This document shows positions 1-64,000 of a stretch of 64,000 nt of DNA, one piece after another. The position numbers and the translations under genes were made by a program. Source of the DNA: Rhea pennata (lineage: Eukaryota; Chordata; Aves; Rheiformes; Rheidae). A model generated the notes under the pieces. That model did no database searches, had not been told where the DNA came from, and worked only from the letters and a program-made list of their open reading frames with translations. How positions within the stretch are numbered: the first letter of the stretch is position 1; each line of letters opens with the position of its first letter. The stretch lies in the NCBI RefSeq assembly GCF_028389875.1, contig NC_084672.1:1695501-1759500 (forward strand). Direction: 5' to 3'.

Positions 1-2900
1 GGATGTTGGAATTGTGCATATTTTTATTTAGGTGCATAAGGATGTAAGGATTTTAGTGTTGGGGGGAAGAAAAAAAATCACTAAATGCTAATATAGCAGA
101 AAGAATAGCATCTTCCGACATTTTAGGTCTGCAGTACAAGACTAAACTGATGAGTCAACTTGCTTTGAAAAACAGTAGAAATTATATCTTAAAATTTCTG
201 AATGCTACTCAGACATGAAAGTTACTTCATTAAAAACACACCCAAGTAGTAAAGCAACTACTTTGAAAAATACCATAAATAGCTACCTTTTAATCATACA
301 GCTCAATTTAATGCTCAGAGAAAGAGAGCTACTTCAACTCCTTCAACTCCAGTGAAATTCAGCCTTTCATTTTACTTGTCTTATCAAAGGATCAGAGATC
401 CTGAAAAGAAAGAAGAAACACCAAAAGCCTTCAGGCAGAGAGTCCACTAAAACAGCAACAGAGGCTTTGAGCAAAATATTTTTGAGTATCACCTGTCTAT
501 ATTACAACAGCACCAGCTTAGGTGACCATTGCAACTGCAGATGAATACTACACATTTTTTGTGTTTAAGAAAACTAGTCTAAAACTAAACTAGTCATGCA
601 AAACCTCTTGTTTACTGCAGCATGTGACTAGCTAGTGACTAGATCATCTCATATTTCTGCTTCCGGAATAACACTATAGATTGAGCATTACAAACCAGAG
701 TGCTATTGCCTAAGAATCAACTGGACAGTGAAAGAGCTAAAAACACTCTTCTTACAGAAAATTACTGTCAAACGCTGCCAGACCCAGCTTTCCCTCTTTC
801 TGGGCCACCAGCCAGATTCTAATCATTTCAGGTCTCTGCTAATTTTTAGCTGTGCAACACTCTAACACAACAGAGGCAGCTGCGTGCAGGCGGCGTTTTA
901 GGATACTTTTGAGTAATAATAATAATAAAAAAAAATTACTACTTTACTACCACCCTGAATGTAACATTATGACAAGCTGAAAAGTTAAAGAACTTCCCAA
1001 GGTACCACTTGAAGGGGCACATGCTAGTATTTCTTTAATAAAAGGCCGTCTTCCTACAACAGCAGAGCACAACATTAAAACCCCTTCGTAAGCGAGGACG
1101 GCAAAGCCGAGTGAAGATGGCTTCGACAGCAATCTGGTGGCACTGCAAACCAGTTTGGTGAGTTTAGGATTAACCATTCTCACTTTGAACTTCTTTATTG
1201 GAACAGGAAATGTTTGTCACAGATGCTGCTACAGAACACAGTCGCGTTGCCCAGATTCATGCAACATACCTGAAAAGTGCAGACATGAAGTAATTGTACA
1301 AGTTTCACCTTATCTTGATAAGGAAAGATTCACTTCTTAAAGTTAAGAATAATGTCAGGATAATCAAGATGCCTTCCAGAATTATTTGCAAACTGATTTT
1401 GACCTCACTTCTATTACGTATTGATCACCAGCTGTATCAGAAGGCTTAGCAGTTCCCTGAAGCGAAAACAATGACTTTTAATAAACAGCAAGTGCAATAT
1501 TTCACCCAGATTTCACAACCGTGCCAAAGAACATATTAGTAGGGCAAAAGGCTTCTAAAGAGAAGCTGAAATGTTAAGGCATGTTACAACTGGCCAAGTT
1601 TAGAAGTACATCACGTCTGTAAAATTCATTCTTGCTTGGCCAGCTCTAACTGGAAGAACTATTAACTACTGGCAATTCTTGCATCTGACGCAACAAGCCA
1701 AATTGCTCAGGTTCCTACTAGCTTTAAAACATAAATAAAATACATACTGGGGGTCTAGGGTGCTGCACTCTCCTGAAGCCAACAAGCATTGCATGGAAAA
1801 ACTGGAGGATCACGCTCCTGTATGTATGCTAATCCTCTTCTAGAGCCCAGGAAGCTGCAAGGAATTTGCGCTTGCAACATTAAAATCTTGCTTAAAGGCA
1901 GAATATATTAGCTAAATCTCTGCATCACAATAATACTGTCATGCATATCTTTTTATGATTCTCAAAAACAGCAGAACCAGAACAGCCCAAGGACACTCAA
2001 ACCTATCTGCAATTATAGCAAAAGCACATCCTATTTGTGTTTTCATGAATTTGAAACCGTCTTGCAATAAAGTGCAGGAAATCTCTTTCATTATGAGAGC
2101 TCTTCCACAAACTAATGCCAATCTGCACTTTGCATTTTGAAAGAACGCACAGGATATAAGCTACTGGAAAGTCCTGCTTTCATTATCCATGCACTCACCT
2201 GCACTGGACATTCTTGCTCTTACAGCAGCAAAACAACGGATTTTATGATTTTAATTTTCCCTTTCCCAGAGAGTGTTTTGATGCAGTTATCTCCTCTTCA
2301 CACTGTTCCAGAGGGTATTAGTTCCAGAAGGCAAAAATGAAAACTGCATGCAGACCACGCCTGTTTGAATTAAATTCAGCTAAGCAGGAGGACTGTTCCG
2401 GTATTAACGTATCTACGACACAAAAATCCCGTAGCAGCAGGCTTACTAAAAAAGCTAATTTCAACTTGTTAGGTCTACTACAGCACTTGCTTGATGTAAG
2501 CAGTGACCCTTCACGTAAACAGGTTTACAGGTGGCTGCTAACTTTCCAGATTCCATGAATTTTGGGAAGTCTGTTGCACTCGTCATTTCAGAGGCAATTT
2601 TAGGGCATGTTTTGACAGAGTTGAACGTACCTTAAGCTCACAGCGGGGGACAAGAAGCGTAAGGAAGTATTCCTAGTTGAGTTTGGCTATACAGATGCTT
2701 GATGAAGCGTCTCAGCGTCATTGCAAGCGCCTTGATGTCGTTTTTCTCCCACCCCGAGATCTCAGGCGGCACGCGTGCAAAGCGCCTCTGATGCGAGGGC
2801 AGAGCATCTGCGCCGGGGCAGGGACAGAAGGTCCCCGACACGCGAACCGCGCGCCAAGCGCGGACGTAAAGCTCGCTCCCGAGCGGTATCTCCCATTTTG
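1..2900. other. AT-rich non-coding DNA, probable GLCE intron 1
   Basis: No recognisable exon, RNA gene or repeat family was found. The few reading frames are under 100 codons, show no familiar domain and overlap on both strands, as expected by chance. By synteny with human 15q23 (ANP32A, NOX5, GLCE) this stretch should lie just inside GLCE, whose first introns are long and whose first exons are non-coding. None of the GLCE coding sequence was seen, so the assignment is inference only. Confidence 0.4.
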
Positions 2901-3119
2901 TGCACGAGACACTGACCTCTTCTAAAAACACTTACGCTGCTCTGAGGTAACGAAAGCTGCTTTACGTAAAATAATTACACAGGAGACGCGCGGGGCTTCA
3001 CCAGGGGAGCCCAGGGCGGCCTCCGCCTCACCCCGAGCGGGGCGAACCCGGGCGCCCGCGGGGCCCCGGGCCGGGGGCCGCCCCGGGGGAGGCCTGGGCG
3101 CGAGCGGGGCGCTTTTTTC

Positions 3120-3475
3120 CCCCCAAAAAAAGGTGTGGGGAGGAGGCTTGGGGGGGGGGGGGAGAGGCTCCCCTTGTGGATGTGGGGGGTTGGAGGGGGG
3201 GCCCGGGGCTCCCCCCTCAGGCCAAGGCGGGGGGGGGAAGGGGGGGGTCCCCCGGGGCTCCCCCTCCCCCAGGGATGTGGGGTGGGGAAGGGGGACCTGG
3301 GGGGCTCCTCGGGGAGGGGGGTATGAAGGGGGGGTCCGGGGCTCCCCTCGGGGGGAACCTGCAGGGGGTAAGAGGGGCGTCGGGGGGTCGGGGCCCCCCC
3401 TCGAGGGGGGCTGGGGGGGGTGAAGGGGGGCGGCCGCGGCGGAACCCCAGCGCGCGGGGTGGGGGTGCGGGGGGG
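3120..3475. repeat. G-rich imperfect tandem repeat, quadruplex-prone
   Basis: A block of long G runs on the plus strand, in which a core of the form GGGGCTCCCC recurs near 3206, 3255, 3300 and 3340, spaced roughly 40-50 bp. Many runs of four or more G lie close together, so the G strand could form G-quadruplexes. It sits at the downstream (minus-sense) edge of the CpG island, inside the putative first intron. The long open frames here encode only Pro/Gly/Arg-rich low-complexity sequence and are not genes. Confidence 0.7.
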
Positions 3476-3508
3476 AGGGTGCGCCCGAAGGGCCGGGCCA
3501 CGCCCCCC

Positions 3509-3634
3509 GGCCAATAGGAGCGCGGCGGGCGGGGCGCGAGCGGCGGCGGTGGCCAATAAGGGCGCGCGGCGGAGGGGGGCGGGCCCCACGGCGACCAATG
3601 GGGGCGCGCGGCGCGCCGTGACAGCCGCGCCGGC
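3509..3634. promoter_or_regulatory. Three CCAAT boxes phased at exactly 42 bp
   Basis: CCAAT occurs at 3511, 3553 and 3595, each time as (G/C)(G/A)CCAAT(A/G)(A/G)G followed by a GCGCG-rich segment. The spacing is 42 bp both times, close to four helical turns, so bound NF-Y would lie on the same DNA face. The units look like a degenerate 42-bp tandem repeat. CCAAT boxes are NF-Y sites in GC-rich promoters and act in either orientation. Confidence 0.6.
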
Positions 3635-3915
3635 GGCGGCGGGGGGAAGGGGGGAGAGGGCGCGGGGGGCGGATTGCGGGGGGGAGGGGGGGAGGGACCG
3701 GCGCGGCCTCGCCCGGGGACACCCGGCGGCGGGGCGGCCCCTCCCGCCGCGGCCCGGCCCGGCCGGGGGCAGCGCCGCGCCACACCCTGGGCCTTCCCCC
3801 CCCGCCCCAGCACACACGCACCCTTCCGCCTTCCCCTGCAGCGCCCCGGCCCCGCCCGCCCCGGTGCTGCGTCCCTGGCGGGTGCCCCCCCCCCCCCCCG
3901 CCCGCTGGGGCCTAC

Positions 3916-4150
3916 CTGCGCGGCGGCGGCGGCGGGAGGGAGCGGCGGCGGCGGCGGGCTCGGGCGGCGGCGGAACCCCAGCGCCGGGGGAGGCGGGGGC
4001 GCACGGAGCGGGGTGGGGGGAGCCCCGCGCCCCGCCCCCCCACTTCCCGCGAGAACCGCGGGCGGGGGCGGAGCCTGGCGCCGGCCAATGGGAGCGCGGG
4101 GCGCCGGGCGCAGCTCGGGGGCGGAGCCTGCCGGCGCGGGGGCGGTGCCC
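3916..4150 (-). other. Putative non-coding first exon (GLCE)
   Basis: On the minus strand the sequence reads CGCAG, then GTAGGC, at 3916/3915: a good 5' splice site inside the CpG island. Two NF-Y boxes (4085 and the inverted one at 4151) and GC boxes lie just upstream in the minus sense, so a start site between about 4150 and 3950 would give a short exon ending at 3916. The right border is a guess. GLCE identity rests on synteny and on the fact that its first exons are non-coding in other vertebrates. Confidence 0.35.
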
Positions 4151-4214
4151 ATTGGTTGCGCATAGCCACGCCCACCCCCCTCGTTGCCACGCCCCCTCTG
4201 CCCGCGCCCACGTG
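4081..4214 (-). promoter_or_regulatory. Proximal promoter boxes: CCAAT pair, GC boxes, E-box
   Basis: CCAAT at 4085-4089 and an inverted ATTGG at 4151-4155 are 66 bp apart with GC boxes between them. CACGCCC motifs follow, then CACGTG at 4209-4214 (E-box, USF/MYC type). The order suits a TATA-less promoter firing on the minus strand into the putative exon ending at 3916. Confidence 0.45.
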
Positions 4215-4334
4215 GCGGCGGCGCGGGGAGCCGGGACCGGCCCGGGCGTCCCGGTGCGGCGACCCCCGGGCGGGAGGGAGGACGGGCGCCTTCCTCCCGG
4301 CTGGCTCGCCGGTTGCCGTTTTGGGGTAGCGCTC

Positions 4335-4512
4335 GGGGAAAGGCGCCAAAAAGGGAAAAAAGCCAGAAAAGCAAAAAGTAAGGCAAAAAGGCAAAAAAAG
4401 GGGGGGGGAGAATCAAAAAAAAGGTCATAAAAGCAAAAACGAAAAAAAGAAAAAAGTGCAAAAGAAAACAAGAAAACAGAAATAAAAAGAAATATATACT
4501 TTATATACATAC
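4335..4512. repeat. A-rich low-complexity tract
   Basis: The plus strand is almost pure purine, mostly A with short G runs, broken by a G9 run near 4400, and ends in an AT-rich segment. It marks the edge of the CpG island. There are no flanking duplications or LINE/SINE sequence to suggest a retroposon tail. Confidence 0.7.
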
Positions 4513-7500
4513 TGCCCGCGGGAGTCTGGGTTCCTGCACGCCGCCCTTCCCTCGCAGGTGTCGCACGTGTCTCCCAGCCCACCGGCACGTTCCTGCCGCT
4601 GGAGCCTGCAGGGGTGTTTCGGAGCTAACGATTGCATCGTGCTGTTAAAAGCGGGGAAAACTAACAGCCGCGGGGAGGAGAACGCGGGTCTCGGGCCTGT
4701 CGCCGGCTGACACAGACAGTAGCACTTTCCACGCGGCGCGGTTTGCAGCCAGCATGTCCCAGCCCTTTGGAAAGTCCTTCACGCTCCCCGCCTTCCTTCG
4801 GGGGGGAAAGCGCAAAGGATGGATAACCAAAAACGTACGCTGCATTGCGGGCCCTGCCTTGCTCCTCTTTGCTGGCCCCTCCCTGCAGCACTGCCGTTGG
4901 GTTGACCTGCATTTCCCACCCATGTTCCCTCTTAGCAAGAACTACAAGGAATTTCTCTTTGTTCCTTTCCTAGAAAAAAAAAAACTAACGGTACTGTCGT
5001 GTTTCTCCGTCAGCCTCTGGACGGCGTGGCAGGAGCGAGGGGCTAATGCGCGGCGGCCCCGCGTGCCCCCCCGTTTCCCCGCCTCAGCCGACCTGCCCCG
5101 ACGCTGCTCCGCGTTCTCCGCCCCGCCGTCCCGGCGCGAATTCCCCGCGGGCCGCTATTGCGCGCCGGCCGGACACGCCGTCCCCGCTGCACGCCGTGCC
5201 GGAGCGGGGCCGCCTCCGGGGAGCTGCTTGGCCAGGCGCTGACCGCGCTGGGCTCGCACTCCTGCCTTTTTAAAGCAGCCTTTAGCTAGTTTTGACCTAC
5301 CCTCTGCGCAGCCGTCGGGGCGGCTGCTGGGCCTGAGCTTCACGCCGTACGTCTGCAGACCTAAGCGCTCTGCCGCGCTCGCTTCCCATGCTCCGCGCCT
5401 AACGGGCGCCAGATCCGTCCGCGCGGCGCCGTGATCAGCCCTTCCGCTTCCCACCCGCTCTTTCTGCCTAACGGGAGCAAGATCCGAGGCTTTTCCGGCG
5501 TTAACACGTCTGTGCCACATTTCGACTGCAAACCAGCGGCTTCTTGCCGCGTGTTTACGATCACAAGGACAGGCTGGACTTCGCTTCTCGTTTGACACGC
5601 TTTGGGGGTTAAAACATCACAGTCTGCACGTTTTTTAACAATGCTAAGGAAAAAAACGTTTATATTTAGCAAAGCATTGATTTTCGCACTAAGGAACTGA
5701 CGCTTTTTTTTCCCGTGTTTTGCTTTGACGTGGTTGCTGTTTCCTACCGTCGGAGGCTGGTGTCTTTTTACAATATAAACTCCCCCATTAAGACCTTGAT
5801 ACGTGGCATGTTTGCAGCTATGGGATAGTCTCCATTTCCCAAACAAGCTTAATCTTTTACAAATTTTATTGCACTTCTTAAAATCTGGTTCTCTCTTGAA
5901 ATGAAAATAATTATTTACTGCAAAATCAATATTTTACCTGTTTCTCTTCAGCATGCCGAAGTCTCCGCTTTACCTTTTTGCTGTAACTTGAGCTCCGGCC
6001 TGAGCTCGTGCACCACGGTCCTGCGTCAAGGCTCTGTTTCTGTGCTCGGAGGTGCTCGAGCCGCGGTGCGCAGCTCTCTCTAGAGATAAAATTCCTCCTG
6101 CCCGAGCAGGGGACAGGTGCTGGCTTTCTCTTGAGCAGCTTTTAGCTTTTGTCAGCAACTTTTGCAAACCATTTTGCTGAGCGCCAGCAGCACTTGGCTG
6201 CCCGACAGATCCCACCTAGATCTGGTACGTTGACCTTTTGCTGATTTTAAGTGAACTGAGGAGGAAAGCGCCTGGTGAGGATCTTAATTAAAGCGTTATC
6301 GTCATTACTCCTTAGCAGAGCAGGGCAGGTATTTAACCGTGAGCTAGAGCTCGGGGTTGCCCCAAAACCTTTCCCGCTTGGCGCCGCGGCTGCAAAGCGC
6401 ATTCCTGGACTCTCCCTTCTGCAGCCGAGGCGCCAGGCGGCCCCCGGACTCGAGCGGCAAGGGCCGAGCTGGGAGCCGAGCTGCGCCGCTGCACCTCCGA
6501 TCCGGCGACTCTGGCGGCTTCTCAGAGCACAAATGCTCTTAACGGGACTGTCCTTCCTGCTTGGCCCGAAGAGGGTTTCTGTGGCGATCCACACACGCGC
6601 GTGCACACGCATGCACATGCATGCACACACGCACACCCTTCGCCTGAGTTTTTCATTAGTCCCGTTTGTCACACACTGCAAAAAGAAAATTACAGGGTAA
6701 ATACAAAGAGATCTTAAGATAATGAAAGGTTATTGCTGCTCTTTTCTTTTTCTTTCTTTTTTTTGTGCACGAAGAGTACTCATAACTTGAGCTGTCGCAG
6801 CAACACTCTGGGGGAAATCTCAATTGCAAATGAATTCCAGATCGCACCAGTGCTCTCCAGTGCTTTGCCAGATGTAACGGGTCATACAGGACACGGCTTT
6901 GTATTTAGCAGCCTTCACACAAGGAGCTTTTGAAGCGCTAAGTGGGGAGGTGCCGTTATATAAAAAACACTGGTGTCTTTCATTAAAATGCACCAGTAAA
7001 AGTAAGGTGTCAGTATGTGGGTTAGGGCCCACTGGAAACGTCCGTGCAAGCGCCCAGCCCTGGAGGGAGCCCCGTGCGCTGGGCCGCTCGGACGTGGCTC
7101 CAGCGTCTGCCCTTCTCCAGACAGAGAAGGAGCTATAAAAATACCGGAGCATCGTCCCGCGGCTGTGGGAAGGCGGCGAGAGCAAAGGCAATCCCAGAGC
7201 GTTTCGCATCCACGACTCCTCTGCCTTGCAGGAGAGGCCAGAGCCGGGGCGGCGCGGAGCCAGCGCCGCCCATCGCGGCCGGGGCTCGGACAGCACGACG
7301 CGGAGGGAAACGCGTTGCTCTCGGTCTTAGCTTCTTTCCAAAACTCTCCCTGACTGCTTAGGAGCCTGCCTGGAAGTAAGCAGGTGTTTTCCAAGTGTGC
7401 TGGAAGGAAGCACTGGGATGCTCTCGCTCCAGCACAGCATAAGGATTTCGGCAGAGAGCTCATACACTGCAATGCATTTAAATAGAGCTTAAAAGCTGCA

Positions 7501-8076
7501 GTTCTGGCGCGAGTGTAAGAATTTGCATTGCAATTATTATCTCGCTCCTGATTAGCTGCCGCACTTTCTCCGTGAAATCCTTCATTGCAGACAGCACAAT
7601 ATCGAGCTTCGTTATTCTCCTTTCAGGCTCCTCCTGCACCGGCTTTAAGCTGATGATTCATGTATTAATATGTGGTTATTAGACGACTCCTCTACCTCAG
7701 CTGCTGCTATCTGTCTTTGGCAATGGAAGAAGGAAATGAATTCTTAAAACCTCAGGAACAAGCGGTACACGCATGGAGATCAATCCTGCCGCCGCTGACG
7801 TCAACGGAAAAATTTCCATCGACTTCAACAGGGGCAGAATTAGGCCTCTCTATCAGATATTCACTTGATTTATAACCTTGCGAAAATCTGTAGAGCTGAA
7901 GGGGAAAAGTTGTATCTGTTAAAAATAACTCGTGGGAATTAAGCGGCTGTCAGTGATATTTCTCGCTCGTTGGAAAGACAAGTATTGGTGCTGGGGGAGG
8001 TGAACCCTCATTGCACCTCGCCGATGGGTGTTTTGGGGCTCTGTGGGGCGCTGGGGTCGTGCAGCCAAGCCGTGGG
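4513..8076. other. Intergenic, mixed GC-rich patches, no gene recognised
   Basis: Moderately CpG-rich patches (about 5.0-5.6, 6.3-6.6 and 7.0-7.3 kb) alternate with AT-rich DNA. A CA/GC-type purine-pyrimidine repeat lies at 6590-6640. About 7500-7880 is AT-rich with several ATTA/TAAT cores and a calm, non-repetitive look that resembles conserved non-coding DNA. None of the short open frames resembles a known protein. In human this interval carries only non-coding transcripts between NOX5 and GLCE. Confidence 0.5.
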
Positions 8077-8227
8077 CACCGGGATGGCGATAGGGATGGA
8101 GATGGGGGTGAGGATGGGGATGGGGACAGGACGGGCACGGGGTCGTGGATGGGGATGGGCACGAGGACGGGGACGGAGATGGAGATGGGGGTGAGAATGG
8201 GGACAGGGACAGGGACGGGGACAGGAG
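8077..8227. repeat. GGGATG/GGACAG hexamer-based minisatellite
   Basis: About 150 bp made of imperfect 6-bp units of the GGGATG, GGGACA and GAGATG type on the plus strand. It contains many GGG runs and is quadruplex-prone. The open frames through it translate to short repeats and are artefacts of the tandem array. Confidence 0.85.
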
Positions 8228-8780
8228 CAGCCCCGCAGCATCACGAGCCCTGCACGACCCCGGCGCGGCGGTGCGGTGCAGGACGAGGGCCCGCGCGGAG
8301 CGTCATGTCCGTGTTCGAGCCCATCTGAACTACCGCAGCCGTGGAGCCCCGGGGACGGCCGCCTCGTCGTGGTGCGTTAGCGTACTGCGTATGGGCTCTA
8401 GCTCTCCAGCAGGCTGGAAACCCTTGGAAACAGCGTCAGTGAGCGGCGCCGCACCTACGGACGGGGCTCGCGCGGCCGAGCGCGCCTGAGCAAACGCATC
8501 GCCGAGCCTCCCGGGCAGCTGCCTCCCTCACAAAACACTGAGCACAGAACGTTTTCGCGGGTAATTCCTCTGAATGAACATTTGCAGTGAATCACGACTG
8601 CCCTTGTTGCATCCCTGCGGCTGCACGTGTGCGGAGGTGGAAACCCCACCGGGACTGGTGCAAATAGCCCCTTCCCACGCGACGCTCCTCTGATAGTATC
8701 TGTTTGCATCTGCACACATCTGTTCTGCTCCTTTACAGGACGGCCCAACTGCTGGTATTAAAAATCTTATCTTGCAAGAG
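8228..8780. other. Intergenic GC-moderate DNA, nothing recognised
   Basis: Unique-looking sequence with scattered CpG between the hexamer minisatellite and the AT-rich stretch that follows. No splice-flanked open frame, RNA gene or repeat family was recognised. Confidence 0.5.
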
Positions 8781-9290
8781 ATCCTGGGCATATCTGAGCC
8801 CTCGAGGAATGGGGGTGATGAAAAACATTGAAGCAGGGCATGTCACAGGTAGGGCTTAAGAAGCCAGAGCGAGCATCCAAGAAAATAAGAGATATTTGCA
8901 TTTCTTCCAAGGGAGGTAACAGCAACTAGCACCTTTTGGAATATGCATGGGGCCAGCACAAATCCCAAGAAACACCCAGAAAGGCCTTGTTTTGCTAATT
9001 GGAAGCCACCAAACTAATGAGATGTCATCCAGGCAAAATGTTAGGAGTCACATAATAACTATATCAATGGAATCAACAGCATTTTAACAGCAAAGGTTAA
9101 TTACATTTATATAGAAATCTGATAGACAAAAAGATGCTCAAACAGTCGGGCAGACTAATTGAAAGCTAACGTTGCTCCTAAATTGAATTTCAAATGAATT
9201 TTACATCCATAGTTCATTTTGCTAATTCCATTCCCTGTATCCTGTAATTTGTTGGCAGTGATCGATCACTTAAGTGAATAATATCTATGC
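8781..9290. promoter_or_regulatory. Candidate conserved non-coding element (AT-rich)
   Basis: A 500-bp AT-rich stretch inside otherwise GC-rich DNA with no simple repeats and a high density of homeodomain-type cores (TAATTA, CTAATTG, ATTAC, AAATTGAATTT). It has no coding potential. That texture is typical of vertebrate enhancers conserved across species, but conservation cannot be seen from one sequence. Confidence 0.3.
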
Positions 9291-9359
9291 ACCAGGATCG
9301 TTTAGTGACAGGATACGCCAAGTGTGATCGCGCTGTTAGTAACCGCAGTCCCTTCGAGG

Positions 9360-10620
9360 TCTCTCTAAAGCCCGGCCGCGGCTTCGGGGCTGCCGGGCTC
9401 CGGCGCAGCACGGCGGCGCCCGCCCGAGCCGCTCGCTCCGGTAGTGACCTCCCCCCCCCCTTCCCAAACTCCTGCCTCGGAGCCTCCCGCTGCCCCGACG
9501 CGACAGACCGCCGCGGGCCGGGAGCACCCGCCGCCGCCGCCGCCTGCTCCGCGCCCCGGGGCGGCCCCGGCTGCGCGGAGCGGCGGGAGATCGCGCCGCG
9601 CTCCTTCCTCCCGCCCCCCCGAGGGCTGCCTCGACGGCCAGCCGAGGCGAGGCAGCGCGGGGGCCGTGCGGAGCGACCCGGCCCGCTCAGGCTGCCGGCG
9701 GCACCGCGCCCCCCCCCTCCCCACGCCCCGCCGCCGCCACGCACCCGCGCGGGCGGCTTGCGCGGCTGCCCGCGGCCCGCGGCCGCCCTCTCCGCTCCGG
9801 GCGCTCGGCGGCCACGGTTCTCAAAGCTCAGGCTCCTTTCCGAGAAGCTTGACGCTTCCGAGCGTTTTGCGGGATGCGCTTCAGTGCCCTGCAGTTCCGC
9901 GGGGACAGCAGATGAAAGCGGTATCAGCACATGCCTAATGACTCATTCTGTTTATAATCGCTTCAATACAGAAGGAGAACAGGGAGATGTAATTAACTCT
10001 TCTCTATGATTGAGATGAGTGTGTTTTCCTTAGCCACGTGGCGCCGCCACATTCAGCCACGCTCCTTCCCCGGCAGCCCTGGAAAGGCGCGGGTGGGAGC
10101 GCGGATACACGCACACGGGTGGGGCCGAGCTGGGAGAGCAGCCGAGAGCCGCCCCTGACAGCCCGCGGCTCCGCGTGCGGAGGGATTGGGGCGTGGTTTT
10201 TTTCTTTTTTTTCCTTTTTTTTTTTCCTTGCAAGCCCCAGGAGGCTGCAGCTGCCCTAATTTTCCCGCGGGCGCTGCGCGCAGAGGCTGACCACCCCCCC
10301 CCCCCCGGGTGCAAACAGCCCCTTTAACTGCGGCGCACGGGCTGCAACTGCAGCGGGGCCGGGAAACACCAGCCCGGGGCTCCGCGCCCGGCTGCGGGGC
10401 CAGACCCGGGGCTCCACCGCTCCGGCGAAACGGGGCGCTCGACAAGCGCCAACGGCCCGGGCGACACGGGCCGCGCCGGGCTGGCGGCTCCGCAGCGCCG
10501 CGCTGCGCGGGGCTGGGGCGGCGCGTCCCGGGGCCGCGGCGGCCCGAGGGCCCCTCCCGCCCGGGGCGCCCCCCACCTCCCGCTTAGGCGTTGTTTTCCT
10601 CAGGGGTGACTTTCGCCATT
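9360..10620. other. Two CpG-rich blocks without a recognised exon
   Basis: About 9360-9860 and 10040-10600 are very GC- and CpG-rich, separated by a short AT-rich stretch (9900-10030) that contains an AP-1-like TGACTCA. A T-rich tract lies at 10198-10227. They could be promoters of an unannotated non-coding transcript or simply GC-rich DNA. Overlapping frames on both strands (up to about 240 codons) encode only Arg/Pro/Ala-rich low-complexity protein, so no gene is called. Confidence 0.45.
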
Positions 10621-10646
10621 CGGCGAGTGTCTCATGCAAATTAATC

Positions 10647-10677
10647 TTTTTTTTTTAAAAAAAAAAAAAAAAAAAAA
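10647..10677. repeat. T10-A21 tract
   Basis: Ten T directly followed by twenty-one A. It can fold on itself. It lies about 1.2 kb past the NOX5 stop codon in the minus direction. No AATAAA on the minus strand was spotted between here and the stop. Confidence 0.9.
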
Positions 10678-11029
10678 GAAAGCAAAACAAATCAGAAAGC
10701 GTCAGCATGTTGCGGAGTCATAAAAGGCGGCACCGATCTGCCCGGCGCTTGCTCAGCCCGGCGGGGGAGGCCGGGGCGCAGCGGGGTGCAGCAAGGGGTG
10801 CAGCTGGGAGCGCGGGGTACCCCGGAGCAAAGGGCCCCCCCGCGGGAAGGGGGGGGCCGGGGCCGCGCGGGAGCCTCCGGGGAGCCGCCGCCGAGTGCCC
10901 GCAGCGCCCCGGCGCCGGGGGGCCCGGCCCCGCGCGTCCCGTCGGCGAGGCTGCAGTGCCCTCCTGTGGGCACAGCTCCTCCGGCTGAACCCACCTCCAG
11001 GCTCCGGGGCGCCCACGGCCACCCGTCCC

Positions 11030-11545
11030 CTCCACGCCAAGGTGCTCCCGGACACCCGTCCCTTGCATCCCCAAATCCGTGCGAGGGTGCTCCAGGACAT
11101 CCATCCCCTCCACCCCAAGGTGCTCCCAGACACCCATCCCTTCCGTCCCCAAATCCGTGCAAGGGTGCTCCAGGACACCCACTTCCTGCACCCCGAAGTT
11201 CTCCAGGACTCCACCCTTTCCACGTCAAAATGCCCAGGGACCCCCGTCCCTTCCACCCCACAGGGTTCAGGCCACCCGTCCCCTCCATCCCAAAGCACCC
11301 AGGGACCCCCATGCCCTCAACCCCAAAGCCCTGCGAGGGCGCTCCAGGCCACCCATCCCCTCCACCCCAAAGCACACTGGGCCCCCCATCCCCTCCACCC
11401 CAAAGGGCTCTGGGACACCTTTTCCTTTCACCCAAATCTGTGCAAGGGTGCTCCAAGACATCCATCTCCTGCACCTCAAAGTGCTCCAGGACACCCGTCC
11501 CCTCCACCCTGCAGGGTCCAGGACACCCATCCCAGGGCACCCTTT
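11030..11545. repeat. Minisatellite with ~78-bp higher-order unit
   Basis: Degenerate copies of a C-rich unit (core GGTGCTCC, GGACACCC, ATCCCCTCC, ACCCCAA) fill this block. Two sub-unit types recur 78 bp apart (11040 to 11118, and 11084 to 11162), so the basic array is a dimer that decays to the right. It sits just downstream of NOX5. The long frames across it on both strands are tandem-repeat artefacts. Confidence 0.8.
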
Positions 11546-11904
11546 ACCCCGAGGGCTCCCCGGGCGGAGGCGAGGACGGGCACCTCTCCTCTGCGGTGGG
11601 TGCAGCTTCCCGGGATGCTCGTTCCCCCCCCCTTGCTGTGCCGCAGGGGCAGCTGGGCACCTTCGCCCCAGGGCCTCCGCTGGGCACTGGGCACTGCCAG
11701 CCACCCCGGGACATTCCCCGCACCCCGGGGCGCAGGAGGCGCCCTGCTCCGGCGGCCGGTCCCGAGGGACGATGCTCCATCCTGGACGTTTCCCCGTGCT
11801 CGAGCTGCAACTACGGGAGGAGGAGCGAGCGCGGATACCCCGCCGGGCGCTCGGGGGACACGGGGCCACTTTCCTCGGCCATGGTGGGCGGCACCATCCC
11901 CGGG

Positions 11905-12036
11905 CTAGAAGTTTTCCTCGAAGAAGCGGAAGCTGAAGCGCTTGCAGAGAGCTTTGACGACTTTCGCCAGCGCTGGCGAGCCGCAGAAGAAGACTTGGAC
12001 TTTCCCTTTCTTCTCCTCAGCCACCTTGCGAAACAC
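11905..12036 (-). CDS. NOX5: NOX5 last coding exon
   Basis: It encodes 43 residues, from VFRKVAEEKKGKVQ through the CGSPALAK NADPH-binding motif to the terminal FFEENF and a TAG stop (11905-11907). The 3' splice site is a C-rich tract ending CCCCCAG at 12037, and it is phase 0. This exon is nearly identical in layout to the human C-terminus, which ends FFQENF. No poly(A) signal was seen nearby downstream. Confidence 0.93.
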   Translation of the reverse strand: MFRKVAEEKKGKVQVFFCGSPALAKVVKALCKRFSFRFFEENF

Positions 12037-15000
12037 CTGGGGGTGCCCGAGGGAGGAGAGGACCTCGCACGGGCCACCCCGGCGCTGGGGACCGTTGGAA
12101 ACGGGGCTCGCACCCCCCAGCACGCATCCGCCCGGCCCCACCTGGCCCCAGTCGGGGTGGCCGAGCTGGGTCCTGGTCCGCAGCCCCGTGATCGAGTCCT
12201 TCTGCTCCTTGGCCGCCAGCAGGTCCAGGGCCATCTGCAGCCCGACGGCCCTCACGTCGTTCCCGCCCGGGGCCGACGTCATGTACAGGTGCATCTCCAG
12301 GAAGGGCCCCGGGCGTCGGGGGCGGTCAGCGGGGGTGGCCGGCCGGCCACCCCGCGGCTCCCGCGGCCGCCCGCCGCTGCCGACCTCCCGGCTCCCCCTC
12401 GCCCTGCTCCTTCTCCAGCTTGGCCAGGAGGCTGAGGAACCACTCGAGGTGCTTCTGGTCCCGGTTTATCCAGAAGTCCACGTGCGAGGGCGCAGCTGTG
12501 GCTCGGACGCGTGGCCAGAAGAGCACGGAGGACGCAGCGGAGCCGCCCCGCCGCGGCCCCGAGCCGGCGCTCTCCGAGGCCGGGACGGCTCCAAGAAGCT
12601 CCAGGTCGCGCTGGAGCGGCCGGGACGCCGCAGAGCGCCGGAGGACGCGTCCGCCCGGGCACCGCGTCTCGCCCGTCCCGGGGCGGCACCAACCTGTACA
12701 TGATGCTCTGCAAAATGGAGGCGAAGGGGGTGACGCCGATGCCGGCGGCGATGAGCACCGCGTGCTCCGAGGCGAAGATCCGCCGCGTCGGGGTCCCGTA
12801 GGGGCCGTCGACGTAGCACTGGGAGAGGCGAGCGGGAGCGCGGGGAGGAAGCCGCGCGCGTCAGGGCGCCCGCGCCCGCGCGCCGGAGCAGACGCTCGGC
12901 CGTCTGCAGCGGAAAGCGACGGCGCTCCTCCTCGTCCCCGGCGGAGCAGGACCCGCGGGGGCCGGCCCCGAGCGCGCCGGGGGCCGGGAGCCCCCTCACC
13001 TGGACGTCGCAGAGCCGGCGGCCGCCCGGCGCGCCGCACGCCTGGCGGGCGGAGGGCATGGCGTTACCGGCGCCGCTCCCCCGCGAGCAGCCTGCTTCCT
13101 GAGCTTGTTTTTTTTTTTTTTTTCCTTTTTTTTCTTTTTTTGGCGTGTGTGTTTCGCCCCCTCAGCTTTGCAGATCTGCCTCGCCCGAGATGTGCGCCAG
13201 CCCGTCCCCCCCCCCCCGGCTCCCGCCCAAGGGCCCCGCTCGAGCCAGCCGCAGCTTCGGGGACCGCTGGGACAGCGAACCCGCGGCCAACGCGCCTAGA
13301 AACATCATTTGCACGATAAAAGAAAAAAAGAAAAGCAAGAAGGAGGTTTGACCGCCCCGCTGCGGGGGGGCCCAGGTGCAGGCTGCCGGACCGGGGGTGC
13401 GAGGGACGCGCGTCCCGTCCGCGGCTCAAGCCCATCGCGCTTACGTCTGCCGGCGGCGCGTCCTCGCCGGCGCGCTCCCCGGCGGCTCGGTACGCCGTCA
13501 GCTCCACCCCGCCGTCCGCGCCGGCGGCCACGGGCCCCCGGAGCCGGGCGCGCTGGGAACGCCTTCCTGAAGCGGCCCCGGGGAGCGCTCGGCGTGCGGG
13601 CAGCAGCCGCGGCGCAGGGCTCGCCGGCGACGCGGGTGGCCGGGGCCGAGCGCCACGACGCAGCCCGAGCCGAAACGGCAGCATCGGCGTGCCCGACTGG
13701 CCCCTTCCCGCCCCGCCGGCGAGCAGAGCCGCCGCGCGAACCGGGCTGCTCGGGCGCGCTGCTGATGCTGAACGGGTGCCACTCGTCCGCGACGGCCGGG
13801 ACGTTCAGGTAGACGTAGTCCCCGGGCTGGCGGCGGAAAGACGGCGGCCTCTCGATCACCAAGTGGGTCACCTGGATTAAACAGGGAGGCCGGGAGCACC
13901 GCGGCGCGCGAGCGAGCGTGCCGCGTCTGCAGCCCCCCCGCAGCACGGCCCGGGGCCGACCTCCGGGCGAAGGCGCCGGGATCATCCGCCAAACGCCCGC
14001 TCTTCTTCTCCCGGCAGATTGCACAAAGCACAATTGCAGATTGCACCCCGGGCGGCTTCGCCAGCAGACGAGCCAAGACGCGGCGCTCGGTTTGCAAAGT
14101 AGCAAACGTGGCTGACGGGCACTGGTTGCATTTTTCGTATTGGTTTGTGCTACTCCGTCCCCCGGAACGGGAAAGGGCTTTGGCAGCGGGCGGGCGCGGG
14201 CGCCGCGGGAGCCGGCCGCGCCGCACCTCGGCCGGCAGCAGGTCGACCTCCACGATGCGCAGCCCGCCGGCGCGCCGCGCGGCCAGGCCGGCCGCCGTCT
14301 CCAGCCCGAAGAGGCAGCCGGGCACCGCGAACCACTTCCAGAAGCTGGGGCCGCGCAGGAGCAGCAGGGCCCGGACGAAGACGTAGGAGAGGTGGGTCCA
14401 GTAGAAGAGCTGCGGGGAGGGGGGCGGGTTGGGGGTCGAGGCGAGGGGGTTCGCGGCGGGCGGGAGGGACCGGTGCCGCGCCGGGAGCAGCACCGCGGGC
14501 TGCCAGCGCCTCCCTGCATGCGACGGGCGACGGGCGGGCGCGGGGATGCGGCTGCACACGGCGGGACGGGAGGGCGGCGGAGCCGGCCGGCGCGGGTACC
14601 TCGAAGCGGCCGCTCCTGCAGCCGCGGGGGGTGGAGAAGGCCAGCACGGTGGCGAGGAGCAGCAGGAGGGCCGGTCCCGTGGGCCCCGCTGCGCCGCCGG
14701 CCCCGCCGCCGCCGCCGCCACGCCGTCAGCGGGTGCTCCCAGAGCGCGGGCCGCCGCTCGCCCCGCGCCAGCCGGCCTGCGCGGAGGCGCCGTCGGACGG
14801 GCCCGGCCCCGCATCTCCCCCCCGCCCCGGCCGCGTTCCCAGATTGCTGCAGAATTCACTGAATTCCTGATCTCTCTTTTTTTTTTCCTCCTTTTTTCCA
14901 AGCCGGGGAGAGCCCAGCGGCTCCCTTCGTGCATTTTCGCGAAGGGGAGCCCCGCGCCCCGGCGCTGCGCCGGCACGGCCGAGCCCGGCTGCGAGAGCCG

Positions 15001-16498
15001 CTAGAGGCGGGCAGCAGACAGCGCACGGGGCGCGCGGCGCTGCACGCGCCGGCCTCCCGGGACCCCTGCACCCACCAGGGACCCTGCATCCCCCCCCAGG
15101 GCATGTGCAACCCTCCGGGGACCCCTGCACCCCCCAGGGACCCTGCATCCCCCCCCCCAGGGCATGTGCAACCCTCCCGGGACCCCTGCACCCCCCAGGG
15201 ACCCTGCATCCCCCCCCCCCCGGGGCATGTGCAACCCTCCTGGGACCCCTGCACCCACCAGGGACCCTGCATCCCCTGCGTGGCATGTGCAACCCTCCGG
15301 GGACCCTGCACCCCCCTGGGGACCCTGCAGCCCTCCCGGGGGCACATGCAACCCTGCTGGGGCCCCTGCATCCGTCCCGGGGCCCCTGCATCCCCTCCCC
15401 GCACCTCTGCCAGCCCACGTCCCCCAGGACCGACGGGTGGCCCGGGGAGGGGCGATGCCCAGCCCTGACCCGCCGCGGACAGAAGCCCCTCGCCGCGGGG
15501 GAGCTGCTGCTTACTGAAGTTGGCCACGTGCGCGGCCGCGTGGACCGCGGCCAGCGCCGCCACCACGTAGCCCACGAGCTGGTGGAAATCCACGGCGGGG
15601 TCCAGCGGCAAGGCTCTGGCGACCCAGGTGGCCCGCGGCCGGGTCAGGCAGCGCCGCAGCTCGAGCACCTCCGGGACGGGGAGAGGGCGATGCGGGAACG
15701 GCCGAGCCCCCCTCCCTCCGCCCGGGGCTCCGGCGACCGCCTCGGCCCGGGGGGGCTCCCGGGCGCCCCGGCCCCCCGCGCCCGCACTCACGGCGACGAA
15801 GGCACAGTTGAAGTTCAGGCACTGGCTGCAGGCACGGGCCAGCGGCACCCCGGCGCCGCGGCCGGCGTGGCCCAGGGCGGCCAGGGCGAAGAGCAGCAGG
15901 TTGAGGCCGGCGTCGGCGCTCCGTTCTCGTTTTACCCCCCCCCCTCCCGGCACGTAAAACAACGCGCCAAGTCGGGAAGAGCCTTTTGCTGCGGCTTGCA
16001 GCTCCCGCGGGGCAGCAGGACCCTCTTGCAGCGAGGGCCGGCTCCGAGCTGCCCCCTCCTTGGTTCGCGCAACGCAAGAGGGGGGTTGACACGAGCTGCC
16101 TCGGAAATCGCAGCGGCTGCGCGGAAGCAGGAATTAACCGATTTCTCGTCTGCTTACTGTCCACGTCGTAAACCTGGAAGAGGAACCTCAGCTTGTCCAT
16201 CTTGTCCCCGTGCGCGAGCGTGCTCAGGGCTTTCAGCAGCTCCTCCAGGCTGACGGTCCCGCTCCCGTCGGAGTCGAACAGCGCGAAGAACCGCTCGGCA
16301 AAGAAGGACTGCGGGAAGGGGGCCGGGCGCGCTCGGAGGGCTGCGGGCGCTCCCGCCGCCGCGGCCGCGAGCCAGCCCCTCGCCTCCTTCACCTCCAGAG
16401 CCGCCTTGAACCCCTCCAGGCCAATCTCCTCGTCGTCCCCCGCGATGCTCGCCAACTGCCTCGCCACCCTCGCCAGCCACCGGGCATCGGCGCCCACG
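11905..16498 (-). CDS. NOX5: NADPH oxidase 5 (NOX5), incomplete or decaying
   Basis: NOX5 is the Ca2+-activated NADPH oxidase: cytosolic EF-hands switch on a six-helix heme membrane domain, and a C-terminal FAD/NADPH dehydrogenase makes superoxide. Eleven minus-strand exon-like segments match human NOX5 in order: EF-hands 1-2, CLNF..F helix, TM3 with its two histidines, TM4-5, VTHL..HPFSISS (FAD), CYVDGPYGTPTRR..GIGVTPF (NADPH), WINRDQ, and the C-terminus ending FFEENF. About 490 residues are recovered, against roughly 765 in human isoform 1. Not found: a start ATG, EF-hands 3-4 and TM1, the loop before TM4, the FAD-NADPH linker with the regulatory insert, and the loop before WINRDQ. A TM5 heme histidine is Arg, one Ile codon is missing before WINRDQ, and two expected acceptors lack AG. 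No stop lies inside a recognised segment. Assembly gaps, an unusual lineage-specific form, or a unitary pseudogene are all possible. The identity is certain; functionality is not. Confidence 0.93.
12142..12308 (-). CDS. NOX5: NOX5 exon, C-terminal dehydrogenase
   Basis: It encodes PFLEMHLYMTSAPGGNDVR..GLQMALDLLA..DSITGL and ends HPDWGQ, with a clean donor (CAG then GTGGGG at 12141). The human counterpart is FLELHMYMTSALGKNDMK..GRPDWSK. The start is uncertain: the phase-compatible acceptor position (12310-12309) reads GG instead of AG after a C-rich tract, while the nearest AG (12296-12295) would start the exon at ATG in the wrong phase for the preceding exon. Confidence 0.85.
12385..12495 (-). 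CDS. NOX5: NOX5 exon with WINRDQ strand
   Basis: It encodes APSHVDFWINRDQKHLEWFL, then a Lys/Glu-rich helix ending GEPG. It matches the human segment VDFIWINRDQRSFEWFVSLL of the NADPH lobe, but lacks the Ile between DF and WI. The donor is GGGAG then GTCGGC (phase 1). The acceptor candidate CACAG at 12496 leaves two overhanging bases, which does not fit the phase-2 end of the preceding recognised exon, so another exon is expected between them and was not found. Confidence 0.85.
12694..12818 (-). CDS. NOX5: NOX5 exon with NADPH-binding GIGVTPF
   Basis: It encodes CYVDGPYGTPTRRIF, then SEHAVLIAAGIGVTPF and ASILQSIMYR, almost residue for residue as in human NOX5. The glycine-rich GAGIG-type motif becomes AAGIGVTPF. 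The acceptor is CTCTCCCAG, and the donor is TACAG then GTTGGT (phase 2). This is the best-preserved exon of the gene. Confidence 0.95.
13108..13141. repeat. Poly(T) tract in NOX5 intron
   Basis: A run of T broken only by CC and C. On the NOX5 (minus) strand it is a poly(A)-like tract and lies in the intron where the FAD-NADPH linker exon is expected. Confidence 0.9.
13742..13871 (-). CDS. NOX5: NOX5 exon with FAD-binding HPFSISS
   Basis: It encodes VTHLVIERPPSF, then RRQPGDYVYLNVP and EWHPFSISSAPEQ. HPFSISS is the flavin-binding HPFT-type motif; the human sequence is HPFTISSAPEQ. The acceptor is strong (CTGTTTAATCCAG at 13872). The end is weak: the only GT near the human boundary follows CAGCCCG at 13742, giving a poor donor (GTTCGC). 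Confidence 0.93.
14227..14409 (-). CDS. NOX5: NOX5 exon with TM5-TM6; heme His replaced
   Basis: It encodes exactly 61 codons, from LFYWTHLSYVFVR through LLLLRGPSFWKW and GLETAAGLAAR to VEVDLLPAE, phase 0 at both ends. It has a canonical acceptor (CCCCGCAG) and donor (GAG then GTGCGG). The first TM5 histidine (WTHL) is present. The second, 13 residues on, which is the heme ligand in NOX2 and reads IFHG in human NOX5, is Arg here (LLRG, codon CGC). Confidence 0.95.
14600..14688 (-). CDS. NOX5: NOX5 exon with TM4
   Basis: It encodes GPTGPALLLLLATVLAF, then STPRGCRSGRFE, matching human SPTGVALLLL..RRSGHFE, with donor GAG then GTACCC (phase 0). With the acceptor GGCGCAG at 14689 it starts with two overhanging bases, which is in phase with the preceding recognised exon (phase 1). 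Direct joining would therefore keep the frame but omit the extracellular loop that human NOX5 has here. Confidence 0.8.
15055..15395. repeat. ~60-bp C-rich minisatellite in NOX5 intron
   Basis: Five to six copies of a unit of 60-61 bp with the elements CCCCTGCACCC, AGGGACCCTGCATCC and GGGCATGTGCAACCC; later copies are shortened. It fills the intron in which the exon for the missing extracellular loop of NOX5 should lie. Frames through it encode short Gly/Pro/Cys repeats and are not genes. Confidence 0.9.
15515..15668 (-). CDS. NOX5: NOX5 exon with TM2-TM3 heme histidines
   Basis: It encodes VLELRRCLTRPRATWVARAL, then LDPAVDFHQLVGYVVAAL and VHAAAHVANF. It matches human MLRRCLTWLRATW..FHQLMGYVVV..VHTVAHTVNF. 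The two TM3 histidines 14 residues apart (FHQL and AVH) are kept. The acceptor is CCCGTCCCGGAG at 15669, and the donor is TTCA then GTAAGC (phase 1). Confidence 0.93.
15792..15918 (-). CDS. NOX5: NOX5 exon, start of membrane domain (partial)
   Basis: It encodes ADAGLNLLLFALAALGHAG, then ACSQCLNFNCAFVA, matching human YAGLHVLLFGLAASAH..GQCLNFDCSFIA. The donor is perfect (GCC then GTGAGT at 15791; phase 0). The start is unclear: a G9 run and purine-rich sequence lie directly upstream and the only nearby AG (15920-15919) has no pyrimidine tract. The first part of the human exon is missing. Confidence 0.85.
16158..16308 (-). CDS. NOX5: NOX5 exon with EF-hand 2
   Basis: It encodes SFFAERFFALFDSDGSGTVS, then LEELLKALSTL and DKLRFLFQVYDVD. 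DSDGSGTVSLEE is a complete Ca2+-binding EF loop (human DSDRSGTITLQE). The acceptor is CCTTCCCGCAG, and the donor is GACA then GTAAGC (phase 1). The next exon in human carries EF-hands 3-4, but only about 240 bp separate this exon from the membrane-domain exon and no EF-hand is encoded there. Confidence 0.95.
16384..16498 (-). CDS. NOX5: NOX5 N-terminal exon, EF-hand 1 (no ATG)
   Basis: It encodes VGADARWLARVARQLASIAG, then DDEEIGLEGFKAALEVKE, matching human EEDARWLRWVTQQFKTIAGEDGEISLQEFKAALHVKE, a degenerate EF-hand. The frame is open back to a stop at 16606-16608 without any ATG; a GTG falls near the position of the human MSAEE start. No AG acceptor borders the C/T-rich tract upstream. The human boundary (after VKE) would need a GC donor (GAG then GCGAGG, 16383); a GT donor three codons earlier (GAG then GTGAAG, 16392) is also in phase. 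Confidence 0.85.
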
Positions 16499-16604
16499 GC
16501 GCCGGCGGGAGGGACGGGGCGGGACGGGACGGACGGACGGACGGCGCCGGAGCCTTCCCCGTGCGGGACGGGGCTGCCCGCGGCGCCGACGGCAGAGCCG
16601 CTCC

Positions 16605-17575
16605 GCTAAAAGCCGGGCGCAAACTTTCAGCGTCGCTTTATGTATCCGCTCCTATAGAGGCAGGTGGTTTCCGAGCCCCGCGCTGCCTCACGCTGGTTTC
16701 AGTTTACTCTTTCTCGTGTCTTACAATCGCATCCGGTTTTGTCATCGGGTCGGCACCTGCAGCCCGGCTGCCGCGTGACGTTTAAAACGCGGCTGACGGC
16801 AGCTGCTGTACGTTGTTACCTTGATTCCCTTCATTTCGCGCTGCTCGCCCCGTTAAGCCCTCTAACCTCGGGAAGCGCGCGCCGTGCCAGATTCAGGACG
16901 GAGCTCGCACCCACGCCGCGCTTCGGTCCTTTTTTACCAGCCGTCAGGAACACCCGGGGAAGTGTCTTTTTCATACCGCAACCTTTATGCGTTTCTGAAC
17001 AAATCCTACTCGTAAGGCGATAAAGTGTGACCAAGCCGGGGAGCAGGTTGCCGTGGGGATGCCAGGACCAGAGACCAGGCAGTAACGCGTTTGCGCTTTC
17101 CCGCTGCAGCCCGCGCGGGAGGCACCCGGGCGGCAGACGGCTCGAGGAAGCGGAGCGGGCCGGCTCGCCGAGCCCGTCTCGGGGCTTAGCACGTGCCCCG
17201 GGAGGCCGGCGTATGCTCTGCGCTGCTCGTAGGTTGCGTTTGACCGCGCCAGGCTGCCCCCAGCTTCTGCAAACTGGTTTTCTGAAACTTTTCTGCCTCG
17301 TTCTTCGCAGCTTCGTCAGGCAAGCGTCCGCAGAGCTCGCTTTGCTGCGGACGGACCCGCAGCTCCAGAATCCTCCGCTGGCTTTCGCGAGCCCCCCGAG
17401 GGCCGTCGCGTCGGCAGCGACGGCTCTGCCCTGCCCGAAGGCGCCGTCCCGCCCGCGGAAAGCGCCACGACGCCCAACCTGCCGGCATCTCTCTGGCTTG
17501 TGGTGGAATCGTTCTTCACGCAAGAACTTATTTCCCCAGCTCTGAGCGAGCTTTAATTTGAAATGATGCTGGAAC
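16605..17575. promoter_or_regulatory. CpG-rich region upstream of NOX5
   Basis: About 1 kb of CpG-rich DNA 5' of the first recognised NOX5 exon, ending sharply at AT-rich DNA near 17580. It is the natural place for the NOX5 promoter and an initiating exon. No TATA box, clear initiator or convincing ATG-bearing exon with a donor was identified. A 248-codon minus-strand open frame (16831-17577) has varied composition but no domain I recognise. Confidence 0.4.
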
Positions 17576-17579
17576 ATTG

Positions 17580-20500
17580 TTGTCGTATGATTTTAAAGCA
17601 GTGCACATAAAACCAGATATAACTGTTTTAATAAATAAAAGCTAAGAAATAGGTGCTGTAGACACCACATATAGCTGAGCTTCAGTGCCAAGTAATTCAG
17701 TTTCAAAGGGTTTATTCTTCATATTTCCCAGTACAGAAGTATTTCTTCTAAATTGTGTGTATTTTACATTAACTTGCAGCACTCCCTATTGGGATTCCAG
17801 CAGGAATCAAACGCAAATTCTAAACGGAGCTAAAAATACTAATTTGCAGACCAGCTAAATTCATTTTAAAACTTTGGTGATCCAAGGTCATGAAACCATT
17901 TAGTGGGCAAGGGGGAGAGTAAAATATAAATCATCTTTAAGTACATTCTGGATCTCTCCGACACAAGCCCCCTTTATTCTCAGCAAATTTCTACTGCACA
18001 AACATACTGTAGATATCTAAAATAGGAAAGAAGAGACCTTAAGTTTGCTAACATGACTTGTGAAGCGTGGTCAGGCTGCTACAAAAAGAACACGATATAT
18101 TATATTTGGGCATCTGACATTGCACAAAGTGGGCTCCTGAGTTATTTACTCCCTTGCAGACTGACGGATGTACCAGCACAAGTCTGTTTTATTTCAGTTC
18201 TTGCGTTAAGTACAGATTTATGAAAATAAGCCTGACAAGTCAATCTCTCAAGAAAAGCACTTGTGTTTTCTCTGCTTGCAGAGATTCCCCTCTCACGCTT
18301 TCTAAACATGACCACCAACCCGGGACTTTCACACCGCGCTGGAATGCACGAGTGCAAATCAAGCCGTACAAGCTGGCTTGCAAACAGAGGGGCCAATTCT
18401 AGGACACGCAGAGGGGAGAGCAATGCAAGCAGTTCCCTTCAGATTGCTACTCATCGAGACTGCTTTCCGGAGTCAAACTCTACATCGGTAAATCTTTACA
18501 GGACAGCACCTCAAAACACTTTCAATTTTGCTGCTAGGTTCTTGCCCCATGACCACACCGAAGTGCTGCAACTGTCTCTTTTGCAAAAGTCCCCCCTATG
18601 TATACGCGAACATATGAAATCTTCACTCCTTCCCCAGGCGTTTGAGACTGGCAGGCAGCTGCTGCCACGCAAGCGGCTGAGCACCCAACCATACACCAGG
18701 TAGGACATCAAGTTGTGGAGGAGACTCGATTTCAGCTAGACGTGAGCTGAATCGCGTCAGGCAAGGCTCCTACAGGCTAATAAAATATTTAGTCCAAATG
18801 AGGAATGAATACAAGCTAAGATTCAGGACTTGGCCAGCTTTTATTCCGACTTGCACGTACTAAATCATTTGCTATTGATGTATTTCACCTGAAATGCTAC
18901 CAAAAAACAGATATGAACAAACCTAAGTTACCTCTTCAGAAGAGAGAGTATGAGAACTGATCGCAGCCAAGAGATTTTCAGTTTCTAGTGCAGAGTTACT
19001 GAGACTCCGACTCCAGAGATACAGCTTTGACATGTTAAACTACCTGATGTGGGTACGCACACATCTAAATGTCTTTAGAATCAGCAAGACACTCAAATAT
19101 GAAAAGTAGATACCTAAGATACAGCACAAGGGTGGATTAAGTGTGCTTAAAAGAGGCTGTAATTAATACAGAAGTGCATCACTATAATATTGCTAAGCAA
19201 TAATAAAAGCAGCTTCTGAGCAGGCTTCTTGCAGCTCAGCAGTGGAGAAGCAGGCAGCAGCTTTGGAAGGTTCACCAGCCTTCCTGGGGACCGCCGCGAG
19301 GGCCGTGCCCGACGGACAGCACAGCAGCTGGGAACCGGAGATGTTTATACATGTAGGAGCATAAACCTTGCGTTTGGTGGAGGACCGTAAAGACGGCGTC
19401 CCACTGCTGGAAGGAGGGACAAGAGTTAAAGTCACCGCTGAGCGCTATAGGAAGAAACCTCGCTGTACCTCGCTCATCATAGAGCCTTAAGAGAGTCATG
19501 AGCCACGACTAAGCCATTTCACCGTCTCCTTTATTAGCAACTTAAGTTTTGATGCACTTCGATGTCTACAGCCCTCTTCCCTGAAGCCCGGGAGAGCCGC
19601 CCCGGCGCGGTGGGCGAAGCCCGGCAGCGCGCGTTAACAGCAGCGCTGCCGTTCCTTGCACCGTCTTTCTGAAGTTGGGACATTCGATGGTTTTTTCTGA
19701 AAGCTTCAGCACTTGGAGTCACGTCGTGAAGTCTGACTCTCAGCTTTTTACCGAGAGCAGCTGGGTTCCCAGCTTTCAGAACAGGAACGGCTCAGGCTCA
19801 GAAGCTGACGAAAACGGGGCTCGCGTTTATTGTCTTTCACGAGTCTCATGATTTCTAAGCTGATACAAGTTTTACAGAATTTGGCTTGTGACTTCAGGCT
19901 GTTTGATGCTGCTAATTCTGAGTGAATTATTTTGCCACACTTCTGATGACTTCTCGCTTTAAGTGTTCCCAGATAGACTGAGGTAATGTACTTGGAGAAG
20001 TTTCAGGTGTTTTACACCAGTGAAAATATCATCTGTTCTGAAAATACCCTGAAATATTAAAAGTGTTTTCAAGTTTAAAATAATGAGCACAGATGTGATT
20101 ATAGTTAAATAAAGCTTAATTTGGCAGCAGCTATCAAAAGAAGAGTGGAGATACTATAATTTGTCAGTGTATTTACTCAGTGATGAGTTTCAAGTAAAGT
20201 AAGTCAAAAAAGGAAAAATAAAAAAGTGTCGTCTTACATAGAAAATAATTAAAAAAAAAAATCTACTACCATTTCCTGAAACTGATATGAGAAAGATGTA
20301 CACATACAGAAGAAACAAAGTGTTTACAAATTTAAGAATGCAATCTGGTAAATTAATATCCTTGAAATAAGCTAGCTGAGAATATTTTTAGAAAAAAGTC
20401 TGTGATTACAATTTATTTAAATATTATTCTTCAGAACTCTTCAGAACTTTTTAGGTACAACAGTACACTTTTGCCTCTCTTGCCAGAAATAAGCATTATG

Positions 20501-23500
20501 ACTTAAAAACTGTGCACATTTCCGCTTCTGAAAATTAAGTTAAACATGATTTTTCACTGTAATTTCACAAACTGTAAACTACAATGCATACTTTAAATAT
20601 TTGAACTAAGCAGATTATGAGTGGCCAAAATATAGCAATTTAAAGAATTTTCCTCAAAATATCTAATTTCTTTTAAGAAAAATACAATCAATTTCATGTT
20701 TACCAACTATCAGAATATTTGTATGAAGGCAAGAATTAATGCCTATATTAATAAATTATGCAATTTGGATCTTCAGATATATTTATAATAAATCTATTCA
20801 GGTTTTACATAAATATTCCTATACCACATAAATGTTAAAGACGTTTAAATTATATGAGATATGGTTAAAAAAAATAAACAAACTCCTCCTCTGAAGAACA
20901 GTGTACTTTAACATTCTTAATTCTTAAACTCACCTTAAAATCAAATGTTTGATACAGCTTTCATTCTTCAGCATTCTTGTTTATTCCAAGTTCCAGGGCA
21001 AAACACCGTTAATACATTTTTCAGTTAGGTGCAAATTCAAGTCCAAGTGATTTCCCACGAATTACAGATATCTAGCCTTTTAAAGGTTTAAGTTAATTCT
21101 GCCCTAGTAAAGCTTTCCTCGTTTTGCTTTTTTCCACCCCCCTTTTCTTTTCTTTTTTTTAATCAAATAATAAAAGGATTTCAATGGAACCGTTAGGCAA
21201 CATCTGGTTGTGACATTTTAATAATTATCAAGGTATTTTATAACTATTTTGAAAGTGGTTTATGAGTACTCATCTAAATACTTTTAAAAATAAAAGAGAA
21301 CATTTGGTTCCTCAAATGCACGTGATCAAGTTATTCACTCAAAATATCAGAGTATCAGGTGAGCGCTAGTGAAATATTCAACTTACCAGCAAGCCTGGTA
21401 TTCGTGCACAGAGTTTTGTACATCAGTGTTCTCCAGAGATGTATTCCACATGCAGCAGTGTATACAATAAAGACAGCAGAATTCATTCATGCTTACATTT
21501 TTTTTTTAATTTTATTTTTTTTTTAGGGATGTGTTAACTCATTTATAACTCAATTTTTAACCCCACAGTAAGACGTATTTCAACGGACTCTGCTAAAAAC
21601 AGCCCACGGAAAAGCTGAGTACAAACAACCCGGGGCGTTGCGGGCTTGACCGCGGGAGGTGCGGAGCGCCCAGACCCCTGCCTGGCACGATCCGCAAAGC
21701 TCGTGAGAGCGCTGCAAGCGCTTGGTTGCACTTTGCAGCAACACTTGCTAATGTTGTGGAAGTTCTGTTTTGTATCCAAACCAGGAAAACTCAGAAATGA
21801 ATCTTTCCTCTCTGTTGCAGAACGACCTACCAGCAGTCTATTCAACAGGCATGCTAGGTCCAACAGTCTACGAAAAACTGTTGAACTGTTGAAAATAAGG
21901 AATCTTTTCTGAAAGTTGTGTTTGACTCTCCAAAATCCTGCGCTCAAAATTACCTGAAGTCTTAATCTTTGTCCATAGTGCCTGCTTATTAAGTAAAAAA
22001 TTCAAAAGTCACAAGCAGCAGAAAAATCCTCTTATTATGACCTGTAAAGTTATATTGGCTTAGTGATACCTATTCGGACTGGAGCCTACAGTTTTGCCGT
22101 ACGAAATAACCCTCCTTTCCTGAACGGATAAGTAAGGCAGTGAGTTCTCCGGGTCGCTCGACTTCTGCAGCGGAGCGGAGTTCTGCCACACCGCTCCTCA
22201 AAGGCGCAGCTTTTACTCTTCAAAGCTGCGGCTTGGTTCACAGATTTCGAAGTACGAGCCTGGGAAGCCTTCCCTAAAGAGTTACTTGCTTTGAAAGGGG
22301 TCCTACCCTTTGGCATCTGGATGAATTGCACGGCCCTGCAGCGCACGTCCACAGAATCATTGCCGTGAGACGGAGAAGTCCTTACCGCGGGCTGCAAGAC
22401 CGCCTCTCCTGCAGCAGAAATCTCGGTAAATGAGAGCAGATGCACCATCATCTGTCATACACAGTTAACGTGAATCACAGAAGGACTTTCAGTTCATTAA
22501 AGTGGTAACATTCATCTACATATTATCCCACTTTCTCTTTCAAGCCCAAATGAAGACAAGCTACTGGAAAAAATGGTGGGTGGGTGGCAGTGAGTGTGGG
22601 GGTCTTTAAGCAAAACATTATGCCCAGGGAAGCCTGGAAATACAAGGATACCATTTTTAGGGAAAAAGCAATCAAATCATGTCAAGGAAAAAAACCTTAC
22701 ATTAGTGAATATATTCTTTACAATGCTCACAACTCAAAGCATCAAAACAGTGAGTAATTAATCAGAAAAACTTTCAGCTTTAAGTCCGGGGGGAGGGGGG
22801 GGGCGGGAAGAGAGACAGAGGATACGAAGGACACCAAACGCTAACTGAATCCATCTGGGACAAGGAAGATCCTTCTGGTGAGAGAATCTCTGACTTTCTG
22901 TGGTCACACGTATAAATCAATATACATGTTTCAAAATCTCCTCATTAAATTAAACTTACCTTTATGCATTTAGCATTCTTGAAATTATACTGCAGTGGTA
23001 AAAAAAAAAAAAAAAAGAAAAAAGAAAAAGTTTTTTTGTTAAGAAACAATTGGTGCAACACATAAGCAACAATGGGATCTTGATTTGATACATAGGCTTG
23101 AATTTGCTGTTTTCTTTATAATCTTCTCCTTTGAAAAAAAAAGTTGTTATGTCATGACAGCTCTGGTAAAGGAAAAATGTGAAGCTAAATTGTGAAAGAA
23201 CAAAGGAGACTGTTTCTTTTTTATAGATGTATTTCTTTTATGTTTTGTAGATAGGTCCACTGGAACTTCTACAGAAATTTTTCTTTTCTGAAATTATAAT
23301 TTACTTCAGAAGACCAGATCCTCCAAAAACAAAGGGATAACGAAGGAATGATTTTCCCAATGTAGCATCTTAATAAAGATATTACATTAAAGCAGCCTAT
23401 CTAGTGACTCAAGACAGTGCAAGCACTTCCAATGGAATCCCCAAAAGCCTTATTGACCTTCCAGACAACGGGACACACCTGCTTTTCCAGTGCCATACTG

Positions 23501-26500
23501 CCCTCCTAACCTCCCACGTACGTATTTGGAAGTGTTTACAAGTCTGCAAAGGTTTAGAAGTTTGTTTTGGGGGACTGACTTCAGTCTTAAATAATCTTTT
23601 CATTCCTACAATTTCAGAGTGAATTTGGAAATAAAGCTGGTTGCAGCTTGCCTATCTGAAACTATGTGACTTCAGAAAGTCTTACTAATCCCTCCTGAGC
23701 AATACAAAAGAGCAGCTTGGGGGAAAAAAAATGTGTAAAATGAAATACAGAAGTAAGATCTTATCTTCTACTTCTAGACGAAAGCGCTGTGCAAGTTTCC
23801 ATCTCGGCTATTAGGTAACTTGCACACCAGACCACCACCAGAGGAATATCAGTATGCACTCTTATAACTGCTTTTATGCCATCAATTACATCATCTATTT
23901 TGTTATTTAGATCACTTTAAAATTTCCCTTCAATAAGGCTCAAAAACTAAGACGACACACCAAAGGGAAAAAGGTCAAAGACAATATTAAACCTTGAAGC
24001 TTAATATTAGCATTGTGTTACAGTAACTGCTCAACCTGAAAAACTTCAAATTATTTCCTAATTCTCTAGTTTTCTGAGATACATACAATCTAAAATAGCA
24101 AGAATCCCACAGTTAAAGCCTTCACAGTTAATCAGGAACCAAAAGCTAGAAATACAGTTGCAAACACAATTAACTACTACAAAATCAAATTTCAATTTTA
24201 TACAAACAGGTATTTGTTAAGTGTGTATGTAATTTTTTTTGGAAAAGAAAACAAGTGAGCTTCTGGCTTTCTCCTGTCTTTCATGAGGTTTCATAATACC
24301 TCCACATGTATGGAATAAATGAGATTCTGTAACTTCTTCAGCTAAAATCTTATTTATAGAACAGCAACCACACAAGAAATTACATCCGGAACTGAGACCA
24401 CAAAAGAAAATAAGTTCGACCTTTGATATTAAAGAACTTTCCTCACATGATCTATTCTCTAATAAGTGACATTTTACAGAGGCTTTCATGCCGTGCTTTC
24501 AACGGCATAGAATTTTCTAACTAATTTCATAGTTTAGATGAACAATCTTAATGACGAAAAATTAATCTGAGAAGAGGGAAAAAAATTACAGCTATCTCCC
24601 TACTCGAGGAATGGGAGAATTTGAAATCCTAAGGAACCTCACAGGGGTTACGATGGAGAAAGTACACCAATTAATTCGTTTTTGTCTGTGGAATTACCAA
24701 CAAAACAAAACACCCCAGGCGTAACCCAGAAGATGGAAAGCCTCTCTGGTGACTACACGGATTCCTCACCTCTGGAGGACAGATGTAAATTGGAAAGAGA
24801 GACGAACGACCGAGGCTGTCAAGAAAAATATTGATTTCTGCTCAGCTGTCTTCTTTAAGATTTCCTCCGGGCTCCCCAGAACAGCAGGACGCGGAGCCCC
24901 TCGGGACGCGCTTTGGGGCGCGTCTCCCGCTCCTCGGCCCCGCGTGCTCTCGGGCACCCGACGGCAGAAGCCTGAGCAACGCGTGGGATATCGCTCGTGA
25001 CACGTTACTGATTGCTACGAGCGGAGTCTTCACGGAAGTTGTTATTTTGACCAACAGAAGACTGTAACGCTATTACTGAGCAAATACTTGTAATACAGCA
25101 AAATACTTTAGCTGGAAGAAGCGAGAAGCTTTAAAATAACCTGGGAGCGCTGCTTTAGATTGTTCCTAATATACATTTCTACCAATGTTATTTCTATGCC
25201 AATCACAGTAAATTTACAATGAGACTAAATAATATATAAATAATAAAAAAATTATAATGGAATAATTAAAAATACATTTAACATTTTTAGTTTTGTCTTC
25301 ATATTAGCTCTGTGATCCTCACCTGTGATTGGTAATTCTGTGAAATACATTTAGATAATATTCTGTGAAACCCGCGAGAAGACACGGGAAGAGCACGCCT
25401 GACGTCAGCCGGGGAGGGGAACGGCAAAGCTCGGATCTGCTCAGCGCGTGGTAGCAAGAGCCAGTAATTCAGGCCTTGCCTTTTTAACCCAGTAACTCAC
25501 ACGTGCATTTTCCACGCGCAGAACTCAGAAAAAACACGGGCGAGCGCAACACAGTGCAAATGCAAAATCGTATCTACAAAATTCAGTCCTACCCGAGCAT
25601 GAATCTTTGGGTTGAGTCCTGTGGTCTGGCATAGGAGAGCACGCTGAATGTGTCCCATAAGGCCTAAATATAGCATGCATACGTTTTAGCCATACACTGA
25701 AAAAATTAAGTACATTTAAATTTTGGTGCTCTTGCGATTCTCTAATATCACATGTAATCAGAGAAACTGAAGCATTTTTAGGATGCAGAATCCAAACTTG
25801 AAACTACCGCAATCAGAATTCACTGCAATTAAGATCAAGAAATAAACTAGCTGAAGTTAGATGAAAGACTAGTCATACCTGCTTCAAGGGTAACACCGCG
25901 GCGGTGGCCTACCGTCCTCGACTAAGCCCGTGTCCCTCAGAGACGCTTCAGGGAAGTGCCCTAGCCCTGAGGTACTGTTCATCGACACCACGCTTCCGCG
26001 GAGAACCGCCGAGGGATCAGAAAGCCGCCCCGGCCCGCACGCAGACGGCGCGTCTCAACAAAACGCAGTTAGCGCCTGCAGAGCTTCATGCCAGAGTACA
26101 AAGTTCAAAGGCAAGCAGTCTCAACTCCAGCACCGCCTGCAGCCGACGTCACTTTGGAAGATAGGGAGAACGTAGCCAGAAGAGCAACCGAGACACGGCA
26201 CGGCTTGAACTCATCAGCTGTGCTACAGCTGCGTGAATTCAGAGCAGACCAGCTACCAGGTAACTTCGAAGGCACGTCTCACCGCCCCGCCTGCGCTCGA
26301 CGCTGCCGTGCTCCTCGGCGGCTCGGCCGCCGCGTCCCCCTCGCTCGGCTCCCGGTTCCAGCCGCGGGCCGGCGCCTCGCTGCGCGCACGTGCCGCGCGC
26401 GCCGGGAGCCTGGCGGCGAGGGAGGAGACCCAGCATCAGCGCTCTGCTGCAGCCTCTACCGCAGGACGCATCCATCCGAGAAGTCCTGGCTCTCCAACCA

Positions 26501-29500
26501 AATCAGATGAGTTGGGATACAGGATGAACGAGGGACTTGGGAAGAAAGGACAAGTCCACACACCCACCCCTACGTCTGACCCTCGTCCAAAGCATTAATA
26601 GTACCAAGTTAGTTGGTTGTACTGCGATTTACTTCTAAGTATGCTAAAAGAATCACATAATATTGCCCATCCCTAGCTACTGATTATAAAATGATTGTTC
26701 TTGTTAAAATACATCTTAGGAAACAGAAGATGAATGAGAGATGGTTACAACCTATTTTAAATTGATAATGATTTAGTGCAGCAGTAATTCAGCTATTAGT
26801 CAATATTCAGGGCAGTTTGTTAAAATCCTGAAAGAATTTTTTGCAAAAAAGTGGTAGTAACAAGAGTCTAGGATCGCTTGTTTTTACCATAGCTAATAAT
26901 ATTCTCGTAACAAATTTTTTGGCAAGTGATGGCTACTGAACAGTTAAATAGGATAACGTAACTGAAATATGAGGACTTATTTTCTTATTTAAATGTATAT
27001 TGGATAAACACACTTCTCTCAGACTGCCTTGGAATACATTTCATTATAGGGTATGGACACAACATTAGCACCTTTCTAAGATGAATTGCATTTGGTATTT
27101 TATATTAAAAAGTTGCCACTCTCTTTACAACCTCCGCAAAGAAGCCACAGCAGCCTGTAAAAATTTAATAGCATTTTTTCATCAGTTGTGGCATTATATG
27201 ATGTGCAGCAGTAGAAAAGGACTGCTGCTGAAATACAAGCCACTCATGTGCACCCTTTAAAATGAGGGAATGGTACTATCAGGAAAATAAGTTGCTATTC
27301 ACAACTTCCATTAAAATTTAACTATTGCAATGGGACAGAAGGCATCAAAATGATGTTCAAAATAAGCTCTCTACTTGATGGATGGTCCCAGAAAGTTTGA
27401 TCAAGAGGAATTAGTACATCACAGTAATGGACATTCTCTGGGCAGTGATGCTTGCAGCGGGGTATTCAGTTTGGCAGAGAAAGCAGCGCTGATGTTGCCT
27501 GAGGAAAAATGGACTACAAGCATTTATATTTAAAGAACAGTGGGAATAGAAGCAAGGAGACATTAGCAGGAACTGACAGGAAAAAAGTAAATCTGCAGAT
27601 ACAGAAAAAGATATAATCTACCCTGAAACCTGGCTGCGCAGACACAGTGACTAAATGCTATTTCTTGCACTATGGAGCTATTTCTAGGCTGTGAAAGAAA
27701 TCCTCTAGAGGGAGTCAGAAAATTGTTTAAAAGATTTTTCCCTTTCAGCCTGATAATACCAAAAGTCTGAGGGATCACGAGCCATTCTACAGAGAAAAAT
27801 GGTAATTAAAGAACTCCCCTTCATGGAAGGAGGAATATTCAGAGCACAGTAGAGACAAAAAGGTGCCCAAACCAAGCAAACATTTTACGCACAGAAAGGG
27901 CAGGTGCTGGTACAGCAAACTGCAGACCACAGGGAAACCTGCCTCTCTAGAGGGCTTCAGAGACGACGTTTTCACCTGTCAAAAGGTTTTTTTTGGAAAT
28001 AAAACCCGTGCAAGCCAAAAGGGCGGCAGGGATGAAAGACTTGCCCGACCGAGCGCTGCAGAGCAAAGCGGGGGAGCGCGAGGCGCAGCTCAGCCCGCCA
28101 AGGTCAGCGCCGTCGCCCGCAGAAACGCCAGATACGCCGTTTTAGAGCTGCCTGCCTCAGCGTTTCCAGGCTCCTGCTTCAGCCAGCCGATATCTAAGTA
28201 TAGTAAATATTTAATTAGAAAGAAGTATGGTCAACATAACATCACTGCTTGTTTATGGAAGCATTTTAAATGATTTTAAATTGAAAAGGGAATTTAGCCC
28301 CTCCTTAAAAATTATAGCCATAGTAAATAGCTTGGAAAAAAATGCAGTCTCTTTTTTTTTTCTGATAAAAGTTATGAAGAATTTCATTATAACCAGAATT
28401 TATTATCCACATTTTGACAAGACACTTTTAACCTATTGCAAAATTTATGTCTGTGATTTCACTAACACTTCTTCAGCTATTTAACTTTGTGTATGTGTGA
28501 TATCCCACAAAAATCAGTGGAAACAGATGTGTGTTAAAACGGATGCATGTTTCTGTTCCAGGAGAAATACTAAATATTTCTTTCTCTCTCTCTTTTTAAT
28601 CTGAATCATGTTGAAAACTTGATATTGCAAAACTAACAAAATAGAAAACAGATGGGAAAATGAAAGTTTCATTTTAGATTCTTAAAAATGAATCTAAAAC
28701 ATTTTCTAAAAATGCTTTCCTTCACTTCGATGCCTATCTTTCAAAACGGAGCAGAAAGCAGACTGATGGGACCACTAGTCCGCGGCATCGCTAGGGCAGT
28801 CTCACGTTAGAGCGGGGGGCCAGGGGAGATGACTGTTACTGGCAGCACATTTGACAACAGTTGTCAACCCCCCCCTGCAAATACCCAGGCAATAACTCCT
28901 GCAATCCAGCGCTGCACCCACACGGAAGGAAACTCTTCAGAATAGCTGCGACCAAACGGCAGTTCCCTACGTGGCTGACAGTTGTTCCAAATGCGGCACC
29001 TGGCTGGAAATACTGAAAAAAGAACCACTCCAAAACATTGAAAATAACAGTAATGTCAGAAGTTTGGAAGTCAAAGAAAACCTTTTAGTTTGTCAAACAA
29101 AAATGAAAACAAAACATGGTTTCAATTTTTGAAGATTTTATATTTTTCCCCAAACTTTACTGAAAAATCGACATTTTCATCTTAAAAAGCAGATTCCTTG
29201 ATGGGAAATTTCTATACAAGAATATTTTGACAAGAGTAGGTCAGTTTTGTATAGAAATTATTTTTATTTTTGACATATATTATGTATTTATTTTATTCCT
29301 AAAATAAATCAGTGAGAACTTGGATCCTCAGAGGTTCTTGCCACCAGAAAAACAGGCAGAGTAAATATGGTATCCTCTCCAGAAAAAAGATTTTGAAATT
29401 TTTACTGCTTTCCTCCAGCAGTAAGAAGTCTCTGAATTGAGAGAAGAGAGTTGGCAGTTCGGCTCTGCCCTTCCTATCCTTCGGTTCAGTTAAAATACAG

Positions 29501-30150
29501 CTAATTTTTAAAGGAATGTAAGGACATCCCTTTAACCCAGGTATCATTCTGGAGATGAACCGGGTTCGATACCACCAGGCGCCTCTCAGGAAGCGGAGGG
29601 CTTCCCGGGCTGCTCCAGGGACTAGGTGGCAGCACTTACGCAGGTTTTAGAGCTGAAAGAACAAATCCAGAAGGCTAATTCGGATGTGTAATGCTGAGTG
29701 CGCCCCAGCAGGGCTGCTGCGGGCAGGTTTCATGTGCTGATAGATGCAAGCGTAGGGACTAGCCTATTGCAATAGGTGTCACATCCTCTTCCCCTCCTCT
29801 AAGCACCCAGGGAACTCACTAATAAGGCAGAGCTCTGTTCCCTCTATCGGTTATGCATCTGCTCACGAAGCACTGCATGAAATACCTCCAAAAGCGCACG
29901 CTTCTTGTACTGTTCGAGAGAGGAATCTGATTCAGAGAAAACTCTCCTAAAACAACCCATACATCTCTCTCCATTGCTTTTTCACTTTTACCTGGGGAAT
30001 GCTCAGCTACTAAAAGTGACAAGCAAGACGTAAGAATGGTCAAGTTCTTCTCCAAGACACCTCCGCGCAGACGCCTCCACTGCCAGCGCAGCGCAGGCTG
30101 GGAGGAGCAGGCTAGAGCTCTGCCTGCAAAGCCTTAGTCAAGAGCACATT
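17580..30150. other. Intergenic, AT-rich with CpG-rich micro-patches
   Basis: No gene was recognised. Mostly AT-rich unique DNA, interrupted by short (50-250 bp) CpG-rich patches near 19.3, 19.6, 21.65, 22.15-22.4, 24.87-25.0, 25.4, 25.9-26.0, 26.27-26.43, 28.03-28.15, 29.57 and 30.06 kb. In human SPESP1 lies between ANP32A and NOX5; nothing like it was seen, and it may be absent from birds. Small A-rich tracts occur, such as 23000-23029. Confidence 0.5.
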
Positions 30151-33100
30151 CAAATGAACCCATCAGAGATCTCATATGTAAACTAAGAATCTGAGATAAG
30201 AGAAACTCAGACACAGCGTTAATTCCAGCAAACACGTTCAGGCCTCAAACCCTAGCAATTTGCCTATACTTTAAATTTCTTGCAGGTCAGCTTGCTATTT
30301 TGTGTTAGGAAGTATTCTGCATCGATAAACAATTTGTTAGGAAACAACTGGTATTTAGAAGCTCTCAGGAAACAAGTTTACTGAGACACAGAGGGAGTTT
30401 ACCAGCAGTCACCCTCAATAGTTGCTGCACCTCTGCCAAATTCTCCACTGTATGTTTGACTTAATAATTAGAATTACTTTTCTCTTCTCTGTCCTTGCTA
30501 TTTGATTACATTGGTGATAAGGCTGCTACTGTCTCTAAACTCCTGGCCTGACCAAAGGAAGAGGTACAAAACACACTCTCTCAGAGCTTGCTTCGACCAA
30601 AACAGAGGTCAGAAGTGGAGGAACGGAGGGAAGGCTCCATAAAGCGCAACAGAAGAGAGGACAGAAATGGTCAGTACCTAGCAGGGCTGAAAGAGATGCA
30701 AGACTTTCCTGAATACCATGTTTGTTCTGCACTCAGGAAGCATGCTATAGTTTCTATGCATCCTGGGGCCCTTTTCCTCTCAGAAAGAGGACTTTGTGTG
30801 TTCCTGGAGTTAGGAACCCTGCCAGTCTACTAACAGTGGTTGGACAGCCTGTGCAGAACGCTGGATGAGATACCCCCTCTTGTAAATGAGCTTTAAGACC
30901 TATCGTGGAAAGCAAAAGGCCAGGAACACGGGTCTCAGCAGCAACCCTTGTGCAATTCAGGAACTTCACTGAAAGCAAACCAACAAACCCTCAAACTATT
31001 CTCAAGTTCCTGTGCATTACTCAGGCAAAAATAACCCAAGAAGGGGAACAAACACCTTCTGGTCAGCAGTGCTGGGACCATTATAAAGAGCTCTAGTGAT
31101 TCATCTGCCAGTACCAAACTGGCTAGCTATGGACTTGCAGCTGGAGGGGAGGCATGTAGTAAATATATGTAAATGTTGCGAAGCCACAAAGCAAGATCTG
31201 CACAGATTTATGCAAAAGACATTCTTGAGAACCTGAATTTCTTTTACCATTGCTTATCTTCAGCACTGTCATGACCGTTTTGTCCCCAAGCTAGCATTCA
31301 TCGCATGAATTTTCTCAAACAAAAGATCACAAAAACACATACTTCACATCAGCCTCTTTTCTCAGGTGTCACAGGGTGAGAACCTATTGCCTAACTCTAC
31401 ATAAGCCTGCAGCAGTCTTCTTGAACTTACCAGTGTTAGGAAGGCAGTGTAGACTCGCATTTCTTTCTCACTGTTTACTACGACTTGCCTCTACCTTGCA
31501 AAAATCGTAAAACCTGATAGCATGAAAAACGAGGCACTGCAGGGACTGTTGTTCAGTTTGACTTCAAGCCCCAGATTTCAATCTCCCCTCCCCTCAGACA
31601 ACCTGTACAATACGAATCACCGTAATCATCACATCACACATACCACCACCACAGTGAACCATGAGATGGTTCACCAGAATGATGAGCTTTTGTTTCAAAA
31701 TGACATTAGGCTGATGTGGCTATACCATCACCTAAAAATAGCTTAATCATAAGGTATCTCATCTATGTACCACAGACACTCTGCTCTCAATAATGCTGAG
31801 AATTAATCCAAACACTGAGACCTGTAATAAATGTGAAATGTGGATGTACTCTAGAAACTTCTGAATGGAGCTTCAGATGCATGATACTTTCAAGAATAAG
31901 GCCCTTAAATATCTTGAAGTCTTTGGACAGCACAAACGGCCTATAGGAACAGAGAACTGGCATGCAAAGCTAAAGGGAGTTGGTCTGCTCAGACAGAAAA
32001 AAACATTTCAAATCAATTTATTTGGGGGGAAAAATTAGGTTTTTTAAAAAGGCTGTGAATCCTCCTTTTGTTTTTAGGGTATATAAAGGAAGTGTAACAC
32101 GGTACATTTTTTCATTTAATGTTCTTTACAAACATTTCTGTCCTGCCTGCTGAGATCTTACTTCAGACCCTAAGCTTTCCTCTCCCGTGGGGTACACGCA
32201 GCGAGAATCAGAAAGAGACGGTAATAAAATTTGGTCTGCAAAGGAAATTGTTTTACTGTATGTGGTTTTAAATTAAATGGGATCTATTTGTGTTTATTAA
32301 CAGAAATACTTTGGGGGAAGCAGCGCTGGCTGAGACTTCAAATCCTTGCCCCTTCAAGTAAAAGCTTGCAAAACTCATAGCCCCTACTCCTGGGTTATCC
32401 ATGGTCTCCCACAGTAAAAATTAGTCATATTTCTGGAAAAATAATGAAGATTTCTTTTATATCTTGTTTTTCAGGCATCATAGAAAATATTAAAAAAATA
32501 AAATAAAATAAAATATTACAAACCACTTCTTCCCATTCTGTTACAGGTCACAACCAGGAACAGCAGCTTTCTGAGAAATATTCACAGAAATGATAGATCA
32601 CAAAGGAATGAGAAGGAAAAAGACTTTAAAAGGAATTAAGAATTATTCTAGAAGTTTTCTACTTACATATTTTCCCACAAGTCATCCCCCCCCCCTTAAA
32701 AAAAAAATAAAAAGTTATGGTCTGCATCTTAACCAACTTTAGCACTACTAAATAGTCAAAGAATTAGCTTTGGATCCATGTGTATATTTAAAACACCTGA
32801 AGGAAAATTAGGCAAATAGCAAGCAGCTTTTTATTCAGAAGCCTCACTCAATTTTAATAGTAGAACAGTGCCATTTCCTTCCAGTCCCACCTGTTTTCCT
32901 AGGATCTCCACCCCATTAAACTTGCTTGGCAAGACACTGTACAACAACATGTTTCCCCAGTGAAAGACAAGCTAAAAAATCACTTCATCATCAGAACATT
33001 CATTGGCAGGATGTTCCTGAGAGTATTTCACAGCCTACAGAGGAGTCTAAGAGCTGATTAATGCTTCCATGAGTATTACATGCACCTGATCTGTACTTGT

Positions 33101-36100
33101 GTCCCTTTCTGGGGACATGAGGCCACAAGTCACATCTGGAGATATCTTAATGCTCATCACTCAGATAGCTCATTCACTCTGTTCCTTCTTTTCACTCTTA
33201 TTTGAGTGCTACGGCTAGTTACTCGTCATTCTTAAATCCTTATACTTCTAGAGTCTGCCAATGATCAGTATCAGTGGAATGCTACACTTCGTAGAAGGTG
33301 ATTATAAACCATATCACATTTCCTAACAATAACATCATGAAATAGTCAACTCAATTATTCCTGCTCAGAAACAATGCACTTTCAAATCATATAGCACTGG
33401 TAAAAAGAAACTTCAATACAAAAAAAAACTTAGGAACATATTTATGTAAAATAAAATTAATGGTATAGTTTATAAACAGTTGGAATGGGGAGGGGGGGAC
33501 CAGAATTCATAGCATACGAATCCCACCTGGTCCCAACTTGTACACACTAATAATTTTAGCTTAATCACTTAAATTTCTTAAGATCATGAATAGCTAGCAA
33601 CACTTATCCAGTGTTCCATGCCCAATTTCCCTAAGAAAAAGACAAAATAACATCTGCTTTGGGTTATATGTTTACTAAATGCATGACAGATTAACAAACC
33701 CAGTTTCTGGAAATTCAGAGATGGAGAATTCCAAAGCCAGAAACATAAGATAAGATTCTGGAAACAGCAGTGGATATGACCAGAAAAATAGTAACGCTAA
33801 CAAAGCACTGCTGTAATGCTTTTTTTCCCTCATCAACAAGCTAAATCACTTTAATAACACAAATGACATTCATCAGAGAGCCATAGTCACCTGTACGAAG
33901 AAAAGACTATTTTGACATTGTGTTTGAATATCTGTCTGTCTGTTAGGCAATGGTTTAATTTCATTGCTAAGTTACAGGCACACTGACAGTCAAGTCACAT
34001 ATACTTACCTTGAAGCAAGAGTAAATAGGGAGCATGGTGGAACTTTGTAGCTGTTGTTACACATTTTCATTCTCCTACCCTGAAAAAAGAGGCTAAAATA
34101 TATATTCACTGCCAATGATGAATAAGTAAAAAGCAGTTATAGTTATCACTACATCAAAAAACGCCTCATAAAATAAGCTAGTGCTAGATTAAACCAGAGG
34201 CAGTGCTATCCATTAACTTCACCAGATAAGCAACTAGCTTCTACTCCACTATTTGCCATTAGAGGGTATTCTCTACAATTTCAGCTATGAAATAAATGGA
34301 CTGTCAGAACAACAGGTAGCTGATTCTGCCTCCCTTGTTTGCACCCTTTCCAGTGTTTATCTCACAACAGCACCACGTGTTTGCCCAGTCTCAAGGTCTG
34401 ATTACAGTGAATTGTCACTTGAGGAGAGCAGGCAGGGAGAAGAGCAAGTCAGGCTGCACCTCCACTTACAGCCTCTTTGGAGCACAGCAGCATGCTTTCC
34501 TGGGTCTGAATTCTTGCAGCTGTATCCTGGTTGTTTAATTCTCTCTGCTTAGAAAGTAGAGGAGTCTCTTCTTATTGGTATATGAGGTTCTGAATGGGGA
34601 TGGCCTTGTTAATTCACAGCTTGAAGTTTCTCCAAAACATTACTTTGCTCACTGACCTTCACCTACTCATGAATCTACTGCATCTGAACTGAGAGGGCCA
34701 AGCTTTGGCCATGGCAATCCCAGGGATATGCACCCTTCTTCTCCTGCCTCATCTCCCCCTCAGGAAGGCTCTTTCCAGTTCTCCTTTTGTAATGATACAG
34801 AAATCTGCAGTTTCTGGTCTCCTGTTGAAGTGATGGTATCTGTCAGTATGCAAACTCGGACTTACTTTCCCTCATCCTCCTCTTGTCTTTTGGTCTCCAC
34901 ATAGGATGGAAATCCATAAAAGATGCTGGCACTGGCTAGCAACAGAAGACTATTGACTTTCATATCACCCCCCTGAAAGGAACCAAGTTGGACACTAAAC
35001 CACAACTCTTTTAAGAGCTGATTTGTCAAAAGGAGCTTATCTTGAAAACCAGTGGCATCTTGCAGGGATCTGAGACAGCAGATGATCAAAGAATCACCAG
35101 AGAGGAACTGAGGTTACAGAAGGGCAGGAACAATTCATTTAATCGCTCTGAACTGAGGGGGACTTGCCTGTATCAAGACCTCAATGAAACATGAGGAATC
35201 TGACTTACCTGAACACAGAGGGATTGCCAAAGACATTAAAGGAGACAGCAAGACTAAGGATATCATGAGTCTTTCTTCCCTAATTCCATCACTTTATCCC
35301 TCAGTTAAAAACAATGGTGTGCCTAAAGCCTTGCTCTGTGTATGTGATCATATTGCTTTAGTTCCTCCTAAAATCTGCGCTGTAAATCTGAGGGTTCCCA
35401 CCTTCAGCTGCAGGGAGATTCTGCTGAAACAGGCAGCTGGACTGTGAGCTCGGGCGAGCACGACTGACACAGATCACAGCCTAAAAATACATGTGCATCT
35501 AATCAAGACTTAAGCAGAGTGACTAAACTTTTTTTTTTTTAAGCTTCCAAAGCTTAACACACAAGACGACTCAGTAAAAGGTCCTACTGACAGAAATCTA
35601 AATAATCCCCCCTCCCCAAAAAAAAAACATTATTCGTCTATAATTCTGTGCTCCTTCCTCTGCTCACTCATCATGAGTGTCTGTAGCTTAGATGTTTCTG
35701 GATAGTAAGACATTCCATCACAAGTTCACTTTACAGTCATGGAGCAAAGAGCCCTTTGCAGAAAAATTGTTATTCAATTATCTCCTTTTTTAAAAGATTC
35801 ATTCCCTAGTCCTAGCTTTCACTCCCCACATGTGCTTCCTTCTCATCAGAGATGCTGAGCAAAGTACTGTGAGTATTTACAGAAGGAAGGTGGAAATTTA
35901 GAACAATCTGAAGATTAGATCAAGGGAAAATGTTTTGCTGGTGACTGTGAAAACCCAACTTAATTGGTGACCTGCTGTCTTAATTTTAGAGGGAAAAGAA
36001 GCCACTTTCAGCATTCTCCCCTAGCTAGAAATATATCAAAATTTATTTTTTTACCTCACAAAATAAAAAACAAAGGTTATTTACAATCATGACAATAAAT

Positions 36101-36370
36101 AATACTTTCCTTGTACTAGGATTTTTCCTGCTACTGGTATTTACCTTTGGTAACCTGTATGCAGAAATAGCATATGTGACCATATGTGTTTGCATGTTTT
36201 GAAAGTTCACAAACATACTAATTAATAAAAAATGCTCAGATTAATTGACTTCTTATTTGTATAATCACTTATCATAAACTTGTACATAAAGTGTAAAAGG
36301 GGTGCAATAAAACAAGTACAGGTTATCTGCATACACAAAAGCAGAATTTGTATGGACAATCACTGCAGAT
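30151..36370. other. Intergenic, CpG-poor AT-rich DNA
   Basis: Nearly free of CpG and without recognisable exons. Short A-rich simple repeats occur, such as the AAAAT-type run near 32490-32512. Nothing else could be identified. Confidence 0.5.
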
Positions 36371-36385
36371 GAGCACATACAGAAT
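36371..36385. repeat. Left flank duplication of the CR1
   Basis: GAGCACATACAGAAT, identical to 36759-36773. The last seven bases may also be read as part of the CR1 terminal repeat. Confidence 0.8.
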
Positions 36386-36758
36386 CACAGAATGGTTGAG
36401 GTTGGCAGGGACCTCTGGAGATGATCTAGTCCAACGCCCCTGTTCAAGCAGGGTCACCTACAGCACGTTAGACAGGATTGCATCCAGGTGGGTTTTGAGC
36501 ATCTCCAGAGAAGGAGACTCTACCACCTCTCTAGGCAACCAGTGTTCTGCCACTCTCAGAGTAAAAGTTTTTCCTCAGGTTCAGATAGAGCTTTCCAAGT
36601 TTCAGTTTGTGCCTGTTGCCTCTTGTCCTCTAACTGGGCACCACCGAGAAGAGTCAGGCCCCATCTTCTTTATGCCTTCCCTTCAGATACTTGTACATGT
36701 TGATAAGATCCCCCCCGAATCTGGGTAGGAAGGAGACCTGTGTTTTGAGCTTCCTTCA
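36386..36758 (-). mobile_element. 5'-truncated CR1 LINE with flanking duplication
   Basis: The plus strand starts with CACAGAATGGTTGAGGTTGG and continues through GATGATCTAGTCCAAC..GAGCAT..ACCACCTCTCTAGGCAACC to GTTGATAAGATCCCCC. This is the reverse complement of the 3' end of an avian CR1, so the element reads on the minus strand and its 3' end is at 36386. A 15-bp sequence, GAGCACATACAGAAT, flanks it on both sides (36371-36385 and 36759-36773) and looks like a target-site duplication. The intact duplication and good match to CR1 suggest a fairly young insertion. The 5' part with the reverse transcriptase is absent. Confidence 0.93.
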
Positions 36759-36773
36759 GAGCACATACAGAAT
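36759..36773. repeat. Right flank duplication of the CR1
   Basis: GAGCACATACAGAAT, identical to 36371-36385, directly abutting the truncated end of the CR1. Confidence 0.8.
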
Positions 36774-38339
36774 GCTGAGACGCTTGTACAGTTATCATCT
36801 AAAAAGCTTGACCCTGCTATGAATGACAGTACAAAAGAAAGCTAAACCATCTAAACCTCCCCCCCCTACCCCGCCTCGAGCATTGCAAGTTCAATAGCGT
36901 TTTGCACATCTGATTAAGCAGCCAATCTGCTGCCAGGTAAGCAAAGAATTTGTGATCCTGTTTGTACAACGCTGAATTCCAGCACACAAGAGGGCAAGTT
37001 GTGAATATTCTGTGGAGCCAATTTGATTAAATCTGTTATTTTTGTAATAGCATTTCTGTATAGAAAAAGTGTTTCCATTTACCCAGTCCTAAATTTAGCT
37101 TAAACAGAAATAGGAATAGATGCTCTGTATGAGGAAAAACCAAGTCATACTTGTGTGCATGTGTATACAAGTGTGTGTATAAAATAAAGATTATATAGAC
37201 ATAATTATGTTTATAATCATATGTACAGATATATATGCACACATACACCAAGATATAGGGCCTAACCAGCCAGTTTCATTTCAAAGTTTATGTTTGGGAA
37301 ATGAAAAATCCTTTTAAAATATTCAATATTTAATAGTTATCAGTCAGTCCTGGGCTTTTCATTTTAAATATGACAAAAGCAAATAACATTTTTTATTTTC
37401 CAATATCCAGAACAGTAGTACTGCACTCAATACAGATAATGATTAACAACAAGAAATCTTCCCCTCTTCCCTCTTTTTCTTTTCAGATCTTTTCTGTCTA
37501 CGCTGTCATTTTTTAGTTTGAAAACCCTTGTGAGATTTGCTGTGTCCAGTCTTGGCACAGTTTTCTCCTCACCCATCACAGCATCCTTAGATGTTGTGGG
37601 CGTGAAGGATGGATTTTAGCCTCTTGACCCGCAGACTTCAAAGTACCATTCTGACATACTTGTGTTTCTTTGTATTGTCTCTAAGGTTCAAGACTCAGCA
37701 ATGAAACCTAGATTCCTGGTATTATAAGTGAGATCAAGGTTGAAATAGATCAGAAAAGCAAGTTCAATCATAATTATTCTTATTAGCAAGAATTAAAGGA
37801 CTGAGTCCAGTGAAGAACAATGAAAATTATTCTTGTAATGGATTTCATGGAAGATGTAGGAGCTTCACTTGACGTTCACAAAAATTAAAGCTAAAAAGGG
37901 ATAAAATTCCTCCCTCTACATACCCAAGGGATAAGTATCAGAGAAGCAGTGCTATTTAACCTAACAGACAATGTTAGTGCAAGGATATATCCAAACCAGC
38001 ATGAAAAGATTAGATGGCTTCTAACCACCAGAGGTTTATGAACAGCCTCAGGATCTTTTCCACTTCTGTGTTTCTAGTTCAAGTCAGAGCTGCAAGCTCC
38101 TTGCTGATCTGACTTCTGATCACAATTCCCTCTAAGAAAAGTTTTGCACTGACATATTGGACTATCCAGAGACCCTTGTTTGGAAAAAACCACTGCAACT
38201 ACTTTCTATTACTGCTACTTCAACCACACAAATACTGGACTACAAGAATGAGCTAAGTGGCAGTGATGAGGAATAGACTCTACTGGCTGTTAAGAAATTA
38301 CAAGGTGAGCATGAGTCAACAGTAACACATGGGAGTGAA
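36774..38339. other. Intergenic, no gene recognised
   Basis: AT-rich unique DNA with a TG/TA-rich, CA-containing low-complexity stretch at 37155-37250. No exon or RNA gene was recognised. Confidence 0.5.
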
Positions 38340-38860
38340 AGACAAATATAATCTCAGGTCTCAGCTGGTGTACAGCACTCAGCTTTGGAGTGCTATCCCT
38401 TAAGAAAGGGTCGGATCAAATACAGACAATCTACAGAAAAACAGTAAGGATGATCAGACATTTAGAAAACAAATTACAGGGAAAAATTGAAGAAACAGAG
38501 GTGGTTTGCCTGACAAAAAGACCACAAAGTCATTAAGCATTTTAAACAAAATGTAAAAAGAAAAAAGTGGTTTTTTACTTTTAATAACAGCTTATTTCTA
38601 TTCATGGCCCATACCAGAAGAAATGGGCTCTACATTGCAGCAAGCAAGATTCAGGTTAAATATTATAAGCAGCAAGGACAGCAAAGTAGTTGAACAAATT
38701 ATTGGGGAGCAGAAACTCCAATACCAGATACCTCTGAAAACAGCCCATACGTCTCTTAGGAAGAACAGAAGTGCAGCTAACCCTGCCTTACAGGGAAGTA
38801 CAGACCAAATGACCTTCCATACCTATGATTCAGTGTTTGATTACTTCATATTCTACCATA
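38340..38860 (+). mobile_element. Ancient, diverged CR1 LINE fragment
   Basis: The order of remnants follows a CR1 3' region in sense: GTACAGCACTCAGCTTTGG, AAGGATGATCAGACATTTAG, AGAAATGGGCTCTACATTGC, AAGCAAGATTCAGGTTAAAT, ACCTCTGAAAACAG, and at the end GACCTTCCATACCTATGATTC, which resembles the CR1 CTTCCAACCTATGATTCTATG terminus. It is far more diverged than the copy at 36.4 kb and is in the opposite orientation. No duplication is visible. Borders are approximate. Confidence 0.6.
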
Positions 38861-41800
38861 AGGCCTAACCACTGACTCATGCCAAATCCTGGGATAGGAT
38901 AAACATAAATGACAACAGTAGAATTGACAGACAGGGAGGCCCAAATAAACAGGAAGACAGCATTGATGGTCCCAAAGGCATGACAGCAAATAACTGAGGA
39001 CTTATAGTCATTACATAAAAGTAGTAGGAGGGGATGTTTATGGGGAATTCCTCCTTGTTTGAAATGCAACAGATGTGCCAGCCTTCATCGTCTATTATAC
39101 CAAGCAAAAGTGGTGGCTGACTCTAAAGGGAGTAAAGTGAGGTAGTAAGAAATAAGGCTGTGCAGGATCTGAGGTAAGGAGAAATACTTCCTATTCAAAG
39201 CATGAGACCAGAGCACAAAAAAAAGGGGGGGGGGAATGAAATAACAAACCACTATCTTGCACAATGCCCTCTGCAGCATTGCTGTTTATGGATGTGACAC
39301 ATGATGACATTTGTCAAGCCTACAAAAAAGTATATTCAAACGAGTGACTAACTAGATGGTGAGATCTGTTTTACATGTATGGATGGCTAAAGGTGTCATT
39401 TCTAAGATCTCATGTAGCAAGAAAATGGAAGTCTAGCCAATGCTACTTAAGAATAGAGAGAAGCTCGTTTCAAAGATGACGCCCAATTTGAATTTACACA
39501 GTAAGCAAATAAGGTTGCTTTATCTGCTGCGACCCAGATATCACTGATCAGGAGGACTGGCAGAAGATAGGGATCTCTGATTTAACTGTGCAATGCATAA
39601 GTCCATGCCTAATTTCCATAGACAATGTCAGAAAAACAACATGAGATTTTAAATTTGGGCAGAAAACAGAACTAGGTAGCAACTGAACTACTGGTTTGAC
39701 CATTAGGTTTGTGCTTACGCAAAATGAGGAACAGAGGAAGCAAGAACAAGACTTTTTTTTGATTATCTACAGAAAACCAAAAGAGGGACAAAAATGACAT
39801 GGTGAAGAAGCATCCAGGAATGTGAGAAAAGAACTGGTGGCAATCACAGATGCCATGGGAAAACAGAAGTCACAAAGAGCATGACTGCTAGTGGCAAAAG
39901 CAAGATGATTGAACCAATTTCTTTTTCTAACTAGTGAAGACTCTTGATCCTCTTATTAGAGAATACATACATATTTATTTTGGCTTTCCATCTCATTGTA
40001 TATTATAGGCTGAGAAGTGTAAGTAGATGTAAGAAAAGCAAATATCATAACAAGTTTCAAAATAATGAAAATTGTTTTTGACTTGAACATCACTACAGTT
40101 GAGCCATGAATTACAATTTTCTTATCTCAAATGATTTATCGGGAAAATCATCTATCTCAGAACAGAATGGATAACTGAGCCATGTACTAAATTTAGTGGC
40201 ATGTTACTTGTTAACCCCAAATATTCACCATAAAAACACTTGTCTTCCAGTGGACTGTTTTCACCTGCAATTTTATAAAAGGCTGAGGTACCACATGAAT
40301 CTCAATTAAATAAGGTTCATACCAATAAACTTGAAAACACATTGCATCTTTCTAGAGGGCAAGAAACAAGCCAGCCATATCATCATTTATACATTCCTAG
40401 ACAATTAAAGCAAAATCTTTTGTTCAGATCGCAGAACTCAGCTGTGTCAGTAGAACTGCTCTGATTGAAGTAATTTAGTTTCAATTACAAAACTGTTCAA
40501 GAACAGATTTGAGTATGATACTCAAGAGATTGAAGACTTCCTTTACAAATGGAAATGTATATTTGGGGGGTGGGGGGAGCAACAAACTGGCTATTACCCA
40601 GGAAACAACAAATGTGTAATAAAATTCTGTATACTGTAAAGGCCTCCCTTTACTAGCGTGGTATATGAAACACTTCCTGTGTTCAAACTCTCCTACCATG
40701 AAAAGGTAAGTAGTAATTCTCACTCTGCAGTCAACTAAATTAAAACTGATTTTTATCAAAGTCCTGTTTCATCCCCAAAACTACTTTTGTGTTTGTAGAC
40801 ACAAAATGCATATGAACTACAGCTTTATAGGACACAGAGTGCACAGGCTACTTGTAGAACTCCCACTTCTGCTACCAAGGAAGTCCATAACCACCTAGGA
40901 GGGAAAACAACAGGATGCAAACTCAGGAGAATCAGGATTCTCAGATGTTTCCAAAACTTATCTTTTAACTAACTGGCAGGACAGATCTCATGTCTGATGT
41001 CTACCAGTAGCCGCCACATAAACTAGCAGATTGTTCTTTATCCTCACTGTAGAAGTTGAAATTTAAGTGGCATATGAGCCAAAACCAAAACACTTATGAA
41101 GCCAATGGTAACAATTCCATTAACTATAGTAGAAGCCAGGCTACTGCATCCAGTACATGTTATTCTCCTTTTTAGCACCAGTTCATTATTCCAATATATC
41201 ACCTCCTCATTAAAAGTATTAATGGTGCAGATACACAAGCATCTTTCTTTGCAAGGTTCTAAAAAGTCCTTTCTACTTTATCTTTACAAGTAGCTTGTTT
41301 TTGATAATAACTTCTAGGTTACAGATTTTACTTTCTTTATTCAAAGACAGAATAAAGTGGGAAAAAAGTATCTGCACACTCAGCACAAATCAAAACTTCA
41401 ATTTGTTAAATTGTTTTTTCATTTTCATCCTGTATGTCTTAAAAGTAGCCACATTTATTTTCATAACTGAGCATAAAAAGGATAGAAGAGACATAGTATA
41501 CTTGCAGATTAGCCTGCACATTTAAAAAGCATCAAGTATATTTTGGGATGGATAGCAGGGGTAACTTAACAGTTGGCTAGGATTAAGTTCTAATCTATCT
41601 TTGTTTCCCACAAGATGCATTTATCATTTACTCCACCTCAACTTACTCATCTACAAAATGGCTGCAAATCTTACTCCTAGTACGTGTATCTCATGGAGTG
41701 TTCTTCATGATTAACATGGTTATTGGCTGGATCTGTCACTGGCTCAACAAGTTCTTCGATCACTAGAAATATTACAAAACACCTTTTCAGAGAGCTGGCT

Positions 41801-42231
41801 AAAACAGAAGTTTCATATCCTCTGGTCACCTGTAACTGACCTTAAAGTTTAACAATGGAAAAATTTAGTTATGCAACTAGGCATGAGAGTGGTGGATGTA
41901 CAATAAACAAAGCCTTTGCATTAGGAAAAAGAAAAAGTCACAAAGAAAAGCAGAGAAACTAAGCGACTTAAAAATTATTATTTCTTAACCTGCTTTGGAG
42001 ACTGTAAAGCGCTACTTGTTGAGGAAAAGAAAGTCTCAGAGATGAGCTGATCACTTCTTAGACTAGCTGAAATTGTACTTCTCATTTTTAAAACTATTTT
42101 TGTTTATAGGTTTTAAAAAAGGATTACTTTAAAAAATAAGCCGTTCCCTCCATATTTGAAAAAGGTCAGAAGACGGCATGGAAAAAGGATTAAGCTATCC
42201 TTTTCAGGCTTGGGGTCTTTTTAACTGTAAA

Positions 42232-42268
42232 GGGGGGGGAAGACGCACCCACCCACCCACACACACCA
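42232..42268. repeat. G run plus CCCA/CA microsatellite
   Basis: A G8 run followed by CACCCACCCACCCACACACAC. A separate short (AC)n lies at 42437-42451. Confidence 0.85.
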
Positions 42269-45200
42269 ACATGTGGTAAAATACATTTTGTACAGAATCT
42301 TATTTTTGAAAATGCCATCTAAAAAAGATGCATTAAAATGCCACTCTCCTCCTCATATTCCATTCAGGCCCTTGCCTGTGTTACCAGAGCCAAGTCAATA
42401 TACCTTCCATCTGCATGGAGGCTGTTCTCTGTTTGAACACACACACACACAGCAGAACCAACACCAAAGCTAATAGCCAGATTGTTTCAAGTAACCAGCA
42501 CTCATTTTTTGAGGACAAACTGACAAACACCTTGTGTATTTTCTTTGTTACAACTATCTTCCACAAAAAGGTCACTTTATTGGGGCTGAGCCCCAATACA
42601 TACATATGTATGTCAGACATGAAAACTACAGATGAGCTAAAAGACTTACCATCATTCTGTCTGCAGTCAAGAAGTGTTTGGAGGAGTACAGGGAGTCTTT
42701 TTGCTCTATAGTACCGCTCAGTTCTGGAGCTTTACTGTAAGATCGATTTTCTGCTTGAATTTAAGTCTGAAAGAATTGTACTATAGCAATCAACAGGGGA
42801 AACAAGTCAGGAATGTTTACAGACTATTTTCACAAAATAAGTAACAATCTTGTGATAACTTGGTATACAAGAACTTTTGACTTCTATTTACCTCTCTCCT
42901 GAATCAAGCCATCAAAGTCTTTACTCAGGAACACCACATAAACTAAAGCAGGTCATTTCTTAAGAAACATGAGGTAGAGATGACAAGAAGTGTGTGTATA
43001 GATGATACTCTGAGGAGCTGGGAAGAAAGGCAAGTATTTACTTACATAGGGCAGAATAATTATTGCTATTGCACAGATAAAATTTTATGATTTTAAGGCA
43101 GATGTAGAGGCTAGACAATCAAATAGATCTGCTTTACCTATAAAACTCAGAATTCTAGACCCATCTTTAATGCTAGCCTGTTGTATAACTTTTGGTAATT
43201 CACTTTAAGCAGAAATTTCCAACACAGAAGATAAAGTACAAAATGAGCACTGATGATGTATATGTTAGAGAATATCAGAAAATATTTTTTCTCATTTGAA
43301 CTAAAAACATGTATTAAATAAGCCTGGATCTAGCAGACTATTTCCTTTCTCCCACCCCACCTTTTTTTTCCCAAAATCTCCTTACTCCCAAAATTCTATT
43401 TTGGAACAGCTGTGAAAACTTTTACTCAACATATTTGGAAGAAATATTAATACTTCAAAATCTGACCTACATTTTAAGGAAGTGACAAACAGAAAGCATC
43501 ACCATGAAGAAAAGGCGAAAACTCCTATTTATTACAATATAGAAATAAAGGTACTACTGAAATAAAATATTATGTATTCAAAGTGTCATAATGGCGTTTA
43601 TATTTAAGGTTATTTATTTTTTGCCTGAATTTATTTGCAAAATTTGACTAATCATTAGAAAAATTCAGTTCACCTGAATCTTGGCCCTTGCATTATTATT
43701 TATAGAAAACACAAAACAAAACAAAATCTTGCCATCCCCAATTCCAAAATTTTAGTGCAGCCCAACATTTAAGGAAATCCTGTGAGGCTTTGATGTCAGT
43801 TTCAAACTTAGCAGAAATAGCTCCATTCGCTTACATGGTTTTGAAGTTGACAAGTGGAACAAGATATTACACTTCTGCTGCTCCCATCTTTATCACTTAC
43901 ACTACAACCAATAGAGCATTGGACACGACAGATTTTTTTAGTACTGGCAGAAGTTACTACAGCAGCTGCACTGGTAATTACGCTGGTAACTGTGTCCTAT
44001 GAATCACATTCCTCTTGAAGTCCCCTGCCCAAGAACTGTCCTCACTTTCATCTTCACTACTTAAACTGTCAGACTTGAAAGCACTCACATCTACCACAGC
44101 AAGTCTAGTACAATACGCCCTTTCCACAGTAGGTGCTTCTTATTTTGAGTGTAAGGAAGATATATGCTCTGTTCTTTTGAGGTACTCTTTTGCTGAATCA
44201 AAACCTAACCATTGTGTAAGGTATAAAACCTGTAGAGTACATAACTACATTTCCTTTCTTTATTTCTTTTTTTTTCCCTTCTTCTTCTACCCCCACCCTT
44301 GGATAGGATAGAGCCAGGTAAATATTGCTAAATGTTTTTTTAAAGTCTAGCTAAATCATAAAACTCCTTTAGCTTCAGCAACATTCACATGCCTGGAAGA
44401 CCAACAGCAGTAAGAATAGCTGAATACTCAGTTACAAAATATATAATATGTATACCAGTCTGAAACTATTCCTCTTCACTAACCACATAATTATTTTCAT
44501 TGTTTAAACTCTGTAGGGGAAACTTTATGATAATAAAGTATCACAGCCATAGGAAAAACACTCATCTGTGATGACATCAGCCTATCTTCATAATAATAAA
44601 ATGATTAACGTTTCAGAAAATAAATACAAAGAAATTTGCCAATTTATATAAAGAATGACTTGGCTACCTAGAGAACATCAAAAGATAAACCTAGTGAATA
44701 TTCTTAAGCATTCCTTCTGCAAAAAAGGGACAATATACAATGCATCTATTAAAAAAAAATCCTAAATGTTCCACAAGTACAACAAACAGTCTTGGCAGGA
44801 AACAGCAAACATATCTGACAACCGAAAACTAGGAAAAAACAGTGTACTGCAAAAGACCGCAGAAAACTTTAAAAAATATAGTGTACAATTTGAGGAAGGT
44901 TTACAAATAGATATTTTCCTGTTTATCCTTATAGACCAGCGAAAAGTGTATGCAACTTCATTTCTCCCCTTTTGTTAAACATTATGAACTCCTAGGCTTC
45001 ACTGGCCTGCCTGACACTGCACAGATGAAAAGGGAGCTAGCATCCTACACTAAACTCTGGAAAAAAAGCGCAGTTTTGACACCTACCAGAAATAGTATAA
45101 TTGCATGCTAAAGACAACAGGAGCACTGTTAGACTGAAAAAACAGTATGTGCGAAGAGAGTGTTGCTTTATTACCTCCTGATATACGTCTTCAACGCGGA

Positions 45201-46490
45201 GCAGATGAAGGACACATTCTTCTCCCAACACCACAGAGTACTAGTAATAGGCATTATGGATATGACATGAAATAAAGCAATGATGGCAAACCACTGGCAC
45301 CACAGCCAAACACGGCCCTGATAGCTCTGAGTTGGCAGTGGTGACAATACTTTCACAAACAAGCTTACGCACCAGAGGAAGAAAAGTGTGCTATGGGCTA
45401 TGGTTGGAAAAGGGGAGGGGAAGAAGGAGGAAAGAGGGTGGGGGGAGGGAAAGTACTGCTACTGCTAGCTCATGTAGCCCAGAGAATAACCTACGTGTAC
45501 AGAAAGGTAGGAAATTGTAATAAGAAACATAGGAAGATTAGTCATTGTTATTGTAATGCTATGTTCACTTAAAAAAAATGTTTTTCATTAACACGCTGCC
45601 TTCTGTGTAGAATCCTGAAAAATGTTTTTAAAACCATGTTTACATAAATTTCACTAAAGTGGTTTTTTTTTAAACATAGTATCCTCACATTACAGAGAGA
45701 GAAAAATGAGAACATGTTTTTTTCCAAGACAGCCAAGCATGATAGAAGGAAGCCTGAAACAATCAGTCATGCTGTTCCTCTGTAGTAGACTTTAAGATTT
45801 AAATAAAATAAAATTAAAATTTTGTCTCATTTTTTTCCCCTAGCTGGGTCCCTTTTTCATTGCACTTTTCATTCTCTGAAATGCCAGGGAGATGACAATC
45901 AAAATAGTGCAGAGTATCCTAATTCCTCCTTATATATGATTTTGCCAGTCAAAGAATATTTCTGCAGAACAGACTACAGTATATTAGTTCATTCCATATA
46001 CAATTTTCTTCTTCACCTAGCACATTAAAGTAGTTCCTTCCCAGTCTGTACATTGCTTAAACAGCCTTTCTGCATTCCTTATCTGAGCTTCCTAGTTGTA
46101 TATTAGTCTCTTATTTGAAATATAACTAGAAAACAGAACATTGTGACACAACTATGCCATATTTGCAAGCAATTAACGCAGAAACCAATGGGAATCATTC
46201 ATAAGTCAGAATAATTACATACCAGTCCCAAATGTCAGTACTAGAAATCATATTGTTTTGAACTTGTCTAACTCCCTCAAGGGATTGATTACATCAAAAA
46301 TTCTGAGCAAATAACAGCAGATAAGAACATCCCTGAATCTAAATTTGACCCTGCTGCTTGTACCTTGCTAACTGCTATTAACCTGGGATACACTTAAACA
46401 AATGAACTAGAGACAAAAGGCAGAGCACAAACATCCAAGCCTCTTAAAATGGTGCTAAGCTCCAGTGCTTATTTGCCTAAAGATTTCAGC

Positions 46491-46515
46491 TTTTTTTTTT
46501 TTTTTTTTTTTTTTT
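46491..46515. repeat. Poly(T) run, T25
   Basis: Twenty-five uninterrupted T. No retroposon sequence was recognised next to it. Confidence 0.95.
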
Positions 46516-48749
46516 AATTCTGTCTATCACACTACCATATTGATTTTAGGACTCTCAGAGTATAAATTCATGTTGTCAGAAAACTTAGATATAGTTTTCC
46601 CCTACGCATTTTTGTTCCTTTTCCCCAGCATTCCTTGATACCCGTGATTAATATCATTGTAAATTCCCCTTAATGACCAATTATCCAGCTACACTGGGGG
46701 GAGGAGGGTAAGGGCAGGGAAGAACAGCAATTTAAGAGCAGAATTTTCTCTTTCTAATTACCATATTTACATACACAAGAAATGACTGAAGATGTTACAC
46801 ACACACACAAAAAAAAGAAGGAATGCTTTGTTTTGATGCAGTAGGGACAAATAATACTCCTTTGTAGATCAGCTGATATCTTATAAGCCACAAAATCCAG
46901 TCAGGAACTCATTTCAGCAAATGTTCAGCTACCCAGTAACTTTCTGACACAAGAAATTATACTGGCTTCTAAAGTACAAACCATTTATTTAGGGTTTAGC
47001 TGACCTTCGTATAAAACTTGTCTTGATATAAGACTGCAGTATTTCACGAAATAAAAAATAAAATAAGAATAAGCACAGAACTATGTTGCAAAATACTAAT
47101 TCTGGATGAAGTGACCTGAAATCACCTAACTGATCAAATCAGCAGCTCTTAATAACAAAATAGCTCTTAATGCTAGATCAGAACATATCTAAAAGACAAT
47201 CATATAGCAGCACATGAAACCCTAATTCAGTTCCAACAATAACTGGAGAGCTTCAAAATCTTTTAGAATGAGTATTTTTAATATTTTAAATTTTGGCCAG
47301 AATGCTGAAGTGTGATGGCCACTTCTACACGCAAACCAGCATTTACAATTCAACATCCATATAATTATTTACAGATTACTTCGAATAATGAGGAAATTGG
47401 ACAAGTATGGGAACCATGTACAAAACCAAATACTAACTGTAGCAAATCCTACACTGACAGTTTTAACTTCTTTGTACTCAAGATTTGAGAACCAGAGCAT
47501 ATCAACAGGAATGGAGAAAATTTTCATCTTCCAATGGGAGACTAACCATGGATAACTAAAAAATAGTTCCCCTCTACTATAAGCAGAACTTTTGCTGCTT
47601 AGCCATTAAGACTCTTACGATACAGGATTCCACACATCTTGCTAGCACAGATGTTTCCCAATTAACAATTATCTATAACAGATAGAATTGACAGCTTTAT
47701 TCATGGAAATATATAGTTTTTTTTTTTTTTTAAATCAACTAAGGCTTAATTTTGCTTCATCAAGATACAAGTTTCTTCCCCTATTACAAAGGGAAGAAAA
47801 TTGGATTTCTAATTTAAATGGCATAATCATATCAATCTTTTAAATTGAATTACTTTTTCTTTTATTCTAATCTAATAACTAATTCAACTGACCAAAGATT
47901 TTTTATTATTATTTCAAGAAGGTTGAACCCACAAAAGTGTTATTTAAAGCTTATTTACCACCGTGATACGTTGCTTAGATATGTAGCCTTCAGAATATTT
48001 CATTTTAGTTTTCCCAATAGTTTTCTAAGACTTCTAAAATTCCTGTAACAAGAGTAGTGTGTGCATGCATAGGGCAGAGGGGAAGTCAACATCATTAAAC
48101 ATTTTTTTTTTTAATAAATGTCACTCAGTACTTTGGAGAACAATATGCAACTTTATACAACTTTATATAATCAAATATAACTTGAACTTACAACTCGTTC
48201 TCACTTGGGAGGAAACGAAGAGGAACACATTTCTGTATTCTCAGAAACTTTTTTTAATGGATGTTGGCTTAGTTAATTCTTACAGATACTTGGTTTCCTT
48301 GATAAAAGCTCTTTTCCAAAGGTCTTTGCCTGTGCCGTTAAAGCCTCCAGACTAAACCTTCCTCAGTGAAGCCTCAAACCAAGGGCCACTGCTTTTTGTT
48401 CAGACCTGGAAAGAAGAATTTAATAGAGCAAAAAATAAAACTCATGTCAGAGCAAAAGTAAAACTCACTCTAATCCAGAAGCCCTAAACGCTTTGCAAAC
48501 TTCACGTTTCACAGCGATTGCACTAATTTTTGTTCTGTGAAGCCAGTGCCAGAGAACAACAAGCAAAATGACTCGTCCAAGAGCAAACATGCCACAAGAC
48601 AGAAACCCAAGGGCTCCAGCAGCTAAATCACAAGAGGCCCTAAACCCGCACAAAAACATTGGCCTGTTGCAAAATACGATCCCAGCTACAAGTTGCGTTT
48701 GTTTTTACCTTGAGCGGGATCCAGCTCGACCTCTCTCCCAGCTCACAAG

Positions 48750-49711
48750 CACTCCCACCGAGTTGGTGCTCGCTTGTCAACTGTGCTACAGTTTATCCAC
48801 CCCCGACACGGGTAAAACAGAACGAAATAAGAAAGGGGGGGGGGAGGAAAAAAAAAAAGAGGGGAAAGGAAACACGCCACACGCGAAACACTCCGAGGAG
48901 CCAGGCGGTTTCCCAGCGGTTCTCGCCTTTTTGCCAGCGCTTCGAGCGACTCGCGCGGGTTTTTCCGCCCTCCAGTCCTTCCCCGACCGCGCGCCCTTCC
49001 CCTCAGCGGCCCGGGCCCTGCCCGCACTAAATTAAAATTTAAAAAAAAAGGAAAAATTGAAGGAAAAGCGGGTGCGAGGCCCGCGCTCCCGCCGCCGCCC
49101 CTCAGCGGCGGCAGCCGCCCCTCCCCCCGCGCCTCCCTCACGGCCCCGCGCGCCATCGCGCCCGCTCCGCTCCGCGCCCGCTCCGCGCCTTTCCCGCCCC
49201 TGCCGCCTCGGCGCCCCTGCCCCGCGCCGGCCCTAGCGGCGCTGCCCGCGCCGCGCCTCGGCGCCTCCTCCCCCAGGATCCGGAAGGCGGGGGAAGCGCG
49301 GGGAGGAGGAAAGAAGGGAGGGGGGGGGCGGCGGGAGAGCGCGCCCCATCGCCGCCGCGGAGCCGCCGCCGCTCCTTCCCCAGCAGCCACCAGCACGGAA
49401 TGATCCTCCGCTCCCAGCCGGGCTGTCCCCCTGGCCGGCTTCGCCGCTCTCCCATTGGCTCCCGCCGCCCTTTCTCCCGCCCCCTGGGCTCCGGCCGCCG
49501 GCTGCGGCGCGGCGGTTGGCGGCCGCGGACGTCAATCAAGCGTGAGCGCCCGCCTCCGCAGCTATCAGGTTAGTGTTCGCCGCGGCGCTGGGGCTCGGGA
49601 TTCCGAGCGGAGCTGGTTGCGCCCTCACCGCGCTGGCTTTGGGGGGGTCTGCATCGGCGTCGGTGCACGAGCGGGGCCGGCGACAGCGAGCCACCTCCGC
49701 CAGCCGCGGAC
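48750..49711 (+). promoter_or_regulatory. ANP32A: ANP32A CpG-island promoter and 5' UTR
   Basis: CpG density climbs from 48.8 kb to a strong island centred on 49.1-49.7 kb. An inverted CCAAT box (CCCATTGG at 49451-49458), GC-rich CCGCCCCC motifs just downstream and a CRE-like GACGTCAATC at 49528-49537 sit 180-260 bp before the ATG. There is no TATA box. The start site is most likely between 49540 and 49620. A consensus donor-like CAG then GTTAGT at 49568/49569 could mark an alternative non-coding first exon. GC-rich DNA extending to 49.0 kb on the minus side would allow divergent transcription, but no gene was seen there. Confidence 0.8.
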
Positions 49712-49765
49712 ATGGACATGAAGAAAAGGATCCACTTAGAGCTGCGGAACAGGACGCCCTCAGAT
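49712..49765 (+). CDS. ANP32A: ANP32A coding exon 1 (rest of gene outside window)
   Basis: The exon encodes MDMKKRIHLELRNRTPSD and is followed at once by a consensus donor (GAT then GTAAGC), phase 0, as in other vertebrates, where VKELVLDN follows in exon 2. The ATG has G at -3 and G at +4. ANP32A is an acidic leucine-rich nuclear phosphoprotein (chaperone and phosphatase-inhibitor roles, mRNA export factor), and the bird protein is known as a host cofactor of avian influenza polymerase. The MDMKK start is the avian form (mammals have MEMGR). The LRR body, the bird-specific repeated exon and the acidic tail are not in the window, so intron 1 is longer than 14.2 kb. The divergent order with NOX5 fits human synteny. 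Confidence 0.95.
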
Positions 49766-49774
49766 GTAAGCAAT

Positions 49775-49776
<2 letters not shown>

Positions 49777-49812
<36 letters not shown>

Positions 49813-49834
49813 ATCCCACATTTTTTTTTTTTTT
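49777..49834 (+). repeat. A33 and T14 runs beside the ANP32A donor
   Basis: Eleven bases after the exon 1 boundary comes A33 (49777-49809), then 11 bases, then T14 (49821-49834) followed by AG. In the pre-mRNA the A and U runs could pair into a hairpin close to the 5' splice site. The T14-AG also mimics a 3' splice site, but it would define an intron of only about 70 bases. Confidence 0.9.
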
Positions 49835-49839
49835 AGGAG

Positions 49840-50684
49840 GGGGGTGCATTCAAACCCCGGCGAGGTTTGGGGGTGCGGTGGCACGGGAGTGGGGAAGGTG
49901 CCAGCCGGCGCGGGGGCCGCTGCTGCCCTTGAGGTGCCTACCTGTGTGTGTGTATATGTGTCTGTGCACCCAATTTGGGGTGCCCGAAGGCGCACGCGTT
50001 GTGGTCTAGGGGGAAACTATAAGCTGCTCCTGACTCGGCTGGTGTGAAATGCATTAAAGGGGCTTGCAGTGCATTAAATAAAAATAAGTTGGTGCTCCTC
50101 TCTGGCGTGTTTAGTTTGCAAATATTTGTACTGGGTGCTGGGCAGGGAGAGACAGACAGAGACTGTGAGTGAGTTGCAAATGGTTTAGTTTAAAGTGCGT
50201 CTTCATTTCTTTGCAGTGATCAGGCAAGAGAGACTGGGGAGCCATATTTGTAACTTTGTAGTCCTCATGAACGCGCCCTTTCTCTCTCTCTCTCCCTCTC
50301 TCCAGATGCTGAGAAGATTTTTTTTAAAAAAAGAATTTTAAACAAATGCTTAGCGTTTTTAGAGATCTGATATCGTTGCCGGTAGTGTAAGCGTTGAATA
50401 AAAATATTGCAAAAAAAATGCACTCTCCACCCCCCTCCATCCACACACACACATACACACTCATACACACATATACACCACACACACAAAAAAGGCTGGA
50501 TGCGTGTGTGTGCGCGTGTTTTTTGCTTTTTAGCTGTTTTTTTTTTTCCCACCTTTCCCCCCCTTCCCTCCCCTTCTTCCTCGGGGCTGGACTTAAGGTT
50601 GTTGTGCAGCGTCTGCCTGAATAAACGAGAACAAGAAACTTTGTCAGGACAAAAATAGTCCGGAGTGGGGAGGGGAAGGGGGGG
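49840..50684 (+). other. ANP32A intron 1, proximal part with simple repeats
   Basis: Intronic sequence with a CT tract (50278-50305) that ends CCAG, a CA/ATAC microsatellite (50442-50487) and several T and A runs. No exon was recognised. Confidence 0.6.
50442..50487. repeat. CA-rich microsatellite
   Basis: Imperfect (AC)n with AT interruptions. Confidence 0.9.
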
Positions 50685-51969
50685 GTGAGTAGATGCATGA
50701 GGAGGAGAGGGGGGGGCGCGCTGCCGCGGTGGCACCGGAGCGGCGGCGGCGGCGGGGCTCGAACTCGCGGCGCGGCGGCCGCGAGGCAGCGGCTTCCCCG
50801 CGCGGGGCTGGCGGCGGGCAGCGGCCGCGGCCGTTACATAATGGCTGGGGCCGCTCGCGCGGCGCCGTGCGCGCGGGGACGGGAAGGAGGGAGAGGAGAG
50901 GAGGGAGGGGAGGCGGCTCCGCGCCCCCCGCTCGCTCGCTCGCTCCATCCGTGCGTCCATCCATCCCTCCCGCCGCCCCGGCGGAATGGGAACGTACCTC
51001 TCCGGGAAGCAAGGGCGTGCGCGGGGCGAGGCGGCCGGACGCGGCCCCGCGGCTTTTCCGCTCGGCCGTTAAAACGCCTGACGGACAAAGATGGGCAGAT
51101 TTATGTAACCTTGCTCTTTAAACTTTAAAAAGTCCTGGGCGAGGAGGAGGAGAAGGAGGGAGGAGGGCTCTCGCCGGAGCCGTCGCTCGGCGGCCAAGGG
51201 CGGCGCGGCCCGCGGCGCCTCATTGTTCGCGCGGGGACGGGCGGAGGGACAAAGCGGCTCCCGCCGAGCCGCCTCCGTCCCGCCGCCGGAGTGCCCCGCT
51301 CCCCCCCTCCGTGAAACCGTTTCCTCTCCGTCTCGTCGCGTTGGCAGCGCCACCGTCCACCCCAAGTAGGACGCGGCGCCATGTTTCCCCGCCGCCGCCT
51401 TCCCTCACGAGTCGCGGCGGGACGGGCGGCGGCGGCCGTTACCGAGCGCCGCTGGCGCCGCGGCGGGACGGCCCTCGCCGCCTCCCGCCGTTACGTGCCG
51501 GCGGGGGACGCGGTGGGAAGGGGGAGAGGAGCGGCCGTGTTTTGGTGGCGAACTGCGCCATGAGGCGCTGCCGCCGAGGGCGTTTTCCTGAGGCGGCGGC
51601 GGCGGCGGCGGGCGGGGGGGGGGGGGGGCAGAGGCGCCGCGCGGCCGTTGGGGCGGCCGTTGGGGCGCGGAGGGGGCGCGCGCGCCGCCGCCGCCGACAT
51701 GACGGACCGCGGCTGCCATTTTGCCGCCGCTGTCGCCGAGCGCAGGGAAGGAGGGAGGGAGGCTCGTAACGGCGCGGAGCCGGAGCGGGGCAGCGCCGGG
51801 GCCGGGGCCCGGCTCGCTCCCGCCGCCGGGGGGCCGAGAGGGGCCGGCGGCGGCCGCGGAGCGGGGTGTTCGGGGCGGCCGGAGGCTCCGATGCGGCTTC
51901 CGCAGGGAGGCAGCGCGGTACTGACGAGCTGGGAATACGCCTTCTTCCTGGGCAGGGCCCTGCGAGAAG
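50685..51969 (+). promoter_or_regulatory. Second CpG island in ANP32A intron 1, possible alternative first exon
   Basis: A second strong CpG island about 1 kb downstream of coding exon 1. It carries YY1-type cores (GCCATGTTT near 51379, GCCATTTTGCC near 51714) and a bZIP-like TTACATAATGG near 50834, and ends at 51969 with a consensus plus-strand donor (GAGAAG then GTAGGT). The 79 bases before the donor, from an ATG at 51891, read MRLPQGGSAVLTSWEYAFFL, then GRALREG, less GC-biased than the surroundings. That frame reaches the donor in phase 1, whereas ANP32A exon 2 needs phase 0, so splicing into ANP32A would not join the frames. It may be a 5' non-coding alternative exon or the start of a separate transcript. 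Confidence 0.45.
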
Positions 51970-54785
51970 GTAGGTCTCCCTTTCCCCTTTTTATTTTTTA
52001 TCTTTTTATTTATTTATTAAATATTTTTTTCCACTTTTTACTGATAAATCTCCCAGTCCTACTGCGGGAGATTTTTCAGCGCTTATTTACATGCCCCGTT
52101 GCAAACGGACCCAACGTGAAAATACGGGGCCCGAAGCCTCTCTGGTACAAGCCCCGCTTAGCTTTTTTTTTTTTTTTTTTTTTTCCTCCCCGCTTAGCTT
52201 TTGTTCCGTTTTTGCTCTGTTTTTGACTTCCTGCAGGAGAAAGTTGAGAGCGCGTTGGTTTGGGTGGCATTTTGCTTTCGTTTGTAATTCAGAGCGATTT
52301 TTGATTAAGAAATCTAGGCCAAAACGGCTGGTCATAAATGCTCATCTGACCTGCCATTTTTTTACCTGTCATTTTTGTTACCTTTAATTCTGTCAGTGTG
52401 TTCCATGTATTAGTCCTTTCAGGTAGCATGCGTAATCATACTTATTTTAAATATTTCTGGTTTCGTACAAAGAGGAGAATGTCAGTTGGAAATGCTGTGC
52501 TGTTAATAATCGATTTTGTAAAACTTATTGGCTATAGATGCATGCATACGCTGTTTTGTCATGGAGAATTACGTGTACACTTTGGACCCTGTCTGTCTTA
52601 AATACATACTAAAATAAAGTCTATTTACATCCAGCTAGTATTTTTGGTAAAATGTCTGAAATAGAGTTCTAGAAGTGATTCTGATGCCAGTATTTAATTT
52701 ATTCATGAACTTTAATAAGTATTTCAACATGAACAAAATAATTCTGTAAATTTGTCTTTATTAGTCTATACTTTCATAGATAGGCAGTATTTGTCATATG
52801 TCCTGTGGGAATCATTATTTCCATGTTTCAAAGTTAGTATAAATACATTTGGGCGGGGCGGGGGAACCTTTGCTTGCACAAATAGAAGCAAATTAATTTG
52901 TCTTGAAGCTTCGGCCCTGTATGTGCCTAAGTTTTGCAGTGCATCTTACATTTATTGCATACTGTTATGTCAATTTGCAGTATCAAAACTTTTTTTGTAA
53001 ATCAAAGTTAGGTAAGAGAATGTTGATAAGGTGTTTTACTTCTTTCTGAACTTGCACTAATATTTATAGTTTGAGATGGCTAATACAGTATTTGTGTAGA
53101 ATACTGATTAATGCTATGTAACGTAACTGGCTACTTTGAGATGTTAAGTCATATAATCCTGTAGGGTCAGTATGCATATCAGTTAACAGAACTGTATGAT
53201 TATGATCTCTGAAAGTGGATGGTATAGGAGCTATTTCTTTCTCAGCTTATTTTTTTCTTAGTTCTCCATTTTTATGGGAATTCAGTGTTGGTAATAAGCA
53301 TGGGGTTTTGGTACCTGGAATTTGTTTTTCTGTGCTTAGACTGTGTTAGACAGTCAGCATTGAGCCTTTGCATCTGCTTCCTGCCTTGCCCAGATATTTC
53401 AACTTTTCTTTTTAGCCCATTGCTCATAATGATCACTTAAGGTAGTACATTTACTGTAGTCTTCATCACTTTGCTTATCTTGCTTACAATATTAGTTTTC
53501 TGTTAAAAATAACTATCTGCTAGGAATTAGTCCGGTACAATTACTTTGCATAGATTTCCTCCAGACCCATCAGCTATTAGTAATAAAACTACTTACCTCT
53601 GCAGAGAAGATGCTCACCTGGGCAGATTTGTGAGGTCTTTTTGTTTGTTTGTTTCATTTGTATAGCGGAAAGTGCAACTCATTAATAAAACACGAAAAAT
53701 TTAACACAAGCTCATTACTAACACTCTTCTCAGCTGTGCGACATAGGGGTAGGTTTTTGAAATTGTGCACAAAATCTCATCTTCTGTGGTTTAGCGCTAC
53801 CATGCTGGTTCACTTAGCCTGAGGAATGAATATTGCTTCTAAAAAGTTTTATCAGCTCAAAATTGTGACAGTGATAACATACTGACAGTAACGCTGGCTA
53901 TTTCTTATGCTTTGTCAACTCTCTACTGCATTTTAGAACTCATTTGACAGTGTGATTTCTCTAGTTTTCTGTAGTTTTTAATACTAAAAGAAAATACAGT
54001 GCAAGCTTCTATGCATAGTGGTGTTTTAGACGAAAATATAAACAAAAGGACTCTTTTCCCCAAGCTAGTTCCGTATTGTGATGTATGCAATAACAGTGGA
54101 GAGTTTAAACTGATACACATCTCTTTAGAGACTTACGTTTAAAAAATTATTTTGGTATTGTAATGGGATATAGGCATATGTTTTTACCTTCCCCAGGCTG
54201 AACAATCTCAAAATAGAAGGGGAATGTACTCTCGATTTGAAATAAAGTGGAGCAAGCAATGTTGTGTGGTTGTGTCTAGAGTGGCATGAGATCGGCACAT
54301 CCAAACTCTATTCAGCATGCTTGGATTAAATGATTCAAGACTGCAAAAATTCGTGATAATACTTATGTGGTTGAGGGAAGGGCACAACTGTACACAACTG
54401 TAGCAAAAAGAAAGCCTTTTTTTTTCCAGAATTCCCAAGCTTGCATATTAGAATATCTGAATTTCTAGTTGCAAACCTTTACAATAAGTGTCCTGTCACA
54501 ACATGCATATTCCTCTTGGAACAACTACTACCCACAAAAAGCAGGCCTGGAGAAAGTATGTGATGTCTGAGCTGTCCTCACTGAAATTCAGTCTGATTTC
54601 TCCTCCAAGTACTGGACTGATCAGTACAATATTTGGCAAATCCTATTCCTTTTTTCTTAAGCTGGATCAAATCATAAGCATCTGAAAGAAACTGTGCACA
54701 CAATTGAAAAGCACCAATAACTGGAGCTGAAACTGGTTGCCTGATTTTTCTGTTTTCTCTGTGATGTTGCTAGAAAGGTGTAACA

Positions 54786-54880
54786 GTGTGTGTGTGTATA
54801 TACACACATGTATACATGTATACTCATGTATATATGTGTGTGTGTGTGTATATATAGTAAACATAGTACACATAGTAAAC
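54786..54880. repeat. TG/TA compound microsatellite
   Basis: Two (TG)n runs flank alternating ATGTATAC-type units. The whole array is alternating purine-pyrimidine and partly palindromic, so it is prone to Z-DNA or cruciform formation. Confidence 0.9.
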
Positions 54881-56931
54881 CTTCAAATCCTGGAAATTCC
54901 CTTTTGACAAGCAATAGCTAACATGCAGTCACAGTTACACCACCTTTTGGATGATTCAGGTGTGTGTCCAAAACAAGAAAATTTTGTTCTGAAAAATGAT
55001 ACTGGCTTGCTAAAAATGTATTAGGAGGAGATAACTGGAGTTTAAATGACACCATTGTGTTGTAGTCCATCAGGGAATGCATCTTCTGAAGAAACGAGAT
55101 CTTATCCTGCCCAAGTGAAACAAGTTAATGAAGCAAGGGAAAAAAAGTACTTGTTAATACAAACCTTGTGGGGCCTCAGCTTGACCTAACTATTACAATC
55201 TGTCCTTGCAGCAGGATTTATGCATTATATATCAGTGGAAAAATAGACTTTTCTGTTTTTCTGTTTTAAATGTACACTAAAAATCTGAATGTTTTAAGGT
55301 AACATTAATCACATGCAGAAATTTAGGACTTTTCAAATACCGTGAAAGATAAAGTATTTTATAAGACCATATTTTCTACATCAGTGATGCATCTTTAAAT
55401 GTGAGTTGAATTGGTGGCACAAATATCAGTGCTTGTTTTCTTAAATATTTGCAGTCCAGAAGGTTGATGTTGAATATTTCTTTCTATTTCACTCCATCTG
55501 TGGATTAATCTTTCACTTCCCCTCCATCCTCCCCTTGTAAAGGTATAGGTAAGTTGCAGAAGCCTGAGAAGTAAGAACTGGACCTGTGAAATATGAGCGG
55601 ATGCTGCATCTTGAATATTCTTGAATTAAATAAGAATAAGGCTTTGGCTATGGGTATAGCCCTAAAGAAAGCAGTTTGCAAGCCATGCAGGAGTGTAATG
55701 CCTCTGCGATTCCATAGCTGTGTCCTGGAAGGAAGCAGGAGTAGCAGAGGGTGGCAGTGAAGGTGATCCTCTTACTGCTTGCTGCACTAGGCTTTCCATT
55801 TACAAAGTGTATGATGGCTTTCAGCAGTCTTGATTGACAGACAGCTCAGCTAGATGAACCTAACTCTGTGTCTGTAGCTAGAGACAGGTCTCCAATGGGA
55901 ATAGACAGCGTTTGTATTTTTGTTGTGCTTTGGTATAATAGAGACTTATCATCTGTTTCTATGACACTAGTGGACTTGTTATGCATTTAATTTTTTTCTT
56001 GTCTCCTCCTCTCTTGCTCTGCTATCCTTCAAACAAAATAGCTAGTAGATGCTTAGCCTGTTTTTGACCAGGTTGCTAATATCAGTCATGAAGCTCTTCC
56101 ATATGTAAGAATGACCTTTGAAATCTTAAACAAAACCCACCTTAGTAGCTTGCCTTTATGCCACTCTGTAAAAGTTGGGCTCTCTGCTGGAGCACTAATT
56201 TGTCCGTTGATTTGGCCTTTCCCTTCCAAAGGGCACTTTTCCTGCTTTTTTATGCTTTGGAAGGGAAAGCTTGTCTTTTCCAAGTATGATTTGTCAATGC
56301 ATTCTGTAGCAGTTGATATCTTCAGAGACTGTTTTCAGTATTAAATATGCAGCTTGTGAAATTAGTATTAATTTAAATGCAGTGTTTCCTATATAAATAT
56401 ATAGATGCATATCTTAACAGTCCTTTGTTACTGAGGGCAATTCAGAAGATGTACAACTGAACAAACTAAATAGTTCAGCCAAATACTTAACATTTCTAAC
56501 TGAAGAAATTTCAAATTCAAGGTGGAATGCAAATATATATTTTAGTTCTGCTGTATTTAATAATTACTGACAGTCAATGAAAAACACTGAATGTGGTATC
56601 AGACACTATTTCTCAAATATAAACTAAGGCAGAAGTAAAGTGACTTGTTCATACTGTCTGTCGAAAGAGGAGAAGAAAGAGACATTGGTGTGAATTTCAA
56701 AAGCACTTAATGCAAAAATCAAACGATTTAATCACTTAAGTATTTGAAACACTTCTAGTGAAATATTTCAGCTTTTTTAGTGTTATGCTCTTAACACAAG
56801 AAAGCAAAACAAAAACTAGCTATGCACTTCTGAATGAAACAGCTTACTGGGTCTCTGATGTGTGTTATTGATTTATTAATTAGTATGTTGCCTATGCATA
56901 TAGCTATACTGACATTTCTAAATGTGAGAAA

Positions 56932-56967
<36 letters not shown>

Positions 56968-56975
56968 TTTTTTTT
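56932..56975. repeat. (GT)n(AT)n microsatellite plus T run
   Basis: About eight GT, then about ten AT dinucleotides, then T9-10. Confidence 0.95.
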
Positions 56976-59900
56976 GAGAAAGGCATCCTAACATTATTTT
57001 TTCTGGAAGCTTCTTGCACTAGAAGTGCTTCATAATTAGATACGAGTTTAAGGTATAGTCAGACTTGTCAAGAGTCTTTGCCCCTCGATGGCTTATCTAT
57101 TTCACTTAGAACTTTAGGTTTCTCATAGGTGCGCAGTAACAGGAAGTAAATTTTTTGGAGCCATATATATTTTGTTTTCAAGGTTTATAGCAATGCTATG
57201 CAAAATGTTAGAGTGTAGAAAAAGTAAATTTATTGATGTAGAGCCAGATTTTTCTAGGCTATGAAAGCAGCATTTGGCTGTCTATGAATGCAGGGTAGCT
57301 TCAGTAATAATAATCCATTTCCCTTCTTTTTTTCCCCTGCTTCTTTCCTTTTGTCAAGGTAGAGGTGATGCAGGGTCCCTGATACATGCAATGTAGATAA
57401 AAGAAGACATTAACTGCGTTCATCTTTGTGGGAGTTACCATAACAGAGCTCAGATTTCAAGTTGTGGATTCCTAGCATAGTGTTATCTTCAGCTTGGTAG
57501 CAGTTTAAAAGCGGGCTTTAAATTACTGTTTTACAGCACTGCATTGAACTTGGACACAGTAATTTGCCTGAACTGCTTGAATCAAGACTATGACAGATGT
57601 CCACAGAGGTGCCATGTTGTCATTGAATCATTCCTGATCTCTTGGCAAGTGTTTTTGTGCTATTCCATGCTTGTACCTTCTTACCAAGTGAATCCTATTG
57701 TTAGCCTCTTCCCTTGGCCATTTTTCATGAGTACAACACCCTGTTGATGGGAGGATGCTGCTTCTGGTTTTAGAAGCTGGCACTCAGCCCCTCGTTTTCT
57801 GCTAGGCACTCTGCAAGCAGAACAGAATGCTGGAATGGTTAAAGTCTGAGTACTGTATATGACTAACATCTAGAAGATATTCGGTTTTTCTTCCTCGTGT
57901 TAGATCAACTGTATTAAATACAAACAGTTTGCTAGAGTGTGGTTTACAAAAGCAGAGTAAACCTGTATGAGAACCATGGAATTAGCTATTCGAAGACAAC
58001 AGTATCAGGATTTGTGCACACCCATGTATGTATATTTGTGCTTTTAGTGAAAAATAGCAGAAGCACGAAAATTGTCACCAGTAGGATACTGGAGATTCAA
58101 TATTGGGCTTTTAAAATCCTCCACTAAAATTTTGAGGTAAATATTGCTGGGGCTTTCCAAGAAAGAGATGTGTAAGATATGAAAGTTTGATGGGGTTGCA
58201 TCATTTGGAGAAACCATAGATGAGTTTCTAAGCCCACTAGTAGTTCCATGACCTTGTTGCAAAGATTTGGAGTTCCAGCTCAGTTGAGTGGATGTAAAAT
58301 AACTAGAAATTGAACCTTTTGCCATTGAACGAGACTACACTGGAAAGTATAATGTTCAGCAGTTGTTAATTGCCTGATTTCGAAAGGGCCAGTTCCAAAG
58401 TGCTGTTGAAAGGGACATCTTTGTTAGGATTTGGGAAGTGTGCGTGGGGGAGATACTGTAGACTTAACTCTGAACTGCTTTGAAGTCCTGACATGCTCCT
58501 GGCCTTCAGCTGTGGTGAGATTCTGCATTTACACTTGGTATCCATCATGGTGATAATGGAGTGCTACTCAAAATTACAAGGTATACACATTAATTCTATC
58601 CAGTCTCTTTCCAGCTGTCAATCACTGCCTCTGCTAATACAGTTCTCAAGTACTCTGGCTGCTAGATATCTTGTCCTTATCTCAAGGAAAATAGTTTGTG
58701 CTGTGCAGCCATTTCTTGAGCAGTATTTCTCCCTGCCCCAGGATTTGTAAAGTTCTTTGCACAGCACAATAATGCAAGGAAAATAATAGTTGGTTAGCTA
58801 AAAGTTTAAGGTCTTTACTGTAGTTGATGGAAGAAGAAAAAAAAAAACCCAAAGCAGATTTTTGTTTCAGATACTTGTAATAACACTTGAAAGGACATAC
58901 CAAAACCCCAAATCAAGTGTTGGTTTGGTAAGAAAACAAGTCATTGCTGCTGTCACAGGGAGTAGGCACATGCAAGTTTTTGTTCTGGCTTTCTCTTCAC
59001 GTGCGCATTATGGGGACAGGAGGATATCATCAGCATGGGAATTTTCCCTCAGCTGTTAAATTTAAGGTAGGAAAAAAGATGTTGTGGTTAGATGCTCATC
59101 CCAGAGCATGTCCACTGAGTGATTCTGAGCTGCCCAGAAGGAGCAGCTGAGGATTACCCCGTGGAGGGGGAATCCCAGGTGGCAGAGCGCCAGCACAGTC
59201 AGTGCTGTGCCACCTGTTTCCTCCCCCCTTCCTCTCTGCATGTGGGCAGTATGCCAGGGGTAGGAGGGGGCACAGCCAGAATGTGCGCACTCCTGCAAGC
59301 CTGGAAAGGCAGAACAGCTCTTAAGGTGTGTCTTCATTGGCATACAACAGCCCAGTAGCTGTTCTAATTTGGGCTAGAGATTATTTTGCATTCCTCTGTC
59401 TCTTGCCATTTTCCACCATGAGCTGAACTTTGCATAGCCTGTTCCACTGTACCTCTGAATCACAGGGTGCCCTAACATGGCTGAAGATCTGTCTTAAATG
59501 CGGGTGGGAAATGACATGTGGTGCTATCTCTTCAAAAAATTAGCTCTTCAGGTGTCCATTGGTTACATTTTGTTGACTGTCCTAGAGCAGAAATTGCATC
59601 ATGTCTTTGAGCCTTCAAAGGAGCTTCAGTTTTAGCACAGGGCATTAATCAGGCTGTTTGTTCAAGCGTTTTTGGCCTAGTCACATTCCAGATAATACTG
59701 GAAATGATAATTCATGAAATGCTACCTCCTTCAAGGAAAGCAGCTTTGGGGGAGGGTTATTTAAATTGAGCATGGTCAACATGATATGTCCTGCATCCTT
59801 ACCATCACTTTTCTATACAGTGTTTGAGCTCAGCGTGATGGGCTCTTTGCAAAACTGGGGTGAGCTTTGTCAAACCCACTTGCATCCCCAACAAATTAGA

Positions 59901-62900
59901 CTGTCATGACTGTGAAGGTTGGGCTTCTCTTAAGCTTTATGGTACAAATTGGGTGAAAACAAAAACCTGTATAGATCCATTTTTGCCCAGGGATCCTCAA
60001 GTCTGCAGGAGTGTAAATCTAGAATGCAGTATTGAAACTAGAAGGAAAACAATTATTTGGCAGTCTGGTTACAACAGGCAAGCAAAGCTCATTCTTTCAC
60101 TCTTTACTCCAAAGTGATACAGGACTTTGCAAGGACTATGCAGACTTTTTAGGAGATTTCCCTACCCACCCATCTTCGCCACTCCCTCCCCAAAAAATGA
60201 AACAAAACAAAAAACAGAGGTATCATGAAGAAGTATTTGTGCATCTTGGAGAGAAAACCTACCTCGGCTTTCAAAAATAAGGCTGGACTTGGCTTCAGCT
60301 TATCACTGCAGACTTCCCTTGCTCTCCCCTCCGTTCTTTTCACAGCTCTGCCTTCCTCCAAGTGAAGCTTCCATCTGGGTAGGAGGTATGAAAGACCATA
60401 ATTCTCTCATTGTTCCCATGGCCCATTTGGTTGGGAGCAGAGGAAGATAGTTAACACCCTCTTTACCTGTTCTTTGTGGGGAAAAAAAGCTACATGGTTC
60501 CTATACTAGGGGTATCATACACAATGTATGCTTCAGAAGCATCTGATTCATTGTACTGAAAATGAGAGGCTACAGCCTTTGCTGTTACTGTTTGTAAAGC
60601 CAGCAGAATGGTATTTGAACTTGTAAACTTGCCATTTACCTTTTAAAAATTGTATTCACGATTGTGTTCTTTTATCACATTATTGAAAGACTTTAGTCAT
60701 TAAAAGACTTCAGTGGACTAAAGCTCAGGAGTTTAGTCCCTAATTCATGGATTTTTCTGCCCAGGGATTGTAGGTTCTCTGAAGTGGAGACTTTGCCTTT
60801 TTAAATGTTACTATACAAGTACAGATTAAAGGTTAAGCTGATAAATGTTTTGAATATAATTACACACAGATACACTGCTATTCTGTTGAGTATGTATTTG
60901 TTGATACAGAGTATGGTTGCTGCCAGAGATGCAGACTGCACTGAAAATGTGAGCTGGGGAAGGGCTGCCAGGTATCCTGTACAGTGAATGAGTTGTAGAT
61001 GTTCCTTGTGATTATTCCCCCGAAATTCAGTGGCAGCTTACACATGGTTGCCTGTACTTATCCTAGGAATAAGATGGGAGCCTCACAGTACACACACTGT
61101 GCCTATATTAAGGAGAACATATACACAGTTGGGAACATAGCTTAATAGAGTAACCATACTAGGAAAAAAATAAGAGGCTTTGATTATCAAGTGAGGAGTA
61201 ATGCAAAGCGTGATGTCATGAAAGACCTGGAGAAATATAGGGGATGCTGTAATCCACACTTAATAGTGCACAGGGGATTAACAGCAATGTGATGTCATGT
61301 TCTGAAAGCATCTGAGAACACCAGAAATAGAAATCAGAGTGACCACAGGAGAACAGGTCCCAGGCACATTGTCTAAAGAGTTTGGTGAAGAAGCAGCAGT
61401 CTATTTGCTTACATACGACTGCTGAAAACTAGGGACTGATACTAGCAAACCATAAAGCAACGCACAAGCAGCAGTATGCAGCCAACCAGGAAGCACCTGC
61501 TAGAGCAGATGGCAGCGAACTGAATGGACGAATGGGGCAGCAGAGCCCTGCAAGCCACCCCGGGGGGCAGAACAGCAGACCTTGATAGTAAGCACCTGAC
61601 AATTGAAGCTGTGCAGTAACATCCCTACTCAAGTACACAACAGTGCCTTGTCATAAATACTGCTAAGACATGGTGTGTGCATGGCAAGGTCCAACCTAAC
61701 CAGCTCTGTGGTTCTAGGCATTCACATGCAGGTTCCTTCTTAGCTGTTCTGGCAAGTATTGGTTTGTACACTGTTTTGTCCTTTGAGTATCCTTGTATTG
61801 CTGTGTTATCTCTAATGTTTAGTAGCCCACAGCATGTTGCTTTTTTGCTGTTTCTTACTATGTAGTAGGTTTTTTGAGAAGGAGGTGGAAGAGGTAGGAA
61901 GGGACAGGTCATCTGGCCTACTTATCGTGGCACTTACTTCCATTAGTGCTTTGACATGCTTATGCCTTGTGTAGTAGACAACAGCAAAACTGACTGTATG
62001 CAACTTCTGCAAGTTGGATCTTCCTGCCGTCAGTATAACTAAGCATGAATTTCTTCAGAAAACTTGTTCCCTTAGCCTAGCTATCCAAGCAAGTTCAGAC
62101 TATCTCCCTTAGTCTGACTGTTCATTCATATGTCTATAACATTATGCAGATTGAAATATGATACAGTTAAATTGATTCAGACCAGTTGAGGCCCACTCAT
62201 CTCACTCAAGAATGTAACAAGACTCAGAAAGGGTACTAGCGCCAGCTACTTATATCAGACAAATGTTTGTGCTGTGTTTTGGTAAGAAAATTTGATGAAA
62301 GAGACATGTAAAATGATAGTCTTACTGTGCATTTTCAATGTGTTAGTGGGAAGTCCAAGAGATGTTTGGAGAGTGATTCAAGGTCTGGATTTTTTTATAA
62401 AATACTAAGATGTCAGGAAAACAAACAGGGATAGATTTAGTCCCGCTGTCATACTTTTGTGGTAGTGAGCTGTTTTAGATGAAATGCAGCTTTTCTAAGG
62501 TCACCTTTTCAGTACTTAGATATGCTTACATAATTGTTTAACTGTCTAGTGTGCCCTGCTATAGTATGCCTGGATGAGGCCCATTGTCCTCGGAAGGGGA
62601 CTACGTTTTGAGTAGACATCAGTGCAGCAGCCAGCATGTTGGTTTCTTTGGCCTATTGCCTGTGGCAGATCTGTCTCCAGTTAATAACACGCAGTGTGCC
62701 TGGAGCCTGCAAAAGCAGTGCCCTCTCCTGGATGGGATGACCAGCTCAGCACTGCAGTTCTCTGCTTACGTGCAAGATTTTAAGTCCCGAAGAGAAAGAA
62801 ATAGCAAGCAAATGTGGAGTGGAAGGGAAAGAGAGCAGGATGTGCAAGACTGCTGGCTGAGAGGACATGGGCAAACAGCTGTGGATAATTTTAATATTCA

Positions 62901-62942
62901 GAAAATATGATAAGGTGTGGAAGTAGTTTGTTACTGTTTATA

Positions 62943-63017
62943 CTGCCCATACAGGGACTGAACCTGTGACCTTGGCATTAGCAGCACCACGCTCTAACTA
63001 GCTGAGCTAAACCTGCA
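62943..63017 (-). tRNA. tRNA-like sequence, Ile-type body with GCT anticodon (likely pseudogene)
   Basis: On the minus strand TAGCTCAGCTAGTTAGAG (A box, D arm), TGGTG-CTGCTAA-TGCCA (anticodon arm), AGGTC and ACAGG-TTCAGTC-CCTGT (T arm, B box) follow in correct spacing. The body closely resembles nuclear tRNA-Ile, whose GAT form has CTGATAAC in the loop, but the anticodon positions read GCT, a serine anticodon. The D arm pairs fully, the anticodon and T stems pair with wobbles, but the acceptor stem has two mismatches, one extra T sits at the 8/9 position and position 58 is G instead of A. It is probably a degenerate copy; transcription is possible. It lies antisense in ANP32A intron 1. Confidence 0.6.
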
Positions 63018-64000
63018 TGTGCACATTGAAAGGAAGTCAGGAGAAGCCCCAAGTGCCCAGCTTATGCAGCTGTGTTACCTTCATGCTTTTGCTCGTGTGT
63101 TATTTTCCATAGTGTTCTTAAATCTCTTTGGCTCTAAAGCCACTTTGATTTTGACTAGACCACCCAGGCATTGCACTTGTATTGCTGCTGTTGCAGTTCT
63201 GGAGTGTTTGGAGCCTGTGTGCTGTTAATGAACTCTTAGATTTGACCAGGCTTTCCACCACTTGTAAACCTGCCCAGTTTTATTCCATGATAACTTCCCT
63301 GTGGCAGTTGTTTTCACTGTACCTTTACCCAGTGTCTTGATACTGGGCAAAGGAAACAAAGATTGCTGTTTTGTTTCAAATAAAGTTCTTGGAAAGGCAG
63401 AGAAGAAACAGCAGTCTTCCCCTAAGTGGAGCACACTGAAAGTAGAAGCTAGCTGGCTCTTCTGCTCCATATTAAAGGGTTCTTCTTCTACATCCATAGC
63501 AATTTCCAGCTCCCCCTCAAATCTGTTATCTGCCCCTGCAGAAGCTTTGTCTAATTCCCTGTTTGCCTTTTCTCTTCCTACTGTCCTTGCCAAGCAGTGA
63601 GGACAGATACCATTTTCTTTGGTCTAGTGCACGGTTTCTAGCCAAATCTGACTGTAAGCTCTGTCCTGTGCTGGTTGCTGAGCCTATGAGCATTGTCTCC
63701 CTCAACTCTGGCCTTGCTTCATCTTCCTACGTGTGTTTCTGCAAACTTCCTTTTCTGGCTCTTGCAGAGAGGATAAGACAAAAAAATATCTTGCTTTTTG
63801 CATAATTATCAGCCTTCCAATAACAGGATCAAATCTGTTTCCACAGAAAATCTTTTCTTCTGCAGCTGTGAAGCTCACTAGCCTCCACAGCCAGACATGA
63901 GACACACGATGGCTGGTGGATGGTGAAGTTGTGTGCTCTATGCAGTAGCACTTGCCTTTGCTGACATTATTCAGAAAGAAACATCTCTCGGTGATTCTGA
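63018..64000 (+). other. ANP32A intron 1 continues, nothing recognised
   Basis: Intronic unique DNA up to the end of the window. Open frames up to 122 codons on either strand (63225-63593) overlap each other and lack recognisable domains or splice context. Confidence 0.5.

Follow-up and report, generated by a model that had tools for sequence, protein, structure and literature searches.

The NOX5 locus of Rhea pennata, contained in the 64,000-nucleotide stretch of DNA analysed here (the window), is probably a recently disabled and decaying single-copy gene, in which replacement of a heme-ligating histidine by arginine (His369Arg in human NOX5 numbering) is one of several disabling changes. 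Three of the four heme-ligating histidines of TM3 and TM5 are present at the locus, and position 369 is Arg. The preliminary description of this DNA had pointed to an exon encoding TM5 of NOX5 and to the loss of its second heme ligand through a CGC codon; our alignments agree on all three points, with the codon, which had been put near 14356, fixed at the position given in Table 1. It had also called the rest of the exon intact, which implies a lone ligand change in a sound gene. This picture is not supported: EF-hands 3–4 and TM1 are absent, exon 6 carries a frame change, the exons for part of the FAD domain and for the CxxC loop are likewise unrecognisable, and Trp363 in the same helix has become Arg. 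Loss of a ligand histidine is expected if the gene has decayed or if the sequence is damaged.

The minus-strand exon that holds the ligand change (exon 7) encodes WTHLSYVFVRALLLLRG, with its reading starting LFYWTHLSYVFVRALLLLRGPSFWKW..., and is flanked by ccccgcag (AG acceptor) before and gtgcgg (GT donor) after. It aligns without gaps to residues 351–410 of human NOX5 (phmmer, E 1.1e-17), its reading frame is open and 35 of its 61 residues are identical to human. The first TM5 ligand, human His356, is retained as CAC (14394–14392, minus strand), and the Arg at the position of human His369 stands 13 residues after it; His209 and His222, the TM5 histidines of NOX2, show the same spacing of 13 (PMC8228183). 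Given the gapless alignment and this spacing, there is no substitute histidine in register. Alignment A1 set the gene against human NOX5, human DUOX1, csNOX5 and three Rhea pennata paralogues; the ligand column holds His in all six comparators, including the three paralogues present in the same assembly, and Arg in Rhea pennata NOX5 only. A DUOX-like paralogue (L008) was left unscored, as its exon seems to stop short of the ligand position. The names NOX1-, NOX2-, NOX3- and DUOX-like for the paralogues are provisional and follow gene placement and, for NOX2, also exon identity. A survey of prokaryotes for the ligand pattern gave 321 pattern matches and no relatives. As for the second change in the TM5 helix, the residue adjoining Trp363, Val362, sits between both hemes in the NOX5 structure (PMC11088703).

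Four iron-coordinating histidines are a defining feature of the NOX family (PMC9421330), and in NOX2 structures the outer heme is held by His115 and His222 (PMC13296129; the NOX2 heme ligands are also given in PMC9568551). Because the Arg occupies the equivalent of NOX2 His222, the outer heme would be the one affected, and, by analogy with NOX2, His369Arg should impair it. The functional forecast of the preliminary description holds to this extent; the altered electron transfer that it also considered is not indicated in a gene damaged elsewhere.

The exon map of the locus is given in Table 1, in which the human exon boundaries were assumed rather than derived from a search. A query with human NOX5 covered 496 of 714 residues (human 6–719) and left four blocks unmatched, 91–199, 294–312, 455–517 and 561–587. 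Since 294–312 corresponds to the out-of-frame part of exon 6, which is still recognisable, the truly missing blocks are three.

Table 1 Features of the NOX5 locus, in the order of the gene, with positions in the window
Feature	Position	Strand	Remark
NOX5 exon 1 (EF-hand 1, human from residue 6)	16384..16494	-	phmmer with human 6–94, codon walk, tblastn
NOX5 exon 2 (EF-hand 2)	16158..16308	-	acceptor cccgcag, donor A/gtaagc
Junction replacing EF-hands 3–4, linker and TM1 (human 91–199)	15912..16157	-	run of ten G inside
3′ part of NOX5 exon 4 (TM2 region)	15792..15911	-	donor GCC/gtgagt
NOX5 exon 5 (TM3)	15515..15668	-	both TM3 heme histidines kept (FHQ, VHAAAH)
NOX5 exon 6 (TM4)	14600..14776	-	one-base frame change between 14718 and 14686, CGG run
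NOX5 exon 7 (TM5 and start of TM6)	14227..14409	-	exon holding the ligand change
CGG, Arg at human Trp363	14371..14373	-	second change in the TM5 helix
CGC, Arg at human NOX5 His369 (NOX2 His222)	14353..14355	-	alignment and codon walk
NOX5 exon 8 (FAD-binding HPFSISSAPE)	13742..13871	-	one codon fewer than human
NOX5 exon 10 (NADPH-binding core)	12694..12818	-	identity to human 93%
NOX5 exon after the missing CxxC-loop exon (VDF-WINRDQ)	12386..12481	-	one codon fewer than human
NOX5 penultimate exon	12142..12309	-	nearest upstream AG 48 nt off
NOX5 last exon, ENF then stop codon	11905..12036	-	identity to human 79%

One of these lesions lies toward the N-terminus. Only EF-hands 1–2 of the four were found, and human 91–199 has no match in the window. 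Exon 2 and what is left of exon 4 are 247 nt apart, whereas human 91–199 requires 327 nt, which therefore cannot fit into the gap. The TM1 segment is absent as assembled, so that the locus does not show the six-TM layout. For human 455–517 and 561–587, nothing convincing was found in the window, where the best matches (E 0.08 and 0.2) fell outside the gene. Searches of the genome gave no support for relocation of the missing exons elsewhere. Human 91–207 without its first residues had no match at E<=1, an empty answer that is uninformative by itself, and human 457–597 had six matches, of which the one at the locus was the exon 10 part only (query 62–104), with query 1–54 uncovered. Another coding lesion is in exon 6, where the frame leading into exon 7 meets a stop just upstream within the exon; the frame change might be bypassed by use of a cryptic acceptor within exon 6. 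No stop occurs within the matched exon reading frames.

Profile searches matched several parts of the gene. Exons 1 and 2 scored jointly reach 34.1 bits with Pfam EF-hand_1, and in the dehydrogenase region NAD_binding_6 (87.5 bits) and FAD_binding_8 (34.4 bits in exon 8, cut-off 22) are both over their cut-offs, with human 455–517 and 561–587 unmatched. In the membrane part, exon 5 and the exon 4 part together score 21.7 bits with Ferric_reduct, under the cut-off of 28. In a genome-wide Ferric_reduct search, which gave 19 matches, five of them above the cut-off, the NOX5 TM3 exon was a weak match (22.3 bits), whereas the TM5 exon did not appear at all.

Softer signs of damage are seen at the ends of the gene. 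Exon 1 has no in-frame ATG, GTG stands at the expected start, and ATG is also lacking in the 39 codons between residue 6 and the first upstream stop; a GC dinucleotide occupies the presumed donor, and the 48 nt before the penultimate exon are devoid of AG. Intron 1 (16309–16383), 75 nt long, contains neither a GT nor an in-frame stop, and exons 1 and 2 thereby form a single open frame with a 25-residue insertion. Judged by this open frame, intron 1 could be retained, and it is possible that a GC donor or an upstream coding exon softens the defects of exon 1 and intron 1. Two tandem repeats accompany the gene, a 61-bp GC-rich minisatellite of 5.8 copies (window 15053–15401) in the intron between exons 5 and 6 and a 78-bp repeat of 2.1 copies (window 11020–11181) just downstream of the stop codon. 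Elsewhere in the window, a GC- and CpG-rich block with 55–74% GC per kb lies at about 49000–52000 amid AT-rich sequence, with no gene identified in it, and a tRNA-like element at 62950–63010 (minus strand) scores 34.8 bits, where the gathering score is 29; the element may be a tRNA-derived repeat.

The NOX5 exon has one DNA match in the genome and is thus single copy. Two further protein matches were weak (E 0.07 and 7.1) and both contained stops, so they do not represent a second NOX5 copy with His; the introns exclude a processed pseudogene. GLCE was located by a single C5-epim_C match (E 1.3e-72), which lies at C10:1640849-1641424 on the same strand as NOX5, with about 66 kb separating it from the stop codon of NOX5. 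In the human genome the two genes are neighbours, and the position beside GLCE appears to be the orthologous one. SPESP1, sought as a second synteny marker, gave no match, and its controls also gave none. Synteny around Nox5 is reported to be conserved in chicken (PMC1940245). The single copy, the orthologous place and the kept introns, together with the disabling coding lesions as assembled (deletion, frame change and ligand loss), are what one would expect of a unitary pseudogene.

The base composition of the gene is extreme. The NOX5 gene body, which sits on a 25.5-Mb contig at a distance of 1.7 Mb from one of its ends, has a GC content of 73.2%, and over 478 codons the GC fraction is 0.667, 0.446 and 0.950 at the first, second and third positions. 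The inferred codon steps from human run 115.8 toward G/C, 27.7 away and 55.5 neutral; this count is unpolarised, the human codons are inferred and the steps are non-independent, so that its p-value of 6e-14 is descriptive only. In the TM5 exon the steps are 24.5 toward G/C versus 0.7 away, and both TM5 arginines fit single G/C-ward steps, A-to-G for His369 and T-to-C for Trp363. Compared with human, the net residue change is a gain of 46 Gly, Ala, Arg and Pro and a loss of 35 Phe, Tyr, Met, Ile, Asn and Lys. GC-rich regions of bird genomes have been described as hotspots of accelerated protein evolution, with rising Gly, Ala, Arg and Pro, and gene conversion has been proposed to underlie them (Huttener et al. 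2021, PMC8449477); no mention of NOX5 was found in that text.

These features suggest how the gene may have decayed. GC-biased gene conversion, which we infer as the cause, probably favoured G/C-ward change in a GC-rich block near the contig end and would have pushed residues toward Ala, Gly, Arg and Pro, including His369Arg and Trp363Arg; any order among the lesions would be conjectural. A protein made from the locus, if any, would be without EF-hands 3–4, TM1, part of the FAD domain and an outer-heme ligand, and with those losses transmembrane electron transfer to oxygen should fail. Against decay, exon 10 and the last exon are well kept, and three of the four ligands are still in place, as are the motifs for FAD and NADPH binding. 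The conservation of exon 10 and the last exon implies that any loss was recent, and a third-position GC of 0.95 versus 0.45 at the second indicates that coding constraint lasted until recently. Since chicken and swan goose NOX5 sequences were used in a published tree (PMC4950256), loss of the gene in all birds is unlikely.

Damage of this kind might also be technical: NOX5 would be alive, and through mis-assembly or mis-calling of GC-rich sequence exons would have dropped out, a base would have been inserted and the Arg, too, might be an artefact. We regard this as unlikely, though it has to be taken seriously. The composition of the gene body, the G run at the deletion junction and the CGG run at the frame change are what such an error would call for; false exon loss, indels and base errors are documented in GC-rich bird sequence (PMC9516821), and Kawahara et al. 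put rare exceptions at invariant NOX residues down to mis-sequencing or tolerance (PMC1940245). However, the contig reads through, with no N in the window, and introns and minisatellites are present. Recovery of other NOX genes from the same genome by the same method bears on this point. With human NOX2 as the query for both, and with a few matches running partly into introns, the NOX2-like gene was covered at 570 of 570 residues and the GC-rich NOX1-like gene at 520 of 570, which indicates that the assembly and the search are able to recover NOX genes, although the flanks of the NOX1-like gene, with 0.55–0.72 GC, do not reach the level of the NOX5 gene body. In addition, long-read errors do not typically take the form of a clean A-to-G call in non-repetitive sequence. 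We infer that the lesions are genuine and not technical artefacts.

If the lesions are real, the gene might still work while evolving very fast under GC-biased gene conversion, with some exons having become unrecognisable and the ligand truly changed or replaced. GC-rich bird genes do accelerate, and some of the fast-evolving ones have been shown to be expressed (PMC8449477); the dehydrogenase exons, moreover, are still well conserved. But however far the sequence may have diverged, 327 nt do not fit into the 247-nt gap unless the segment was shortened, and the exon 6 frame change is left unexplained. Chicken GLUT4, whose functional residues are conserved, avoids Arg and Pro in its membrane helices (PMC8449477), whereas here Arg enters TM5 at the ligand itself. 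Because the ligand and the membrane helices are altered, unlike in GLUT4, loss of function is favoured, and a working, fast-evolving NOX5 seems to us improbable. A functional enzyme of altered chemistry, a one-heme or arginine-modified NOX5 with another electron acceptor, is highly improbable, since, for all that the inner-heme ligands and nucleotide-binding motifs are retained, the failure to find TM1, EF-hands 3–4 and the human 455–517 exon means that this is not a ligand swap in a complete enzyme, and replacement of NOX2 His209 by Arg leaves no protein in patients (PMC1940245).

Some of these ideas can be joined to our preferred reading of a recently disabled gene. It is conceivable, and we advance it with little confidence, that GC-biased gene conversion drove the death of NOX5 in one bird lineage by fixing the changes in the ligand, the start codon, the splice sites and TM5, and that a dehydrogenase-like remnant with another acceptor might persist. 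The case, if true, would raise the question of whether GC-biased gene conversion is able to destroy a conserved gene. It also carries a caution: a striking change of a catalytic residue calls for a look at the whole gene and, where bird sequence is GC-rich, at the raw reads as well.

We found no paper on NOX5 loss in birds in the open-licence literature searched, judged by titles and abstract openings. The best-known loss is that of rodents, the NOX5 gene not having been found in mouse and rat (Kawahara et al. 2007, PMC1940245). A younger, independent loss in a bird, if true, would help to date when the calcium-activated oxidase became dispensable and to find the reason.

Compared with known systems, the locus resembles NOX5 (human, 6SZ5 and 8U85; csNOX5, 5O0T) in its GLCE neighbourhood, the TM3 histidines, the first TM5 histidine, the FAD and NADPH motifs and the C-terminal ENF. 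It differs from NOX5 in the second TM5 histidine, which is Arg, in the exon 6 frame change of the Rhea pennata copy, and in that EF-hands 3–4, TM1 and stretches matching human 455–517 and 561–587 were not found. Like the rodent loss, it would concern a vertebrate lineage in which the locus is conserved but NOX5 no longer works; unlike in mouse and rat, most exons here are still readable, suggesting a younger loss (PMC1940245). With the GC-rich, fast-evolving bird genes it shares high GC, rising Gly, Ala, Arg and Pro, accelerated protein change and gene conversion as the proposed cause. GLUT4 among them, however, has preserved its functional residues and its transmembrane nature (PMC8449477), while this locus has lost a catalytic ligand and entire segments.
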